Shown here: positions 1 to 64,000 of the stretch, piece by piece
Position numbering within the stretch: the first letter of the stretch is position 1
Layout of the letters: the number at the start of each line of letters is the position of its first letter
Origin: Rhodospirillales bacterium
Lineage (GTDB): Bacteria > Pseudomonadota > Alphaproteobacteria > Rhodospirillales > Shumkoniaceae
Assembly: GCA_014859895.1 (NCBI GenBank)
Contig: JACZKS010000170.1
Coordinates: 1 to 64,000 of the forward strand
Direction of reading: 5' to 3'
DNA: 64,000 nucleotides
Position numbers and translations under genes: made by a program
The notes under the pieces: generated by a model
What the model saw: only the letters and a program-made list of their open reading frames with translations
Database searches by the model: none
What the model was told of the DNA's origin: nothing

Positions 1-24
1 CCCCAAACCCCGCCCACCGATCTC

Positions 25-330
25 ATGCTTGAAATGGACAAGGTGGCCTCGGTCATCGCCACCGCCCGCCGCCTGATGGGCGACGGCCGGACGATCGACC
101 TTTCGACCCTGGAAGGCCGCATTGATGCCCTGTGCGCCCGCGTGCGCAAGACACCGCCGGCCAGCCGCGACGTCGTCGCACGGGCGATGGAGAACCTGGT
201 GCGGGCGTTGGACGATCTGGAGACCGCCATCCGGGCCCGTGTCGGCAGCGGCGAAAGCGAGGGTGTCCCCCGCAGCCGCGTGCTCAACGCCTATGCCCGC
301 CAACCTCTCCCCGACGGCGCCGACAAGTAG
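25..330 (+). CDS. Small protein of unknown function upstream of fliO
   Basis: A 101-residue protein, largely helical and charged, with no signal peptide, membrane segment or motif I recognise. The middle part (about residues 25-75) is rich in Arg, Ala and Leu and could form a helical hairpin. It lies 16 bp before the fliO start and in the same direction, so it is probably co-transcribed with the flagellar export genes. A flagellar role is inferred from position only. A second Met three codons in (position 34) is an equally good start. The gene lies at the window edge, so what precedes it is not visible. Confidence 0.6.
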   Translation: MLEMDKVASVIATARRLMGDGRTIDLSTLEGRIDALCARVRKTPPASRDVVARAMENLVRALDDLETAIRARVGSGESEGVPRSRVLNAYARQPLPDGADK

Positions 331-346
331 CCGGGGCGCCGTCGCA

Positions 347-685
347 ATGGATATGGGTTTCGGCGAGTACCTGCAGTTCGTCTTCGCGCTGATTTTCGTG
401 CTGGCGCTGATCGCCTTGCTGGCCGTCGTGGCCCGGCGCATGGGATTCGGTTACCGGGTGGCGACGCGCGGCAAGCGGGCGCGCCGGCTGGCGGTGGTCG
501 AGATCATTTCGCTGGACCCCCGCCGGCGCCTAGCTCTGATACGCCGCGACCAGGTCGAATACCTGGTGCTGCTGGGCGCGACCTCAGACCTCCTGCTCGA
601 TCGCGCCATCCCCACGCCGTCCGATGGCTTCGGCGAGGTGCTGGCCGAAACGGTGGCGGCCAACAACCAGGACGTGCCCCGATGA
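347..685 (+). CDS. fliO: Flagellar biosynthetic protein FliO
   Basis: A 112-residue protein with one membrane segment near the N-terminus (about residues 9-29), followed by a basic cytoplasmic stretch and a compact domain with the pattern VVEIISLDPRRRLALIRRD, typical of FliO. FliO is a small membrane protein that helps assemble the FliP/FliR ring of the flagellar type III export gate. The start at 347 is chosen because the longer reading frame upstream only overlaps the preceding gene out of frame. Its stop codon overlaps the fliP start (ATGA), so translation is coupled. FliO is poorly conserved, and the call rests on topology plus its place directly before fliP. Confidence 0.85.
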   Translation: MDMGFGEYLQFVFALIFVLALIALLAVVARRMGFGYRVATRGKRARRLAVVEIISLDPRRRLALIRRDQVEYLVLLGATSDLLLDRAIPTPSDGFGEVLAETVAANNQDVPR

Positions 686-1434
686 GCCGACGCCTGATTC
701 GTTACGCCGGGGTGCTGGCCGCCGGCCTCCTGGTCCTTGCTTTCGCCGCCACGCCGGCCGCGGCCCAGAGCCTTTCGCTGGACCTGGGTGAGGGCGGCGG
801 CAGTTCCACCGCGCGGGTCATCCAGCTTTTCCTGCTGCTGACGGTGCTGAGCCTGGCACCCTCCATCCTCGTCATGGTCACTTCGTTCACCCGCATGATG
901 GTGGTGCTGTCGTTCCTGCGTACCGCGCTCGGCACCCAGCAGACGCCACCCAACCAGGTGCTGGTCAGCCTGGCCCTCTTCCTCACCCTCTTCGTCATGA
1001 TGCCGACCTTCCAGGCGTCCTACGACCAGGGCATCAAGCCGCTGATCGCCGAGGAGATCGACGAGTTCGAGGCTTTCGATCGCACCATGAAGCCGATTTC
1101 CGACTTCATGATGATTCATACCCGCGAGCAGGACCTGATGCTGTTCGCCGACATCGCCCAGGTTTCCGACGAGCAGATGCGCGAGGCGACGCCGCTGCGG
1201 GTCCTCGTTCCCGCTTTCATGATCAGCGAGTTGAAGCGGGCCTTCGAGATCGGCTTCCTCATCTTCATCCCGTTCCTCATCATCGACATGGTGGTGTCCG
1301 CCGTCCTGATGTCGATGGGCATGATGATGCTGCCGCCGATCATGATCGCGCTGCCCTTCAAGATCATCTTCTTCGTGCTGGTCGACGGCTGGTACCTGAT
1401 CGTCGGCAGCCTGGTCCGCGGCTTCGGTACTTAG
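682..1434 (+). CDS. fliP: Flagellar biosynthetic protein FliP
   Basis: A 250-residue inner-membrane protein of the flagellar type III export gate. An N-terminal cleavable signal peptide (basic residues, then hydrophobic, ending near TPAAAQS) is followed by membrane helices around residues 45-75, 95-115, 190-215 and 220-245. Family patterns seen are PSILVMVTSFTRMMVVLSFL, LRTALGTQQTPPNQVL, and the C-terminal Met-rich segment around VVSAVLMSMGMMMLPP, which forms the pore gasket. Length matches the family (about 245-250). It overlaps fliO by 4 bp and is the last flagellar gene visible; a base-composition change follows. Confidence 0.97.
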   Translation: MSRRLIRYAGVLAAGLLVLAFAATPAAAQSLSLDLGEGGGSSTARVIQLFLLLTVLSLAPSILVMVTSFTRMMVVLSFLRTALGTQQTPPNQVLVSLALFLTLFVMMPTFQASYDQGIKPLIAEEIDEFEAFDRTMKPISDFMMIHTREQDLMLFADIAQVSDEQMREATPLRVLVPAFMISELKRAFEIGFLIFIPFLIIDMVVSAVLMSMGMMMLPPIMIALPFKIIFFVLVDGWYLIVGSLVRGFGT

Positions 1435-1626
1435 CCCTCATTCCCGCCCCCTCCTCCTTTCCAATCCTCTTAATGTGGCTTTCAGTGTAGGGGGAACCCA
1501 AACGCTGGACTAAATTGTATTATTTATCAATCAGCTGGATTTTGGCCTGCCGTTTGGAACCATAAAGTGGGACCATCCAGATATAAGCGTAAAAAATTCT
1601 TGCTTTAAGTAAAATGTTCTTTATAT
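1435..1626. other. AT-rich spacer between fliP and the accessory island
   Basis: This 192-bp spacer becomes markedly AT-rich from about 1490, unlike the GC-rich genes on its left, and holds no credible gene. The change marks the left boundary of a toxin-antitoxin type island and suggests acquired DNA. A candidate promoter for the next gene lies at its right end. Confidence 0.5.
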
Positions 1627-1650
1627 ATGAAAAATCATCATTACGATGAT
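1600..1650 (+). promoter_or_regulatory. Candidate promoter and operator of the MNT/HEPN pair
   Basis: TTGCTT at 1600-1605 and TATATA at 1622-1627 are spaced 16 bp, like a sigma70 promoter. Just downstream, ATCATC (1634-1639) and GATGAT (1645-1650) form a perfect inverted repeat with a 5-bp spacer. A palindrome at the start point is what an autoregulated toxin-antitoxin operon would show. If transcription starts near 1633, the first ATG (1627) is not in the message and translation would begin at the Met at 1654. Confidence 0.4.
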
Positions 1651-2310
1651 CGGATGAAACCCAGCTCCCAAAGCTTTTTGCGCTACCCGCTCGATGCCAT
1701 CTTCGGCAAGCACGCCTATCTGCGGGTCATGAGGACATTGGCAAGCCATGGCGGTGAAATGTCCTCCATTGACGTAGCCGCACGCGCCATGCTCAGCAAA
1801 CCAAGCGTCCTTGGAGCACTCGATCATCTCGCCAATATCGGCATCATCGAAGCGCTCGGCTCGGGACGGTCGCGCGTATACCGGATCGACACCAAACACC
1901 CCCTGGTCCCACCCATATCAGCGATGTTTGCGGCTGAACACGAGCGATTCAAATCGATCCTGGACGCCGTCCGCGCAGCCGTCGCCACCGCCGACGTCGC
2001 CGCGTCCTGGCTCTATGGGAGCGTCGCCCGGGGGGAGGATAGGGTGGACAGCGACTTCGACGTCGTGCTGATCAACAGGCACAAGTCTGCAGTCGCCAAA
2101 ACAGCCGTTCGCGAAGCCCTTGACGCCCTCGAAGACTCTCTCCGCTTCTCCGCCTCGATTCTCGACTTGGATGCCGAAGACGTCATCCGTCTGCACACCA
2201 CTCTGGATCCGTGGTGGATGACCATGTCCGCGCAGGCCGTTCCATTGACCGGCCCCGACCCTGCGTCTTTCGTTTCAAAACTCATGGCCGGAAAAGGTTC
2301 GCAGGATTGA
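1627..2310 (+). CDS. Winged-helix and minimal nucleotidyltransferase (MNT) domain protein
   Basis: A 227-residue protein. Residues 20-90 look like a winged helix-turn-helix of the ArsR/MarR kind (recognition helix near SKPSVLGALDHLANIG, wing GSGRSRVYRI). The second half has the nucleotidyltransferase signature GSVARG (131-136) followed by DSDFD (141-145), the metal-binding carboxylates of pol-beta type enzymes. In MNT-HEPN modules the MNT partner is the antitoxin that AMPylates the HEPN toxin. The next gene overlaps and is HEPN-like, supporting that role; the fused DNA-binding domain would add autoregulation. No clear ribosome binding site is seen; Met at 1654 is an alternative start. Confidence 0.75.
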   Translation: MKNHHYDDRMKPSSQSFLRYPLDAIFGKHAYLRVMRTLASHGGEMSSIDVAARAMLSKPSVLGALDHLANIGIIEALGSGRSRVYRIDTKHPLVPPISAMFAAEHERFKSILDAVRAAVATADVAASWLYGSVARGEDRVDSDFDVVLINRHKSAVAKTAVREALDALEDSLRFSASILDLDAEDVIRLHTTLDPWWMTMSAQAVPLTGPDPASFVSKLMAGKGSQD

Positions 2311-2726
2311 CCCGCACAGGATCGACAAAGCGGGTCGATGCCTCCTACGCTCAAGGCCGGCTCGCCAATGCTCGGTCCTGTCTGCAATCTGCCCGGGATG
2401 CCTTCGTTCTCGCGTCGGAAGGCTCGAATACCAATCCCGTGATGTCCCAGATCGTCAACGCAGCAATCGCCTACACCGATGCGCTCACCGCCAAGCGCAA
2501 GGCGCTCGTCAATCAGAAAGACCATGCGGCAGCTTTGAAGCTGCTACGTGATGCCTTTGGCAACGAGTTCCCCTCCCGCCAGGAACGACAACTCCGCCGG
2601 ATTCTTTCCGACAAGGATGTCGTCCAGTATGGGGTAAGTATCGGCCGCTATGACGACGCGAAGCAGATGCTGGACGATCTCGAATCCTTTGCCGCATGGA
2701 CCGAGAACCAACTCGTCGGCCTCTGA
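2307..2726 (+). CDS. HEPN-like partner of the MNT protein
   Basis: A 139-residue helical protein. The TTG start at 2307 overlaps the TGA of the upstream gene, implying translational coupling; a longer in-frame extension to 2211 lies inside that gene and is unlikely. Helical segments (NAAIAYTDAL near the middle, ARY-like SIGRYDDAKQMLDDLESF near the end) resemble small HEPN domains that pair with nucleotidyltransferases. The canonical HEPN ribonuclease motif R-x4-6-H is not visible; the nearest Arg-His spacing is 8. It may be an inactive or divergent toxin, or a structural partner. Function is inferred from gene order and fold-like appearance. Confidence 0.55.
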   Translation: MTRTGSTKRVDASYAQGRLANARSCLQSARDAFVLASEGSNTNPVMSQIVNAAIAYTDALTAKRKALVNQKDHAAALKLLRDAFGNEFPSRQERQLRRILSDKDVVQYGVSIGRYDDAKQMLDDLESFAAWTENQLVGL

Positions 2727-2812
2727 GGGCGGCCGCCATTCGGCCAACCCGCATCTCGCCTCGCTTTCCTCTCCCACTGAATCCCAGATGTGCCGTCGAA
2801 ATCTTCTTGATA

Positions 2813-2841
2813 TGTACGCCTAAGTGACGTACACATCACTT
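2813..2841. promoter_or_regulatory. Overlapping palindromes, likely operator of the TacA/TacT-like operon
   Basis: Two interleaved perfect inverted repeats are visible: TGTACG (2813-2818) with CGTACA (2828-2833), spacer 9, and AAGTGA (2822-2827) with TCACTT (2836-2841), spacer 8. They lie 25-53 bp before the antitoxin start. DUF1778 antitoxins are ribbon-helix-helix DNA binders that repress their own operon at such repeats. A strong AGGAGG ribosome binding site follows at 2855-2860. Confidence 0.55.
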
Positions 2842-2865
2842 GAACATCTCCCCTAGGAGGCCACC

Positions 2866-3174
2866 ATGCTCGGATTCCGTGACGCAACCAAAATGATCGA
2901 GGAACGCAACGACGCCCGGATGAATTTCCGGACCAAGCAGCGCATCAAGAACACCATCCAGCAAGCGGCGGCACTGACGGGTGTGGATGATTCCGTGTTC
3001 ACCATGAATGCTGCCTATCAGGCCGCCATGGCAACCATCGCCGCACATGAACATACGACATTGCAGCAGGTCGATCACAAGGCGTTTTTCGATGCGCTCG
3101 ATGCGTCGTCGGCACCGACCGAGGCGTTGCGGGCCGCGTTCCGTCGGCATCGTAAAACCGTCGTTTCGAAATGA
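2866..3174 (+). CDS. DUF1778 family antitoxin (TacA-like)
   Basis: A 102-residue protein. Residues 15-60 (MNFRTKQRIKNTIQQAAALT and the following helix) fit the ribbon-helix-helix of DUF1778 antitoxins. The C-terminal part (TTLQQVDHKAFFDALDA) is the toxin-wrapping tail typical of this family. TacA-type antitoxins neutralise a GNAT acetyltransferase toxin and repress the operon. The start at 2866 has AGGAGG five bases upstream. Its stop overlaps the toxin start (ATGA). An upstream palindromic operator supports autoregulation. Confidence 0.85.
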   Translation: MLGFRDATKMIEERNDARMNFRTKQRIKNTIQQAAALTGVDDSVFTMNAAYQAAMATIAAHEHTTLQQVDHKAFFDALDASSAPTEALRAAFRRHRKTVVSK

Positions 3175-3740
3175 TGCCAGATACTGAACCCGCCTCATTC
3201 ATTATCGAGCCGTTCGATCCCGAGAGACATGATCGAACGGCTTTTTCCTGCGGTATCCAGCAGATCGACAACTACTTCCAGAAGACCGCGAACAAACTCG
3301 CCAAGGCAGACAACGTCAAGCTCTACGTCATGGTCGCACCGGACGGTGCACTGATCGGCTTCTATTCGATCAACGCGCATGCGGTACATTACGAAGAGCT
3401 ACCAAAGAAATATGAGCGGACGCGACCGTCACATGGCAAAATTCCGGCTGCGTATATTTCCATGATCGGCCGTGACCAACGATTCCGCGGCCATGGCTAT
3501 GGCAGCGATCTGCTGGTCGATGCGTTGAAACGTATCGCGCAGGCGGCGGACGCGCTCGGGATAGCGGTCATCATGCTGGATGTTTTTGATTGCGGCGATC
3601 CGGCGCGGGTCGTCCGCCGTAAGGCGCTCTACGAGGGTTTCGGTTTCACGTCGCTGGTCTCTAACCCACTCAGGATGTTTCTGCCGCTTGCGACCGTGCG
3701 GGCGTTGCTGGCGGAGACAGAGGCGGCCATTATGGCGTAG
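3171..3740 (+). CDS. GNAT acetyltransferase toxin (TacT-like)
   Basis: A 189-residue GNAT-fold protein. The acetyl-CoA loop RDQRFRGHGYG is at residues 101-111 (R-x-x-G-x-G pattern), and Tyr154 in ALYEGFGF sits where TacT-type toxins carry the catalytic Tyr. The N-terminus IIEPFDPERHDRTAFSCG is characteristic of the family (usual form: L..HD...F.CG...LD.fl). TacT toxins acetylate the amino group of aminoacyl-tRNA and stop translation. It overlaps the antitoxin by 4 bp. Length fits the family (160-190). The identity of the target tRNA cannot be read from the sequence. Confidence 0.87.
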   Translation: MMPDTEPASFIIEPFDPERHDRTAFSCGIQQIDNYFQKTANKLAKADNVKLYVMVAPDGALIGFYSINAHAVHYEELPKKYERTRPSHGKIPAAYISMIGRDQRFRGHGYGSDLLVDALKRIAQAADALGIAVIMLDVFDCGDPARVVRRKALYEGFGFTSLVSNPLRMFLPLATVRALLAETEAAIMA

Positions 3741-3753
3741 AGGCCTTGACGCC

Positions 3754-3775
3754 CATTCGGGAGATCTCCCGAATG
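3754..3775. repeat. 22-bp perfect palindrome
   Basis: CATTCGGGAGA followed directly by its reverse complement TCTCCCGAATG, with no spacer. It lies 13 bp after the TacT-like stop codon. There is no T-tract on either side, so a rho-independent terminator is not clear; it could be a terminator stem, a protein site or a recombination scar between the TacT-like gene and the ParE remnant. Confidence 0.6.
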
Positions 3776-3826
3776 TTGATTCGGTGAGCCCAAAAGAAGC
3801 TTAGGGCTCTCCCACACTCGTCATCA

Positions 3827-4042
3827 ATGCATGAATTGTTCGCCGCCCTTCACGCGAACAAGTACTTATGGCGCATTGTCCCGCATGATTCCCTGTCGGG
3901 GGCCTTTTTCTTCAAACACCAAACGCATGTCGTATTCTTCCGCGAGTTGCCAAGCGGCTGCCTCGGTATCTTGGCCGTCCTTCACGACACGCAAGACATT
4001 CCCAAGCGGCTTGCCGAGATTACTGACGAGGAAAGCCCGTGA
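3827..4042 (+). pseudogene. C-terminal remnant of a RelE/ParE family toxin
   Basis: A 71-residue frame. Residues 10-60, including HVVFFRELPSGCLGILAVLH and the following DTQDIPKRL, match the last two strands and the C-terminal motif (FYRE...VLH...DI) of ParE toxins, which are normally 90-105 residues. The N-terminal helical hairpin is missing and there is no antitoxin gene beside it, so this looks like a decayed fragment. It could still be expressed from the ATG at 3827, but no ribosome binding site is evident. Confidence 0.55.
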
Positions 4043-4100
4043 TCCGGAATGACGGACAACAAACTCCAAAAGATCCAACCGTTGAAGGCGCAGGGACGCG

Positions 4101-4958
4101 TCAGGCCACCAGCTTGGCGATGAACGGCGGCAATGCGAAGGCGGCGGCGTGCACCGCCGGGCTGTAGTAGCGGGTGGAAAACCCGGTCCTGGCGAAGCGT
4201 GGGGCCAGATCGGCCTCGGTCAGTTTGCGCAGGCCGGCGTCGTCGGTCGCCCAGCCCAACGCCATGAAGCCTCCCACGTAGGTCGGCACCACCACCAGAT
4301 AGCAGCTGACGTCGGCGAAATGCGGCTTGAGCCGCCGGCCGCAGCGGGCCAGCTCCTGGGGCTGGAAATGGGGCACGCCGTTCTGGGTGACAACCAAGCC
4401 ACCCGGGGCCAGCCGCTTCTTGCAGTCGGCATAGAAGGCCTCGGTGAACAGCCCCTCGCCGGGGCCGGCCGGATCGGTCGAATCGACGATGATGAGATCG
4501 AAGGTTTCCGTGGTCTCGGCGACGAAGCGGATGCCGTCGCCGATCGTGACCTGGGCCCGCGGATCGTCGAAGGCGCCGGCGCTTAACGACGGCAGATACT
4601 GGCGGCAGAGATCCACCACCGTGCCGTCGATCTCGACCAGGCGCACCTGCTCGACCGGATGGCGCAACACCTCGCGCAGGATGCCACCGTCGCCGCCGCC
4701 GATGACGAGCACCCGCTTCGGGCTGCCAAGGGCGAACAGCGGCACGTGGGCCAGCATCTCGTGATAGACGAACTCGTCCTTCTCGGTCGCCTGGATGACG
4801 CCGTCAAGCGCCAGCACGCGGCCGTGGTGCGGCGTCTCGAAGATGACCAGTTCCTGGAAATCGGTCTGTCGCCGAACCAGTTCGCGCAACACATAGAAGG
4901 TCTGCGCGTACCCTTCGTGGGAGGGGTCCGCGTAGAGCGCCTCGGTGAACCACGTCAC
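4101..4958 (-). CDS. speE: Spermidine synthase SpeE
   Basis: A 285-residue polyamine aminopropyltransferase. It transfers an aminopropyl group from decarboxylated S-adenosylmethionine to putrescine. Visible motifs: N-terminal beta domain (WFTEALY, LALDGVIQATEKDEFVYHEM), the nucleotide loop VIGGGDGGILREVLRH, and VDSTDPAGPG carrying the catalytic Asp of the D-x-x-D-P motif. The start is GTG at 4958 and overlaps the stop of speD by 4 bp, so the two pathway enzymes are translationally coupled. Length is normal for the family. Confidence 0.96.
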   Translation of the reverse strand: MTWFTEALYADPSHEGYAQTFYVLRELVRRQTDFQELVIFETPHHGRVLALDGVIQATEKDEFVYHEMLAHVPLFALGSPKRVLVIGGGDGGILREVLRHPVEQVRLVEIDGTVVDLCRQYLPSLSAGAFDDPRAQVTIGDGIRFVAETTETFDLIIVDSTDPAGPGEGLFTEAFYADCKKRLAPGGLVVTQNGVPHFQPQELARCGRRLKPHFADVSCYLVVVPTYVGGFMALGWATDDAGLRKLTEADLAPRFARTGFSTRYYSPAVHAAAFALPPFIAKLVA

Positions 4959-5431
4959 GGAATCAGGCCCCGCTTGTGTTCCGATATCTGCAGGCTATCC
5001 GGCGTAAAGGCTTCGCGCAGCACCGGCACCGCCTTGTACGGGTCGCATTCCCCGCACATGAAGATGTCCAGCGCCACATACCCGCGTTCCGGCCACGTAT
5101 GGATACTGATATGCGATTCGGCCAGGACGACCACCCCCGACACCCCGCCGTACGGCGAGAAATGGTGAGTGTGGGCGTGCAGGATCGTGGCGCCCGCGGC
5201 CCGTGCGGCATCGCACAGCGCCGTTTCGATGAGTTCGGGATCGTCGAGGTTCTCGGCGCCCCACATCTCCAGCAGGAGATGGGTGCCGGCGTAGCTGATC
5301 CCGTTCTTCTTCACGAAGTAATCCCGCTTCTCCTCGACCGGAAAAAGCTGGACCGTATTGTCGGATTGTTCAGTGAGATTTCCCTGGGCGAACCCTGAGG
5401 TAATCCCCAATTCGGCAAGGTGCTTCATCAT
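4955..5431 (-). CDS. speD: S-adenosylmethionine decarboxylase proenzyme SpeD
   Basis: A 158-residue prokaryotic class 1B AdoMet decarboxylase. The self-cleavage site is Glu105-Ser106 within VVLAESHISIHTWPE; Ser106 becomes the pyruvoyl group. His111 and Cys126 (FMCGECDP) are the processing and proton-donor residues. The N-terminus has about 35 residues more than the short archaeal forms. Two adjacent ATGs (5431 and 5428) follow a G-rich Shine-Dalgarno. It provides decarboxylated AdoMet to the adjacent SpeE. Confidence 0.95.
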   Translation of the reverse strand: MMKHLAELGITSGFAQGNLTEQSDNTVQLFPVEEKRDYFVKKNGISYAGTHLLLEMWGAENLDDPELIETALCDAARAAGATILHAHTHHFSPYGGVSGVVVLAESHISIHTWPERGYVALDIFMCGECDPYKAVPVLREAFTPDSLQISEHKRGLIP

Positions 5432-5559
5432 CGCATCCCCCCAAACCAGCAGACTTACCGTCGCGGTCGGACAAAAAACGAAAACAAGCGGAGCCCCCAG
5501 GGCCAGCGAACAACGGCTTCGCTGTTTTTAGATGTGCCCGTCAGCATTCCGCTCGGGGG

Positions 5560-5838
5560 TCACGTAAACACGTCTTCGTCCGGCGTCAAGATTTTTGTTG
5601 CAAGAGCGTGAACATCACTCGCCAGTTCCGCGGCCAAAACGGCGTAAATCAGCCGTTGTCGCTCGATCCTGGATTTGCCGGCGAACGCAGCCGACACAAT
5701 CTCGACGTGAAAGTGGCTCTCGCCTTCGGGGCGGGCGCCGGAGTGGCCTTTGTGTTTGTGCGACTCGTCGGTGACCTTCAGGCGCACCGGCTGGAAAGCT
5801 TCGGTCAGTTTCGTTTCGATGGCGGCGGCGACTCGCAT
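5560..5838 (-). CDS. BolA family protein
   Basis: A 92-residue BolA-like protein. The core pattern VTDESHKHKGHSG is followed by ESHFHVEIVSAAFAGKSRIE and RLIYAVLAAEL, the usual BolA helix-strand order with the conserved His used for [2Fe-2S] sharing with monothiol glutaredoxins. The start is placed at Met 5838 because the open frame continues a further 41 codons upstream without family similarity and into the promoter side of the divergent exporter gene. BolA proteins act in iron-sulfur trafficking and stress morphology. It points towards speD, 128 bp away. Confidence 0.9.
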   Translation of the reverse strand: MRVAAAIETKLTEAFQPVRLKVTDESHKHKGHSGARPEGESHFHVEIVSAAFAGKSRIERQRLIYAVLAAELASDVHALATKILTPDEDVFT

Positions 5839-5959
5839 GGGGCCCCGGCCCTCCGATTTTGCGTCGTGCGACCCGGCAGAAGTTGGTAGGGTCGGCCGCC
5901 GCGTCAAGCTCCCTTCCCTTTTTACCCGCCGCCAGGGCGGCCAGCCGAGATCGTCGACC

Positions 5960-6853
5960 ATGCCCCATTCGCCGGAACGTCGAGCCTATCTGCTGCTGGC
6001 CGCCGTCATCGTCACTTGGGGCGTCAACTGGCCGATCATCAAGTTCGGGCTGGCCTATATCACGCCGTTATGGTTCGCGGTGGCCCGCGCCCTGCTGGGA
6101 GCGGCCTGCCTGTTCCTATTGATGGCAGCGCGCGGGCGGGTCCGCCTGCCGCGCCGCGCCGACCTCGGCCTGCTGCTATCGGTGGGGGTTCTGCAGATCG
6201 GCGTCAACCTGGCCCTCGTCCATGTCGCGGTCCAGCTCATCGAGGCCGGCCGTTCGGTCATCCTGGCCTACACGACGCCGCTATGGGTGACGCCGCTGGC
6301 CGCTGTCTTCCTTGGCGAACGGCTGAGCCTGCGCAAGGTGGCGGGGGTCGGCTTGGGGGTGGCCGGCCTCGCTGTCCTGTTCGGTCCCTCGGCCGCCATT
6401 TTCGCCGACCCGGCCGGACTGCTCGGCAACAGCCTGCCGGTGCTGGCGGCGATGATCTCGGCGGGCACAATCGTCCATGTGCGCGCGTGCGGCCGCTCGG
6501 TCAACGCCTTCGACCTGGCGCCCTGGCAGATGCTGGCCGGCGCCGCCGTCGTCCTGCCCGCCGCCCTGGTCATCGAGGGCCCGCCGGCGGTCCAGTGGTC
6601 GGCCACGCTGGCTATCGTCCTCGCTTACAACGGTGCGCTCGCCACCGCCTTCGGCCTATGGGCCTACGTCGTCGTGATGCGTGATCTGCCGGCGGTCAGC
6701 ACGGCGGTCGGTTCGCTGGGTGTGCCGGTGGTCGGCCTGCTGGCCTCGGCCGTCATCCTCGGCGAGCCGCTGTCACTGGACAAAGGGCTCGGCCTCGCGT
6801 TGATCGTCGCCGGCGTGCTGGTGGTGACAGTTTTCCATTCCCGCCGCGCCTGA
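5960..6853 (+). CDS. EamA/DMT family transporter
   Basis: A 297-residue protein with ten predicted membrane helices arranged as two EamA repeats (about residues 8-138 and 150-290). The signature WGVNWPIIKFG near the N-terminus and TPLWVTPLAAVFLGERLSL at the end of repeat 1 are typical. Members export amino acids or other metabolites; the substrate cannot be told. The start ATG 5960 follows the region divergent from bolA; an upstream extension lacks similarity. It stands alone. Confidence 0.85.
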   Translation: MPHSPERRAYLLLAAVIVTWGVNWPIIKFGLAYITPLWFAVARALLGAACLFLLMAARGRVRLPRRADLGLLLSVGVLQIGVNLALVHVAVQLIEAGRSVILAYTTPLWVTPLAAVFLGERLSLRKVAGVGLGVAGLAVLFGPSAAIFADPAGLLGNSLPVLAAMISAGTIVHVRACGRSVNAFDLAPWQMLAGAAVVLPAALVIEGPPAVQWSATLAIVLAYNGALATAFGLWAYVVVMRDLPAVSTAVGSLGVPVVGLLASAVILGEPLSLDKGLGLALIVAGVLVVTVFHSRRA

Positions 6854-6896
6854 CAGCGGGTTGTCATCGAGCGGTCGAGGGCGCATATTTGCGCCC

Positions 6897-7493
6897 ATGG
6901 CCAAAGGACGAGCCAGACCCTTCAACGGCTATACGCCGGGCGTTGAGGCGTTTGCGCATGCGCGCGCCCACGAACGCTCGTGCGACTGGCCGGGATGCGA
7001 GCGCCTCGGCGAACACCGGGCGCCGAAGTCGCGTGACCGCCTCGATGCCTACAACTGGTTCTGCCTGGAACACGTGCGGCTTTATAACGCCGCCTGGAAC
7101 TATTACGAGGGCATGAGCGAGGAGCAGATCGAGGCGGAAATCCGCCGCGACACCATCGGCCGGCGGCCGACCTGGCCGTTCGGCGTCCGCCCGTCGGGCC
7201 TCCGCTTCACCCGCCGTGGCGGCGGCGATCCGTTCGGCCTGTTCGAGGAAGAGGCCGACGCCGGCCCCCGGCAGGCGCCGCCCCATCGTCACGAGGCCGG
7301 CTCGGCCGCGGAGGAGGCGCTGATCGTGCTTGACCTCAAGCCGCCGGTCACGGTGGATGCGGTCAAGGCCCGCTACAAGCAGCTGGTCAAACGCCATCAC
7401 CCCGACGTCAATGGCGGCGACAAGGCGTCGGAAGAGATGTTCAAGCGCATCAACCAAGCCTATCATACCATCATGCAGAGCCTTGCGCCGTGA
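6897..7493 (+). CDS. J-domain (DnaJ-like) protein
   Basis: A 198-residue protein whose J-domain is at the C-terminus (about residues 138-198), with the HPD tripeptide in LVKRHHPDVNGGDKASEEMF. The N-terminal part has a Cys/His-containing segment (CDWPGCERLGEHRAP and WFCLEHVRLYN) conserved in alphaproteobacterial members of this group and possibly metal binding. J-domains stimulate DnaK-type Hsp70. It sits 93 bp before cobS, an arrangement seen in many alphaproteobacteria, but a link to cobaltochelatase assembly is only inferred. Confidence 0.85.
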   Translation: MAKGRARPFNGYTPGVEAFAHARAHERSCDWPGCERLGEHRAPKSRDRLDAYNWFCLEHVRLYNAAWNYYEGMSEEQIEAEIRRDTIGRRPTWPFGVRPSGLRFTRRGGGDPFGLFEEEADAGPRQAPPHRHEAGSAAEEALIVLDLKPPVTVDAVKARYKQLVKRHHPDVNGGDKASEEMFKRINQAYHTIMQSLAP

Positions 7494-7586
7494 AGCCGGC
7501 CGCCGTTTTCGGCCGTGTCTTCCGCCAACGGGTACACCGTTCGCTCGCATTCGGCCCTTTTTTGAAAAGAAACGGAATTCGATGAA

Positions 7587-8594
7587 ATGACCGCGTCCGC
7601 CTCGATCCACCACGCCGACACCAGCTTCCCGCTGGACGCCCCCGACATCATGGTTTCGGTACGTCAATGCTTCGGCGTCGACAGCGACATGGAGGTGCCG
7701 GCCTTCAGCATGGGCGCCGAGTACGTTCCCGACGTCGACGAGGCCTACCAGTTCGACCGCGACACCACGCTGGCCATTCTGGCCGGCTTCGCGCGCAACC
7801 GCAGGGTGATGATCCAGGGCTATCACGGCACCGGCAAGTCGACCCACATCGAGCAGGTGGCAGCCCGCCTCAACTGGCCGTGCATCCGCGTCAATCTCGA
7901 TTCCCACGTCAGCCGTATCGATCTCATCGGTAAGGACGCCATCGTGCTCCGGGACGGCAAGCAGGTCACCGAGTTCCGCGAGGGCCTGCTGCCGTGGGCG
8001 CTCCAGCATCCCACCGCGCTGGTCTTCGACGAATACGACGCCGGGCGTCCCGACGTCATGTTCGTCATTCAGCGGGTGCTGGAAGTCGAGGGCAAGTTCA
8101 CGCTTCTCGACCAGAACCGGGTCTTGCGGCCGCACCCCTATTTCCGCCTGTTCTCGACCACCAACACGGTGGGCTTGGGAGACACCACCGGGCTGTATCA
8201 CGGGACCCAGCAGCTCAATCAGGGCCAGATGGACCGCTGGAATATCGTCGCCACGCTGAACTACCTGCCGCACGACGACGAGGTCGCCATCGTGCTGGCC
8301 AAGGTGCCGTCGCAGTGCGGCGCCCAGGGGCGCGAGGAAGTGGCCGCCATGGTGCGGGTCGCGGAGCTGACGCGCAGCGGTTTCATCAACGGCGACATCT
8401 CGACCGTGATGAGCCCGCGCACCGTCATCACCTGGGCGGAGAACAGCGAGATTTTCGGCAATCGCGGCTTCGCTTTCCGGGTGACCTTCCTCAACAAGTG
8501 CGACGAGTTGGAGCGGCCGATCGTCGCCGAGTACTACCAGCGCTGCTTCGGGGAAGATCTGCCCGAATCGCTGGCCAACGCCACCGCCGTCTGA
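7587..8594 (+). CDS. cobS: Cobaltochelatase subunit CobS
   Basis: A 335-residue AAA+ ATPase. The Walker A loop [13 protein letters not shown] is near residue 80, Walker [10 protein letters not shown] near 148, and a sensor region [13 protein letters not shown] follows. With CobT it forms the chaperone-like ATPase that drives CobN to insert cobalt into hydrogenobyrinic acid a,c-diamide, a late step of aerobic adenosylcobalamin synthesis. cobN is not in the window. It is followed 29 bp later by cobT. This is the chelatase CobS, not the cobalamin synthase also called CobS in enteric bacteria. Confidence 0.96.
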
Positions 8595-8623
8595 GGACGG
8601 CCGAGGAAACCCGGACGGAGCCC

Positions 8624-10486
8624 GTGAGCCAGAGCGACGATCCCCGCGACACCGTGAAGCGCGTCACGACCGCCTGCCTGAAGGCGGTGGCCGACTGCGG
8701 CGAAGTGACCGTCGAGTTCGTCCACGGCAACCCCGGGGCGTCGGAGACGACCGCCCGCCTGCCGGCCCCCTCTCGTCGTCTCACCCGCGAGGAACTGACC
8801 CGCCTGCGCGGCACGGCCGACGCCTTTGCTCTCAAGATCCGCTATCACGACGAGGCGGTGCACCGCCGCCGCCTGCCCACCGGCTTCCAGGCCCGGCACC
8901 TGTTCGACACCATCGAGCAGATCCGGGTCGAAGCCATTGGCGCTCGCGACATGGCGGGCGTCGCCCAAAACCTCGCCTTCCGGCTGGAGGAAACCTGCCG
9001 GGCCGGCGGTTTGGCCGAGGTCGCCGGCAAGGACGACAGCCAGTTGGCCGATGCCCTTCATTTGCTGGTCCGCGAGCGCCTCACCGCCGCGCCCCTGCCC
9101 GCCGCCGCCGCCGGACTGGCCGACCTCTGGCGACCGTGGCTCGGCCAGCGCATCGGCCCCCTGCTGGCCCGCCTGCACGATCGCATGGACGACCAGGAGG
9201 ATTTCGCCTCGACCGTGCGCGAGATGATGCACGCCCTCGAGATCGCCGAGGAGACCGACCTGCCGCCCGAGCCCGACGAAGAGGCCGAGGACGACGGCAC
9301 CGCGCAGAACCAGCCGCCCCCTCAATCCCGGGGCAGCGAGCAGGACAGCGACATGCCGCTGCCCGGCGAGGGCGAGGAGGCCGAGGAATCCGAAGACGGC
9401 GAGGGCATGTCGATTTCTGAACAGGACCGCATGGTCGAGGGCGGCGACGACGAGATGCCGGCCGGCCCGGCCCGCTGGCAGTCACGGCTGCCCAACAACG
9501 GGCTCACGTCCGAGGATTCCTACAAGGTTTACACCACCCGCTTCGACGAGGTGATCGAAGCCGACAAGCTGACCGAAGCCGAGGAGTTGACCCGCCTGCG
9601 TGCCCATCTCGACCAGCAGCTTTCCCATCTGCAGGGCGTGGTGTCGACGCTGGCCAACCGCCTGCAGCGCCACCTGATGGCCAAGCAGACCCGCTCCTGG
9701 GTGTTCGACCTCGACGAGGGAATCCTTGATGCCGGACGGCTGGCCCGCATCGTCATCGATCCCGTGCATCCGCTGTCCTTCAAGCGCGAATCCGACATCA
9801 ACTTCCGCGACACCGTGGTGACGCTCCTGATCGATAATTCGGGCTCGATGCGCGGCCGGCCCATCACCGTGGCGGCCATGAGCGCCGACATCCTGGCCCG
9901 CACGCTGGAGCGCTGCGGGGTAAAGGTCGAGATCCTGGGTTTCACGACGCGCGCCTGGAAGGGCGGCGACTCGCGCGAACAGTGGGTCGAGGCCGGCAAG
10001 CCCAAGAACCCGGGGCGGCTCAACGACCTCCGGCACATCGTCTACAAGGCGGCCGACACCCCCTGGCGACGGGCCCGGCGCAACCTGGGATTGATGCTGA
10101 GGGAAGGGCTGTTGAAGGAGAACATCGACGGCGAAGCCCTGCTGTGGGCCTTCAACCGGCTGATGGCGCGCCCCGAGCAGCGGCGCATCCTGATGGTGAT
10201 TTCCGATGGCGCGCCGGTCGACGACGCCACGCTGTCGGCCAATCCCGGCAACTATCTGGAACAGCACCTGCGCGACGTCATCGCCTGGATCGAGTCCCAC
10301 TCCCTGGTCGAGCTCACGGCCATCGGCATCGGCCACGACGTCACCCGCTACTACAAGCGGGCCGTCACCATAGCCGACGCCGAGGAACTGGGCGGCACCA
10401 TGATGAAAAACCTCGCCGATCTCTTCGACGAGGATGCCGGCGGGCGCGACCCCCGCGCCCTGCGGCGGGGGGCCCGATTCCACTAG
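8624..10486 (+). CDS. cobT: Cobaltochelatase subunit CobT
   Basis: A 620-residue partner of CobS. An N-terminal helical part is followed by a long acidic linker (about residues 205-280, many Glu/Asp) and a C-terminal von Willebrand A domain with the metal-ion-dependent adhesion site DNSGSMRG near residue 405. This resembles BchD of magnesium chelatase. The GTG start at 8624 has GGAG just upstream; the frame remains open far into cobS but without similarity. It functions with CobS and CobN in cobalt insertion. Confidence 0.95.
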
Positions 10487-10506
10487 TCAGCGGCGTAGAA
10501 CCCGGA

Positions 10507-10812
10507 TCAGTGGCTCCACTCGGAAGCGGCCGGCAGGTCGCCGGCGACGTCGACATGGGCGCTGTCGCTTGCCGTAGCCAATTGCCTTTCGGAAAATCGA
10601 AGGGTGAGGCGCCGCCCGTCATCGGTCACAAGTTGCACATCCCGGCGACCGAACACATTGCGCAGGACTTCGGGAGCCAGGCGGATTTCGCCGCTGCACA
10701 TCACCTGACCGGGCCCGGTCTGAAAACCCTCGAAGTCGTAATCGGCGCGGGTCCCCGCTTCATCCCCCCACATCAGGTTGCCGGCGCCGCGCAATCCGCC
10801 AAGGTAGCGCAT
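10507..10812 (-). CDS. Conserved hypothetical protein, 101 residues
   Basis: A small soluble protein without signal peptide or membrane segment. The N-terminal half contains GAGNLMWGDEAGTRADYDFE and the pattern GQVMCSGEIRL; the C-terminal half is predicted beta-rich (VQLVTDDGRRLTLRF). I do not recognise a characterised family. A strong AAGGAGG Shine-Dalgarno nine bases before the ATG supports that the gene is real. It is convergent with cobT (20 bp between stops). Confidence 0.65.
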   Translation of the reverse strand: MRYLGGLRGAGNLMWGDEAGTRADYDFEGFQTGPGQVMCSGEIRLAPEVLRNVFGRRDVQLVTDDGRRLTLRFSERQLATASDSAHVDVAGDLPAASEWSH

Positions 10813-10870
10813 GATCGATTTCCTCCTTCAGGGAGAGGGCTCAACGAGGCAAGCCGCCGTCACGGTCGGA

Positions 10871-10909
10871 AACGCGAAAGGCCCCGCCGCCTCGAAGAGG
10901 CGCGGGGCC
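10871..10909 (-). terminator. Rho-independent terminator of the cold-shock gene
   Basis: GGCCCCGCCGCCTC and GAGGCGCGGGGCC form a GC-rich stem (10880-10909) with a GAA loop and one bulge. Read on the minus strand, the stem is followed by TTTCGCGTTT. It lies downstream of the cold-shock protein gene and upstream of the hypothetical gene, so it most likely ends the cold-shock transcript. Confidence 0.65.
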
Positions 10910-11042
10910 AGGCGCCAAGCGCCTCTTCAGGCAGCACACTGCCGCACCGCTCATTCACGCCGCCAGTTCATCCGTGGTCGGCCTGGCCGATCGATGCGGC
11001 CGCCGGCGGGGTCGCGGAGCTCCACGACCGCCGGCGTTGCAC

Positions 11043-11255
11043 TCAGTCGAGAGCCTTAAGATTGTCGGCTGACATCTTGCCGCTCTTGCGGTCGGAGACG
11101 AGCTCGTAGCCTACCTTCTGGCCTTCGCGCAGACCGCTAAGACCCGCACGCTCCACGGCACTGATATGGACGAAGGCGTCATTGCCGCCGTCATCCGGCG
11201 CGATGAAACCAAAACCCTTCTGGGCATTAAACCATTTCACGGTTCCCGTCGTCAT
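11043..11255 (-). CDS. Cold-shock domain protein (CspA family)
   Basis: A 70-residue single cold-shock domain. RNP1 ([10 protein letters not shown]) and RNP2 (DAFVHISAV) are both present, preceded by the usual GTVKWFNAQ start. It binds single-stranded nucleic acid and melts RNA structure. An AAAGG ribosome binding site is next to the start. The 324-bp spacer upstream leaves room for the long leader that often controls these genes. Confidence 0.96.
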
Positions 11256-11579
11256 AAGGAAACCCTTTCACAAATAGAGGTGGTGCATTCCCGCCATCGC
11301 GGGCCGTCGAATTTGCATTTTCAGGTAGATGATTATGAGCCCAAGGCCAACCCATCCGGCCGTCTATCGACGTGGCATATATGGAGCATGGCGCGCCATT
11401 AAGCAAGGACGCAAAAAAGCCTTCATTAGGAAAGGCCCGGCGCCGAGCCGCAACCGCGACGTGTTTGACATCCGGTTTGGGGAGCGGCCCCCTTCCCGCC
11501 CTTGTCCCCGGCGGCACCCGGCGCTAGCTTGGGCGCCGACATTGCAGCGCTGCACCATTCAACGGGGGAAATCGACATC
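11256..11579. other. Divergent intergenic region, cold-shock gene / aldolase
   Basis: A 324-bp spacer between two divergent genes. No credible coding frame is present. A TATATG hexamer near 11380 could serve as a -10 element for the cold-shock gene on the minus strand, and TTGACA at 11465-11470 as a -35 for the plus strand, but no good partner -10 was found. A structured cold-shock leader is possible but was not resolved by eye. Confidence 0.35.
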
Positions 11580-12341
11580 ATGCGCGAAAATCGGGTCCAT
11601 CGGCTCTGGGCCGAGGGCAAGGGCGCCGTCACCGCGTGGGTGACCATCGCCAATTCCTACAACGCCGAACTTTATGCCGCCGAGGACTTCGACGCCATCA
11701 CCATCGACCTCCAACACGGCATGATCAGCTTCCAGCAAGCCATCGAAATGCTGCAGGCCGTGTCCACCCGCTCGCCGGCCCCCTTCGCCAGGGCACCCTG
11801 GAACGATCCGGCCGCGATCATGAAGCTGCTGGACGGCGGCGCCTACGGCATCGTCTGCCCGATGATCAATTCGGCCGAAGAGTGCGAGCGCTTCGTCGGG
11901 GCCTGCCGGTACGCGCCGGCCGGCTACCGCAGCTTCGGGCCGGCCCGCGGCGTGCTGCACGGCGGCCCCGACTATTTCGCCCACGCCAATTCGACCATCG
12001 TGACGCTGGCCATGATCGAAACCCGCAAGGCCGTCGACAACCTGGCCGAGATCGTTTCTGTCCCCGGCCTCGACGGCGTCTACATCGGCCCCAACGACTT
12101 GGCCATCAGCCTGGGTTATGAGCCGTCGGGCGAGCCGGTGGAGAGGGAAGTCATCGAGGCGGTCGACGCTATCTTCCGCATCGCCAAGGGCAAGGGCGTC
12201 AAGGTCGGGATCCACTGCCCGTCGGGCGAATCGACACGCAAGCGCCTCGATCAGGGATACGACTTCATCGCCATCTCCAACGATGCCCGCCTGCTTTCGG
12301 CGGCGGCCAAGCGCGAGCTGGCGGTGGTCCGCAGGCCATAG
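11580..12341 (+). CDS. HpcH/HpaI family aldolase
   Basis: A 253-residue class II (metal-dependent) pyruvate aldolase. Visible family patterns are DAITIDLQHGMISF (base His in the barrel), GIVCPMINSAEEC, RSFGPARG, and the metal ligand Glu in LAMIETRKAV with GLDGVYIGPNDLA. Related enzymes cleave 2-keto-3-deoxy sugar acids or 4-hydroxy-2-oxo-heptanedioate to pyruvate and an aldehyde; the true substrate is not readable. The Met at 11580 is used because the upstream frame is not conserved. It is a single gene. Confidence 0.88.
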   Translation: MRENRVHRLWAEGKGAVTAWVTIANSYNAELYAAEDFDAITIDLQHGMISFQQAIEMLQAVSTRSPAPFARAPWNDPAAIMKLLDGGAYGIVCPMINSAEECERFVGACRYAPAGYRSFGPARGVLHGGPDYFAHANSTIVTLAMIETRKAVDNLAEIVSVPGLDGVYIGPNDLAISLGYEPSGEPVEREVIEAVDAIFRIAKGKGVKVGIHCPSGESTRKRLDQGYDFIAISNDARLLSAAAKRELAVVRRP

Positions 12342-12408
12342 GGTGCCCTGGCCAAGTCGGTAAAAACGCCGGTTCCCCCTGGCGCGGTGAACGGTGGATG
12401 CCTACCTC

Positions 12409-12433
12409 CCATTCTGTCATCGCCACAGAATGG
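12409..12433. promoter_or_regulatory. Inverted repeat before the OsmC gene
   Basis: CCATTCTGT (12409-12417) and ACAGAATGG (12425-12433) are perfect 9-bp arms with a 7-bp spacer, directly followed by an AAAAGGAGG ribosome binding site. It may be a repressor site for a peroxide or thiol regulator, or a leader hairpin that influences translation. Confidence 0.45.
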
Positions 12434-12451
12434 AAAAGGAGGAGACACCCG

Positions 12452-12877
12452 ATGAAACGAACAGCATCCGCCATTTGGCAAGGGGATTTGCAGACCGGCA
12501 AGGGAACGGTTTCGAGCGACAGCGGCGTGCTGTCGAAGACCCCCTACTCGTTCACCTCGCGGTTCAAGGATGGCTCCGGCACCAACCCGGAAGAGCTGAT
12601 CGCGGCGGCCCATGCCGGTTGCTTTACCATGGCCTTTTCCGTCCAACTGGGAGCCGCCGGCTTCACGCCGGACACGCTGGAGACCACGGCGACGCTGACC
12701 TTCGAGAAGATCGGCGACGATTGGACGGTGACCGGCATCCATCTCGACACCCGCGGCCGGGTGCCGGGTGCCGACGCCGAGGCCTTCGCGATGGCGGCGA
12801 CGGCAGCCAAGAACGGCTGCCCGATCTCACGGCTGCTCAAGGCCGACATCACCATGGACGCCAGGTTGGAAGCCTGA
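12452..12877 (+). CDS. OsmC family peroxiredoxin
   Basis: A 141-residue OsmC-type hydroperoxide reductase. The two catalytic cysteines are in EELIAAAHAGCFTMAFS and in AAKNGCPISRLL. The N-terminal strand pattern TASAIWQGDLQTGKG is typical of the OsmC subgroup (as against Ohr). It reduces organic peroxides using dithiols. A strong AAAAGGAGG lies ten bases before the ATG, just after an inverted repeat. Confidence 0.93.
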   Translation: MKRTASAIWQGDLQTGKGTVSSDSGVLSKTPYSFTSRFKDGSGTNPEELIAAAHAGCFTMAFSVQLGAAGFTPDTLETTATLTFEKIGDDWTVTGIHLDTRGRVPGADAEAFAMAATAAKNGCPISRLLKADITMDARLEA

Positions 12878-12911
12878 GGCCGCGGTGCGTGAGGCCCGAA
12901 GCGGGCGGTCC

Positions 12912-13241
12912 TCAATCGACGATGAACAGCTTGGCGCCGATGCGGGTGCGCGACCGGTGCGGCTCGGCGCCGTCAGCCACCTGGTAGCTGACGCCGGGGG
13001 TCAGGGTGAACCAGCGGCCGTCGGCCAGTTCGGTTTCCAACTCTCCCTCCAGGCACAGCAGGATATGACCCTTGCTGCACCAGTGGTTGGCAAGATATCC
13101 CGGCGTGTATTCGACCATGCGTACCCGGATGTCGCCGAAAGTGCGGGTCCGCCAGTAGGCCAAGCCGGTATCGCCCTTGTGTTCTGTGGGCTCGATCGCC
13201 GACCACTCGGTGGTGGCGAACGGAAGGTCGGCGATGCGCAA
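12912..13241 (-). CDS. Cupin-fold protein with DHCW-type motif
   Basis: A 109-residue single-domain cupin. The stretch WSAIEPTEHKGDTGLAYWRT followed by FGDIRVRMVEY, HWCSKGHILLCLEGELETEL and YQVADGAEPHRSRT matches the DHCW-motif cupin group (here NHWC). His residues likely bind a metal. No function is established. The start is taken as TTG 13241 with GGAGAG upstream, because the longer ATG frame adds about 80 residues without similarity and runs into the kinase gene's upstream region. Confidence 0.8.
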   Translation of the reverse strand: MRIADLPFATTEWSAIEPTEHKGDTGLAYWRTRTFGDIRVRMVEYTPGYLANHWCSKGHILLCLEGELETELADGRWFTLTPGVSYQVADGAEPHRSRTRIGAKLFIVD

Positions 13242-13410
13242 GGCTTTCTCTCCGGGGCTGCGAAGTGAACGGGCCCGACAGTAGCGCGCCGGCCGCCGCG
13301 GCACCAGCCTTCCCCGCCGAGTGCCCGGCCGGGAAGCGCATGTGCCTTTTTCCCGCCACCGCGCTTTGCTACTATTTCGATCGCTTCGACGGCGCGGGAT
13401 CCACCATAAC

Positions 13411-16290
13411 ATGAAAAACTGGACGATCTTCGCGACCGTGGCCCTGTGCGCGGCGGTTATCGCAGGCGCCGCCGGCATCACCGAATACGGCCGCTACGGC
13501 GAGACGGTGGTGGTGGCGGAGCGAGATACCCGCATTGCCGCCGGGCTGGCCGCCGCCCACGCCGCGCAAACCTTCGCCGAAGTCAAATCCACCCTGCGCG
13601 GCGTCGAGAGCATCCGCAACGACGTCGCCGAGGACCGCATCCGCGACGCCGAGACGACGCGCCAGCTGCTCGATTCCCTGCGCGGCGACGGGGTGGTCAT
13701 CCGCTCGCTCGGCTGGACCGACGAACGCGGCCTGCAACAGGCCCGCTCGTCGAATGGCGCCCTCGGGCTGGAGCCCACCGACATGAGCAACCGGGAATAT
13801 TTCCTGTTCCACCGCGAGCATCCCGACGGCTGGGCGGCGCGGGAGCTGCACCTTTCCGCGCCCATCCGCGCCAGGACCACCGGCGATTGGCTGTTCATCG
13901 CCAGCATCCCCCTGATCGACGGAGAGGGCCGCTTCGTAGGTGTCGCCGGCGCCGCCCTCGACCCGCTCTATTTCGCCTCGATCTATCGGCGGATCGAGTT
14001 GGGGGAAAGCCGGATCGCCACCCTCTATCGCGAAGACGGCATCGTGCTGTCCCGATCCCCCGACGCCCCAGCCTGGATCGGCGACCAGAGCGCCCGCACC
14101 GACCCGCTGTTTCGCGACAAAATGGCCGGCACCGCCGGCACCTACCGCGAGGGCGACGGCGAGTCCCAAGACCGCATCGTCAGCTTCCGCAAGGTTCCCA
14201 ACCTGCCGCTCGTGGTGACCGTCAGCCTGTCATACGCCGACGCCCTGGCGCCCTTCTATCGTAGCCTGCGCGTCAGCCTGTCCGCGGTCGGACTGACCCT
14301 CATCCTGCTGGCCGGCGCCGGCTGGTTCGTCACCCTATGGGTTCGCGAACGCCGCCAGTCCCGCGCCGCCCTGGAGCGGAGCGAGGAGCGCTATCGGGCC
14401 CTTTCGGAGCTTTCTCCGGTCGGCGTTTTTCGCACCGACACCGAAGGACGGTGCGTCTATGTCAACGACCGCTGGTGCGACCATGCCGGCCTGACGGCGG
14501 CCGAGATCCTGGGCCAGGCGTGGACCGACGCCCTGCATCCCGAGGATTTCTCCCGCGTGCGCGACGAATGGTCGCAAAGTGCCCAGCGCCGCAAGACCTT
14601 CTCGTCCGAATTCCGCTTCGAGACGCCCTCCGGCCGCGTCACCTGGCTGTTCGGCCAGTCAGCACCGGTACGGGACGGCCGCGGACGCATCGCCGGCCAC
14701 ATTGGCACCGCCACCGACATCACCGAGCGCAAGCGCCAGGAGGATGCGCTGCGCGACAGCGAAGACCGCTTCCGCACCCTGGTCAACACAATCGACGGCA
14801 TCGTCTGGGAGGCCGACGCCCGGACCCTGGACTTCACCTTCATCAGCGACAAGGCCGAGAGGCTTCTGGGCTATCCGTGCGAGGCGTGGCTGGACCCCGG
14901 CTTCTGGGCCGAGCACATCCATCCCGACGATCGCGAGCTTGCCGTCGCCCGGCGCCGCGAGGCCACCGCGCGGCGCCGGGGGCTCGACTTCGAATACCGC
15001 TTTCTGGCCGGCGACGGGCGCACCGTCTGGCTGCACGACCTCTCGGCCGTCACCATCGAGGACGGCGGGCCGCGTTGGCTGCGCGGCATCATGGTCGACA
15101 CCAGCAAATACAAGCAGGCCGAAGAGGCGTTGCGCCGGTCCCAGAAGATGGAAGCAATCGGCCTTCTGACCGGCGGCGTCGCCCACGATTTCAACAACCT
15201 GCTCAACGTCATCCTGAGTCACGCCGAGTTGCTTGAGGAAATTGCCCCCGCCAATCCCGACATCAGCCGAAGCGTCGAGGCCATGGTCAAGAGCGTCCAG
15301 CGTGGCGCCGACCTGACGCGCAAGCTTTTAATCTTCTCGCGCACCCAGCCGCAGACCACCAAGCGGGTCTCGGTCAACGCCTTCATCGACGGCATGAAGG
15401 GGCTGATCGCCAAGTCGCTGACCCCGGCCATTCGGGTGAAGACCGTGCTGGCCGCAGACGCCTGGACGGTCGATCTCGACCCCGGCGATCTCGAGGACGC
15501 CGTCCTCAACCTCGCCCTCAATGCCCGCGACGCCATGCCGCGGGGAGGGTCGCTGATCATCGAAACCGCCAACAAGATGATCGACGAGGCCTATGTCGAG
15601 CGCAACCCCGGCAGCCACCCCGGAGATTTTGTCATGCTGTCGGTCAGCGACACCGGTAGCGGCATGGCACCGGAGGTGCGCGAGAAGGCTTTCGAGCCCT
15701 TCTTCACCACCAAGGGGGCAGACAAAGGCACCGGCCTCGGACTCAGCATGGTTTACGGCTTCGTGCAGCGTTCAGGCGGGCACGCCAAGATCTATTCGGA
15801 AGAGGGCCAGGGCACAGCCGTCCATCTGTATCTGCCCCGCGTCCTGGACGCCGATTCTGCCGCCGAGACGGCGAGCGGCGCCTTCGGGACACTGCAGCGC
15901 GGCAACGAGACCATTCTGGTGGTCGACGATGAGCCCGCCTTGGTGGAGGCCGCCGTCCACCTGCTGGGGCGCCTCGGCTATCGCACGCTGACGGCGGAAA
16001 GCGCCGCCCAGGCCCTGGTGGTGCTGGACAAGGCTCCCGTCGTCGACCTTTTGTTCAGCGACGTCATCATGCCTGGCGGCATGGACGGCTATCGTCTGGC
16101 TATCGAGGCATTGGCGCGGCACCCCGGCATCAAGGTGCTGCTGACCAGCGGCTTCACGCGCCAGCGCGAGGAATTCATCAATGGCGAAGGCCGTATCGCC
16201 CAACACCTGACCCAGACACTCCTCGGCAAGCCTTACAACATCGCCGAATTGGCGGCGGCGGTGAGGCGGGCGCTGGACGGAGACGGATGA
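13411..16290 (+). CDS. Hybrid sensor histidine kinase (Cache-PAS-PAS-HK-REC)
   Basis: A 959-residue membrane sensor. Helix 1 (about residues 5-25) and helix 2 (about 288-312) flank a periplasmic Cache-like domain. Two PAS/PAC units follow (about 330-455 and 460-575). The phosphoacceptor His is near 592 in GGVAHDFNNLLNVI, then N-box NLALNARDAM, G1 VSDTGSGM and G2 GTGLGLSMVYGFV. A C-terminal receiver (about 833-955) has DDE near its start and the acceptor Asp in LFSDVIMPG near 883. No response regulator or chemosensory gene is adjacent, so it is an orphan and its output is unknown. Confidence 0.92.
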   Translation: MKNWTIFATVALCAAVIAGAAGITEYGRYGETVVVAERDTRIAAGLAAAHAAQTFAEVKSTLRGVESIRNDVAEDRIRDAETTRQLLDSLRGDGVVIRSLGWTDERGLQQARSSNGALGLEPTDMSNREYFLFHREHPDGWAARELHLSAPIRARTTGDWLFIASIPLIDGEGRFVGVAGAALDPLYFASIYRRIELGESRIATLYREDGIVLSRSPDAPAWIGDQSARTDPLFRDKMAGTAGTYREGDGESQDRIVSFRKVPNLPLVVTVSLSYADALAPFYRSLRVSLSAVGLTLILLAGAGWFVTLWVRERRQSRAALERSEERYRALSELSPVGVFRTDTEGRCVYVNDRWCDHAGLTAAEILGQAWTDALHPEDFSRVRDEWSQSAQRRKTFSSEFRFETPSGRVTWLFGQSAPVRDGRGRIAGHIGTATDITERKRQEDALRDSEDRFRTLVNTIDGIVWEADARTLDFTFISDKAERLLGYPCEAWLDPGFWAEHIHPDDRELAVARRREATARRRGLDFEYRFLAGDGRTVWLHDLSAVTIEDGGPRWLRGIMVDTSKYKQAEEALRRSQKMEAIGLLTGGVAHDFNNLLNVILSHAELLEEIAPANPDISRSVEAMVKSVQRGADLTRKLLIFSRTQPQTTKRVSVNAFIDGMKGLIAKSLTPAIRVKTVLAADAWTVDLDPGDLEDAVLNLALNARDAMPRGGSLIIETANKMIDEAYVERNPGSHPGDFVMLSVSDTGSGMAPEVREKAFEPFFTTKGADKGTGLGLSMVYGFVQRSGGHAKIYSEEGQGTAVHLYLPRVLDADSAAETASGAFGTLQRGNETILVVDDEPALVEAAVHLLGRLGYRTLTAESAAQALVVLDKAPVVDLLFSDVIMPGGMDGYRLAIEALARHPGIKVLLTSGFTRQREEFINGEGRIAQHLTQTLLGKPYNIAELAAAVRRALDGDG

Positions 16291-16315
16291 GGCGGCTCCG
16301 CACCGGGGAAGCGCA

Positions 16316-17152
16316 TCACCCCGCCGGGGATTGCCGGCCGGTGGCATCGCATGCCAGTTCCGCGAGGCCAATTTCGGCTCGTATGGTGCTTCCGTGCAGA
16401 ACCTCGTTGAAGAGGGATCGGTTGGATGCGCTTCCCGTGCGGCGTGGATGATAGAGGTGCATCACAATCGAGGAATAGTCGCCGAGTTTCCGCGCGACGC
16501 CCGCCCGCAGTAGACGAACAACGAAGTCCGAGTCCTCGAGCCCATGACCCTGGTATCTTTCGTCGAAACCGTTGATGGCGATGGCATCCGTCTTGAAGAA
16601 GCCGAGGTTGCAGGTTTGCACCTTCTCCCACTTGTCTCGTTGACGGTAACGGGTGTTGTCAATGGGCAGGTCAAGAAATTGAAGCGGCCGCGTACACTGG
16701 TTGGACATACCCCTCAAGAACCAGCCGAACCGGGAGCGGGGGGCGAATCGTAACTGCCTCTCAAGCACCCTCTCCGTCAGCCGCAGCCGAAGAAAAGAGC
16801 GCTTTCCGGAAACAAAAAACCTCTTCTCGGCCAGATCCATGTGGTTGCTAACGAAGTCAGGCAGGACGAAACAGTCGCCGTCGATGAGAACGATGTACTC
16901 CCCTTCGGCTTCGACAATCGCCTTGTTGCGGATCGCCGATGTGCGAAACCCCTGGTCGGGATGCCAGACGTGCCGGATGCGCACGGAGGAGCTTTCCGCA
17001 ACATGTTCCACCAGTTTTTGCGTGTCATCGGTCGAACCATCATCGGCCACGATGACCTCGAAGTCCCGACTCTCCTGGTGTACAAGCGAATCGAGAGACA
17101 CGGATAGAGCTTCCGGCCAGTTGTACGTGGTGACAATTACCGAGATGCGCAT
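16316..17152 (-). CDS. Family 2 glycosyltransferase
   Basis: A 278-residue GT-A fold enzyme. Residues 1-110 carry RISVIVTTYNWPEAL, VIVADDGSTDDT and YIVLIDGDCF (the DxD-type metal site). The second half has NGFDERYQGHGLEDSDFVVR, the ED acid motif common in chondroitin-polymerase-like GT2 enzymes (galactosyltransferase C-terminal domain). Start at Met 17152 rather than 17224 because similarity begins there. The gene is less GC-rich than its neighbours and isolated, suggesting transfer. It probably acts on surface polysaccharide. Confidence 0.85.
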   Translation of the reverse strand: MRISVIVTTYNWPEALSVSLDSLVHQESRDFEVIVADDGSTDDTQKLVEHVAESSSVRIRHVWHPDQGFRTSAIRNKAIVEAEGEYIVLIDGDCFVLPDFVSNHMDLAEKRFFVSGKRSFLRLRLTERVLERQLRFAPRSRFGWFLRGMSNQCTRPLQFLDLPIDNTRYRQRDKWEKVQTCNLGFFKTDAIAINGFDERYQGHGLEDSDFVVRLLRAGVARKLGDYSSIVMHLYHPRRTGSASNRSLFNEVLHGSTIRAEIGLAELACDATGRQSPAG

Positions 17153-17222
17153 TGGCTGAAACTCCAAACATGCCTGATGTATCTGAGTATACCAGTATGG
17201 TCCGGCGGAGTGGAGTTCGCCC

Positions 17223-17250
17223 AAACAAAAGGCCCGCTCGCGCGGGCCTT
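17223..17250 (-). terminator. Rho-independent terminator of rpmB
   Basis: GGCCCGC (17231-17237) and GCGGGCC (17242-17248) form a 7-bp GC stem with a TCGC loop. On the minus strand it is followed by TTTTGTTTGG. It lies 27 bp after the rpmB stop codon. Confidence 0.8.
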
Positions 17251-17276
17251 GTTCGGGTCCTCGAAGGGAGGGGCAG

Positions 17277-17573
17277 TCAGGCTTCGGCGCGCCTCTCGGC
17301 CGCCGCCTGGACCTGCTTCTTCAGGCGCTTGAATTCGGGAGCCAGGGTGCTGTCGCGCGCCGTGATCAGGTAGCCGTCGATGCCGCCCCGCTTCTCGATG
17401 GTACGCAGCGCGTAGGTCGAAACGCGAAGCCGCACGGCCTTCTGAAGGCTGTCGCTCCACACCGAGGTCTCCTGCAGGTTGGGCAGGAAACGGCGCCGGG
17501 TCCTGTTCTTGGCGTGACTGACGTTGTTGCCGGTCTGCACACCCTTGCCGGTCAGCTCGCAGCGCCTGGTCAT
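17277..17573 (-). CDS. rpmB: 50S ribosomal protein bL28
   Basis: A 98-residue ribosomal protein of the large subunit. [20 protein letters not shown] and [14 protein letters not shown] are the diagnostic N-terminal sequences; [20 protein letters not shown] follows. The C-terminal extension is usual for alphaproteobacteria. It is followed by a clear terminator and is monocistronic. Confidence 0.97.
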
Positions 17574-17680
17574 CGGTCTCGTCCTCTTCGGTCTCTCTGG
17601 CGGCCCTTGCCGCCACCCTTCGCCAGGCGAACAGCCCGGGAAGGCGGTTTATTAAGGAATGGGCGGGCTCCCGTCAAGGG

Positions 17681-17714
17681 AAAAGCGGCGGCCCGCGAGC
17701 GCCGCCCGCGGGCC
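17681..17714 (-). terminator. Terminator of the ABC transporter/SDR operon
   Basis: GGCCCGCG (17690-17697) and CGCGGGCC (17707-17714) form an 8-bp stem; on the minus strand a TTTT run follows shortly after. It lies 19 bp after the SDR stop codon, closing the five-gene operon. Confidence 0.55.
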
Positions 17715-17733
17715 TCCACGATAAGGCTCCCGT

Positions 17734-18513
17734 TTAGAACGTGCCCGGGTACTTGCCACCGTCGAGCAGCAGGTTCTGGGCGGTGATGAAGCCGGCCTGG
17801 CGGCTGCACAGATAGGCGCAGAAGTCGCCGAGTTCCGAGGGCTCACCGAAGCGGCCGGCCGCCACCGCCGCCATGCGGATGGTCTTCATCTCCTCGTAGG
17901 TGCGGTTCTGCACCTTGGCCATCGCCTTGGTGTTGGACTGATGGCGGTCGGTGTCGAAGTCGCCGGGCAGCACATTGTTGATGGTGACGTTGTGCTTGGC
18001 CACCTCGCGCGCCGTGCCGGCGACGAAACCGGTCAATCCGGCCCGGGCGCTGTTGGAAAGCCCGAGGATGCCGATCGGCGCCTTCACGGCCGAGGACGTA
18101 ATATTGACGATGCGCCCGAACTTGCGGGCGATCATGCCGTCGACGGTGTCCTTGATCATGAAGATCGGGCCCAGCATGTTGCTCTTGACTGCGGAAATCC
18201 ACGCCGCCTCGTCCCAGTCGCGGAAGTTGCCGGTGGGCGGGCCGCCGGCGTTGTTGATCAGGATGTCGGGCTCCGGGCACAGCTTGAGCACGGCGGCGCG
18301 GCCGTCGTCGCTCATCATGTCGGCCGCCAGCGGCGTCACCTTGGCGCCGGTCGCCTTGCGGATCTCTTCGGCGGCGGCTTCGATGTTTTCGCGGGTACGC
18401 GCGACGATGGTCAGTTCGACCCCTTCCTTGGCCAGCGACAAGGCGCAGGCCTTGCCCAGCCCCGCGCTGGCGCCGCCGACGATGGCCTTGCGGCCGGCGA
18501 TTCCCAAATCCAT
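17734..18513 (-). CDS. SDR-family protein with atypical active site
   Basis: A 259-residue short-chain dehydrogenase/reductase fold. The dinucleotide loop GGASAGLGKACAL and NNAGG are intact. The catalytic Y-x-x-x-K is not: after the Ser-containing strand NITSSAV the corresponding region reads GLSNSARAGLTGF, placing Ser at the Tyr position and Arg at the Lys position. This occurs in a minority SDR subgroup of unclear chemistry. It is the last gene of the operon behind an ABC importer, 36 bp after the permease, so it probably acts on the imported compound. A reductase role should not be assumed. Confidence 0.85.
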   Translation of the reverse strand: MDLGIAGRKAIVGGASAGLGKACALSLAKEGVELTIVARTRENIEAAAEEIRKATGAKVTPLAADMMSDDGRAAVLKLCPEPDILINNAGGPPTGNFRDWDEAAWISAVKSNMLGPIFMIKDTVDGMIARKFGRIVNITSSAVKAPIGILGLSNSARAGLTGFVAGTAREVAKHNVTINNVLPGDFDTDRHQSNTKAMAKVQNRTYEEMKTIRMAAVAAGRFGEPSELGDFCAYLCSRQAGFITAQNLLLDGGKYPGTF

Positions 18514-18549
18514 TCTGTCATTCTCCTCGTTTCGTTAAGTCGTATCGTG

Positions 18550-19311
18550 TTAGCGGGTGCGGGCGTAATACTCGATGCGCTTTTCGACCAGGCCAACCGC
18601 CTCGGCGGTGGCGAAGGCGAAGGCGAACACCATCAGCAGCAGGGCCCAGAATTCATCGAACAGGAAGTTGCGTGAATAGAGCTCGAACAGCTCACCGATG
18701 CCCGTGATGGCGACCAGCAACTGGCCGATGACGACGCCCTTGACCGCGCGAATCAGGCCCAGCCGGATGCCGGCAAGCACCTCGGGCAGTGCCGCCAGAA
18801 GGTAGATGCGATAAAAGATCAGCCAGCGGCTGGCCCCGAAAGAGTGGGCCATCTCGGGCAGGGACGGATTGACGTGCTTGACCCCCGCCCGGGTGTCCAA
18901 GACGATCGCCCAGATGGCGAACAGGAAGACGCTGGCGATGACGGTGGCCTGGCCGATGCCGAGGATCACCATGAAGATCGGCACCACAGCCGTTAGGGGC
19001 GCGCTGACGAAGATGTTGACCCAGGTGCCGATCAGGCGGTCGATCGTCTTGCTGACCCCCATCAGGAAGCCCATGGGTATGCCGATGGCAACGGCCATGG
19101 CCAAGCCTCTGAAGTAGGCGTCCAGCGTCACCACCATGGCACTCTTGAACTTGTCGGTGGGGACCATCTCGACGCCGGCCTCGAATACTGCAGAGAGGGG
19201 CGGCAGAATGGCCAGCCCGCCGTAGCGCCCGACCAGTTCCCAGATCGCCGCCCACAGGAACAGCGAATAAACGATGGGGATTTGTTTTCCGTTGAGTTTC
19301 ATGCGTGTCAC
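18550..19311 (-). CDS. ABC transporter permease (NitT/TauT type), second copy
   Basis: A 253-residue inner-membrane permease of the SsuC/TauC/NrtB family with about six membrane helices. The EAA loop is seen near MAHSFGASRWLIFYRIYLLA. It is paired in the operon with a different permease (20152-20916) and one ATPase, suggesting a heterodimeric channel. Transport class is nitrate/sulfonate/taurine-like; the substrate is unknown. Spacing to the ATPase gene is 24 bp. Confidence 0.9.
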   Translation of the reverse strand: MTRMKLNGKQIPIVYSLFLWAAIWELVGRYGGLAILPPLSAVFEAGVEMVPTDKFKSAMVVTLDAYFRGLAMAVAIGIPMGFLMGVSKTIDRLIGTWVNIFVSAPLTAVVPIFMVILGIGQATVIASVFLFAIWAIVLDTRAGVKHVNPSLPEMAHSFGASRWLIFYRIYLLAALPEVLAGIRLGLIRAVKGVVIGQLLVAITGIGELFELYSRNFLFDEFWALLLMVFAFAFATAEAVGLVEKRIEYYARTR

Positions 19312-19335
19312 CCGTTTTCTGGTGCTGGTTGCGAC

Positions 19336-20127
19336 CTACAGGTAGGTGCGCAGCACCGCCCAGATGTCGTCCACGTAGTCGAGATAATTCTTGTCGCGCC
19401 GGATTTCGTCGGGCGACTTGCTGCGGTCGATCTCGGTGCGGATGATACGCTGCACTTGGCCCGGACGGGGCGACAGCAGGACCACCTGGTCGGATACGTA
19501 GACCGCTTCCTCGATGCTGTGGGTGACGAAGATCACCGTCTTCTTTTCCTTGGACAGCAGATCGAGCATGTCCTCCTGGAACTTGCGGCGTGTCTGCTCG
19601 TCGACCGAGGCGAAGGGTTCGTCCATCATCAGGATGTCGGCGTCGACCGCCAGCGCGCGGGCCAGACCGACCCTCTGGCGCATGCCGCCCGACAGTTCGT
19701 GCGGATAGCTCTTCTCGAAGCCGGCCAGGCCAACCTCGGCGATGTACTTGACCGCCTTCTCGCCCCGCTGGTCCTTGGGCATGCCACGCAGTTCGAGACC
19801 GAACTCGACGTTGCGCTGCACGGTGGCCCACGGCATCAACGCAAAATCCTGGAACACGAAGGCGCGATCGGGGCCGGGACCGGTGACCTTTTTGCCGCGG
19901 ATGCGCACCTCGCCCTCGGTCGGCGTCAACAGGCCGGCGATGATCTTGAGCAAGGTCGTCTTGCCGCAGCCGCTGGGGCCGAGGAAGGAGGTCAGCTCAC
20001 CGGAGGGGATCTTGAGATCGACGCCCTTCAGCGCCTGCACGCCGCCTTCGTAACGCATGGCGATGCCGTCGACCTCGACGATGGTGTCCTGCTTGGTTTC
20101 GGTCATATTCTTAGCCACTTGGTTCAT
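19336..20127 (-). CDS. ABC transporter ATP-binding protein (NitT/TauT type)
   Basis: A 263-residue ATPase of the SsuB/TauB/NrtD family. Walker A FLGPSGCGKTTLL, signature HELSGGMRQRVGLARAL, Walker B ADILMMDEPFASVD and the H-loop FVTHSIEEAVYVSD are all intact. It energises the import formed with the two permeases on either side in the operon. Confidence 0.95.
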   Translation of the reverse strand: MNQVAKNMTETKQDTIVEVDGIAMRYEGGVQALKGVDLKIPSGELTSFLGPSGCGKTTLLKIIAGLLTPTEGEVRIRGKKVTGPGPDRAFVFQDFALMPWATVQRNVEFGLELRGMPKDQRGEKAVKYIAEVGLAGFEKSYPHELSGGMRQRVGLARALAVDADILMMDEPFASVDEQTRRKFQEDMLDLLSKEKKTVIFVTHSIEEAVYVSDQVVLLSPRPGQVQRIIRTEIDRSKSPDEIRRDKNYLDYVDDIWAVLRTYL

Positions 20128-20151
20128 GGGGTTTCCATTCTTGGGCAGGGC

Positions 20152-20916
20152 TTAGCGCTTGCGGGTTTCCGGGCGGACCAGAAACTCCATCTTCAGCAGC
20201 ACCGTCAGGCTGACCGCGGAAAGCGCGATGATCGAGGTGATGTCGGCGAACATTTCCGGATAGTCCGCGACCGAGCGGTGATAGGTGATCAGATCGCCGA
20301 TGCCGGTCGGCGTGATCAGAAGCTCGGCCAGCACGACGCCGATGAAGCCGGCCCCGATGCCCAGCCTGAGGCCGGCGAAGATCAGGCTGCTGGCGTTGGG
20401 CAGGATGATCAGCCGGATCTCCTGCCAGCGGCTGCCCTGGAACGAACGGACCATCTCGATGAGCGAGGGATGGGTGTGGCGGACGCCCTTGTAGCAATTG
20501 AGCACGATGAGCGGCAGCGCCATGATGACGACGGCGATCACCTTGGAGGTGAGCCCGATGCCGTACATGTAGGTCACCAGGGGGATGATGGCAGCGACCG
20601 GCGAGGCATAGAGGATGATGAAGATCACCACCAGGAACCATTCCATGGTCCGCCACAGCCCCATGAGGACGCCGAAGCCGACGCCGGCCACCGAACTGAT
20701 GGCGACGCCGATGATCAGCGGCTGGATGGTCTGCAGGTAGGCAGTGGCGAATTCGCCGTTGAAGGTCATGCGGACGAAGGCGATGAAGGTTTCGATGAAG
20801 GTGGGAAAGGACAGGCTGATCGGAATGCGGCCGGCAATTTCCCACGCCCCGAAGAAGAGCGCGAAGGACATGAGCTTCCACAGCCATGTCTGTCGGCCAA
20901 GAGTGCGAAGCGCCAT
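20152..20916 (-). CDS. ABC transporter permease (NitT/TauT type), first copy
   Basis: A 254-residue permease with about six membrane helices, same family as the other permease in the operon but clearly divergent in sequence. The EAA loop is near MVRSFQGSRWQEIRLIILP. The start is placed at Met 20916 (MALRTLGRQ), since the longer frame adds 19 basic residues without similarity. It lies between the binding-protein gene and the ATPase gene. Confidence 0.9.
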   Translation of the reverse strand: MALRTLGRQTWLWKLMSFALFFGAWEIAGRIPISLSFPTFIETFIAFVRMTFNGEFATAYLQTIQPLIIGVAISSVAGVGFGVLMGLWRTMEWFLVVIFIILYASPVAAIIPLVTYMYGIGLTSKVIAVVIMALPLIVLNCYKGVRHTHPSLIEMVRSFQGSRWQEIRLIILPNASSLIFAGLRLGIGAGFIGVVLAELLITPTGIGDLITYHRSVADYPEMFADITSIIALSAVSLTVLLKMEFLVRPETRKR

Positions 20917-21055
20917 TGTGATTTCCTGTTTTCTTTTTTTATGCCGGCGCCGCGGCGGGGCGGTGCCGTCCACCCCCGGGTGGCCGCCCGATCGGCGCCC
21001 ACCCGGGAAGCGGAGGAAGGATGAGTTGCGCGAGCGGCTCTAAATTCGGCTCCGC

Positions 21056-22051
21056 CTAGTTACCCAGCTTCTTGAGTGCGGCCTCAAGCGGCTTGAAGGT
21101 CCAGAAGTCGTCGACCTTAAGATCGGCCGCCGAGCCCTGGATCTGGCCGGCCACCGAATAGAAGTCGAGGTCGGACTTGGCCGCAACCATGCCACCGCCG
21201 TCGGTCGGGAACATGCCGCCCTTGACGCCGATCTGGTAGTAGGGAAGGACTTCCTTCTCGAGATCCTTCGGCAGATCTTTCAAGAGACCTAGCTTCTGGC
21301 GTTCCGTCACCACGTAGTTGGGGTCCTTGTTGATGGCACGCCACGTCTTCAGCAATTCCTCGATAAAGATTCCGACCGTCTCGGCGTTCTTCTCGAGGTA
21401 ATCGACACGGGCGAACATCGCCTCGTCGCTGGCCTTCACCCCTTCCAAGGGCAGCACGGCGAACTTGCCCGGCGCCTTGTCCATCAGGAAGTTGGTATTC
21501 ACGGCATCGATGATGGTCGCCTTGATGTTGCCCTGCAGCATGGCCAGCGCGCGCACCTCGGAACCGGGCACGTAGCTGAGGCTGCCGTACTTGATGCCGT
21601 GCTTCTGTGCCATCAGGTTGGCGATGGCCTGGGTGCCGGAGGTCCGCGAATGAACCACCAGGTCGCCGCCGTCCAGATCCTTCCAAGCCTTGTAGAACTC
21701 GGTGTTGACCACCGGATAGAATTGCAGGGTCGAAAGCTGGAAGAACAGCCGGATCGGCGCCTTGACCTTCTGGATCACGGCGTAAGGCGTGCCGATGCCG
21801 ATGTCGGCCTGGTCGTTGACGATGGCCTGGTTGGCGATGTCCTCGGACTTGAAGGAAATCAGCTGAACGTCGACGCCGCGGGCCTTGGTGTGCTCGATGG
21901 CGATCAGCAAGTTCAGCGTCTCGACCGATTCGATGTCGCCGAGGCCGAGCCTGATCTTGCCGGCGGCCTGCGCGTCGTTGACGGCTGCGATCCCGGTGAC
22001 CAGAACGGCCGTAGCCGCCAGCCGGGACAAATGACTCCACATGTGTCGCAT
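21056..22051 (-). CDS. ABC transporter substrate-binding protein (NMT1/TauA-like)
   Basis: A 331-residue periplasmic solute receptor. The N-terminal signal peptide (MRHMWSHLSRLAATAVLVTG, cleavage near AQAAGK) is followed by the two-lobed NMT1/SsuA-type fold: KIRLGLGDIESVETLNLLIA near the start and DIGIGTPYAVIQ in lobe 1. It delivers the ligand to the two permeases. First gene of the minus-strand operon, opposite the GntR regulator; a double palindrome lies about 75-105 bp upstream. The ligand is unknown. Confidence 0.9.
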   Translation of the reverse strand: MRHMWSHLSRLAATAVLVTGIAAVNDAQAAGKIRLGLGDIESVETLNLLIAIEHTKARGVDVQLISFKSEDIANQAIVNDQADIGIGTPYAVIQKVKAPIRLFFQLSTLQFYPVVNTEFYKAWKDLDGGDLVVHSRTSGTQAIANLMAQKHGIKYGSLSYVPGSEVRALAMLQGNIKATIIDAVNTNFLMDKAPGKFAVLPLEGVKASDEAMFARVDYLEKNAETVGIFIEELLKTWRAINKDPNYVVTERQKLGLLKDLPKDLEKEVLPYYQIGVKGGMFPTDGGGMVAAKSDLDFYSVAGQIQGSAADLKVDDFWTFKPLEAALKKLGN

Positions 22052-22126
22052 AGCCTTCCCCTTTTTTTCGAGTTTGCACGATTTTAGGTGCGGGTAACCG
22101 AGTTCATCAAACTACAGCCTTCCCGG

Positions 22127-22157
22127 ATTGTCAACAATCCTGTATATTGTTGACAAT
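22127..22157. promoter_or_regulatory. Double palindromic operator between the importer operon and its GntR regulator
   Basis: ATTGTCAACAAT (22127-22138) and ATTGTTGACAAT (22146-22157) are perfect reverse complements separated by 7 bp. Each arm is itself nearly palindromic (ATTGT-NN-ACAAT), giving two half-operators 19 bp apart. GT...AC cores of this kind are bound by GntR/FCD regulators. The site lies between the divergent starts at 22051 and 22231, so it can control both. Confidence 0.75.
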
Positions 22158-22230
22158 CATTCGATTCCCTGGATTTTTTCGGGTGAAGCGGGATATTGAT
22201 GAAACTGGCGAACGGCGATATTAGGTGCCC

Positions 22231-22881
22231 ATGATCGAGCGTCCCCAATCCCTGACCGCGGTTGTTTTGCAAGAGCTGGAACGCCAGATCCTGTCGGGCA
22301 ATCTCGGGCCCGGCGAGCCCGTCAACGAAAAGGCGTTCGCCGAGCGCAACTCGGTCAGCCGCGGCCCGATCCGCGAGGCCTGCCGGAAGCTCGAGCAGGC
22401 CGGCCTGGTGACGATCATCCCCAACCGCGGAGTGTTCGTGCGCAAGCTTCAGGCCAAGGACGCCATCGAGATCTGCGACATCCGCGCCGTGCTGTCCGGC
22501 TATGCCGGGCGCATCTTGGCGGAAACGGTGACCCGCGGCCAAATGGCCGACCTCACCGAGATGGTCGAACGCATGGAGAAGGAAGCCAGGCTGCGCAACG
22601 TCGAAGCCTTCTATGCGATCAATTCGGAATTCCATCAGGCCATCTTCGATTTCGCCGACAACCAGCGCCTGCGCGAGATGTATGCCGCCATTAACAAGGA
22701 ACTCTACCTGTTCCGCTGGCGCGCCATGCTGGTCAGCCCGGACCTCGAGAAATCAAACCGCGAACACCAGGAAATCCTGAAGGCGCTGGCCGAACGCGAC
22801 GCGGCGTGCACCGCCATGATGATGGAACGGCACGCCATTTCGGTGAAGAACCGCATCGTTGCTTCCGGCCTGGGCGGGTAA
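22231..22881 (+). CDS. GntR family regulator, FCD (FadR) subfamily
   Basis: A 216-residue repressor-type regulator. The N-terminal winged helix (about residues 8-72) has GEPVNEKAFAERNSVSRGPI with IREACRKLEQAGLV and the wing VTIIPNRGVFV. The C-terminal FCD domain (about 80-205) is all helical with metal-site His residues in FHQAIFDFADN and NREHQEIL. It is divergent from the ABC importer operon and next to a double palindrome. Ligand is probably the imported compound. GTG at 22225 is an alternative start. Confidence 0.92.
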   Translation: MIERPQSLTAVVLQELERQILSGNLGPGEPVNEKAFAERNSVSRGPIREACRKLEQAGLVTIIPNRGVFVRKLQAKDAIEICDIRAVLSGYAGRILAETVTRGQMADLTEMVERMEKEARLRNVEAFYAINSEFHQAIFDFADNQRLREMYAAINKELYLFRWRAMLVSPDLEKSNREHQEILKALAERDAACTAMMMERHAISVKNRIVASGLGG

Positions 22882-22896
22882 CGCCCTCGCGGCCCA

Positions 22897-22934
22897 CGAT
22901 AAAGGCCCGCCGGCGCCCCGACGGGCCTTTATCG
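22897..22934. terminator. Bidirectional-looking terminator after the GntR gene
   Basis: CGATAAAGGCCCG (22897-22909) and CGGGCCTTTATCG (22922-22934) are perfect 13-bp arms. The A-rich and T-rich ends of the stem give a T-run after the GC core in both directions. It lies 16 bp after the regulator stop codon. Confidence 0.8.
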
Positions 22935-23101
22935 GTTGTGACTACGGAAAAACGGGGGTGCTCAAGCGCCGCGCCATTCCCCCAATGTGTTGAAACTTTT
23001 CTAGCCACCTGGCCAACTCCAGGTGGCTCTGCTTTTATCTACCCGCAGTAATTGCGCAATCTAATGGTTCGTCGGATAGCCGGCATTTTCGTAGCGATAG
23101 T

Positions 23102-23114
23102 GGTGTCCAACACC
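23102..23114. promoter_or_regulatory. Small palindrome before the ParD/ParE operon
   Basis: GGTGT and ACACC are separated by 3 bp, and an overlapping imperfect repeat GTGTC/GACAC extends to 23130. Placed 58 bp before the antitoxin start, it may be the ParD operator. Evidence is limited to symmetry and position. Confidence 0.3.
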
Positions 23115-23171
23115 TCTTGAACGTTGACACGGGTGCCACCAAGTCACACCATAGGCAATGGAGGATACACC

Positions 23172-23447
23172 ATGACCGCCAAATCGTCTTTTTCGTTGAC
23201 CGATCAGCAGAGCGCCTTTGCCCGCGCACTTGTGAACTCAGGGCGCTATCCTAGCATGAGCGCGGTGGTCCAGCAGGGGTTGGAGCTCCTACGCCAGCGG
23301 ACCGAGGCGGAGGAAGTGGATTTACTTGCCCTTCGAGACCTGGTTGAACGACGCCGGAACGGACGGTTCGTCTCCGCTGACGACATGAAGGATCGGGTCG
23401 CAAACATGCTCGAACGAAAACGGGAAGAGCATGGCCTGGGCCGTTGA
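23172..23447 (+). CDS. ParD-like antitoxin
   Basis: A 91-residue protein of the ParD/CopG type: a short N-terminal strand (FSLTDQQSAFARALVNSGRY) followed by the helix pair of a ribbon-helix-helix (SMSAVVQQGLELLRQR), then a charged C-terminal tail that would wrap the toxin. The Met at 23172 follows GGAGGATACACC. It overlaps the toxin gene by 17 bp. It should neutralise ParE and repress the operon. Confidence 0.9.
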   Translation: MTAKSSFSLTDQQSAFARALVNSGRYPSMSAVVQQGLELLRQRTEAEEVDLLALRDLVERRRNGRFVSADDMKDRVANMLERKREEHGLGR

Positions 23448-23775
23448 GTTCTCCGAGGAAGCCGAGAACGATTTCGAACTCATCTTTGACCACCTGTTCG
23501 ACTCGTATGCCGACTTCGGCGAGACACTGGAGGATGGTTTCGAAAGGGCGGCGCGGCGTGTGATGAAGATCCGGAAAGCGGGCGAGGACATCGCCAAGGC
23601 ACCACACCGAGGCACGATACGAGACGACATCGTGCCGGGTCTCAGAAACGTCACCATAGACCGGGCAATTTTCTGGTTCGACCTGGACGATGACCATCGG
23701 ATTGTGCGCATCCTTGGGGTGTTTTTCGGCGGCCAGGATCACATCCGGCGTATGATGGTCCTGTTGCTGGGATAG
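23431..23775 (+). CDS. ParE/RelE family toxin
   Basis: A 114-residue protein. AVEFSEEAENDFELIFDHLF at the start is the N-terminal strand and helix hairpin of ParE; GTIRDDIVPGLRNVTIDRAI and VRILGVFFGGQDH are the C-terminal strands with the usual Arg and His/Gln residues. ParE toxins poison DNA gyrase, some relatives cleave mRNA. It overlaps the antitoxin gene by 17 bp, the normal arrangement. It is intact, unlike the ParE fragment at 3.8 kb. Confidence 0.9.
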   Translation: MAWAVEFSEEAENDFELIFDHLFDSYADFGETLEDGFERAARRVMKIRKAGEDIAKAPHRGTIRDDIVPGLRNVTIDRAIFWFDLDDDHRIVRILGVFFGGQDHIRRMMVLLLG

Positions 23776-24001
23776 CGGCGTGTAAGAGCAGCGTCGAGGG
23801 GAAGCTCGCGACGTCAAATCCGAATTCCATGGTTCGGGCATTTCGGGGTTCGGCAAATGTTTGTTTGCAGTCCCGCTACCGCCGGTAGCGCGACATTGGC
23901 GAAACGACGTTGTTTTCCTCGAATCGATATCGATTCGGCTATCACTACCTCCAATGGCTGCGATCTGAGCCTGTAAAAACGTATGATTACAGTATGTTAT
24001 G
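23776..24001. other. Spacer with two unexplained palindromes
   Basis: No coding frame is credible here. CGCTACCG-C-CGGTAGCG (23874-23890) and an 18-bp perfect palindrome CGAATCGATATCGATTCG (23920-23937) lie 29 bp apart. Neither is followed by a T-run. They separate the ParD/ParE pair from the end of the unknown 457-residue gene. Confidence 0.55.
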
Positions 24002-24039
24002 TGTGTGGAACCGCCCGGGCAATAGGGCGATTCCACACA
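24002..24039 (-). terminator. Long stem-loop after the unknown 457-residue gene
   Basis: TGTGTGGAACCGCCC (24002-24016) pairs with GGGCGATTCCACACA (24025-24039) with one mismatch and an 8-base loop. It lies 18 bp downstream of the minus-strand gene's stop. The T-run on the minus strand is weak, so termination is likely but not certain. Confidence 0.55.
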
Positions 24040-24057
24040 ATGGGGGAATGGCGCGGC

Positions 24058-25431
24058 TCAAGCGCCCCAGGGTTTGATCGCCGCTTTCAGGGCCTTGTAG
24101 CCTTCAATAAAGCGGGGGCGCTCCCCTCCATAGATCCGATCAAACGTCGCCAGCACGCCGTCGAAATAGTCCCGAAGCTTCTGACTGCCGGGGTTCGCGT
24201 CGAGATAGGCGTCGCGGATCAGCACGAAGTGGATCCGCGGGTCGTACGGTTGCTTGGTTCCACCCACGGTCTCGTCCCCCGCGAGCAGGCGCCGCAGCAT
24301 CGCGTCGGCCGAACCCAGCGTCTGCTCGTGAATGGGCGGTCCGTCCATGCGGTACATCACCGAGGTCATGTCCCGCCCGTTGCCGGTGGTGTGGCCCATC
24401 TCGCGCCACACTGCGTTCATGTCGACTTGCTTGCCAAGATGCTTGGCCACCAGGCCGCCGAACGCGCGCAACGGATCGGAGACGTCGGCCAGAAGGTCGG
24501 TAAGCCGATCGCCGTCCAGGTCGGTCGCCAGAACGATGGCGTCCCGCTTCTCGATCAGGTCCCAGATCAGCAGGCCGAAATTGGTGTCGGAGATGTGCTG
24601 CTCGATCTGTCCGCCCCAGTTCTCCATCCCCTTTTTGAAGTCCGGCGGCAGCAAGGCGATGATGCGGTCGATGTTCTCGCGATGCTCTTCATAGGCATCC
24701 ACGGCGTACTGCCGGCCCACCTTGAACTTCGTACCCTTCAACAACCAGGAATGAAGACCGGCATTGATGCCATCCTCCATCGCCTGCGTCGGCTTCATGG
24801 CCACGCGGCCGAGACGCCCCGTTTCGTGGACCATTTTCAGGAAAAGGCGGTTCGCATAAGCCATCTGCACACCGGGCGAGTTCATCTCCGAGTGCACGAT
24901 GCCGGTCTTGGCATCGACCGTGAACGCGGCCCGGTTCTGCGAGTAGGGCAGGCACGGCATGCACCGAACCACGGTGATCGGCCCGTACGGGCGGACATTG
25001 CAGAAAACCCCGGCCTGCGTGCGTAGCGGCGCGTTGGCCGATTTCCCCATGACCACAACCTTGCCGCCGCGGCCGTCATTGACCATGGCATCGCCCGCCG
25101 TCGACCATTTGATCGAGGTGAAGGGCAGATTTCCGAACCAGGCCAGGGACGCCAATTTCGTGTCGTGCCGGTATTGCGACCACATCGGCACCGCGTAATA
25201 GGGAAGCCCAATCACGTCGACGGCCGCAAGGGTACCGAGCAGGGCAAACGCGTCGGTCAGCGAGTGGACGATCGGGTTCACGGCCCCGTCGTGGTTCCCC
25301 CCCTTCCAGATGACGGCGTCGGGATTCCCCTTCGGCCGAACATCCGTGGGTTCAAACAGTCCCGACAGCAGCCCGAACAGATCACCGTCGGCTTCCGCGC
25401 GGGCGATGGATACCAGATCGATCATGTGCAC
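24058..25431 (-). CDS. Unrecognised 457-residue protein, divergent from an anion transporter operon
   Basis: I do not recognise this family. The protein has no signal peptide or membrane segment and looks like a soluble globular enzyme: it contains Gly- and His-rich conserved-looking patches such as IWKGGNHDGAVNPIVHSL, RPYGPITVVRCMPCLPYSQN and WREMGHTTGNGRDMTSVMYR. The His, Asp and Cys residues could form a metal or active site. It is transcribed away from the DASS transporter operon across a 312-bp region holding two LysR-type boxes, one of them 87 bp before its start. That makes it a likely member of the same regulon. Cytoplasmic metabolism of the imported anion is a guess. Confidence 0.7.
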   Translation of the reverse strand: MHMIDLVSIARAEADGDLFGLLSGLFEPTDVRPKGNPDAVIWKGGNHDGAVNPIVHSLTDAFALLGTLAAVDVIGLPYYAVPMWSQYRHDTKLASLAWFGNLPFTSIKWSTAGDAMVNDGRGGKVVVMGKSANAPLRTQAGVFCNVRPYGPITVVRCMPCLPYSQNRAAFTVDAKTGIVHSEMNSPGVQMAYANRLFLKMVHETGRLGRVAMKPTQAMEDGINAGLHSWLLKGTKFKVGRQYAVDAYEEHRENIDRIIALLPPDFKKGMENWGGQIEQHISDTNFGLLIWDLIEKRDAIVLATDLDGDRLTDLLADVSDPLRAFGGLVAKHLGKQVDMNAVWREMGHTTGNGRDMTSVMYRMDGPPIHEQTLGSADAMLRRLLAGDETVGGTKQPYDPRIHFVLIRDAYLDANPGSQKLRDYFDGVLATFDRIYGGERPRFIEGYKALKAAIKPWGA

Positions 25432-25517
25432 CTTCCCCTCTGTGGTCGAATAACAAAATGGCGGACAGCCTTTGCCGCCGTGCGAGCCCCCGCTTCACCG
25501 GGCGATTCTTCGCAACG

Positions 25518-25530
25518 TCGAGTTGTCCGA
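25518..25530. promoter_or_regulatory. LysR-type box 3 (towards the 457-residue gene)
   Basis: TCGAGTTGTCCGA has the T-N11-A form and matches the two other boxes of the cluster (TCGAGTTTCTCGA, TCGGTTTTCTCGA) at 10 or more of 13 positions when the first is taken as reference. It lies 87 bp before the start of the divergent 457-residue gene. Confidence 0.5.
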
Positions 25531-25645
25531 TTATCGGTATTCGTGTCCGTTGGGGTGCGCCCCGAAGAAAGCGTATGCGAAACCTGTCGCCCGGACGCCG
25601 GAAAAATAGGCGACCACGCCCGACTTGGCAAGCCTGAAGGGCAGA

Positions 25646-25691
25646 CATCGAGTTTCTCGATATCGGGATCGGGGAATACAATTTGACCCGC
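25646..25691 (+). promoter_or_regulatory. LysR-type box 1 within a 46-bp block shared with the MBL-gene promoter
   Basis: The block contains the inverted repeat ATCGAG-TTT-CTCGAT (25647-25661), a T-N11-A site, and ends with CAATTTGACC. It aligns without gaps, 35 of 46 identical, to 30382-30427. The dyad centre is about 65 bp before the expected transcription start, where LysR regulators place their recognition site. Confidence 0.75.
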
Positions 25692-25712
25692 AGCCGACTC
25701 CTTCCCGATGAT
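25683..25712 (+). promoter_or_regulatory. Candidate promoter of the transporter operon
   Basis: TTGACC (25683-25688) and GATGAT (25707-25712) are separated by 18 bp. The weak -10 fits a promoter needing activation. The same TTGACC-spacer-ATGAT arrangement occurs before the MBL-fold gene. Confidence 0.5.
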
Positions 25713-25743
25713 TCCGCAAGAGAACCGAACGTGGAGGGAGCCA

Positions 25744-27195
25744 ATGGATATCGATAAAATCGGCAGGACGCCTCTGGAGCAGTTGATGTTCTACTTCGGC
25801 ATCCCTGCGGGATTGGTCGTCTTCGGTGCGATCATGACCATGCCGACGCCCCTGGGGATAGCCCACGACGGCCAAGTGGCCATGGCCGTGTTTGCCCTGG
25901 CGCTGATCCTGTGGGTCAGCAAGGCGGTTCCCAACCACGTGGCGTCTCTTATCGTTCTCATCTTACTGTCGGTGCTGGGCGGCTGGAGCGAGAAGAACGC
26001 GCTCGGCGTCTTCGGCTACGACGTCATCTGGCTGATGGTCGCCGCTTTCGTCATTACGTCGGCCTTGGCCAAAAGCGGCTTCGCCCGGCGCCTCGCGCTG
26101 TGGCTGATCACCACGTTCGGGCGCACTGCATCCTCCATTCTGCTGTCTATGCTGATCGCCAACTTCCTGATCGCCTTCCTGGTGCCGTCGACGACGGCCC
26201 GGGCCGCCATCATGCTGCCCATCATGCTGATGGTTGCCCACGCCTACGGCGTGAACGAGGGCAACGCCAACATGGGCAAGCTCCTGGCCATCCAGGGACT
26301 GCAAGCCAACAACATCAGCACCACGGCCATTCTGACAGCGACGGCCCCACAGATCATGGCGGTCGGCTTGATGAAGGACCTGGCGGGCATCCAGGTTTCC
26401 TATACCGACTGGCTGGTGGCCTCGGCCCCCATCGCCGTTCTCACCCTGCTCGGCTCCTTCTTCCTGGGGCGATTCATGTATCCGCCGGAAAACGTCGGCG
26501 GCACCGTCGGCGGTCTCGATCGGCTGCACGCGGAATACCGCAATCTCGGCAGGCTGAGCGCGATGGAAATCAAGGCCCTCACCATCTTCGCCCTGACCAT
26601 CGGCCTGTGGGTGACCGACAAGTGGCACGTCGCCGCATTCGGCTTCAACATCAGCCTGGTCATGGTGGCGGTCATTGCGGCGACCCTTTTCTTCCTGCCG
26701 AAGGTCGGGATTCTCGACTGGAAGGAGGCGGACATTCCGTGGAACCTGATGATCTTCTCGGCCGGTGCCTACGCCGGCGGCCTGGCGCTGGACGGCTCCG
26801 GCGTCGCCAGTTGGGCGCTCAACGGCCTGTTCGCCAGCCTCGGCGTCACCAGCATGAGCTTCCCGGTGCTGTTCGCCGTGATCATGCTGATCGGCAGCTT
26901 CAGCCACTTCTTCTTCACGTCGAAGGTGGTCCGCACAGTGATCCTGATCCCGACAGTGATCGCGCTGGCCAAGGCGACCGGCATCAATCCCATCGCGCTG
27001 GCGCTGCCGGTGGCCTTCACGCTGTCGGACACCATCACCCTGCCACCCCACTGCAAGCCCAACCTGATCTACTACGGCTCGGGCTTCTTTTCGGTGCTCG
27101 ACCAGTTGTTCTATGGCATCGGCGTCCTGCTCATCAAATGGGGCCTGATGCTGGTGGCGTCCTTCACCCTGTTCAAGGTGCTGGACATCACGTGA
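25744..27195 (+). CDS. DASS/SLC13 family anion transporter
   Basis: A 483-residue membrane protein with about eleven to twelve helices. The family features are seen: helical hairpins with the SNT-like motifs at VPSTTARAAIMLPIMLMV (repeat 1) and SHFFFTSKVVRTVILIP / TLSDTITLPPHCKPNLI (repeat 2). Relatives move di- and tricarboxylates, sulfate or similar anions, often with Na+. The Met at 25744 has GGAGGGAG just upstream. First gene of an operon with the two following genes; 20 bp to the next. The substrate is not known. Confidence 0.9.
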   Translation: MDIDKIGRTPLEQLMFYFGIPAGLVVFGAIMTMPTPLGIAHDGQVAMAVFALALILWVSKAVPNHVASLIVLILLSVLGGWSEKNALGVFGYDVIWLMVAAFVITSALAKSGFARRLALWLITTFGRTASSILLSMLIANFLIAFLVPSTTARAAIMLPIMLMVAHAYGVNEGNANMGKLLAIQGLQANNISTTAILTATAPQIMAVGLMKDLAGIQVSYTDWLVASAPIAVLTLLGSFFLGRFMYPPENVGGTVGGLDRLHAEYRNLGRLSAMEIKALTIFALTIGLWVTDKWHVAAFGFNISLVMVAVIAATLFFLPKVGILDWKEADIPWNLMIFSAGAYAGGLALDGSGVASWALNGLFASLGVTSMSFPVLFAVIMLIGSFSHFFFTSKVVRTVILIPTVIALAKATGINPIALALPVAFTLSDTITLPPHCKPNLIYYGSGFFSVLDQLFYGIGVLLIKWGLMLVASFTLFKVLDIT

Positions 27196-27215
27196 GGCGG
27201 GCAAAGGAGGCCATC

Positions 27216-27956
27216 ATGTCCAAGAATACCACTCTCACCGTCTGCTCCGCCCTTCTGCTGGCCATGCCTTTCACGGCCGCCGTGGCGGGCGATTTCGGCG
27301 ACATCCTGGGGTTTAAGGAGACCTTCGTCGGCGACGGCCGGAACGCCAACCTCGAAATAAGCGTGAAAGGCAAGACCAACAAAGCCGGCGAACTGTACCT
27401 GCCCATCCTCGCCAAGGAGGCGGGGTTCGTCGGGAGCAGCAGCGGTCTGCTATCGAACAAGCCCGACAAGCCCAAGGGCGGCGAGAAGGCGCTGGTTTAC
27501 CGCTTCGACAAGGGCGACGCGGACGTGACAATGACGTTCGCGGGCACCGTCGACGGCTTCTTCAAGGGCAAGCCGATGAGCGGAGAGACGAGCTTCCCCG
27601 GTCAGATCGAGATGCTGAGCTACGCGTTCACCAACAGCGGCCCGTCGCCTATCGCCAACTATGAGTTCCGTACGGTCTTGCCCGCCAACATCCAACTGGC
27701 CGACATTCCGAAGGACGCGAAAATGGTCGAAGAGGGAAGCGGGCATCAGTTCGTGCTGACCAAGGCCCGGGTGCTCGCCCTCGATAAGGTGACCGTCAAG
27801 TTCAACACCTACCGGAAACCCGGCGTTTTCAACGTGGTTATATGGGGAATCATCCTGGCGATCTCGGCCTTCTGGCTGTGGGTGCGGCGCGACACTCTGG
27901 TCCGCCTGACCCGGTCGGGGGAACGGCGAACGGTCGAAGGGTCCGACCCGGCCTGA
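27216..27956 (+). CDS. Membrane-anchored periplasmic protein of unknown function
   Basis: A 246-residue protein with a signal peptide (MSKNTTLTVCSALLLAMPFT, cleavage near AVAGDF), a beta-rich periplasmic region of about 175 residues (NLEISVKGKTNKAGELYLPI, DVTMTFAGTVDGFFKGKPMS) and one C-terminal membrane helix (about residues 205-225, VVIWGIILAISAFWLWV) followed by a basic cytoplasmic tail. I do not recognise the family. An AAAGGAGG site precedes the ATG. Position between the transporter and the mutase-like enzyme suggests an accessory role in uptake or sensing. Confidence 0.75.
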   Translation: MSKNTTLTVCSALLLAMPFTAAVAGDFGDILGFKETFVGDGRNANLEISVKGKTNKAGELYLPILAKEAGFVGSSSGLLSNKPDKPKGGEKALVYRFDKGDADVTMTFAGTVDGFFKGKPMSGETSFPGQIEMLSYAFTNSGPSPIANYEFRTVLPANIQLADIPKDAKMVEEGSGHQFVLTKARVLALDKVTVKFNTYRKPGVFNVVIWGIILAISAFWLWVRRDTLVRLTRSGERRTVEGSDPA

Positions 27957-27974
27957 TCGACCGCGGCGGCGCGA

Positions 27975-28011
27975 GGCGGCCGGCTCCGGAGTCCCCCCGG
28001 GACCGGCCGCC
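27975..28011. repeat. GC-rich inverted repeat between the periplasmic and mutase-like genes
   Basis: GGCGGCCGG (27975-27983) and CCGGCCGCC (28003-28011) form perfect 9-bp arms with a 19-bp loop. No T-run follows, so it may reduce, but probably does not end, transcription into the next gene 78 bp on. Confidence 0.4.
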
Positions 28012-28089
28012 ACGCCAGGGGTGGCCCCGATTTAGCGAGCGCATACGGCGCCGGCGACGTCCGACGACGGAGAGGAAGGATTTTCCTGC

Positions 28090-29340
28090 ATGAACGGCAA
28101 ACAAGGATTGCTGTTGATCGCCGACGGCCTCGGCGATCGGCCGATCCCCGAGTTGGGCGGACGGACGCCATTGGAACAGGCCGCCACCCCCAACATGGAT
28201 TTCTTCGCCGCGCGCGGCCTGTGCGGCAACGTCCATCCCTATAAGCCAGGCATCCCCGTCGGCACCGATGTCGGCCATCTGGTGATCTTCGGCTTCGATC
28301 CGGACGAGGTATATCCGGGGCGCGGCCCGCTCGAGGCGTTCAGCGCCGGCATCATGATGGGGCCCGACGACATCGCCTTCCGCGGGAACTTCGCGACCGT
28401 CGACGAGCGATCTCATGTCCTCGACCGCCGGGCCGGCCGCATCGCCTCCGGCACCCGTGAACTCGCCGCCGCCCTGGATGGCATGCAACTAGGCGGCGGC
28501 GCGCGGGTCCTGGCCAAGCCCTTGACCGAACACCGCGTCGCCATCGTCTTTCGTCAAGCCGGGCTTTCGACGGCGGTCACGCCCACCGACCCCAACGTCG
28601 CCGGCCACGAGGTGGCGCTTCCGGCCTGCACGCCGACCGACGGCAGCGCCGAGGCGGCACGCACGGCCAGCCTGGTCAACGAGTTCACCACGCTCTGCCG
28701 CCAGCACCTCGATCCCCACCCGGTCAACCGGCAACGCCGCGCCGAGGGCAAGCCCCCGGCCAACGTGGTTCTTCTGCGCGGAGTCGGGCGTACCAGCAGC
28801 GTGGTGCCGATCGGCTGCCAGTTCAAACTGACCTGCGCGTGCGTGGCGGGCGACCTGACGGTGCTTGGCATCGCCCGGCTGGTCGGGCTCGAAACCTTCC
28901 ACAACAAGAGCTTCACCGGTGGCATCCGTTCCGACTTGCAGGCGAAGGCCCGCCAGGCGATCGACTGTGTCCGCCAGGGGTTCGACTGGACCGTCGTTCA
29001 CGTCAAGGGACCCGACCTTTGCGGCCACGACGGCAACCCACTGGAAAAGATTCGCATCATTGAGGACATCGACGGCATGTTCGGCCTGTTCCGTCGGCAC
29101 CTCGATCTGGATCGGACGATCATCTCCCTGACCGGCGATCACTCGACGCCGTGCGAAAAAGGCGACCATTCCGGCGATCCGGTGCCGACCTTCATTTCCG
29201 GGCCGACGGTCCGGCGGGACGGCATCGCCGTCACCGGCGAAAGCAGCTTCCGCACCGGCTCGCTCTCGGGCCTGACGGCGCGCGATGTCTTCAGGACCCA
29301 GCTGGACCAGTTGAACGTGATGCCCAAGCGCGGCGCCTGA
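28090..29340 (+). CDS. Phosphoglycerate-mutase-like enzyme (archaeal ApgM type)
   Basis: A 416-residue member of the cofactor-independent phosphoglycerate mutase branch of the alkaline phosphatase superfamily. Metal-ligand motifs are LLLIADGLGDRP at the N-terminus, VHVKGPDLCGHDGNP and SLTGDHSTPC. The nucleophile position reads PVGTDVGHLVIFG: Thr replaces the Ser usual in ApgM (GSD). It may therefore be a phosphohydrolase or mutase of another substrate. It is third in the operon behind an anion transporter, away from other glycolytic genes, which argues against a housekeeping glycolytic role. Confidence 0.82.
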   Translation: MNGKQGLLLIADGLGDRPIPELGGRTPLEQAATPNMDFFAARGLCGNVHPYKPGIPVGTDVGHLVIFGFDPDEVYPGRGPLEAFSAGIMMGPDDIAFRGNFATVDERSHVLDRRAGRIASGTRELAAALDGMQLGGGARVLAKPLTEHRVAIVFRQAGLSTAVTPTDPNVAGHEVALPACTPTDGSAEAARTASLVNEFTTLCRQHLDPHPVNRQRRAEGKPPANVVLLRGVGRTSSVVPIGCQFKLTCACVAGDLTVLGIARLVGLETFHNKSFTGGIRSDLQAKARQAIDCVRQGFDWTVVHVKGPDLCGHDGNPLEKIRIIEDIDGMFGLFRRHLDLDRTIISLTGDHSTPCEKGDHSGDPVPTFISGPTVRRDGIAVTGESSFRTGSLSGLTARDVFRTQLDQLNVMPKRGA

Positions 29341-29416
29341 GGCGGCTCGGGACCGTCTTGCCTAGCTCCCGCATCTGCGCGTAGGCTTCCTCCCATTCCG
29401 GATGAGCGGCCGGACC

Positions 29417-29446
29417 GGGACCTCGCCAGGCCGATCGCGAGGTCCC
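29417..29446. repeat. Inverted repeat in the leader of the LysR gene
   Basis: GGGACCTCG (29417-29425) and CGAGGTCCC (29438-29446) are perfect 9-bp arms with a 12-bp loop, ending just before the Shine-Dalgarno of the LysR gene. It could end the mutase-like transcript, or fold in the regulator leader. No T-run follows. Confidence 0.5.
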
Positions 29447-29463
29447 ATCAAGGGGAGGCCGGA

Positions 29464-30360
29464 TTGAAGATCGAGGATCTTCAGACCTTTCACGAGGTAA
29501 CCGTCAGCGGAAGCTTCACCAAGGCGGCGGTGAAGCTCCATTGCACGCAATCCACGGCATCGCTCAGGATCAAGCGGGTGGAGGACTGGTTCGGTGCCCG
29601 GCTGCTCAACCGCTCCCGCGACACGCGCCAGGAGGTCACCCTGACCAGCGCCGGGGAGCGGATCCTTCCGAAGATCGTGGCGGCGCTGACGCAATTGAAT
29701 GCCGCCTATGCCGCTTTGGCGGCGGAACGCCGGATCGAGAACGTCCAAATCGCCGTTGTCGCCTCCCATACGCCCGGGCTGTTCATCCTTCCCGGCGTGC
29801 TGGCCGAGTTCGCGCGCCTGTATCCGCGGGTCACCGTGAACACCCACGTCAAATATACGCGAGAGGTGATCGAAGCCGTCCGGCACGACGCCTCCGGCAC
29901 GTGTTTCGGTATCGTCTCGCAGCCCGAAGGCTTCGAGCACACCGATCTCGCCGCGCAGGCGGTGATGGACGACCCGTTGTCCATCGTGACGGGGCCTGGG
30001 GCTGGGCCCTGCAAGCCAGTCGAACGCACCTCGCCCATCCGGTGGCTGCAAGAGCAGACGCTGTATATGACGAACCAGTCGTCGTCTATGCTGACCTACC
30101 TGCGGAAGGGTTGTGGCCTGGAACTCCATGACATCCGGGTGGTCGGCAGCGTCGAGTCGGTCAAGGCAGCCCTGCTTAAAGGCCCGGGCTTCGCCGTCCT
30201 TTCCCGCCGCGCCGTCCAAGACGAGATCGCGCAGGGGAAGCTGCGCGAGTGTCACATCCCCGGATTTTCGCCAAAGCGGACCATCTATGCGCTGTGGGCC
30301 AAGGACCTCGAGCCTTCCGAAACCGCCCGCGCCTTCATCCGCATCATGTCCGGCTTCTGA
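29464..30360 (+). CDS. LysR family transcriptional regulator
   Basis: A 298-residue LysR-type regulator. The N-terminal winged helix-turn-helix (about residues 1-60) contains FTKAAVKLHCTQSTASLRIK and LLNRSRDTRQEVTLTSAGE; the C-terminal inducer-binding domain follows from about residue 90. The start is TTG at 29464 with AAGGGGAGG upstream. Matching T-N11-A boxes occur before the transporter operon, the divergent 457-residue gene and the MBL gene just downstream, so this regulator is the likely controller of all three. Confidence 0.9.
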   Translation: MKIEDLQTFHEVTVSGSFTKAAVKLHCTQSTASLRIKRVEDWFGARLLNRSRDTRQEVTLTSAGERILPKIVAALTQLNAAYAALAAERRIENVQIAVVASHTPGLFILPGVLAEFARLYPRVTVNTHVKYTREVIEAVRHDASGTCFGIVSQPEGFEHTDLAAQAVMDDPLSIVTGPGAGPCKPVERTSPIRWLQEQTLYMTNQSSSMLTYLRKGCGLELHDIRVVGSVESVKAALLKGPGFAVLSRRAVQDEIAQGKLRECHIPGFSPKRTIYALWAKDLEPSETARAFIRIMSGF

Positions 30361-30381
30361 AACGGCGCGATCCCGCGCTCG

Positions 30382-30427
30382 CATCGGTTTTCTCGATAAG
30401 CGGATCGACCAAGTCAATTTGACCGGC
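30382..30427 (+). promoter_or_regulatory. LysR-type box 2 within the shared 46-bp block, upstream of the MBL-fold gene
   Basis: Contains TCGGTTTTCTCGA (30384-30396, T-N11-A) and CAATTTGACC. It aligns gap-free with 25646-25691. The distance from the box to the gene start is 93-96 bp, nearly the same as for the transporter operon (96 bp). Confidence 0.75.
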
Positions 30428-30447
30428 CACCGGGCCTTCCCAATGAT
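30419..30447 (+). promoter_or_regulatory. Candidate promoter of the MBL-fold gene
   Basis: TTGACC (30419-30424) and AATGAT (30442-30447) with 17 bp between them, matching the layout of the transporter operon promoter. Confidence 0.5.
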
Positions 30448-30476
30448 GGGCGATCGGAGACATCGAGGGAACGGAC

Positions 30477-31616
30477 GTGATGAATAGGCAGGGCCGGCGT
30501 TTGACGGGCCGCGGCATCCCCGGCGGAGGCGGCGGGGCGCGGCTGACACCGATTTCCGGCATCGGGGGCAAGGGGCCTGCGTGCTTTTTGGTGGAAGTGG
30601 CCGATCGGCGCCTCGTGCTCGACATCGGAGTGGGGCCAGACATCGGTCAGGAGGCGGATGTCCGCGGTATCGGCCGTGTGAATGCGCTGGTGCTGTCCCA
30701 CGCGCATGGAGACCACGCCGGCGGCCTTCACCTATTGGGCCAAATCGGCAACCCGCCGGTCTATGCGACCGATATCGTTGCCTCGCAGATCACGATGCCG
30801 GACGGCGGTGCGGTGCGGACATTGCCACTGCGTGGATGCATCGATGTGTCGGGCATCAAGGTCACCACCGGGCGTAACGGTCATTCCCCCGGCGGCGTCT
30901 GGTTGCACCTCGACGTCGGGCATGGGGTTCTCTACGCCGGCGACACCTGTGTCGAATCCGAAATCTATGCGTTTGACGACCCGCCACCGGCCGCCACAGC
31001 CATCATCGATGCATCGGATGGTTTCTCGGACGAGCCGCAGTCGGCATGCCGCCGATCGCTGCGCCGGGCGCTGGCCGGCCGTCAAGCGCTGCTACCGGTG
31101 CCAGCAACCGGCCGAGGGCCCGAGATCGCCCTGTTCGTTCTCGAAGCGATGCAAAGGCCGCCGGCCCTGTGCGGGACGCTGCGCCGCACCCTCGAACGCT
31201 TGATCGGCCCGTGGAGAGATGCCCTCCGACCGGGTGCGGACGAGCGGCTTTCCCGCGTGCTTGCCGCGGCGCGGCCGCTGTGCGATGTCCCGGACGGCAT
31301 TGCGTTGGCAACCAACGCCAATGCCAACCAGGGCGAAAGCGCGCGGCTCCTCCCCCTTTGGCATGAACGCGACGATGTCGCCGTCGTGCTCACCGGATAC
31401 GTGCCGCGCGGCACGCCGGTCATGGCAGCTTCGGAGGCCGGCCGCGCGACGAGCCTCCGCTGGAACGTCCATCCTCGGCTTTCCGACAACGCGGCCATGC
31501 TGCGCTCGGTGGGGGCACGGGCCGTCGTGCCGGCTTTCGTTGCGGTGGGGTCCCGCGCGGCCTGGGAAAACGCCTTCGCCTCTCTTCAGGTGGCGTTCGA
31601 ACCGCTCGACGTATGA
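30477..31616 (+). CDS. MBL-fold metallohydrolase, possibly beta-CASP-like
   Basis: A 379-residue protein. The metal motif LVLSHAHGDHAGGLHLL (HxHxDH) is near residue 80; NGHSPGG and VLYAGDTCVE supply further ligands. The C-terminal region VLTGYVPRGTPV and WNVHPRLSDNAAMLRSVGAR resembles the tail of beta-CASP nucleases, but the usual SAHAD sequence is not conserved, so nuclease activity is doubtful. Other MBL hydrolases act on lactones, phosphodiesters or thioesters. GTG 30477 (GAGGGA six bases upstream) and ATG 30480 are both possible starts. Its promoter is nearly a copy of that of the anion-transporter operon. Confidence 0.8.
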   Translation: MMNRQGRRLTGRGIPGGGGGARLTPISGIGGKGPACFLVEVADRRLVLDIGVGPDIGQEADVRGIGRVNALVLSHAHGDHAGGLHLLGQIGNPPVYATDIVASQITMPDGGAVRTLPLRGCIDVSGIKVTTGRNGHSPGGVWLHLDVGHGVLYAGDTCVESEIYAFDDPPPAATAIIDASDGFSDEPQSACRRSLRRALAGRQALLPVPATGRGPEIALFVLEAMQRPPALCGTLRRTLERLIGPWRDALRPGADERLSRVLAAARPLCDVPDGIALATNANANQGESARLLPLWHERDDVAVVLTGYVPRGTPVMAASEAGRATSLRWNVHPRLSDNAAMLRSVGARAVVPAFVAVGSRAAWENAFASLQVAFEPLDV

Positions 31617-31641
31617 ACGGGCGTGGGCCGGGACAGCGGAT

Positions 31642-32286
31642 TCAATCGCCTTGCAGGTGACTGAGCAGGATTTCCCGTCCCGGCAGCGGCGCCGCGGCCG
31701 CCGCATCGAAAACGTCGTCCACCGTATCGACGGTCGAAATCAGGGTGGGCATGGCGGGATGGGCAAAGCCGCCGGCCACGACCGCGTCAAGTAGGGTGCC
31801 AAGCGAATCCCAATAGCCGTCGACGTTGACGGCGATGATCGGTTTGGCATGAAGCTGAAGCTGCTTCCAGGTCGCCATCTCGATGGTTTCATCCAGCGTT
31901 CCCAGCCCGCCCGGCAGCACGACAAATCCATCCGACAGTTCGAACATGCGGGCCTTGCGCTCGTGCATGCTGCCGACGACGATCAATTCGGTAACGCCGG
32001 GGTCGCCCACCTCCAGCGTCATCAGGAAATCGGGGATGATACCGGTCACTTCGCCGCCGTGGTCCAACACCGACTTGGCCAGCACCCCCATCAGCCCGAT
32101 GGCGCCGCCGCCGTAGACCAGCCGGACGCCCCGCTCGGCCATCAATTGACCCAGCCGCTCGGCGGCGGCGCGGAAGTGCCCGTTAAGCCCCATGCGCGAC
32201 CCCGCGAACACACAGAGAGACCGGATATCCGGGCGCGTGACCGCGCGGTCGGATGCGTCTGACGGAAATTTGATCGTATCGTCCAC
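31642..32286 (-). CDS. LOG family nucleoside 5'-monophosphate phosphoribohydrolase
   Basis: A 214-residue Rossmann-like protein of the TIGR00730/LOG family. SLCVFAGSRMG, LVYGGGAIGLMG and the catalytic PGGLGTLDE motif (with Arg in MHERKARMFE) are present. Family members release free base from nucleoside monophosphates; in plants and some bacteria they activate cytokinins. The GTG at 32286 with GAAGGAG eight bases upstream is preferred over the ATG eight codons earlier, which would include that ribosome binding site. Convergent with the MBL gene. Confidence 0.9.
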   Translation of the reverse strand: MDDTIKFPSDASDRAVTRPDIRSLCVFAGSRMGLNGHFRAAAERLGQLMAERGVRLVYGGGAIGLMGVLAKSVLDHGGEVTGIIPDFLMTLEVGDPGVTELIVVGSMHERKARMFELSDGFVVLPGGLGTLDETIEMATWKQLQLHAKPIIAVNVDGYWDSLGTLLDAVVAGGFAHPAMPTLISTVDTVDDVFDAAAAAPLPGREILLSHLQGD

Positions 32287-32423
32287 CTGGAAAACTCCTT
32301 CGCTTCCCATTTATAGTCACGAACAGCGTAGCTGTCTCGCGTGGCATCCCGCCGGGCCGTCGGAATAAATGCCGTCCGGCTTTGTTTATGGATTGGATCC
32401 AACTCGATTTCGGGGAGACATCG

Positions 32424-32894
32424 ATGCAGAATCTTTTCGGAAAAATTGCCAAGCTTGTCACCGTCGCGCTGATCGCGGCGTTCGGTTTTGGCCTGGCCGG
32501 CGGGCCGGCCCAGGCCGACGAGGCCTCCATCAAATACCGCCAATCCGTGATGAAAGCGCTCGGCGGCCATATGGGCGCACTGGCTTCCCTGGTCAAAGGC
32601 CAGATCGACGCCAAGAGCCATCTGCCCGGCCATGCCAACGCCGTCGCCGCCATCGGCGCGGCGGCCAAGGATATCTTCCCGAAGGGCTCCGACGCCGGCG
32701 CCGAGACGGCGGCGCTTCCCGTCATCTGGGAAAAACCCGACGAGTTCGCCAAGGCGGTGACCGCCTTCGAAACCGCTTCGGCCCAGTTCGCCGGCGTGGC
32801 CGGCGGCGGCGACATGCAGGTCATTGCCGCCGCGTTCGGCGACCTCGGCAAGAGCTGCGGCGGCTGCCATCAGACCTACCGCAAGAAGAACTGA
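32424..32894 (+). CDS. Cytochrome c'
   Basis: A 156-residue secreted haem protein. Signal peptide with cleavage near GPAQADE; a four-helix bundle follows and the haem site CGGCH is six residues from the C-terminal end, as usual for cytochrome c'. SIKYRQSVMKALGGHMGAL at the mature N-terminus is the family pattern. These proteins bind NO and CO and protect against nitrosative stress in photosynthetic and denitrifying proteobacteria. A strong terminator follows. Confidence 0.95.
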   Translation: MQNLFGKIAKLVTVALIAAFGFGLAGGPAQADEASIKYRQSVMKALGGHMGALASLVKGQIDAKSHLPGHANAVAAIGAAAKDIFPKGSDAGAETAALPVIWEKPDEFAKAVTAFETASAQFAGVAGGGDMQVIAAAFGDLGKSCGGCHQTYRKKN

Positions 32895-32916
32895 CGCACC
32901 CATCCCATGATCCGGG

Positions 32917-32952
32917 GCCGGAACGCCGACGTGGGGCGTTCCGGCTTGCTTT
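32917..32952 (+). terminator. Terminator after cytochrome c'
   Basis: GCCGGAACGCC (32917-32927) and GGCGTTCCGGC (32935-32945) are perfect 11-bp arms with a 7-base loop, followed by TTGCTTT. It separates the cytochrome c' gene from the diheme cytochrome gene. Confidence 0.8.
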
Positions 32953-32967
32953 GCCTCAGAGTTCGCC

Positions 32968-33858
32968 ATGCGCGCGTCGATCCCCCTGACCCTTATCAGC
33001 GCCCTTTTTGCCGCTTCGTCGGCACTGGGGGCCAGCGGCGATGACGCCATCGCGCGGGGCAAGTACGTCTTCGATGCGGCCGACTGCGTGGCCTGTCATA
33101 CCGACGCCGCCAATCAGGGCGCTCCCCTGGCCGGCGGCCGGCGGCTGGATACGCCGTTCGGCACCTTCTACAGCCCCAACATCACGCCCGATGCCGCAAC
33201 CGGCATCGGCACGTGGTCGGACGAGGAGTTCTTCGCCGCCCTGCGCCATGGCCGCACCCGGGATGGGAGCCATCTGTTTCCGGTGTTTCCCTATCCGTCC
33301 TACAGCCAGCTGAGTGACGCCGACATCGCCGACCTCAAGGCCTACCTCTTTTCTCTGCCGCCGGTAACACGCGAGAATCGGCCACACGAAGTCCGCCCGC
33401 CCTTCGGCTGGCGGTTCCTGATCGCCGGCTGGAAGGCTCTCTACTTTACCCCTGGGCCCTTCCGCCCGGATACCGGCAAGGACGACAAGTGGAATCGCGG
33501 CGCCTACTTGGCGACGGCGCTTGGCCATTGCGGGGAATGCCACACACCGCGCAACGCCCTCGGCGCCCCCGTGGCCGACCAGGCGCTGGCCGGCACCTCC
33601 GAAGGGCCCGACGGCGGCTCGGTGCCCAACATCACGCCGGACAAGGAAACCGGGATCGGCGGCTGGTCGGAAGACGACATCGATACCCTGTTGAGCCTCG
33701 GCATGACGCCGGACGGCGACTTTGTCGGCGCCGGCATGGGCGAAGTCGTTTCCAACAGCACCTCCAAGCTCACGCCGGCGGATCGCGCCGCCCTCATCGC
33801 CTATCTCAAGTCTCTGCCCGCCGTCAGCAACCAGGTCGCCCGCAAGTCGGCGAAGTGA
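32968..33858 (+). CDS. Diheme cytochrome c
   Basis: A 296-residue periplasmic cytochrome. Signal peptide (MRASIPLTLISALFAASSAL, cleavage near LGASGD). Two class I c-type domains: haem motif CVACH near residue 45 and CGECH near residue 190, each with a downstream NITPD segment (SPNITPDAATGIGTWSDEEF and VPNITPDKETGIGGWSEDDI). This repeated pattern is typical of cytochrome subunits of membrane-bound alcohol, aldehyde or gluconate dehydrogenases. No dehydrogenase subunits are adjacent. It begins 15 bp after the terminator of the cytochrome c' gene. Confidence 0.92.
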   Translation: MRASIPLTLISALFAASSALGASGDDAIARGKYVFDAADCVACHTDAANQGAPLAGGRRLDTPFGTFYSPNITPDAATGIGTWSDEEFFAALRHGRTRDGSHLFPVFPYPSYSQLSDADIADLKAYLFSLPPVTRENRPHEVRPPFGWRFLIAGWKALYFTPGPFRPDTGKDDKWNRGAYLATALGHCGECHTPRNALGAPVADQALAGTSEGPDGGSVPNITPDKETGIGGWSEDDIDTLLSLGMTPDGDFVGAGMGEVVSNSTSKLTPADRAALIAYLKSLPAVSNQVARKSAK

Positions 33859-34002
33859 AGGGGACTGTCCGATGGGAGCAGACTTCACGCCCTCCGGGCG
33901 TTCCATTCCCCTTTCCCAAGCTGCCGTTGCGCTGTTCAGTGGGCCGTATTACTGTTGTCCAACTTTTTCTTGGAGTTTCGTCGGCTTGAACTGGGGGAAT
34001 GT

Positions 34003-35322
34003 GTGAACCGCCCGCTTGTAATTACGGCAATCGGTGTCGTCGTTGTCATGGCCGCGATCGGTGCCAATTTCCTCCTCTGGCAGCAGGAAATGAGCGAGGA
34101 GCCGCTGGAGCAGGCTTCGGCGCCGCAAGCCGCCGCTAAGGCCGCTGCCGAGGCCGCCGCCAAAGCCGCCGAACGCGCCCGCGCGGCCGCCGACAATGCC
34201 GCCATCACCAGACGCGCGGCCGAGGAAGCCGTTTCCCGCGCCGATGCCCCCGATGCCTCCTCCGAGGCCAAGGAAGCGGCCGCCAAAGCCCGGACCGAGG
34301 CCAAGGCCGCCGAAGACGAGGCCCGTCGGGCGGCCGAGGCCGCCAACGCCGCCAGGGCGGTTGCCGACGCGACGTCCCAGGCGGCGCGGATGACCCGCGA
34401 GGCCGCATCGACGCCCACCAAGCCGAGCCAGCCGGGCGGCCCCTCCGACGCGCAACCATTGACGGGTCCCGTCACACCCTCGTTCGACGTCGTGCGCATC
34501 AATCCGAAGGGCGACACCGTGGTGGCCGGCCGTGCCGCGCCCGGCAGCAGGGTGCGCATTCTCGACCACGGCAAGGTCATCGGCGAAACCACTGCCGACA
34601 AACGAGGCGAATGGGTATTTGTGCCGGAAACGCCTTTGCCGCCCGGCACCCGGCAGCTGACCCTGGAAGCGGAAACGTCGGGAACCAAAACGACTTCCAC
34701 CGCGTCCGTCATGCTGGTGGTTCCGGAACCGGGCAAGGACATCGCCGGACGCCCCACCGACCAGCCGCAACAGCCGCTCGTCCTCAAGATCCCTGACATG
34801 AACCCGGAAAAGGTCACTGTCCCGAACGGGCCGGTGCCCAGCGTCGTCCTCCAGAAACCGACCGCGGGGCAGCCGGCCCTCGTGCTGGCGGTCGACGCCA
34901 TCGATTACGACGATGCCGGGCGGCTCAGCATCAGCGGGCAGGCCCTGGGAGGATCGCTCGTCCAGCTATATCTCGACAACGGCTTTCTCGGCCGGACGAC
35001 GACCGGCGGAGACAACCGCTGGAGCGTGACGCCGGAAATCCGGGTCGAGCCCGGCCTCTACACCCTCCGGGTCGACCAGATGGACGGCGGCGGCAAGGTG
35101 GTGGCCCGCGTTTCACTGCCGTTCTCGCGGGCCGAACCACTGTCGCCTAGTGCAGGACGCTATGTCATCGTCCAGCCGGGCAACAGTCTGTGGCGCATCG
35201 CCCGGCGCACCTATGGGACCGGCTTCCAGTACACCGTCATTTACGAGGCGAACGCCGCGCAGATCGCCGACGCCGACCTCATCTATCCGGGGCAGATCTT
35301 CGAATTGCCGCAAACCAATTGA
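34003..35322 (+). CDS. LysM-domain protein with membrane anchor and Ala-rich coiled region
   Basis: A 439-residue protein. An N-terminal membrane helix (about residues 5-25, VITAIGVVVVMAAIGANFLL) anchors a long Ala/Glu/Lys/Arg-rich helical stretch (about 35-145) likely to form a coiled coil, then a Pro-rich linker, two Ig-like beta domains (about 160-245 and 280-370) and a C-terminal LysM (about 385-437; YVIVQPGNSLWRIARRTYG). It should span from inner membrane to peptidoglycan. The GTG at 34003 is preferred to the Met at 33955 because of the G-rich site and the membrane helix directly after it. Confidence 0.85.
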   Translation: MNRPLVITAIGVVVVMAAIGANFLLWQQEMSEEPLEQASAPQAAAKAAAEAAAKAAERARAAADNAAITRRAAEEAVSRADAPDASSEAKEAAAKARTEAKAAEDEARRAAEAANAARAVADATSQAARMTREAASTPTKPSQPGGPSDAQPLTGPVTPSFDVVRINPKGDTVVAGRAAPGSRVRILDHGKVIGETTADKRGEWVFVPETPLPPGTRQLTLEAETSGTKTTSTASVMLVVPEPGKDIAGRPTDQPQQPLVLKIPDMNPEKVTVPNGPVPSVVLQKPTAGQPALVLAVDAIDYDDAGRLSISGQALGGSLVQLYLDNGFLGRTTTGGDNRWSVTPEIRVEPGLYTLRVDQMDGGGKVVARVSLPFSRAEPLSPSAGRYVIVQPGNSLWRIARRTYGTGFQYTVIYEANAAQIADADLIYPGQIFELPQTN

Positions 35323-35406
35323 AGCGCCGGACCTCGGTTGCCTATACAAGACTTAACCTGCGGCCGCCCGGCGGTTTAGACTGAGGCTTGGCAAATCCCC
35401 AACCGT

Positions 35407-36108
35407 GTGGAGATGACGGTATTGCTGAAAACGGTTCTGGTGCCTATCCACAGTGACGGTTGGCCCTTCATCGGCATTTTCGCAGCAATCGCCCTCGGCC
35501 TGGCCTTCGTGGCTCAGCCGCTCGGCTGGTTGGGACTGGCGTTGGCGGTGTGGTGCACCTATTTCTTCCGCAACCCCGACCGGGTGACGCCGTCGCGCCC
35601 CGGCTTGGTCGTCAGCCCGGCCGACGGCGTGGTCCAGTTGGTCGATCGGGCATCGCCCCCGGCCGAACTGGGGATGGGCGATGCCCCCCGCAACCGGGTT
35701 GCCGTTTTCATGAACGTCTTTAACGTCCACGTGAATCGCATTCCCTGCGACGGCACGGTAACCGCCGCCAGCTATCGGCCCGGCAAGTTCGTCAATGCCT
35801 CGCTGGACAAGGCGAGCGAGTTCAACGAACGTCAGAGCTTGAGGATCGGCCTGGCCGACGGTCGCGATCTCGCCTGCGTGCAGATCGCCGGCCTGATCGC
35901 CCGGCGCATCCGCTGCGATGTCAGCGACGGCACGCCGGTGCGGGCTGGCCAGAGGTTCGGCCTGATCCGTTTTGGCAGCCGGCTCGACATCTATCTTCCC
36001 GAAGGCACCGCCCCGCTGGTCGTGCTCGGCCAACGCACCATCGCCGGCGAAACGGTGATCGCCGACTTGAACTCCGACGAGCCGGCCCGCGCCGGCGAAG
36101 TTCGCTGA
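35407..36108 (+). CDS. psd: Phosphatidylserine decarboxylase proenzyme
   Basis: A 233-residue PSD of the short (archaetidylserine-like) type. Two hydrophobic segments at the N-terminus are followed by [21 protein letters not shown] and [12 protein letters not shown] with conserved His residues. The self-cleavage site is Gly-Ser in IRFGSRLD, which yields the pyruvoyl group. It converts phosphatidylserine to phosphatidylethanolamine. GTG 35407 and ATG 35413 are both possible. The synthase gene pssA follows after 7 bp. Confidence 0.93.
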
Positions 36109-36115
36109 GGTCCCC

Positions 36116-36994
36116 ATGTCCGAGCAGCCCATCCCACCCCGCCGCCGTCGACTAGCCGGTCTCTCGTTCAATCGCTTGATCCCCAACATGTTGACCCTGC
36201 TGGCACTTTGCGCCGGCCTGACCGCCATCCGCTTCGGGCTCAGTGACCAGTGGGAGAATGCCGTCCTCGCGGTCATGGTCGCCGCTATTCTCGACGGTCT
36301 CGACGGCCGCATCGCCCGCATCCTGAAGGGCGCCAGCAAGTTCGGCGCCGAACTGGACTCGCTGGCCGACTTCGTCAGTTTCGGCGTGGTGCCCGCCCTG
36401 CTGTTGTACCTGTGGACGATGGACGACCTCGGCCGCTTCGGCTGGATTCTGGTTCTCGTCTTCACCGTCGCCTGCGTTCTCCGGCTGGCCCGCTTCAATA
36501 CCTTCCTCGAAGATCCCGACCGGCCAGCCTGGGCGTCGAATTTCTTCACCGGCGTACCGGCTCCCATGGGGGCGGCGTTGGTGCTGCTTCCGATGATGCT
36601 GTCCTTCCAGTTCGGTGCAACCTTCTTCAGAAGCCCGATCGTGGTATCGGTGTTCCTGGTCGGGGTCGGAGCCCTGATGGTCAGCCGCCTTCCCACCTTC
36701 TCGTTCAAGAAATTCAAGGTGCCCAACCGTTGGGTACTGCCGACCATGCTGATCGTCGGCCTCTATGGAGCCCTCCTCATCAACGCCCCGTGGATGACCA
36801 TCGCCGTCACCCTGGTGGCCTACCTGACGAGCATCCCCTTCGGCTATCGCGCCTATCGGCGCATGGCACAACGCACCGCCGCAGCCACAGCCGAAACGGC
36901 GACCACTCCCCCCTCCGACAGCGAACCCAACGGGGTGACGGTCTTTCCGTCGAAACCGCTCAGCCAGAGGGACAGACGGGGCCCGGCCGGTTAG
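36116..36994 (+). CDS. pssA: CDP-diacylglycerol--serine O-phosphatidyltransferase
   Basis: A 292-residue membrane enzyme with about eight helices. The CDP-alcohol phosphotransferase motif is complete: DGLDGRIARILKGASKFGAE followed by LDSLAD (D-G-x2-A-R-x8-G-x3-D-x3-D). It makes phosphatidylserine, the substrate of the adjacent decarboxylase. It converges with the RND gene with only 3 bp between stop codons. Confidence 0.95.
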   Translation: MSEQPIPPRRRRLAGLSFNRLIPNMLTLLALCAGLTAIRFGLSDQWENAVLAVMVAAILDGLDGRIARILKGASKFGAELDSLADFVSFGVVPALLLYLWTMDDLGRFGWILVLVFTVACVLRLARFNTFLEDPDRPAWASNFFTGVPAPMGAALVLLPMMLSFQFGATFFRSPIVVSVFLVGVGALMVSRLPTFSFKKFKVPNRWVLPTMLIVGLYGALLINAPWMTIAVTLVAYLTSIPFGYRAYRRMAQRTAAATAETATTPPSDSEPNGVTVFPSKPLSQRDRRGPAG

Positions 36995-36997
36995 TCG

Positions 36998-39900
36998 TTA
37001 GGCACTCGTGCCGGCTACGGATGGCCGACTCACCTTGTGGTGCCGGCGGCGCCGAAGCCATTCCCGGGCGTTGATCCGGAGCATCAGCGAGCACGGCGTG
37101 ACGATCAGCGTCAGGATGGTGGCGAAGCCCAGGCCGAAAACGATGGCCGCCGCCAACTGCGACCACCATTGACTGGCCGGCGCACCGATCGTCACCTCGC
37201 GCGACACGAAATCGATATTGATCTTCATCATCATCGGCAGCAGGCCGAGGATGGTCGTCGTCGTGGTCAATAGAACCGGGCGCAGACGCTGTCCGCCGGT
37301 CCTCAGGATCGCCTCCAGCGGATCGGCGACTTCCTTGACCAAACGATCGTAAGTGTCGATCAGAATGATGTTGTTGTTGACCACGATGCCGGCCAGCGCG
37401 ATGACGCCGATCCCCGACATGATGATGCCGAAAGGCTGCCCCGTAAGCATCAGGCCAAGCAGGACACCGATCGTCGAGAGGATGACCGAGGAGAGGATCA
37501 GCAGCGATGAGTACAGGCTGTTGAACTGGGTGACCAGGATGATGGCCATCAGGCAAACGGCAATGGTAAATGCCTTGACCAGGAAAGCCCGCGATTTCGC
37601 CTGTTCCTCATCCTCCCCCTTATAGGTGATGCGGACCGCGGGATCGATGCCGGCTCCCGCCAGCCAGGCTTGAATTTCCCCCAGCGTGGCCGCGGTGTTC
37701 ACCCCCTCCGCCACGTCCGCCTTGACGGCCATGACCCGCTGGCCATCGACGCGTTTGATCGTGCCGACCCGAGGTTTCGCCGTGCGCTCGACGAAATTGC
37801 TGATGGGCACCTGTCCGGCGGGAGTGGTTATGCGCACGTTGTCCAGTTCCTCGATGGTCCTGTAGGCGCGCGGATAGCGGGCGCGGATGTCGATCTCGTC
37901 GTCCGCGTCATCGGGCCGGTATTCGCCCAGCTTGAGACCGGTCGTCACCATCTGCAACGCACGACCGACGAGGTTGACGTCGACACCGAACTTCGCGGCC
38001 TGGGCGCGGTCTACCCCCAACTCCCAGTCGATCCCCGGCAACGGCCGGCTGTCTTCGATGTTGAGCAGCCCGGGAATCTCGTGCAGCCGGACGACGATCG
38101 CTTCGACGGTCTGGGCAAGCTTGGCGGAATCGTTCGAGGTAATCTGGAGATGGATGGGTTTGCCAACCGGCGGCCCCTCCTCCTGCTTGCGACGATCGAC
38201 GACGATGCCGGCCAGATCGGCCGCCCGCCGCCCGATGTCACCCAAGATGGCATCGGCCGTCCGTCGCTTGTCCCAATCGGCGAATTCGAGCGAGATGGAC
38301 CCGATGATGTCCTCGGCCTCCTGGGAATTCCGCTCGGCCCCGATGCGGGCGTAGACGGTTTCGATTTCGCCGGTTGCCGGAATGCGGGCCTCGACCTCGC
38401 GCACCAGGGCGTCCATCTCGTGGATCGACAGGTTGCCGCGGGCGCGAATCTGCAGTTTGGCGTTCTTGGGTTCAACGTCGGGAAAGAACTCCACGCCCTG
38501 GCCGTAGGTGCCGTAGAGCCATTGGGTGCCGATCAGCAGCACGACGGCAGCCAGCAGGATCTTGCCGGGGTGGTGAAGCGCCACCCGGAGCGTGCGCACA
38601 TAGGTTCCGGTCAAGCCGCCCAGAGCCATCAGCGAGGCTGCATCGCCATCGCCCCCCAATGCCTTCATGGTCTCGGCATCGGCTTCGCCCGGCCGGCCGA
38701 TAAACCCGCCCAGCGTCGGCACGAAGATCAGCGCCATGACCAGCGAGGCGGAAAGCACCACGACAACGGTGATGGGCAGGAACTTCATGAATTCACCGAC
38801 GACGCCGGTCCAGAACAACAGCGGCAGGAACGCGGCGACGGTGGTGGCCGTCGCGGCGATGATCGGCCAGGCCATCCGTTTGGCCGCAAGGGCATAGGCC
38901 GCCTTGCGCTCCACGCCCTCGATCATCTTGCGGTCGGCATACTCGGTAACCACGATGGAGGCGTCGACCAGCAGCCCGACCGAAAGGATCAGGCCAAACA
39001 GCACCACCAGATTGACGGTCATGCCAAAGGAAGAGAGCACCAGGACACCAGCCAGGAACGAGCCGGGAACGGCAATGCCGACGAGAACTGACGAGCGTAC
39101 GCCGAGGGCGGCGACGATGACGATCATGACCAGCACGACGGCAAAAATGACGCTGTTTTGCAGATCGCGCAGCATGTCGCGGATTTCCTCGGAACGATCC
39201 TGCGCGAACGACACATTGACCGCTTGGCGCAAGGTTTCCGGCCAGGCATCCCGCCGTTCGGCGACGACCCGGCGCACCGCCTCGACGGTCTCGATGATGT
39301 TGCGCCCGGTCCGCTTGGATACCTCCAGCGTGATGGCCGGCTTGCCGTCGACCCGGGCGAAGCTTTCCGGGTCTTTGAATGTCCGGCGTACATCGGCGAT
39401 GTCGCCCAGACGCACGACGGCATCGCCATCGACCTTCACCGGCACGCCGATGACGTCGGCCACGGTTTCGAAAAGGCCCGGCACCTTCACCGAAAAGCGC
39501 CCCTTTCCGGTATCCTGCGACCCAGCGGCGACCAACAGGTTGCTGCGAGCCATCTGTTCGATGGTCTCGCGGATGGTCAGCCCATAACTCTGCGCCTCGA
39601 CCGGGTCGATCAGGATTTCGATGAACTCGTCGCGGTCGCCGACAATCTTAGCTTCCAGCACGCTCGACAACCCTTCGATGGCATCCTGGAGTTCGCGGGA
39701 GAGATGCACGAGGGTGCGTTCCGGCAGGTTGCCCGACAACGTCACCAGAAGGACCGGAAAGAGGCTGAAGTTGACCTCGTGCACCGTCGGCTCGTCGGTA
39801 TCGGCGGGCAGTTCAGGCTTGGCCAGGTCGACCCGTTCGCGCACGTCGTCCAACGCCCTGTCGGCGTCGAAGCCGGCCTCGAATTCCAGGAGGACGTAAG

Positions 39901-40168
39901 CCCCCCCTTCGTAGCCGGTGGCGCGCATCTCCTTGACGCCCTCGATGGTCCGCAATTCCTTTTCCATCGGGCGGATGAGCAACCTTTCGGCATCCTCCGG
40001 CGAAATGCCCTCGTGCGGAATAGTGACGTAGATGATCGGGATGTTGATGTCGGGAGCCGATTCCTTGGGGATTGCCCAATAGGCATGGGCCCCAGCCCCG
40101 AGAATGAAGAGGAGGATGAGGATGACCACCCGCGAGCGCCCGATGGCGAATTCGATGGCGCCGGTCAT
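36998..40168 (-). CDS. RND efflux transporter, inner-membrane pump
   Basis: A 1056-residue RND (AcrB/HAE1-like) pump with two repeats, each of one plus five membrane helices and a large periplasmic loop. PKESAPDINIPIIYVTIPHE and ISPEDAERLLIRPMEKELRT at the N-terminus are family hallmarks. The proton-relay helix reads GLLVDASIVVTEYADR: one Asp where AcrB has two. The start at 40168 overlaps the stop of the adaptor gene by 4 bp. No outer-membrane factor gene is present, so it must borrow one. Confidence 0.93.
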   Translation of the reverse strand: MTGAIEFAIGRSRVVILILLFILGAGAHAYWAIPKESAPDINIPIIYVTIPHEGISPEDAERLLIRPMEKELRTIEGVKEMRATGYEGGAYVLLEFEAGFDADRALDDVRERVDLAKPELPADTDEPTVHEVNFSLFPVLLVTLSGNLPERTLVHLSRELQDAIEGLSSVLEAKIVGDRDEFIEILIDPVEAQSYGLTIRETIEQMARSNLLVAAGSQDTGKGRFSVKVPGLFETVADVIGVPVKVDGDAVVRLGDIADVRRTFKDPESFARVDGKPAITLEVSKRTGRNIIETVEAVRRVVAERRDAWPETLRQAVNVSFAQDRSEEIRDMLRDLQNSVIFAVVLVMIVIVAALGVRSSVLVGIAVPGSFLAGVLVLSSFGMTVNLVVLFGLILSVGLLVDASIVVTEYADRKMIEGVERKAAYALAAKRMAWPIIAATATTVAAFLPLLFWTGVVGEFMKFLPITVVVVLSASLVMALIFVPTLGGFIGRPGEADAETMKALGGDGDAASLMALGGLTGTYVRTLRVALHHPGKILLAAVVLLIGTQWLYGTYGQGVEFFPDVEPKNAKLQIRARGNLSIHEMDALVREVEARIPATGEIETVYARIGAERNSQEAEDIIGSISLEFADWDKRRTADAILGDIGRRAADLAGIVVDRRKQEEGPPVGKPIHLQITSNDSAKLAQTVEAIVVRLHEIPGLLNIEDSRPLPGIDWELGVDRAQAAKFGVDVNLVGRALQMVTTGLKLGEYRPDDADDEIDIRARYPRAYRTIEELDNVRITTPAGQVPISNFVERTAKPRVGTIKRVDGQRVMAVKADVAEGVNTAATLGEIQAWLAGAGIDPAVRITYKGEDEEQAKSRAFLVKAFTIAVCLMAIILVTQFNSLYSSLLILSSVILSTIGVLLGLMLTGQPFGIIMSGIGVIALAGIVVNNNIILIDTYDRLVKEVADPLEAILRTGGQRLRPVLLTTTTTILGLLPMMMKINIDFVSREVTIGAPASQWWSQLAAAIVFGLGFATILTLIVTPCSLMLRINAREWLRRRRHHKVSRPSVAGTSA

Positions 40169-41250
40169 GACGACGGCCCCGCCCCCGTTTCGGCGACCGG
40201 CACCACGCGCTGGCCGGCCCGCACGAATTCCTGGCCCACCGTGATCAGCCGGATACGTTCGGGCAGGCCGCCCAGCCACATGCCTTCCGGCGTATCGGCA
40301 ACCAGTTGGACCGGATGGAATTCGACAATGTCGTTCTCGCCGACCACCTTGATGCCGACGGCGCCTTCCTCCGACAGCGTAAGGACCGCCGGCGAAACGC
40401 GATGGGCCCGCACGCGCCCCAGGGGCAGCCTCAGTTCGGTCGTCAGCCCTTCGGCGATCCTGCCATCCGGGTTGTCGACCTCAACCTCGACACGGAACGT
40501 CCGGGTCGCCGCCGTCCCGACCTTCGAGATGTAACGGACGGCCCCCACGACTTCCGTACCATCGAGCAGACGGACCGCCGTCGTGGCGCCAACCTTGACG
40601 TGGCCGACATTGCGCTCGGCGACGGCGCCGACGATGAGGATGGGATCGAGATCGACGACGCGGGCCACCGTCCCCCCAACCTCGACGAAATGGCCGATTT
40701 CTGCCGGCAGTTGATCGACGACTCCGGCAAACGGGGCACGGATCGTACAGCGCTCGATGTCCAGCCGGATGCGTTCGAGTTGCGCCCTGGCTGCCTCCAA
40801 TTCCGCCTTGTTTTGGGCCACGTTGACCGTCGAGCGGAACTGCTTCTCGGACAACTGCCGGGCGGCCTCGAAGGCCAGACGCCGCTGTTCCACCATCGCA
40901 TCGGCCTCGGCCAGGCGGGCGTTGCGATCGTCAATGGCGATCCGCACCAGCACGTCGCCCCTGGCAACCCTATCCCCCTTGGCAACCCGGCGCTCAATCA
41001 CCCGGCCCGTGGTTTCGGCCATGACGTCGACGCTGCGCTCCGCCTCGGAGCGTCCGAAAAGAAGAAGTTCGTTGACCCGATCCTCGGCGGTCAGGGCCCG
41101 CACGCGCACGTGCGGAAGAACCTCCTCGGCAATGGCTGCGCGAGGTGCCACCGCTTCCTCAACGACGCGGCCCGAACCGATTTGGCCGGAAAGAACCCAA
41201 CCCGACACAAGGGCGGCGACGCCCGCCGCAACCAGATAGGATCGTTTCAT
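40165..41250 (-). CDS. RND efflux periplasmic adaptor (MFP)
   Basis: A 361-residue membrane fusion protein. An N-terminal signal/anchor helix (MKRSYLVAAGVAALVSGWVL) is followed by the barrel-sandwich halves (AETTGRVIERRVAKGDRVAR and IRAPFAGVVDQLPAEIGHFV) around a helical hairpin, then the beta-barrel domain. It links the RND pump to an outer-membrane channel. It is between the PadR regulator and the pump in one operon. Confidence 0.93.
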   Translation of the reverse strand: MKRSYLVAAGVAALVSGWVLSGQIGSGRVVEEAVAPRAAIAEEVLPHVRVRALTAEDRVNELLLFGRSEAERSVDVMAETTGRVIERRVAKGDRVARGDVLVRIAIDDRNARLAEADAMVEQRRLAFEAARQLSEKQFRSTVNVAQNKAELEAARAQLERIRLDIERCTIRAPFAGVVDQLPAEIGHFVEVGGTVARVVDLDPILIVGAVAERNVGHVKVGATTAVRLLDGTEVVGAVRYISKVGTAATRTFRVEVEVDNPDGRIAEGLTTELRLPLGRVRAHRVSPAVLTLSEEGAVGIKVVGENDIVEFHPVQLVADTPEGMWLGGLPERIRLITVGQEFVRAGQRVVPVAETGAGPSS

Positions 41251-41265
41251 GACACCGTCGTTTCC

Positions 41266-41808
41266 TTACTTCTCCGTGGCCAACGCCTTCTTGTCCACGT
41301 CTTCGGACAGCAGATGCCGGTTCCGTTCGACGGCATCGACAATCGCCTCGTAGATCGACTGCCCGATGGCATGGACAAACCGATGCCCGGCCGGTGCCTC
41401 CGTCAGATCGGCCACGCGCATGCGCGTGGCAATCTGCCGATAGGTTTCCCGGTATGCGTCGACGATTTCCGCAGCTCGCCCGGAATCGAGAAATCCTTGG
41501 AAGAAGATCATGAACAGCGATTCCGAATGGACGCGGTCGTCCGACGGTTCCTTGCGCAAAGCCTTGCGGAAGGCCGCTATCCCCTGGTCGGTGATCCGGT
41601 AGATCTTCTTGTCGGGCCGCCCCTCCTGGCTATGTTCGCTCCAGGTCACCAACCCCTTGGCTTTAAGCTGGCCAAGCGCCGGGTAGATGGAGCCGAATCC
41701 GGCGCGGCAGAATTGCGCGAGCGGCCCTTCCTCCAATTGCTTCTTGATCTCGTAGCCGCTGGCTTCGCCCCGGATCAGAACGCCCAGGCACAGGGTCTTC
41801 ACGTCCAT
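41266..41808 (-). CDS. PadR family transcriptional regulator
   Basis: A 180-residue regulator. The PadR winged helix (about residues 1-80) shows TLCLGVLIRGEASGYEIKK, FGSIYPALGQLKAKGLV and the wing KKIYRITDQG. The C-terminal helical domain is of the long PadR-s2 type. The Met at 41808 is used; the open frame upstream runs through AT-rich operator DNA. First gene of the efflux operon, so it likely represses the pump until a toxic ligand binds. Confidence 0.9.
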   Translation of the reverse strand: MDVKTLCLGVLIRGEASGYEIKKQLEEGPLAQFCRAGFGSIYPALGQLKAKGLVTWSEHSQEGRPDKKIYRITDQGIAAFRKALRKEPSDDRVHSESLFMIFFQGFLDSGRAAEIVDAYRETYRQIATRMRVADLTEAPAGHRFVHAIGQSIYEAIVDAVERNRHLLSEDVDKKALATEK

Positions 41809-41838
41809 GCTCGCTCCTGTCTTCCCCGCCGGACAAGT

Positions 41839-41888
41839 TATATCAAATCGATATATATCAAAATGGAATATATGTGACAAGCATATAT
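41839..41888. promoter_or_regulatory. AT-rich operator region of the PadR-efflux operon
   Basis: Two palindromes are visible: TATATC-N5-GATATA (41839-41855) and ATATATG-N7-CATATAT (41868-41888). They lie 31-80 bp before the PadR start. PadR repressors bind dyads of this size (often ATGT...ACAT). The pair of sites suggests cooperative binding and autoregulation. Confidence 0.6.
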
Positions 41889-41933
41889 CGATCCGACATG
41901 CCGATGCCGGGCGAGGACGCGACCCGCCTACGT

Positions 41934-42572
41934 TCAGGAGAGGGGGAAATGCGCCTTGAGGTCGGCGACCTCATCGTCGGTCAGCCGACGGACGTCGTGA
42001 CCGCGGAGCAGGAAGAACAGTCGGGCCGTTTCCTCAAGCTCCTCCAGGGCATAGACGGCGGCGTCCAACGAAGAACCGGACACCACCGGGCCGTGATTGG
42101 CCAGCAAGACCGCGTGGTGATCCCCGGCCAGTTCGGCCACGGCCGCCCCCAGGGCCTCGTCGCCCGGCCGGAAATAGGGCACCAGCGGGCATTTGCCGAT
42201 GCGCATGACGTAATAGGGCGTAATGGCTGGCAGAACGTCGGCGGCATCGAGGCCGGCCAGGCACGATACCGCCACCGAATGGGTGCAATGCAGGTGAACC
42301 ACGGCCCCGGCCCGCGGCCGGCGGCGGTACATGGCGAGGTGCAGGAAGGTCTCCTTGGTCGGCTTGTCACCGTCGACATGGCGGCCCTCGGCATCCAGCT
42401 TCGAGAGGCGCGCCGGGTCGAGCCGCCCCAGGCAGGCATTGGTCGGCGTGGCGACAAAGCCGCCCTCCTCCAACCGCACGCTCATGTTGCCGGTGCTGCC
42501 GCCCGCCAGCCCGCGGTCGTAGAGCGAGCGGCCGTGCATCACCATCTGCTCACGGATGGCGCTTTCATTCAT
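41934..42572 (-). CDS. Class II aldolase, OtnC-like (3-oxo-tetronate 4-phosphate decarboxylase)
   Basis: A 212-residue class II aldolase/adducin protein. The active-site pattern GGSTGNMSVRLEEG, the metal His pair in VVHLHCTHS and the further His in LLANHGPVV are present. Within the family the N-terminus (REQMVMHGRSLYDRGLAGGS) resembles OtnC, which acts in tetronate catabolism. OtnK and OtnI partners are not nearby, so the exact substrate is uncertain; other sugar-phosphate aldolases are possible. Confidence 0.82.
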   Translation of the reverse strand: MNESAIREQMVMHGRSLYDRGLAGGSTGNMSVRLEEGGFVATPTNACLGRLDPARLSKLDAEGRHVDGDKPTKETFLHLAMYRRRPRAGAVVHLHCTHSVAVSCLAGLDAADVLPAITPYYVMRIGKCPLVPYFRPGDEALGAAVAELAGDHHAVLLANHGPVVSGSSLDAAVYALEELEETARLFFLLRGHDVRRLTDDEVADLKAHFPLS

Positions 42573-42800
42573 TCGGCTCGACCTCCGCAGTTCCAGCCCG
42601 CCATCTTAGCGCACCGTTGGGCCCAAGTCCCGACCCGGCACCGGCCGGTTCCCGGTTGCATCCAGCGGCCGTTGTCTCCATGATAAGGCACGACCACGTC
42701 AACATGTCCGGGGAACCCCACCCAGCGACGGCCGGGCCGTTTGGTTTGTCTGTCGGGGGGGTGGCTGTTGGTGGCAACAACGACGAAGGGATTAGGACCG

Positions 42801-43631
42801 ATGGACGTTCGCCAGGGCATGCACAGCGCCCACGCCAAGACATTGACGACCGAGGAGCTCCGACGCGAGTTCCTGATCGAGCAGATTTTCGTTCCCGGCA
42901 AGGTCACCATGACCTACAGCCACATCGACCGCATCGTGGTCGGCGGCGTCTGCCCCACCGATAAGCCGCTGGCCATCGAAGCCGGCAAGGAATTCGGCGT
43001 CGACTACCTGCTGGAGCGCCGGGAACTGGGGACCATCAACATCGGTGGCGCCGGCACCGTCAGCATCGACGGCAAGGACTACGACCTGGCCACCGAGGAC
43101 GGGCTCTACATCCCGATGGGCACCAAGAACCTGTCCTTCCGCAGCAAGGATGCCGCCAAGCCGGCCAAGTTCTACTTCGCCTGCACGCCGGCTCATACCG
43201 CCTATCCGGTGGTCAAGATCAACATCGCCGACGCCTCGCCCGAGAAGCTGGGCAAGCCCGAAACCGGCAATGTTCGGACCATCTACAAGTACCTGCATCC
43301 GGCGGTTCTCAAGACCTGCCAGCTGTCGATGGGCTTGACCAAGCTGGAGCCGGGCAGCATGTGGAACACCATGCCCTGCCACACCCACGAGCGGCGCATG
43401 GAGGTCTACTTCTACTTCAACATGCCCGAGGACGCCGTCGTCTTCCACATGATGGGCGAGCCTGCGGAAACCCGCCACCTCATCATGCGCAACGAGCAGG
43501 CGGCGATCAGCCCCAGCTGGTCGATCCATTCGGGCGTCGGCTCGCAGGCCTACACCTTCATCTGGGCCATGTGCGGCGAGAACCAGGTGTTCCACGACAT
43601 GGACCATGTGCCGATGACCACGTTGAAGTAG
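42801..43631 (+). CDS. kduI: 5-dehydro-4-deoxy-D-glucuronate isomerase KduI
   Basis: A 276-residue cupin-type isomerase. The Zn site is seen in [17 protein letters not shown] with further ligands Glu and His in [40 protein letters not shown] and [14 protein letters not shown] are family sequences. KduI converts 5-keto-4-deoxyuronate to 3-deoxy-D-glycero-2,5-hexodiulosonate in uronate/pectin breakdown. No pectinase or KduD is visible. Start at Met 42801 gives the usual length (about 278). Confidence 0.94.
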
Positions 43632-43710
43632 ACCGTTTCCGATCTTTCCTTTCTCGCGGGCGGGGAGGGGCCAGCGGCCTCTCCCCGACCCTGCCAGGCA
43701 GTTCCCCCTC

Positions 43711-44805
43711 ATGAGTTTCTATTCCGCCGCCGTCCGGCCCCTTCTTTTCCGGTTCGACGCCGAGCGCATGCACCATGCCTCGATCGAGACGGCCGCCCGC
43801 ATGGGATGGGCGCAGGGCTTTCTTTCCGCCCTGTACGGCTTTGCCGACCCGTCCCTGGAAACCGAGGTCTGCGGCCTCACGTTCGCCAACCCGCTGGGGC
43901 TGGCCGCCGGCTATGACAAAAGCGGCGAGGCGGTTCGCGCGCTGGCCGGCCTCGGCTTCGGGCACGTCGAGATCGGCTCCGTCTCGGCCGATCCCTCGGC
44001 CGGCAATCCGAAGCCGCGTCTTTTCCGCCTGCCCGCCGACCGCGCCCTGGTCGTGCATTACGGCTTGCAGAACGACGGCGCCGACGTCATCGCCAGGCGC
44101 GTCGCCGCCGCCCGTCTTGCGGTACCGCTCGGCGTCAACATCGTCAAGACGAACCGCGGCGCCGGCGCCTGCCCGGACGGCGAGGATGGAATCATCGGTG
44201 ACTACCTGCGATCCGTCCGGCTGTTCAAGGATGGCGCCGACTATCTCACCCTCAATCTCAGTTGCCCCAACACCGAGATGGGCCGGGACTTTTTCGCCGA
44301 CAAACCGCACGTCGAACGCTTCCTCGCGGCACTTGGCGAAGTCGACATCCCCTGCCCGGTCTTCCTCAAGGTGTCGCCAAAAAGCGGCATTCCCGGCATC
44401 GAGATGCTGCTCGAAGCGGCCGAGGCGCACGATTTCGTGTCGGGGTTCGTGTTCAACCTGCCGGCCGGCAAACCGGACAACCTGGTGACGCCGAGGGAGG
44501 TCTGGGAATCGTGGCCCGGCGCCGTCTCCGGCCATCCGGTCGAGTCGCTGATCAATTTTTCCATCCGAGAGATGTACAGGCGGATGGACACCCGGCGCTA
44601 CCGCATCGTCGGCGTCGGCGGCGTGTTCACCGCCGAGCAGGCCTACGAGAAGATCCGCCTGGGCGCGTCGCTGGTTCAGCTGCTGACCGCCCTAGTCTAT
44701 GAGGGGCCGGGAGTCGTCGGGCGCATCAATCGGGGCCTGTGCGGGCTGCTGGCTCGCGACGGTTTCAAGACCATCGCCGAAGCGGTTGGGACCGCCCACA
44801 CGTAA
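43711..44805 (+). CDS. pyrD: Dihydroorotate dehydrogenase (quinone)
   Basis: A 364-residue class 2 enzyme. The N-terminal helical membrane-association segment precedes a TIM barrel with FMN motifs NPLGLAAGYDKSGEAVRA, FGHVEIGSVSADPS, LGVNIVKTNRG, LTLNLSCPNTEM (catalytic Ser region) and VGGVFTAEQAYEKI. It oxidises dihydroorotate to orotate with quinone in pyrimidine synthesis. It follows kduI by 79 bp and precedes an exporter gene by 19 bp. Confidence 0.96.
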   Translation: MSFYSAAVRPLLFRFDAERMHHASIETAARMGWAQGFLSALYGFADPSLETEVCGLTFANPLGLAAGYDKSGEAVRALAGLGFGHVEIGSVSADPSAGNPKPRLFRLPADRALVVHYGLQNDGADVIARRVAAARLAVPLGVNIVKTNRGAGACPDGEDGIIGDYLRSVRLFKDGADYLTLNLSCPNTEMGRDFFADKPHVERFLAALGEVDIPCPVFLKVSPKSGIPGIEMLLEAAEAHDFVSGFVFNLPAGKPDNLVTPREVWESWPGAVSGHPVESLINFSIREMYRRMDTRRYRIVGVGGVFTAEQAYEKIRLGASLVQLLTALVYEGPGVVGRINRGLCGLLARDGFKTIAEAVGTAHT

Positions 44806-44824
44806 CCGCCCCTGGGGCACCCCC

Positions 44825-45721
44825 ATGCCGTTCTCCGCCGCCCCGCCTCCCCTCTCGGACAACGTCAAGGGCATCCTGTGGATGCTGGCAACCGCCGTCC
44901 TGCTGACCGGAACGGCGGCCATCAGCAAGTACCTGGGCCGCACCCTGCCGGTGGTCGAAATCGTCTTCTTCCGCATGGCGTTCGGCGCCCTGGTCATGCT
45001 GCCGTGGCTGCTGCGCCACGGCCTCCGCGGCCTCGCCACCCGGCGCCTGGCCACCCATTTCTGGCGCTCGATCCTGGGCGTCGGCGCCTTCGTGCTTTAC
45101 ATCTACGCCGTCAGCAACATGCTGCTCGCCAACGCGGTCGCCCTGGCCTTCTCGACGCCGCTGTGGATGATCGTCATGTCGCACCTGATGCTGGGCGAGC
45201 GCGCCGGGCTGGCCCGCGGCCTCGCCACCGTCACCGGCTTCATCGGCATCCTGGTCATCGCCCGGCCCGACATCGAGATCAGCCTGCCGGCCATGGCGGC
45301 GCTGGCCAGCGCCTTCCTGTTGTCGATCGCCATGATCTACGTGAAGCGCCTGTCGGCCACCGAATCGCCGATCAAGCTCGCCTTCTACGTCCAGTTCTTC
45401 GGGGCCGTCTTTACGATTCCCTCGACCGCGCTGGCCTGGCAGGCGCCGAGCGCCATCGAATGGACCTGGCTGACCGTTATTGGCGTGATCGGCGCCCTCG
45501 GCCTTGTCACCCAGGCCCGCGCCTACGCCATCGGCAACCCGACGGCGGTCACGCCGGTCGATTTCACCCGGCTGCCCATCGCCGTGCTGCTCGGCATGGT
45601 CTTTTTCGGCGAGCTGCCGGATCTCTGGGCTTTCGCCGGCATGGCCCTGATCGTCGGCGCCATCCTGTTCATCTCGCGCCACGAACGGCATCGCCGCCGC
45701 AACGAAAGCGAGCCTTCCTGA
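44825..45721 (+). CDS. EamA/DMT family transporter
   Basis: A 298-residue protein with ten membrane helices in two EamA repeats (about residues 14-145 and 158-290). Typical sequences: FFRMAFGALVMLPWLLRHG, ALAFSTPLWMIVMSHLMLGE and AVTPVDFTRLPIAVLLGMVF. The latter resembles RhaT/YdcZ-type exporters of unknown substrate. Met 44825 is 19 bp after the pyrD stop, so it may be co-transcribed. It is not a close copy of the exporter at 6 kb. Confidence 0.87.
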   Translation: MPFSAAPPPLSDNVKGILWMLATAVLLTGTAAISKYLGRTLPVVEIVFFRMAFGALVMLPWLLRHGLRGLATRRLATHFWRSILGVGAFVLYIYAVSNMLLANAVALAFSTPLWMIVMSHLMLGERAGLARGLATVTGFIGILVIARPDIEISLPAMAALASAFLLSIAMIYVKRLSATESPIKLAFYVQFFGAVFTIPSTALAWQAPSAIEWTWLTVIGVIGALGLVTQARAYAIGNPTAVTPVDFTRLPIAVLLGMVFFGELPDLWAFAGMALIVGAILFISRHERHRRRNESEPS

Positions 45722-45761
45722 ACGCCTTGTCGGGGTCCCGTATTTGGTATAGCTTGTCCAA

Positions 45762-45993
45762 GTTCCTGGTGTTCGACGCAAGATATTGTGGAGAACGGCA
45801 ACAGGGAATCCGGTGCGAATCCGGAACTGACGCGCAGCGGTAAGGAGGAACAAGAGCCGCAGGCGGTGTCGAGCCATCGATGCCGCAGGCACTGGTCGAC
45901 GGATCGGGAAGCCGCGGTTCAAGGCCCACCCCAAGCGTCCGGGATCACCCGGCGCCAGGGGTTCGCCTCCAAGTCCGAAAACCTGCCGGGAAC
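45762..45993 (+). ncRNA. Adenosylcobalamin (B12) riboswitch upstream of nrdD
   Basis: The conserved core is clear: GGGAATCCGGTGCGAATCCG at 45804-45823, then ACTGACGCGCAGCGGTAAGG, and the 3' B12-box-like GTCCGAAAACCTGCC at about 45973-45987. GTTCCTGG (45762-45769) can pair with CCGGGAAC (45986-45993) to close the aptamer. The extended peripheral arm is typical of alphaproteobacteria. When adenosylcobalamin is ample the B12-dependent class II reductase can work and the B12-independent class III enzyme downstream should be switched off. Confidence 0.92.
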
Positions 45994-45995
45994 AT

Positions 45996-46022
45996 GAACC
46001 GCGACAACCGTACGCGCGGTTC
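45996..46022 (+). promoter_or_regulatory. Hairpin in the riboswitch expression platform
   Basis: GAACCGCG (45996-46003) and CGCGGTTC (46015-46022) form an 8-bp stem directly after the aptamer. It has no T-run, so it is more likely part of a structural switch or Rho-linked control than an intrinsic terminator. The nrdD Shine-Dalgarno (GGAGAGGAAGGG) is about 100 bases further on. Confidence 0.45.
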
Positions 46023-46137
46023 GGCGTTCGGGCCTTCGCGATCTGGGGCCACGGAGCCGTGGGTGTCGCCTTGCTGCACCCGCGTTTCCCTTCCCTTCGC
46101 GCGTTCCCGCCGCCGACCCGCGACGGAGAGGAAGGGA

Positions 46138-48180
46138 ATGTCCATGAACGAAAAAGACCGGCCGGCCGCATCCCGTTTCGTCCCCGGGCAAGTCATCAAG
46201 CGGGATGGCCGCGTGGTGCCATTCGAGGGCGAGCGCATCGTTTCCGCGGTGCGTCGCGCCGGCGAAGCCTCGGGCGAGTTCGGCGAAGAGGAGGCGCGCT
46301 TGCTCACCGCCCAGGTGCTGAAGGTGCTGCGCCACCGTTTCGAGGCCGGAGCCCCCGCCATCGAGCAGATCCAGGACATCGTCGAGCAGGTCCTTATCTC
46401 GGCCAATCATTTCAAGACGGCGCGTGCCTACATCGTCTATCGCGAGCAGCACGGCAAGCTGCGTCGCGACCGCCAGACCCTGGTCGACGTCGCCTCGTCC
46501 ATCAACGAATACCTGGAACGCGCCGACTGGCGGGTCAACGCCAACGCCAACCAGGGCTATTCCCTGGGCGGCCTGGTGCTGAACGTATCGGGCAAGGTGG
46601 TCGCCAATTACTGGCTCAGCCACGTCTACCCGCCCGAGGTCGGCGTGGCGCATCGTGACGGCGACCTGCACATCCACGACCTCGACATGCTGTCGGGCTA
46701 TTGCGCGGGCTGGTCTCTGCGCTCGCTGCTGCTCGACGGCTTCAATGGCGTCCCCGGCAAGGTCGAGGCCGGGCCGCCCAAACACCTGTCCAGCGCCGTC
46801 GGCCAGATGGTCAACTTCCTGGGCACGCTTCAGAACGAATGGGCCGGCGCCCAGGCGTTCAGCTCGTTCGATACCTATCTGGCTCCCTTCATCCGCAAGG
46901 ACGGACTTTCCTACGACGAGGTCCGCCAATCCGTCCAGGAGTTCATCTACAACCTCAATGTGCCGTCCCGCTGGGGCACCCAGACGCCGTTCACCAACAT
47001 CACGCTCGATTGGGTGGTGCCCGAGGATCTGCGCGAACAGGCCCCGGTCATCGGCGGTAAGGAAATGCCCTTCACCTACGGCGAGTTGCAGCCCGAACTC
47101 GACCTCATCAACCGCGCCTACATCGAGGTGATGATGAAGGGCGACGCCAAGGGGCGCGTCTTCACCTTCCCGATCCCCACTTACAACATCACCAAGGATT
47201 TCCCCTGGGACGGCCCCAACACCGAGCGGCTGTTCGAGATGACGGCCAAATATGGCCTGCCCTACTTCCAGAACTTCCTGAATTCGGACCTGGAGCCGGG
47301 CATGGTGCGTTCCATGTGCTGCCGGCTTCAACTCGACCTGCGCGAGCTCATGAAGCGCGGCAACGGACTGTTCGGATCGGCCGAGCAGACCGGCTCCATC
47401 GGCGTCGTCACCCTCAATTGCGCCCGGTTGGGCTATCTCTTCAAACACGACGAGGCGGGCCTCCTGGCCCGCCTCGACACGCTGCTGGCGCTTGCCCGCA
47501 CCAGCCTGGAAATCAAGCGCAAGGTCATCCAGCGCCACCTGGACGCCGGCCTATTCCCCTACACCAAGCGCTATCTGGGACACCTGCGCAACCATTTCTC
47601 GACCATCGGCGTCAACGGCATCAACGAGATGATCCGCAACTTCACCGATGATACCCACGACATCACCGACGATTTCGGCCACGCCATGGCCTGCCGGCTG
47701 CTCGACCATGTGCGCGAGCGCATGATCGGCTTCCAGGCGGAGACCGGGCACCTTTACAACCTCGAGGCCACGCCCGCCGAGGGCACCACCTACCGGCTCG
47801 CCCGCGAGGACCGCAAGCGCTTTCCAGACATCCTCCAGGCGGGAACGGCCGAGGCCCCCTACTACACCAATTCCTCGCAATTGCCGGTCGGCTTCACCGA
47901 CGATCCCTTCCTGGCGCTGGAGCACCAGGAGCCGCTGCAATCGCGCTACACCGGCGGTACCGTCATGCACCTCTACATGGGCGAGCGGATATCCAGCGCC
48001 GAGGCCTGCAAGACCCTGGTCCGCCGGGTGCTGGAACGGTTCCGCATCCCCTATGTGACGATCACGCCAACCTTCTCGATCTGCCCGGTGCACGGCTATC
48101 TGGCCGGCGCCCAGAAGTTCTGTCCGAAATGCGACGCCGACATCCTCGCCCGCAAGCGGGCCGAGGCGGCCGCCGCCTGA
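46138..48180 (+). CDS. nrdD: Anaerobic ribonucleoside-triphosphate reductase, large part lacking the glycyl-radical domain
   Basis: A 680-residue class III ribonucleotide reductase. An N-terminal ATP cone (about residues 18-105, VIKRDGRVVPFEGERIVSAV) precedes the ten-stranded barrel, with substrate-site Cys in SGYCAGWSLRSLL and MVRSMCCRLQLDL. The zinc site is at the very end: C649, H652, C662, C665 in SICPVHGYLAG and FCPKCD. Normal NrdD continues about 20-40 residues further with the radical Gly in an RVxGYxRP motif; here the protein stops at 680. That motif is found in the next gene. Start at ATG 46138 with GGAGAGGAAGGG upstream, under riboswitch control. Confidence 0.95.
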   Translation: MSMNEKDRPAASRFVPGQVIKRDGRVVPFEGERIVSAVRRAGEASGEFGEEEARLLTAQVLKVLRHRFEAGAPAIEQIQDIVEQVLISANHFKTARAYIVYREQHGKLRRDRQTLVDVASSINEYLERADWRVNANANQGYSLGGLVLNVSGKVVANYWLSHVYPPEVGVAHRDGDLHIHDLDMLSGYCAGWSLRSLLLDGFNGVPGKVEAGPPKHLSSAVGQMVNFLGTLQNEWAGAQAFSSFDTYLAPFIRKDGLSYDEVRQSVQEFIYNLNVPSRWGTQTPFTNITLDWVVPEDLREQAPVIGGKEMPFTYGELQPELDLINRAYIEVMMKGDAKGRVFTFPIPTYNITKDFPWDGPNTERLFEMTAKYGLPYFQNFLNSDLEPGMVRSMCCRLQLDLRELMKRGNGLFGSAEQTGSIGVVTLNCARLGYLFKHDEAGLLARLDTLLALARTSLEIKRKVIQRHLDAGLFPYTKRYLGHLRNHFSTIGVNGINEMIRNFTDDTHDITDDFGHAMACRLLDHVRERMIGFQAETGHLYNLEATPAEGTTYRLAREDRKRFPDILQAGTAEAPYYTNSSQLPVGFTDDPFLALEHQEPLQSRYTGGTVMHLYMGERISSAEACKTLVRRVLERFRIPYVTITPTFSICPVHGYLAGAQKFCPKCDADILARKRAEAAAA

Positions 48181-48194
48181 CAAAGGAGTTTTCG

Positions 48195-48389
48195 ATGCAC
48201 GGTTCCGTTACCGATTCCAACCTTTCTGAAATCCGCCTCTCCGACGAGGAACGTCGGCCCTGCGAGATCTGGACCCGGGTCATGGGCTATCATCGCCCGA
48301 TCAGCGAATTCAATCCGGGGAAGAAGAGCGAACAGGCCGAGCGCCTTGCCTTCCGGGAACCCGGCTTGGCGCCCGCCGCCGACCGCTAG
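48195..48389 (+). CDS. Stand-alone glycyl-radical domain of class III ribonucleotide reductase
   Basis: A 64-residue protein. CEIWTRVMGYHRPISEFNPG places Gly31 in the NrdD radical motif (RVxGYxRP...N-x-GK), followed by KKSEQAERLAF as in the C-termini of full-length NrdD. It has its own Shine-Dalgarno (AAAGGAG, 48182-48188) and ATG, in a different frame from nrdD, 14 bp after its stop. It should dock on NrdD and carry the radical made by NrdG, as GrcA does for pyruvate formate-lyase; GrcA itself has a different motif. The stop is directly followed by the nrdG start. Confidence 0.88.
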   Translation: MHGSVTDSNLSEIRLSDEERRPCEIWTRVMGYHRPISEFNPGKKSEQAERLAFREPGLAPAADR

Positions 48390-49085
48390 ATGGCGGCCGA
48401 CGACTTGGTGGTGGGCGGCATGGCACCACTCACCACCGTCGACTACCCGGGCCGGCTGGCGGCCGTGCTGTTCTGCCAGGGCTGCCCATGGCGCTGCCCC
48501 TACTGCCACAACCCGCACCTGCTGGGACGGCAAGCCGAGCATCCTGTGCCATGGGACGACGTCCGGGCTTTCCTGGGAAAACGGTGGGGATTTCTCGACG
48601 CCGTGGTGATCAGCGGCGGCGAGCCGCTGCTCCAATCCGCCATCATCGACGCCGTTGCCGCCATCAAGGACATGGGCTTTGCCGTCGCCCTGCACACCGG
48701 AGGGGGCCATCCCGACCGCCTGCGCCAACTGATGCCCAACCTCGACTGGGTGGGGTTCGACGCCAAGACGGCGTTTGACGCCTATGCCGGGGTCACCGGC
48801 ATCGCCGCCAGCGGCGAGGCGGCGGCGCTGAGCCTGGCCGAGGTGGTGGCCGCCGGCATCGACTACGAAGTCCGCACCACCGTCGACGAGACCCTGGTGA
48901 GCCGCGACGATCTGCTGCGCCTCGCCGACGATCTGGCCAGCCGCCAGGTACAGACGTGGACCCTTCAGGAATGCCGGGAGACCGAAATAGCCAACCGCCT
49001 TCCGGAGATCGCGCTGCTGGACGACGGTGCTTTCCTCGAGCGCCTGGCTGGCCGCTTCGACGGCTTCACCGTGCGGCGGGCCTGA
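48390..49085 (+). CDS. nrdG: Anaerobic ribonucleotide reductase activating protein NrdG
   Basis: A 231-residue radical SAM activase. The [4Fe-4S] motif CPWRCPYCHNPHLLG has the C-x3-C-x2-C spacing; VVISGGEPLLQ is the GGE SAM motif. TTVDYPGRLAAVLFCQGC is typical of the NrdG/ThnB-like group. It makes the glycyl radical, here presumably on the separate 64-residue protein. Zero bases separate it from that gene. Convergent with glnS, 2 bp apart. Confidence 0.93.
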   Translation: MAADDLVVGGMAPLTTVDYPGRLAAVLFCQGCPWRCPYCHNPHLLGRQAEHPVPWDDVRAFLGKRWGFLDAVVISGGEPLLQSAIIDAVAAIKDMGFAVALHTGGGHPDRLRQLMPNLDWVGFDAKTAFDAYAGVTGIAASGEAAALSLAEVVAAGIDYEVRTTVDETLVSRDDLLRLADDLASRQVQTWTLQECRETEIANRLPEIALLDDGAFLERLAGRFDGFTVRRA

Positions 49086-49087
49086 GC

Positions 49088-50782
49088 TTACCCTTTGCCG
49101 TCCTTGGCCTGGATTTTGGCCCAGGTGTCGCGCAGGGCCACCGTGCGGTTGAACACCGGCTTGCCCGGCGCCGAGTCGCGATCGAGGCAGAAATAGCCCT
49201 GGCGTTCGAACTGCACCGCCTCGCCCGGGAGCGCGTCGGCCAGCGCCGGCTCGATCCGGCTGTCGGTCAGGATGGTGAGCGATTGGGGATTGATATCGTC
49301 GACAAAGTCGCCGCGCGCGCCCGGGTCCGGCTCCCTGAATAGATGGTCGTAGATCCTAACCTCGGCCACCGGCGCGTGTTGCGCCGAAACCCAATGGATC
49401 GTGCCCTTGACCTTGCGCCCGTCGGGCGAATCGCCGCCGCGCGTCGCCGGATCGTAAGTGCAACGCAGTTCCGTCACCCGGCCTGCGGCATCCTTCACCA
49501 CCCCCGTGCAAGTGACGAAATAGGCATAACGCAGCCGGACCTCGGCGCCCGGCGCCAGGCGGAAAAACTTCTTGGGCGGTTCCTCCATGAAGTCGTCGCG
49601 CTCGATGAAGATCTCGCGGCCGAACGGCACCTTGCGGCTGCCGGCCGCCGGGTCCTCGGGATTGTTGACGGCGTCGAGCTCCTCGGTCTGCCCTTCCGGG
49701 TAGTTCTCGATGACCACCTTCAAGGGGTTCAGCACCGCCATGCGGCGGGCCGCCGTCTTGTTCATCACCTCGCGCGCGCAGTGTTCCAAAAGCGCCATCT
49801 CGATGACGTTCTCGCTTTTGGTGAGGCCGACCCGGCGCACGAAATCGCGGATCGCCGCCGGCGGAATGCCGCGCCGGCGGAAGCCGCTCAGGGTCGACAT
49901 GCGCGGGTCGTCCCAGCCGCGCACATGGCCGTCGCGCACCAGCTGGATGAGGCGGCGCTTGGAAACCAGCATGTGGGTCAGGTTGAGGCGAGAGAACTCG
50001 ATCTGGCGGGGTTTCGAGGGCACCGGCAGGTTGTCGATGAACCAGTCGTAAAGCGGGCGGTGGTCCTCGAACTCCAGCGTGCAAAGCGAATGGGTGATGC
50101 CCTCGATGGCGTCCGACTGCCCATGCGCGAAGTCATAGGTGGGATAGATGCACCAAGCGTCGCCGGTGCGCGGGTGGGTGGCGCGCAGGATGCGGTAGAG
50201 CACCGGGTCGCGCAGGTTGATGTTGCCCGACGCCATGTCGATCTTGGCGCGCAGGACCCGGGCGCCGTCGGGGAATTCGCCGGCCCGCATGCGCCGGAAG
50301 AGATCGAGGTTCTCCTCGACGGAGCGGTCGCGATAGGGGCTGTTGCGGCCGGCCTCGGTCAGCGTGCCGCGATGCCCGCGGATCTCATCGGCCGAAAGAT
50401 CGTCGACGTAAGCCTTGCCGGCCAGAATCAGGTGTTCGGCCCACAAATAGAGCTGCTCGAAATAGTCCGACGCGTAGTAGAGATGCGTGCCCCAGTCGAA
50501 GCCGAGCCAGCGCACGTCATCCATGATGCTGTCGATGTATTCCTGCTCTTCCCTGGAGGGGTTGGTATCGTCGAAGCGCAGGTGGCAGCGGCCGCCGAAT
50601 TCCTCGGCGACACCGAAGTTGAGGCAGATCGACTTGGCGTGCCCGATGTGGAGATACCCGTTGGGCTCGGGCGGAAAACGGGTGACGACGGTTGAATGCC
50701 GGCCCTCGCGAAGGTCGGCGCGGATGATCTCCCGGATAAAATCCCGGGCGCCTTCGCCGTTGGGGGTGTCAGCTTCGCTCAT
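49088..50782 (-). CDS. glnS: Glutaminyl-tRNA synthetase
   Basis: A 564-residue class I synthetase. The HIGH-type motif is in [20 protein letters not shown] and the KMSKS-type motif in [30 protein letters not shown] and the C-terminal anticodon-binding beta-barrels ([19 protein letters not shown]) mark GlnRS rather than GluRS. The start is Met 50782; an in-frame extension to 51250 crosses into the next gene. Most alphaproteobacteria make Gln-tRNA through GatCAB instead, so this gene was probably acquired. Confidence 0.95.
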
Positions 50783-50870
50783 GCCGTCGACTCCAGGCTT
50801 CGGAAAAAGGGAACGGGGGCGGGCGAGACCGCCCCGGAGATGCCTTCTGTGCAAGAAATCGGGGCGGGCG

Positions 50871-52184
50871 TCAAGGAGTCGTCGGCATGATACTGGGCCC
50901 GCTGCGAGGCGGCAGCGACGCACTTCCGGCTTCGGCAGGCCGACCCGCGTACAAGAGCGCCAGGACCAAGACGTATGAAACCTGCCACCATGCCGACCAG
51001 AACGAGAAATTAAAGAGGCCGGAAACAAAGAAGGCCGCCGAAGCCGCCAGGGCGGCAAGCATCCGTCCCTCTCCACCCGCACGATATCGGCGCAACATGG
51101 CGGAAAACTGCAGCCCCACGGCAAACAGCATGGCAATGCCGCCGATGATGCCGGTTTCGGCGAAGATTTCGAGGATCCAGTTATGCGGATGGCTGGGCAG
51201 GACGGGAACCCCGAACTCGATCGGCGACGTCCCGGGCAGTTGCGGGACAAGATTGATTGTGTTGATGCCCCAACCGATCCATGGACGCTGTTCCGCCAAA
51301 TGCAGCGCGTACTGCCAGATGACCTGGCGATGGGGATCGATGAGCCATGTCGGAAAAATCAGCACGTCTTCCGGAACCGAGCCGCCGTACGGGCGACCGC
51401 TTAAATAAATCAGGATGCCGCCGATCGTGAGAACGAAGAGGACGACTAGGCTGCCTGCCCAGCGACGGGATTCCCGACGGGTCATGCAGGCGACCAGCAC
51501 GATGCCCAGAGCGCCGATCAATCCGGCCATGCCGGCCCGGCTTCCCGCCAGCACGGCCAGGGTGAGCAAGCCCATTACCAGCACGAGCGATGCCGCTTTC
51601 CACAAGTCGCCGAGCCGCCATCCCGTCCATGCCACGAACGGCACCAGGACAACCGCTGCCGAGGCAAAGCCCTTTACCATCAGCACAGCATGCACGGTTG
51701 AGGACGCGACATGTCCCTTTATCAGCACCATCGCTTCGGGAAAGGCCCATGTGCCCAGAATGGCAACGACAAGGCCAAACGCCAATCCGACGAACAGTGC
51801 CTTGAGCAGAAGATCCAACGCCCGTGGTCGACCGCTGAAATAAGCATACACCCACACGCCCAGCACAAGGAACAGAGCCATCCGCGCCAGCACCTGGACC
51901 GACGTCCACGGAAGATAGGATAGCGCCGTGCTAGGGACCCATGCAGCGAAAACCGCTGCCACCATCAACAGCTGCGGCGCAACTGCCGCCCGACGGAAAT
52001 CCCGGAAGGTTTTGGCTCCGCCGGGCGATAACAGCATCGCCAACACGCCCACTGCAAGAATGGCTGCGAAAGTTCCCCGCCCGCTTAGCAGTGCCAAGCT
52101 GGACAATCCCAGCGCGATCGCTGCTATCCGAACCGACACCGCCATCGGCGCCTGTTGTTCTTCGAGAGTGTTGACGGAGTACAT
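50871..52184 (-). CDS. O-antigen ligase family membrane protein
   Basis: A 437-residue polytopic protein with about ten to twelve helices and a large periplasmic loop near the C-terminus. The loop and next helix read [19 protein letters not shown], the Wzy_C/WaaL pattern with the conserved His and Gly residues. It ligates or polymerises lipid-linked glycans. The start at 52184 is chosen for the GGGAGGG four bases upstream; Met 52229 is an alternative. It faces galE and opens a polysaccharide gene region. Confidence 0.88.
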
Positions 52185-52328
52185 GTCCCTCCCAAATGCG
52201 GCGGGCTGAAAGCTGACAATTTTTCGCATCAAGGCTTGCCTTGAGCCGCCATTCAAGTGAAAAACCGCTCGCTGGCGTATTTTCCGACCGCTACAGTCGG
52301 AGCCCGCAGTGGGAGCAAACGAGCGATC

Positions 52329-53327
52329 ATGGGCGAAACCATCCTGGTGGCAGGGGGCGCCGGCTATATCGGCAGCCATGTCTGCAAGGCGTTGGCGCGT
52401 AATGGATACCTTCCGGTCTGCTATGACGATCTGTCGACCGGCCACGCCTCAGCCGTGAAATGGGGCCCCCTCGAAAGGGGGCGGCTGGGGGACGGGGCTC
52501 GACTCACAAAGGTCATCGACCGGCATCGTCCGAGTGCCGTGGTTCTCCTCGCCGGTTTCATCGCCGTCGGCGAGTCGGTCGTCGATCCGGCCCGGTACTA
52601 CCTTAATAACGTGGCCGAAATCATCACCTTCCTCGGTGTCCTGAAAAACGCAGGCGTCAGCCAGGTCGTTTTCTCGAGTTCGGCCGCCGTCTATGGCGTA
52701 CCCCGCCAAACGCCGGTCGGTGAAGATCATCCCACGTGGCCTGCCAATCCCTACGGCTGGACCAAGCTGATGGTGGAACGCATGTTGGTGGATTACGCCC
52801 CCGCCTACGGCCTACGCTCGGTGGCACTACGCTATTTCAACGCGGCTGGGGCCGATCCCGACGGCGAGATCGGCGAAGACCACGATCCCGAAACCCATCT
52901 CATTCCGCTGGTGCTCGACGCCGCGCTCGGCCGCCGCGACGCAATCACCATCTTCGGCGATGACTACGACACGCCCGACGGAAGCTGCGTGCGCGACTAC
53001 ATCCACGTCAGCGACCTGGCCGACGCCCACGTCCTGGCCCTCGATTGGTTGGGAGGACAAGCGCAACCGACGGCCGAGACGTTCAACCTCGGCAACGGCA
53101 ATGGCTATTCGGTGAAGGAGGTGATCGCCTCGGCCGGCCGCGTGACGAAGCGGGAGATTCCGACGCGAATGGCGGGGCGCCGGAGTGGCGACCCGGCGAT
53201 CCTAGTCAGCGCTGCGGGTCGGGCTAAAGCCGTGCTCGGCTGGACGCAACGCCACCCTGACCTGGAGACGCAGATTGCCCATGCCTGGGCGTGGCACCGA
53301 AAAAAAGCCACCGAACCAACGGACTGA
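52329..53327 (+). CDS. galE: UDP-glucose 4-epimerase GalE
   Basis: A 332-residue extended SDR. NAD loop VAGGAGYIGSHVCKAL; catalytic Ser region VVFSSSAAVYGVP; Tyr-x-x-x-Lys in NPYGWTKLMVE; substrate-site sequences ALRYFNAAGADPDGEIGEDH and RDYIHVSDLADAHV. It interconverts UDP-glucose and UDP-galactose for glycan synthesis. A palindrome CAAGGC-TT-GCCTTG (52230-52243) lies in the divergent region upstream. Confidence 0.95.
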   Translation: MGETILVAGGAGYIGSHVCKALARNGYLPVCYDDLSTGHASAVKWGPLERGRLGDGARLTKVIDRHRPSAVVLLAGFIAVGESVVDPARYYLNNVAEIITFLGVLKNAGVSQVVFSSSAAVYGVPRQTPVGEDHPTWPANPYGWTKLMVERMLVDYAPAYGLRSVALRYFNAAGADPDGEIGEDHDPETHLIPLVLDAALGRRDAITIFGDDYDTPDGSCVRDYIHVSDLADAHVLALDWLGGQAQPTAETFNLGNGNGYSVKEVIASAGRVTKREIPTRMAGRRSGDPAILVSAAGRAKAVLGWTQRHPDLETQIAHAWAWHRKKATEPTD

Positions 53328-53351
53328 TCGGCCGACGGCCTCGTGATCCGG

Positions 53352-54248
53352 TCACCCCACCATTGCCTTGCGCGAAACGCGCGCGGAATGAGAGTACGGC
53401 ATCAATCTTTGGAACAGTTTGGCGAAGAGTGGCTTCGGCAGTACCCGATGCAATGCGAGCCAGAAGAAATATAGCCCCAAGTAATAGGTCGAGGGCTTCT
53501 CCCGCCACGCCAACCAGGACGCAACGAGACCGCGGAGACGGTACGCGTTGGGATTTTTTTTCTGGATGTCCCGCCACAGCGTGCCATGGCGCGGCCCCGA
53601 GACGGCTTTCAGCATCCCGGTCTGGCTGACGCGATAATGGAAGAGCGGTTCGCGCAACGGCGCGCCAACCACACCATGGCGCCCAAGACGGATGTTGAAT
53701 TCCCAATCCTCGTAGCCGCGGCGCATGCTTTCGTCGTAACCGCCGAGTTCGCGCCACACCGCTTTCGGCAGCAGCAGGCAATAAGGAAGCTGATTGAGGA
53801 ACAACTGCTCGAAGTGGTTGTATTCCTTCTCGACGGTGCCGGACATGTCCCCGCACAGGCTCAAGTGGCTGAACACGAAGGAGCGCAGAGGCATGGTGCG
53901 GATCTTCGCGATGGCCCTCTCCAGGAACGTCGGCTCCAGCCAATCGTCGCAGTCCAATGGCAGCACATAGGTGCCGCGCGCGTGCCGGAACGCCGTGTTG
54001 CGAGCTGCCGGCAGGCCATAGTTGCGCTGGCGGATCAGACGAACGTCGTCACCCACGCTGTCGAGAAAGGCCAAGGTCTCGGGGTCGTTCGACCCGTCGT
54101 CGACGACGATGATCTCGAAATCCCGGAACGTCTGGGCGCGCACGCTGTCCAGGGTCTGGCGCAGGTGCCGGTGGGCGTTGAAGCACGGCAACACGACGGA
54201 AACCAGGGGCGGGCCGTCTTGACGATCAGTTGGCGCGGCGTCGGTCAT
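53352..54248 (-). CDS. Family 2 glycosyltransferase
   Basis: A 298-residue GT-A enzyme. PLVSVVLPCFNAHRHLRQTL, EIIVVDDGSNDPETLAFLD and YVLPLDCDDWLEPTF (DxD-type site) are followed by LGGYDESMRRGYEDWEFNIR, the ED motif. The C-terminal 60 residues are basic and amphipathic. The start is Met 54248; the upstream extension of 166 residues has no similarity. It is convergent with galE, 24 bp apart. Confidence 0.9.
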   Translation of the reverse strand: MTDAAPTDRQDGPPLVSVVLPCFNAHRHLRQTLDSVRAQTFRDFEIIVVDDGSNDPETLAFLDSVGDDVRLIRQRNYGLPAARNTAFRHARGTYVLPLDCDDWLEPTFLERAIAKIRTMPLRSFVFSHLSLCGDMSGTVEKEYNHFEQLFLNQLPYCLLLPKAVWRELGGYDESMRRGYEDWEFNIRLGRHGVVGAPLREPLFHYRVSQTGMLKAVSGPRHGTLWRDIQKKNPNAYRLRGLVASWLAWREKPSTYYLGLYFFWLALHRVLPKPLFAKLFQRLMPYSHSARVSRKAMVG

Positions 54249-54544
54249 GGGCCGGAATTTAGTCGAGGACGCATCTGCTGTCCATCGGGCTCGGTACAGA
54301 AGCATGCCGACCGCAGCGCGGGGAACGGCGGCGCGCCAGTCTCTTGGCACGAATTGCCGAGCCGCTGCCGCGGGAAGGATGATGTTGATCAACGCATCCC
54401 ACCCACATATGGTGAGCTCCGGACTTGTCGCGGCGGAACCGGCCTTTCGGTGGCCTTGCGACACGGCCTCTCTCGTCTCATGGCTTCCATTCGTTTGCCG
54501 GACGGGCGTAGCCGAGGCGGCTTTCTGTAGGAGCGGATGGCGCA
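54249..54544. other. Intergenic region between glycosyltransferase and flippase-like genes
   Basis: A 296-bp divergent spacer, less GC-rich than the genes around it. No gene, clear terminator or strong palindrome was found; it presumably carries the two divergent promoters. Confidence 0.35.
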
Positions 54545-55480
54545 ATGACCCGAAGCCGTCTGTTATCACTCGCACGTGTACTTGTTTCGTTGGCGTTATG
54601 CGGCTGGCTGGTTTGGCATATATCCTGGCCAGAACAAGTCGATGCTTTCGGGCGTATCGCCGGATGGGTTTTTCTCGTGGCTTTGGTGGGGCGCCTGGGG
54701 TGTTACCTGCTGGTGTCGAAACGGTTGCAGATATTGATGCGAGCAACTGGCAGCGCCGTGCGTTACTGGCCCGTCATGCAACTCACCTTCATCGGGGCTT
54801 ATGCCGGCAATTTTCTGCCATCCACGGTCGGCGGCGATGCCGTCCGGGCAACGTTCCTGAAACGCCATGGGCATGAGTATCGGAAGACGGTACCCCTGCT
54901 CGTGGGAGATCGCATGCTCAACCTTTTCGCCGTCTTGTTGCTGGGCCTCTGTGTCCTGTTCGTCCCGGACCTATGGCGGTCATTCACCCTGCACGTTCCC
55001 ACTGTGGGGCAGCTCGCGGTCGGCGTCATCGCCATCGCTGCCATGACCCTCCTGCTGGCCGGGTTGATCTGTCTGCCGCGACTGCGGGATATTTTCGCGG
55101 CGCTTCGGCATGAAACCCTGACCGCCACCACCCTTCTCGCCCGACGGCCGATTGTCATTGCGGCGTGTCTGGGCCTGTCGTTGCTGTCCGAAGCGACATC
55201 TTTCGGTACCGTATACCTGCTGGCCGATGGCGTGGGGACGGGAGCGACCCTCCTCGAGGTATTTGCCGTTATGGCACTGGTTCAGATCATCGTTCTGCTG
55301 CCAGTGACGATTAACGGGATCGGCCTACAAGAGGCGGGATTCGTTGTCCTGCTAACGCAGGTGGGCGTCACCACCCAGCTCTCCCTCACGGTCGCAATTC
55401 TGGTGCGGATGATAGCGCTGTTGACCACGTTGCCCGGCTTACTGTATCTCCTGCGGGGAAAGTTTCGGGGACCCGCATGA
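54545..55480 (+). CDS. Lysylphosphatidylglycerol-synthase-type membrane protein (flippase-like)
   Basis: A 311-residue protein with about eight membrane helices. FIGAYAGNFLPSTVGGDAVR is the family signature (GxxxxxxLPxxxGGDxxR), and LLPVTINGIGLQEAGFVVLL near residue 260 is the second. This UPF0104/AglD/MprF-N-like family includes lipid flippases and glycolipid synthases. In this context it may move a lipid-linked sugar. The function is inferred from neighbours. Confidence 0.85.
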   Translation: MTRSRLLSLARVLVSLALCGWLVWHISWPEQVDAFGRIAGWVFLVALVGRLGCYLLVSKRLQILMRATGSAVRYWPVMQLTFIGAYAGNFLPSTVGGDAVRATFLKRHGHEYRKTVPLLVGDRMLNLFAVLLLGLCVLFVPDLWRSFTLHVPTVGQLAVGVIAIAAMTLLLAGLICLPRLRDIFAALRHETLTATTLLARRPIVIAACLGLSLLSEATSFGTVYLLADGVGTGATLLEVFAVMALVQIIVLLPVTINGIGLQEAGFVVLLTQVGVTTQLSLTVAILVRMIALLTTLPGLLYLLRGKFRGPA

Positions 55481-55574
55481 CTCGCGCCAGTCCTGGACGC
55501 AGTTGCCGATGGCCCGCAGTGGCGGTCCGAATAAAATCTGTTAACGGAACTTCCCAGCTTGGCAGGACGGTAGC

Positions 55575-56657
55575 ATGGCGCTTCGTGTGATCGACAACCT
55601 ACGCAGATTGCACGAAAAGGCGACCGTGCGCTGCGGATCGGGCTACGTGAAGCGGATCGTCACCCACAATCCGATCGTTCGCGGCGGCAACGTTGCCAGG
55701 ATCGCTTCATCGGTCAGTCGGACCGAACTGCCGGCAAATCCGACGTTCATGCCACCCGCGATCATCTTGGAACCGACCAACCGATGCAATCTAAGGTGCG
55801 AAACCTGCATTCTGGGAACGGATCGAGCCTACAAGAACTACGCCAAGCGCGATCTGACGGTGGACGATTTCCGCCGGGTTTTGGACCAGATTCCAACGCT
55901 CGTTCATATCGTCCTGCAGGGGATAGGTGAGCCTCTTCTGAACGAGTCCCTGCCAGACATGATCCGCCTGGCAAGGCAGCGGGGCATTACCTGTTCCTTC
56001 AACACCAACGGCACCCTTATGAACGAGAAGAAGTTCGTGGAAGTCATGGAGGCCGGGGTCGAAGAGATATCTTTTTCAGTTAACAGCATTGACGAAACGG
56101 TTTTCGCACAGACACGGTCGGGCGCGTCACTTCCCAAGGTGCTTCGCAACCTCGATCGCGTCCTGGAGATCCGCCGCGAGCGCGGAACCAAGGGACCGAT
56201 CGTCGGTACGCGGTCCATTCTGATGCGGGAAACGGTCCCAGGGGCGGAAAAACTCGTCGAGTACTGCGCCGACCGGGGGGTCGATCGCGTATGTTTCCAG
56301 GATTACCTGACCGGATTCGGCCAGGCCAAGATGGACGAGAGCAAGGTGAGCGACGAAGAAGTGAAGACCGTGCTACAGAGGCTGTTGGACACGGGCCGGC
56401 GCCGCCGCATTCAAGTCATCAACGATAAGGGTGGCAATGGTCTGGGCGCCTGCCGGCAGCCGTGGCTCAGCCCATTCATCACGGCCGAGGGGTACGTGAC
56501 CCCCTGTTGCACGATCGCCGACCCCTCGACGATCAATTTCGGCAACATTCTCAAAGAGGATTTTCAGGCGATCTGGCATAGCGAGAGCTATACCGCCTTC
56601 CGCGACCGCTTCTACCGGGACCGGCCCTTCATCTGCACCGTCTGCCCGCATTACTGA
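55575..56657 (+). CDS. Radical SAM/SPASM protein in the polysaccharide region
   Basis: A 360-residue radical SAM enzyme. The cluster motif LEPTNRCNLRCETCILG (C-x3-C-x2-C) is near residue 75; a C-terminal SPASM-like region has CRQPWLSPFITAEGYVTPCC, GNILKEDFQAIW and CTVCPHY, enough Cys for an auxiliary cluster. Such proteins occur in surface-glycan clusters as possible sugar dehydratases, epimerases or modifying enzymes, as well as in peptide maturation. No precursor peptide gene is visible nearby. The substrate is unknown. Confidence 0.88.
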   Translation: MALRVIDNLRRLHEKATVRCGSGYVKRIVTHNPIVRGGNVARIASSVSRTELPANPTFMPPAIILEPTNRCNLRCETCILGTDRAYKNYAKRDLTVDDFRRVLDQIPTLVHIVLQGIGEPLLNESLPDMIRLARQRGITCSFNTNGTLMNEKKFVEVMEAGVEEISFSVNSIDETVFAQTRSGASLPKVLRNLDRVLEIRRERGTKGPIVGTRSILMRETVPGAEKLVEYCADRGVDRVCFQDYLTGFGQAKMDESKVSDEEVKTVLQRLLDTGRRRRIQVINDKGGNGLGACRQPWLSPFITAEGYVTPCCTIADPSTINFGNILKEDFQAIWHSESYTAFRDRFYRDRPFICTVCPHY

Positions 56658-56659
56658 CC

Positions 56660-57793
56660 TTAGCCCGCCGTCGCCGCTTGCGCCAGAACGGCCTCGTAAG
56701 AGTCGACAATGCGGTCGAGGCTGAACCGTTCGCATAGATCCAGACTGGCCGCTTGATAGGCGCCCAGGCGCTGGTGATCCGACATCAGTTCCGCCAGTCC
56801 GGTCCGAAACGCCACCATGTCATCGACGGGAGCGGCGGCACCGTTTACGCCGTCCAAAAGAACGTCCGCCAACCCGGGAGCGGTGCTGCCGACGATGGCC
56901 AAGCCGTGCCTGAGGGCGTTGACGGCAGCAACAGGCATGCCTTCGAACTTCGAGGGGATCAGCAAGACGTCGGCGACGGCCATGATACGGTCCACCGTCT
57001 CCGGCTCCACCCAGCCATGAAAGCGAACGCGCTCCACAAGCCGCAAGGCCGAAACCAGGTCACGAGCCTTGGCCATATCCGGCCCGTCCCCGACCAGATC
57101 CAAAGTCCAATCTTGGTCCAAAAGCCCGCCAAGCGCCTCGATGGTCAAACCCAAATTCTTTTGGCTATTAAAGCGACCCACGAATATCAGACGGACAGGC
57201 TCTTGCCGACCGCTGGTCGAACGCTCGGAGGACCGCCCGGATACGCCGTTGGGGATGACCGTAACGGTGCGAGAAAAAGCCCGCTCGGCCAGATCCCGCA
57301 CGAAACTGCTTACCGCGGTCAGGGCGGCCGCGGCAGCAACAATCCGCCTGACAAAGGGCATGACGATCCGAAAGGCCGCGTCCGTCTGGCTCGGTGCCCC
57401 GCCCGGTACGTCGCCCAGATGGAAGGTGATGACGAAGGGTATGCGAAGGAGTTTAGAAACCGCGTAGGCGACGGCTCCGCTTGGCACGGCGAAATGAGCA
57501 TGGATTACGTCGGGCCGAAAACGCCGGGCCGTTCGAAACGCCGGCAGGAAACTGGCAAGGACGTAGATGCCCATGCCGAATATGCTCGCCCCCTCGGCCC
57601 GCCGGCGCAGCACCTTGTTGCGACGGACAGTGATACCTTCCAAGAGTTCTTGCTCGGGCAAACCGCGAAAAGCCGACGTCTGTACGCAGACTTCGTGCCC
57701 CCGCGCGCCGAGTACGGTAGCGACATCCCGCGCAACCTTGCCGCCCCCGCCACCAAGCGGAGGGAACTCGTAACAGATAACCAGGATCTTCAT
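56660..57793 (-). CDS. Family 4 glycosyltransferase
   Basis: A 377-residue GT-B enzyme. The N-terminal domain begins MKILVICYEFPPLGGGGGKV with HAHFAVPSGAVAYAVSKLL; the C-terminal donor domain has RLIFVGRFNSQKNLGLTIEA, DLVGDGPDMAKARDLV and the retaining-enzyme EX7E-like site PSKFEGMPVAAVNALRHG. It adds a sugar to a glycan or lipid acceptor at the cytoplasmic face. It overlaps the upstream methyltransferase gene by 4 bp. Confidence 0.92.
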   Translation of the reverse strand: MKILVICYEFPPLGGGGGKVARDVATVLGARGHEVCVQTSAFRGLPEQELLEGITVRRNKVLRRRAEGASIFGMGIYVLASFLPAFRTARRFRPDVIHAHFAVPSGAVAYAVSKLLRIPFVITFHLGDVPGGAPSQTDAAFRIVMPFVRRIVAAAAALTAVSSFVRDLAERAFSRTVTVIPNGVSGRSSERSTSGRQEPVRLIFVGRFNSQKNLGLTIEALGGLLDQDWTLDLVGDGPDMAKARDLVSALRLVERVRFHGWVEPETVDRIMAVADVLLIPSKFEGMPVAAVNALRHGLAIVGSTAPGLADVLLDGVNGAAAPVDDMVAFRTGLAELMSDHQRLGAYQAASLDLCERFSLDRIVDSYEAVLAQAATAG

Positions 57794-58512
57794 GGCCGCT
57801 TGGCCAGCACCGCGACGTAATCGCCTTTGCGCCAGGAATTGAGGCGGAACAGTTGGTACAAGCCTTCCGCCGCCAGTCGCCGCAACGGCCCGAACTCACC
57901 AGTCGTTCCCGCGCCGTTCATGCCGTTGTTCAGATTGCGGTACAATGGCGAATACAGGGGAAATCCCCATTCCACCGTACGCACGATCGACAGCCCGTTT
58001 GCCGCCATCTTGCTGGCCACCTCGCCGTGGCCATAGTTGCGGATATGGCCGACATTCCGCTCGAACCGCCGCATGCGGCCTTGCAGCGTCGAGACAATCA
58101 AATAGCCCCCCGTCATCGCCGCGAGGTGGCGAAACGCGCTGTCGTCATCGACGATGTGTTCGACCACGTCGGTGCAGACGACCAGGTCGAACCGCTCCGG
58201 CAAATGAGACTTCTCTAGGTCGAGTTGGAAGAACCTGCCCTCCGGTACCCGTCGGCGAGCCAGGGCGATGCCCTGCTCCACGAGTTCGGCGCCCGCCAGC
58301 GAGGCTTGCGGATGCAGGCGGCCGAGGTCACGCAGCAACGACCCTTCGCCGCAACCGACATCCAGTATGGTGCCTATGCCTGGTTGACGGGCTAGGGTCG
58401 TGATGATGCGGCGCATGTGTCGGGCGGTCGGCCCCAGACGTCGCATATCGTCCCACTCGCCCGACCAAGCCGCCTCGTAATCCTTGATTGGCGTTGTGGA
58501 ATTCTCCACCAT
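57790..58512 (-). CDS. Class I SAM-dependent methyltransferase
   Basis: A 240-residue enzyme. SAM motif I is IGTILDVGCGEGSLLRDLG, the acidic strand II ends in AELVEQG, and motif IV is FDLVVCTDVVEHIVDD. The C-terminal part (NGMNGAGTTGEFGPLRRLA) is like glycan-cluster methyltransferases. The start is Met 58512 (MVENSTTPIKDY); the longer frame adds 74 basic residues that run antisense into the next gene's upstream part. It overlaps the GT4 gene by 4 bp. Confidence 0.88.
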   Translation of the reverse strand: MVENSTTPIKDYEAAWSGEWDDMRRLGPTARHMRRIITTLARQPGIGTILDVGCGEGSLLRDLGRLHPQASLAGAELVEQGIALARRRVPEGRFFQLDLEKSHLPERFDLVVCTDVVEHIVDDDSAFRHLAAMTGGYLIVSTLQGRMRRFERNVGHIRNYGHGEVASKMAANGLSIVRTVEWGFPLYSPLYRNLNNGMNGAGTTGEFGPLRRLAAEGLYQLFRLNSWRKGDYVAVLAKRP

Positions 58513-58585
58513 GGACCGCCTTCTCCGCCCCGCTTGCCCGTCCCGTTTCGACCGCTTCGTAGCACGCTCACAGGACATTGTCGAC

Positions 58586-60652
58586 ATGCGCGTTTGGCCA
58601 ATGAATCTGCCCGTTCTCGTCGGCAAGCTGCTCCGCTTCGCAAGCGGCGTCCTAAGGACAATCGAAGCACAAAGCGGCAACCGTTTCTTCGCTATCTGCC
58701 TTGGCTTTTTCGTGGCGGTCGAGGTCTTCGTCACATTGGGGCCGGCACTTCATCGCGTCGTGCCGGTCGAACCGGACGATGCCCTGACGTACCTTCTGCG
58801 GACGGCCCAGATGGTCGAATGCCCCCGTCAGGGTTGTGTGGCGTTGGAAGACCTGCGTGTTCAGTTGTCTGCCGTGATGGACGACCCGCAACTCACCGCG
58901 ACCGTCCAGGAAGCCTATTGGCATGTCTTCCTCAACCATGTCCCGGGCTATTCGCTGACGGCGGCCGTATTGAAAACGCTCGGACTGAGCTTCTTTCAGT
59001 CATACAATCTGTTGACCATCCTGGGAGGCATCGTGATTGCGGTGGGTGCCGCCATCTGGGCGCGGGCGCTCGTCGGTGCGTGGGCGGGCGGCATTGCCGT
59101 GGTACTGTTCGCGCTGACCTATTTCGTCGGCCATGGGCTGATCTGGATCGTGCCGAGCAATATGACGCTCGGCATGGCCATGCTGGCGTTCGGGCTGCTC
59201 GTTGAAAGACGGGAGCAGCGAGGTATGATCCCGTTCTTCCTGCTCGTGCTGATGGCCGCCATACTGTCCTGGCACTCGATCGGCCGGTTCTACGCCATTG
59301 CCCTGTTGTTGAGCTACGCGGCGCTGGTACGCCGCCCCTACGTTCGTGTCGACTGGATCTTTCTGACGGTTGGGGTGGGATTGGTGGGAGTCGCCGAGGC
59401 TCTTCCCTATATAATCGAACGTCCCCTGCTGCGAATGCCCATTGTACCCCTGCCATTCGAGGGGACGGCGCTCGACGCCGTGCTGGCGAATGTCAGGGAG
59501 ATGCCACGCATCATCGCCCGGTCCGCCATTGCGACGCTGGGCTACGGCGGACTGGTCGCTGTCGTCGTGATTGCGGCCCTCACGCTGCCACGATGGCGCC
59601 GGTGGTCGTTTCTGTTGTTCCTCGCCGGTTTCGGTGGCTTGTGCGCAGCATCGCTGCTGCATCTGTCGCCGCGCATACCGGCGGAGATTTTCGCGCGGGT
59701 ATGGGTTCCTGTCGCCCTTCTCCTGTCCTGCGCGTTGGCGTGGGTGCTGCTAAGCCTGGCAAGGGTCTCGGTGCCATGGATGGAAACGTGTCTGGCCGCC
59801 GGGGCCGCAGGCCCCGAGAAGCGGGGTGACTCGATCCTGCGCGAGGGGCTCCCCCTGCTTCTCCTTCTGGGTATGCTTTGCGGGGTGGTGCTCCATGTGA
59901 TCGTCGGCGCCTATGCCGTCGTCCGCGCGGAACGCATGGTCAGCGCGCGCAACGACTTTGCGTATTTCCCTGACAGTGTGACCCAGTTGCGCGATTCCGA
60001 CGGCAGTTGCGGCCGCATTTTCTATAGCCGGAAGGAAGTCATGTTCGCCCATTTTCTGGACGGCGCCATGGACTGCCGCGTCTATTGGAACCCGTCCGGG
60101 AAACGCGACTTGACCGGCTCCGGTTTTGCCGACGTCCGGCGGGTCGCCTTTTTCAACCCGATCCACCACAATCAGGGGTGGGTCGATCTCGCTCCCAGTT
60201 CGGGTGTCGTTGTCAACATCGAACGCTCCCCGACCGGATCGCCATACCTCCTGTTACGAGGGCGCGGAGAGGTTGAATGGAAACTGGTTGATGCCGAGAA
60301 ACACACCGTCGCAAACGGCCGCTTCGCCGTACAGGAAGGACCCGCGACGTGGCACCCGTGGGATGCTTCGGCATGGCGGCCGCAGTTGCGTCTGACCCTG
60401 ACGACGCTGGCTGGCCGCATCGAGATGGGCGGCTTTCGTATCGTCGGTCCGGCGGCCGTGCCGGCCGATCACAGCCCGGTCAGATGGCCGTGGGGAGAAG
60501 GCGTACGGATGAAATATTTCCCTCGCGTTCCCCATCAGGAGATTCCCGCGGCCGACATCGCCTTCGACGCCGCTCTTTGGGCCAACGTATCCGGCCGCCC
60601 CTTGCGCGTTCTTGACGATCGGGGATTTGGCGTGATCGCGACCGTACAGTGA
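58586..60652 (+). CDS. Large multi-helix membrane protein of unknown function (GT-C-like)
   Basis: About 688 residues. The N-terminal 430 residues contain roughly ten to twelve membrane helices with a large first periplasmic loop carrying acidic residues (VVPVEPDDALTYLLRT), reminiscent of GT-C glycosyltransferases or oligosaccharide polymerases. The last 200 residues are soluble and beta-rich (VEWKLVDAEKHTVANGRFAV). I do not recognise a named family. Starts at 58511, 58586 and 58601 are possible; 58586 avoids overlap with the divergent methyltransferase gene. A surface-glycan role is inferred from neighbours. Confidence 0.7.
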   Translation: MRVWPMNLPVLVGKLLRFASGVLRTIEAQSGNRFFAICLGFFVAVEVFVTLGPALHRVVPVEPDDALTYLLRTAQMVECPRQGCVALEDLRVQLSAVMDDPQLTATVQEAYWHVFLNHVPGYSLTAAVLKTLGLSFFQSYNLLTILGGIVIAVGAAIWARALVGAWAGGIAVVLFALTYFVGHGLIWIVPSNMTLGMAMLAFGLLVERREQRGMIPFFLLVLMAAILSWHSIGRFYAIALLLSYAALVRRPYVRVDWIFLTVGVGLVGVAEALPYIIERPLLRMPIVPLPFEGTALDAVLANVREMPRIIARSAIATLGYGGLVAVVVIAALTLPRWRRWSFLLFLAGFGGLCAASLLHLSPRIPAEIFARVWVPVALLLSCALAWVLLSLARVSVPWMETCLAAGAAGPEKRGDSILREGLPLLLLLGMLCGVVLHVIVGAYAVVRAERMVSARNDFAYFPDSVTQLRDSDGSCGRIFYSRKEVMFAHFLDGAMDCRVYWNPSGKRDLTGSGFADVRRVAFFNPIHHNQGWVDLAPSSGVVVNIERSPTGSPYLLLRGRGEVEWKLVDAEKHTVANGRFAVQEGPATWHPWDASAWRPQLRLTLTTLAGRIEMGGFRIVGPAAVPADHSPVRWPWGEGVRMKYFPRVPHQEIPAADIAFDAALWANVSGRPLRVLDDRGFGVIATVQ

Positions 60653-60679
60653 CGCGGGGCTTCCCGGTATCCTCTCGGC

Positions 60680-61480
60680 CTACGCGGCCCTTCTGGCCAC
60701 CAGCGTCACCAGGGTGACGGACATGGTCGGATCATCGCGATCGAAATCCTTGCTGACCCGGTCGCGGATTTTTGCGTAGCCCGCCGCGTCCGATTCCTGA
60801 ACCGGCACCTCGGCGCGATATCCCAGCTTGTCGAACAGGCGCAGATAGTCACTCAGGCGCCAGCGCGGCAGGTCTCCGGGATCGAGCCACCGCGTCCAGG
60901 TATGCTTTTCGAACTGGAGGAAATGAAATGGGTACTTGAAGAAATGATCGCGGAAATCGACCGCGTGACACATGCACCCACCGGGCGCCAGTACGCGATC
61001 GAGCGAGCGCAACACCGCCTCCGGCTCCGACAGGTGCTCAAGCACCGAATGGGAGACGACAAGGTCGATGGATGCCTCGTCAACATCTTCAACGTTGCCG
61101 ATGCGCGCCACCCTGGCCGCCAGATCATCCGGCACGCAGCCGGCATCAGCGGCGACTGTTCGCAATGCGATGCTGTCCGCGGCCGCATCCAGGGATCTGA
61201 AAGGCTCGACCGCATATACGCGCTCGGCCCCTTGGCTGGCGAGGCAGTAGGCCGCAGAGTTCGTTGCGCCCGAGCCGAGCTCCAGGATGCGCACGCCGCG
61301 ATAGGGCTCGGCACCGCCAAGTGCCCTGCCCCACCCTTGCACGATAGGGTAAGGGCTCTGCATGCCGATATTCGCCTGATAGTACGGCAACAGGCGCCCG
61401 ATCCGCATCAGCGACGCGTCCGTGAATAGGAATTTCCGGACAAGCCGGAGGGCGACGTACTCCACATTTGACAACGGCAT
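60680..61480 (-). CDS. Class I SAM-dependent methyltransferase
   Basis: A 266-residue enzyme. Motif I is GVRILELGSGATNSAAYCLA, motif II YAVEPF, and motif IV IDLVVSHSVLEHLSEPEAVL; LDRVLAPGGCMCHAVDFRDH follows. The start at Met 61480 has GGGAGAG upstream; a longer frame to 61570 lacks similarity. It is convergent with the large membrane protein gene. It probably modifies a sugar or lipid intermediate. Confidence 0.87.
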   Translation of the reverse strand: MPLSNVEYVALRLVRKFLFTDASLMRIGRLLPYYQANIGMQSPYPIVQGWGRALGGAEPYRGVRILELGSGATNSAAYCLASQGAERVYAVEPFRSLDAAADSIALRTVAADAGCVPDDLAARVARIGNVEDVDEASIDLVVSHSVLEHLSEPEAVLRSLDRVLAPGGCMCHAVDFRDHFFKYPFHFLQFEKHTWTRWLDPGDLPRWRLSDYLRLFDKLGYRAEVPVQESDAAGYAKIRDRVSKDFDRDDPTMSVTLVTLVARRAA

Positions 61481-61729
61481 GCTGGTCTCTCCCGGAAAGC
61501 GGCAGCAGATTATCTTCGTGCGCACGGCACTGCCAAGGGTCGTCCGCGTCACGAGAGAGGAAATCGACATCGCTGCCGATCCTGAAAGGTCTCAAGAAAC
61601 ACCTTCAATCCGTCTTGAAAAACGTTATTCTGGCGCCGCACGGGGGCGCTGTCGCCAACATCCCGCGGTAAAGACGATTAAATGCATAAGCTTGGCCGAG
61701 CGTAACCGGCCCCCCGCAGGAACTCCGGA
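61481..61729. other. Intergenic region upstream of the acyltransferase gene
   Basis: A 249-bp divergent spacer that is less GC-rich than its flanks. No gene or convincing operator was seen. The promoters of the divergent methyltransferase and acyltransferase genes should be here. Confidence 0.3.
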
Positions 61730-63154
61730 ATGGTTTTCACGAGCTACGCTTTTTGGGGATTTTATGCCGTTTTCTGTGTTTTCTATGCCGCCAACCTGAA
61801 GTTGGCCCGTTCCGTAAAGCTGCAGAACGTCATCGTCCTGGTCGGCAGCTATTTCGCTTACGCCTGGTGGGACTGGCGATTTCTCGCCCTCATCGTCGCC
61901 ATCACCATCGTCACCTTCGTCGCCGCACGCCTCATCGAGAGCGGACGCTACCGCAGACTTGCGCTGTGTACGGCCACCACGTACGCCTTGGGCGCGCTGT
62001 TCGTTTTCAAGTACTTTGATTTTTTCGTCGGCGAGGCTGACCAACTATTGCGCGCGGTAGGCCTTGAGACGTCGATCCACGGGCTGTCGTTTATCCTGCC
62101 GGTGGGAATCAGCTTTTACACGTTCCAGAGCCTCACCTATGTCGTGGACGTCTACCGCCGGTCCAGCCCGGCAAGCCGCAGCCTCCTGGACTATGCGGCC
62201 TATATCGCCTTTTTTCCCCAGCTCGTCGCCGGTCCCATCGAGCGAGCCGCCCATTTGTTGACGCAGTTTCACGGACTGCGGGCCCCCAGCGGACCAGACA
62301 TCGTGCGAGGTCTGGAACTCATCCTGACCGGGCTGGTGATGAAGATCGTCGTGGCGGACAATCTGGCGCCAACGGTCGACCACATATTCTCGACGCCGAT
62401 TGAGGATCAGTCGGGAGGCGTCCTTGCTCTCGGTCTTCTGTACTTCACTTTTCAAATCTACGGCGATTTCTGCGGATATTCGACGATTGCAGTGGGGACT
62501 GCCAGGGTTTTGGGGTTCGACCTGATGCAGAACTTCAACACACCCTACTTCGCGCGCTCTCCGCGAGAGTTCTGGCAGCGGTGGCACATCTCGCTCAGCA
62601 CCTTTTTCCGCGACTACGTCTATCTGCCGATTGGCGGCAGCCGTGTCGGCACCGGACGCGCCACTGCCAACCTTCTTGCGACCTTTGTGCTGAGCGGCCT
62701 CTGGCACGGTGCAAACTGGACTTTCGTGCTATGGGGATTCTATCACGGCGCCCTGGTGGCCGGACAACACTTGGCGCGGCGCCTGCCGCTATTGTCGTGG
62801 GCATTTCCTGGACGGACGTTGTTGGACATCGCCTTCACCTTCTTGCTTGTGCTGATCGGCTGGAGTTTGTTCCGCAGCCCCGATGTCGGTCATTCCCTCG
62901 CATATCTCGAACGCGTCGTCGCAGATCTCTGTTTCCCCGAGGACTTCAAGTTCGTGTCGATCTACGTCGCGCTGTGTCTTGGCATGGACCTAGCCTGGCG
63001 GGACAACACCAGCCTCCGCCTTGATGTTGGCCTTTTCGGAGCCAAACAATTACAGTCTTACATAAGTCTCGCCTATTATTCGGCCCTATTCTGGCTTCTG
63101 GTTTTTTCGTTCCAGAAGAACGAGGGAGCCACCTTCATCTATTTTCAGTTCTGA
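61730..63154 (+). CDS. MBOAT family O-acyltransferase (AlgI-like)
   Basis: A 474-residue membrane protein with about ten to twelve helices. The membrane-bound O-acyltransferase signatures are present: LPVGISFYTFQSLTYVVDVY, FFPQLVAGPIERA, the RSPREFWQRWHISLSTFFRD segment and the catalytic His in SGLWHGANWTFVLWG. AlgI-type proteins pass acetyl groups across the membrane to a periplasmic SGNH-type transferase that acetylates polysaccharide. The following truncated gene fits that partner role, with 2 bp between the genes. Confidence 0.94.
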   Translation: MVFTSYAFWGFYAVFCVFYAANLKLARSVKLQNVIVLVGSYFAYAWWDWRFLALIVAITIVTFVAARLIESGRYRRLALCTATTYALGALFVFKYFDFFVGEADQLLRAVGLETSIHGLSFILPVGISFYTFQSLTYVVDVYRRSSPASRSLLDYAAYIAFFPQLVAGPIERAAHLLTQFHGLRAPSGPDIVRGLELILTGLVMKIVVADNLAPTVDHIFSTPIEDQSGGVLALGLLYFTFQIYGDFCGYSTIAVGTARVLGFDLMQNFNTPYFARSPREFWQRWHISLSTFFRDYVYLPIGGSRVGTGRATANLLATFVLSGLWHGANWTFVLWGFYHGALVAGQHLARRLPLLSWAFPGRTLLDIAFTFLLVLIGWSLFRSPDVGHSLAYLERVVADLCFPEDFKFVSIYVALCLGMDLAWRDNTSLRLDVGLFGAKQLQSYISLAYYSALFWLLVFSFQKNEGATFIYFQF

Positions 63155-63156
63155 TC

Positions 63157-64000
63157 ATGCTCGGGACGCCCCGCCTTCTTACCCTCTTCCTCCTGGTTCA
63201 GGCGCTGATTTTGGCCGCACTTCTGAGTCTGTGGTTGTGGCTTCCGAAATCAGATCGCTTCCATCAGAATTACATGTTTGCGGCCGTGGATGCGGTGGAC
63301 CGACTCAAGGCCGAGCGTGACACTCGGCGCATCATCCTGCTGGGAGGATCGAATTTCGGTTTTTCGGCCTCGGCCGAAACGCTGAGCCGGCAGTTTGGCA
63401 TGCCCGTGGTCAATCTGGGATTCCACGCGCGCTACGGATTCGAGAACATGTGGCGGAGCTTTCGGCCATACCTTGATCCGGCTCGCGATCTTATCGTCAT
63501 CTCGCCGGAGTACTTGCAGTTCTCGAATCTATCGGGCTACAGCGACATCTTCTGCGAAGCAATCTACTTGGGCCGGACAATCGAGTTGGAGGCTCGAGAG
63601 ATCGCCTGCCTGCCCGACGTACTCCGTTTCAGCCTTTGGGATGCGGCATACTGGGCACTTGGGAAACGGCACCCACGCGACGCCTATTTCCGCGACGCCT
63701 TCAACGCCTACGGTGACGTAACCGCCCACTATGACCTGCCGCCCCGTCCGTTCGAATCGGACAAGGGCTATATCGCCGTACCGCAAACGCAGCAGCAAGC
63801 CTTCGTCGATTTTGTGCGCGAACATATCGTGGGAGCCGGCTTCCGCATCGTCTATGTGCCGATCTTCATTCCGCGGTCATCCTGCAAACGCGAGGACGAC
63901 GTTCTGGAATTTCAGAACCGCTTGCTGGCCGCCTTCCATCAGCCGCCAGTCCACAATACGGACGAACTGTGTTACCCGGATGAATTGTTCTTCGATACCT
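63157..64000 (+). CDS. SGNH-like partner of the acyltransferase, cut by the window end
   Basis: About 281 residues are visible with no stop before the window ends. An N-terminal membrane anchor (about residues 7-29) is followed by a periplasmic domain whose first strand and loop read RRIILLGGSNFGFS (residues 58-70), where Ser65 sits at the SGNH/AlgX nucleophile position. The next block VVNLGFHARYGFENMW could hold the oxyanion-loop residues. It begins 2 bp after the MBOAT stop, so it is co-transcribed. It probably completes O-acylation of an exported polysaccharide. The C-terminal Asp-His pair would lie outside the window. Confidence 0.78.
   Translation, partial: MLGTPRLLTLFLLVQALILAALLSLWLWLPKSDRFHQNYMFAAVDAVDRLKAERDTRRIILLGGSNFGFSASAETLSRQFGMPVVNLGFHARYGFENMWRSFRPYLDPARDLIVISPEYLQFSNLSGYSDIFCEAIYLGRTIELEAREIACLPDVLRFSLWDAAYWALGKRHPRDAYFRDAFNAYGDVTAHYDLPPRPFESDKGYIAVPQTQQQAFVDFVREHIVGAGFRIVYVPIFIPRSSCKREDDVLEFQNRLLAAFHQPPVHNTDELCYPDELFFDT

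Follow-up and report, generated by a model that had tools for sequence, protein, structure and literature searches.

Does the cobalamin aptamer in front of an anaerobic ribonucleotide reductase operon in this genome act as a switch, and in which direction would it turn the genes? We analyzed a 64-kb stretch of DNA (64,000 nucleotides, hereafter the window), along with the remainder of the genome and those of its relatives. In our reading, to which we assign a probability of about 0.87, a cobalamin riboswitch represses translation of an operon consisting of nrdD, a glycyl-radical gene and nrdG, with both cobalamin binding and repression being predicted.

A cobalamin aptamer before a split class III reductase

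A cobalamin riboswitch had been proposed for this site, and the RF00174 (Cobalamin) covariance model located one. The match spans the full length of the model (189 positions) and scores 83.0 bits (E 6e-19) relative to a gathering score of 31.5 bits, and RF00174 was the sole Rfam family above its own gathering score in the 64-kb window. The conserved core and the B12 box are both present in the alignment to model positions 1-189, and the P5 hairpin sits inside a 47-nt core that resembles E. coli riboswitches. The original prediction put the start at 45762, which is exact because the closing stem is formed by 45762-45770 and 45985-45993, and its spacing of 145 bp before nrdD corresponds to the 144 nt that separate this stem from the first ATG at 46138. 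The riboswitch stands directly before a B12-independent reductase. The features of the aptamer and operon are as follows:

45750-46004, plus strand: cobalamin riboswitch aptamer (RF00174), covariance-model match
45762-45993, plus strand: aptamer within its closing stem (strands 45762-45770 and 45985-45993), from the minimum-energy fold and the Rfam alignment
45809-45825, plus strand: P5 hairpin with loop L5 at 45814-45820 (UGCGAAU), from fold and position
45971-45987, plus strand: B12 box AAGUCCGAAAACCUGCC, from sequence, aligned to the RF00174 3' core
46138-48180, plus strand: nrdD, catalytic part of the class III reductase, starting at 46138 or at the in-frame ATG 46144
about 48195-48389, plus strand: glycyl-radical-domain gene, an ORF with the motif RVMGY and 64 residues from the ATG at 48195
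48390-49085, plus strand: nrdG, radical-SAM activase (TIGR02495, 184.4 bits; cut-off 131.15)

Profile matches likewise confirmed that the anaerobic reductase is split, as had been claimed, and gave nrdD, a separate glycyl-radical ORF and nrdG. PF13597 and ATP-cone domains are found in NrdD, whose match to NF006126 scores 1136.9 bits and which resembles known class III reductases among solved structures. The glycyl-radical end is missing from it and is encoded instead by the small ORF at 48195-48389 that matches PF13597 profile positions 530-561 (27.8 bits). This small gene lies between nrdD and nrdG, and its product had no convincing match among solved structures (best E 0.28, unrelated). A motif search of the window's closest kin (L026-L105, the best 80 of 563 nrdD loci) found the glycyl-radical motif on a frame apart from nrdD in 76 of 80 loci and fused to it in three (L040, L062 and L072), while L099 ends too early to tell. 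A long ORF (45880-48180) that would make the leader coding was rejected, because it crosses the aptamer, with the match to the NrdD family beginning at 46189. No title on a split class III reductase was found in the literature searched, whose coverage excludes most subscription journals. In the available portions of three papers, "split" concerns a class II reductase (PMC9669993), a phage enzyme formerly taken for a split class II (PMC9531940) and phylogenetic networks (PMC4390871); no "split" passage was found in the available portion of PMC4493059.

A class II NrdJ was predicted to occur in the same organism, and the genome search recovered two, on contigs C30 and C187 (TIGR02504, 581.9 and 563.2 bits), the larger of which scores 2197.2 bits with NF005736 as well. 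TIGR02504 has one more match, on contig C74: a class I NrdA (NF005544, 1680.6 bits) followed by nrdB. The genome also encodes MetH, which is the B12-dependent counterpart of MetE. The RF00174 search of the genome returned four sites, located before nrdD, metE, nrdAB and a TonB-dependent receptor gene, and none near either nrdJ gene. The sites outside the window are:

L021 (G000:C74), 7069-7284 and 9885-10119, minus strand: two cobalamin riboswitches (RF00174)
L022 (G000:C95), 4544-4758, minus strand: fourth cobalamin riboswitch, before the TonB-dependent receptor gene

On C74, metE and class I nrdAB adjoin, each with its own cobalamin riboswitch upstream, which repeats the arrangement proposed for nrdD. 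The receptor encoded on C95 resembles siderophore and B12 receptors, yet falls below the cut-offs of those models. A copy of RF02940 (COG3860 RNA) occurs about 1.9 kb from one nrdJ gene (L024, G000:C30, 1332-1385, plus strand, 72 bits). Two cobaltochelatase subunits, CobS (7587-8594, 610.9 bits) and CobT (within 7994-10486, 805.5 bits), are encoded in the window as had been noted; the further statement that they show cobalamin synthesis by the organism itself was too strong, since those two genes alone were confirmed.

Competing folds in the nrdD leader

Folding of the leader between the aptamer and nrdD gave four hairpins:

45996-46022, plus strand: hairpin directly 3' of the aptamer (region 45994-46024: z -2.80, 1 of 200 shuffles equally stable)
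46023-46058, plus strand: putative P13 hairpin, with a putative L13 segment UUCGCG at 46035-46040
46059-46083, plus strand: hairpin separating P13 from the RBS hairpin
46086-46138, plus strand: hairpin sequestering the ribosome-binding site (RBS), 46086-46094 with 46130-46138 and inner stems to 46122

The region of the RBS hairpin (46084-46142) has a z of -2.93, with 2 of 200 shuffles equally stable, and the putative P13 alone shows no unusual stability (region 46020-46062: z -1.28, 24 of 200). Computation gives this leader two competing folds. The lowest-energy structure of 45994-46160 (-76.5 kcal/mol) places the ribosome-binding site within hairpin 46086-46138. When 46128-46138 is kept free, the best fold is -69.5 kcal/mol, and the 3' side of P13 (46045-46048 and 46053-46056) together with L13 (46037-46041) pairs with 46086-46101, which is the 5' arm of the RBS hairpin. 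These open-form pairings are in the minimum-energy fold of transcripts ending at 46100, 46110, 46120 and 46130, and the closed form takes over in the minimum-energy fold of the transcript ending at 46140. Among 300 dinucleotide shuffles, the ribosome-binding site is hidden equally well in 23 and the arm trapped equally well in 24, with a single shuffle doing both. The form that wins varies with the 5' end given to the RNA: a start at 46005 favors the open form by 2.8 kcal/mol, and a start at 45994 favors the closed form by 7 kcal/mol. The leader of the sister genome (G001) folds less clearly and gives the closed form no advantage, its RBS being 0.55 unpaired in the full leader versus 0.01 in the window, and the folding comparison showed no clear counterpart to the RBS hairpin in leaders L014, L038 and L040.

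Six pairs are possible between L5 (UGCGAA) and 46035-46040 (UUCGCG), in the expected place. Out of 2000 shuffles, the same pairing was reached by 121 for the window, 114 for G001, 825 for G004, 94 for L038, 519 for L040 and 743 for E. coli btuB, which served as the positive control; because even btuB is so commonly matched, this kissing-loop test is a weak one, and the L5-L13 pairing does not reach significance by itself. In L038 both sides differ from those of the window, yet still pair (UGAGACU with GGUCUCG). Since shuffles often reach such a pairing, that of E. coli btuB included, the L5-L13 step is one that we infer.

In the published btuB-type model, as given in the available portion of PMC10653944, L5-L13 pairing stabilizes P13 and thereby promotes the RBS hairpin. 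Applied to nrdD, bound cobalamin would let L5 pair with L13 and hold the P13 hairpin, upon which the RBS hairpin would form and nrdD would be off. When cobalamin is missing, P13 would open, and its 3' side and L13 would capture the 5' arm of the RBS hairpin as that arm is transcribed; through this pairing the ribosome-binding site would emerge free, and nrdD would be on. With plentiful B12 the cell would then rely on NrdJ, and under scarcity the B12-free reductases would be made.

Repression might instead act by ending transcription in the leader, either Rho-dependently or intrinsically, rather than by hiding the RBS. Termination is used by some cobalamin riboswitches, such as that of Priestia megaterium metE (PMC10653944, available portion), and Rho action would be compatible with the sequence of the nrdD leader. 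We consider this unlikely, however, given that the sole terminator-like site in 45500-46300 is at 45581-45600, inside the upstream gene, with none in the leader, and that the last leader hairpin takes in the ribosome-binding site, with no U run following. The promoter scan of 45500-46300 found no promoter-like site. It is distinctly improbable that the nrdD aptamer is a decayed remnant and that control of nrdD has been lost. Its 83 bits are the weakest of the genome's four scores (the other three reach 114.6-118.4 bits), and it shows non-standard pairs and long insertions in the variable arms of the model, but the core and B12 box are retained, the platform has a two-state layout, and the aptamer is kept before nrdD in the sister genome G001 (81.7 bits) and in G004 (72.9 bits). 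An activating switch, in which cobalamin turns nrdD on, has a described precedent in the corrinoid riboswitch of Alkalihalobacillus halodurans cobT (PMC10653944, available portion). For nrdD we regard it as highly improbable, as the closed form adopted by the window's full leader buries the RBS with P13 formed, which is a repressing layout, and nrdD encodes the B12-free isoenzyme in genomes with NrdJ. Repression by B12 is the best reading of the nrdD leader, and plentiful B12 most likely shuts these genes off, to judge from the sequence.

The nrdD riboswitch and NrdJ across relatives

Sixty genomes, that of the window among them, were searched for the nrdD family, which scored above cut-off in six, the other five being G001, G003, G004, G041 and G045. 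Each of the four order relatives with both nrdD and NrdJ (G001, G003, G004 and G041) carries RF00174 upstream of nrdD, and G045 has nrdD with no NrdJ and no RF00174 match. The G045 genome (L012), of the same order, is 0.9 Mb in size, is rated 100% complete and has a split nrdD.

A wider scan of named genomes used the best 80 of 563 nrdD loci, a set that overlaps the first in that L072 is a contig of the order relative G003, a Rhodospirillales MAG from the same family as the window's genome. A riboswitch precedes nrdD in 13 of these 80 (L027, L038, L040, L044, L048, L056, L062, L063, L072, L078, L083, L088 and L090). NrdJ was counted when single or joined matches reached at least 450 bits; matches of 344-408 bits and weaker or partial ones were left out, the class I NrdA of the window's genome scoring 398.1. 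Across these best 80 of 563, NrdJ occurs in 13/13 riboswitch genomes versus 37/67 others (Fisher p 0.0014, kinship ignored). Dropping the six loci with less than 600 nt upstream leaves 34/61 others (p 0.0028, kinship ignored), and additionally accepting the partial matches in G062, G063 and G089 as NrdJ gives 37/61 (p 0.0067, kinship ignored). At the tool's own cut-off, 31 + 23 = 54 of the 80 genomes are NrdJ-positive, leaving 41/67 others. Among the relatives, a riboswitch before nrdD is associated with the presence of NrdJ. Afifella pfennigii (L027) has a second cobalamin riboswitch (5891-6090), which lies after nrdG and, as judged by position, before nrdA. That the RF00174 match is a chance resemblance has nothing found in its favor and a negligible probability, given an E-value of 6e-19 in 64 kb and the recurrence before nrdD in 13/80 (best 80 of 563 loci) and in 4/4 order relatives with nrdD and NrdJ.

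Ancestry and comparison with known systems

The nrdD riboswitch shares RF00174, above the gathering score, with the metE, nrdA and TonB receptor riboswitches of its own genome. The B12 box of those three is AGCCAGGA(A/G)ACCUGCC and that of the nrdD riboswitch is AGUCCGAAAACCUGCC; the metE and nrdA riboswitches (two of the three) have GGGCGGGGUGUC after the aptamer, whereas the nrdD riboswitch is without such an element. In a quick tree of 85 NrdD rows, three riboswitch-type labels, sorted by eye, need 3 changes, and 0 of 200 shuffles were as low. The fork of the window, G004 and L038 has an SH-aLRT of 88 and is drawn open; L040, with the same label, is placed elsewhere, and L078 and L083, of another label, fall outside the main clade of that label. 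Because the nrdD riboswitch differs from the other three of its genome and riboswitch type tends to follow nrdD clade, these comparisons weakly suggest that riboswitch and operon were acquired as one cassette.

We lean narrowly toward a broader reading, in which the B12-repressed operon would yield a two-polypeptide class III reductase whose glycyl protein of about 64 residues could be replaced alone, and in which the operon and its btuB-like riboswitch would be a cassette passed between lineages, giving the genome two differently built kinds of riboswitch over two B12-independent reductases. The nrdD locus would extend the rule that B12 represses the B12-free isoenzyme to an operon with a split reductase; metE and both B12-free reductases of the genome each have a cobalamin riboswitch of their own. 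The resulting prediction is a sharp one, namely that plentiful cobalamin would leave DNA-precursor synthesis to NrdJ alone.

The 47-nt core is 91.5-93.6% identical to annotated E. coli riboswitches in five rows among the matches listed, and it has a match in 5373 of 5426 E. coli genomes (5194 records at 90-95% and 179 at 80-90%). The match that was retrieved is the cobalamin riboswitch before btuB. As in that riboswitch, L5 is UGCGAAU and UCGCG lies in the loop of a downstream hairpin; unlike in btuB, where a transporter gene is controlled, the platform in the window is longer and the L13 and RBS hairpins differ in sequence.

The rule cited in the original prediction, that B12 riboswitches precede B12-independent isoenzymes where a B12-dependent one also exists, is in print for nrdDG. 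According to the available portion of Rodionov et al. 2004 (PMC545781), Desulfovibrio vulgaris and Desulfuromonas carry B12 elements ahead of nrdDG, NrdJ occurs in every delta-proteobacterium studied, and the B12-independent isoenzyme would be subject to inhibition by B12. The present locus is a new example of this known arrangement, with a riboswitch before class III genes, NrdJ in the genome and a proposed repression by B12. It differs in that its genome is alphaproteobacterium-like, its nrdD is split, and further riboswitches stand before class I nrdAB and metE.
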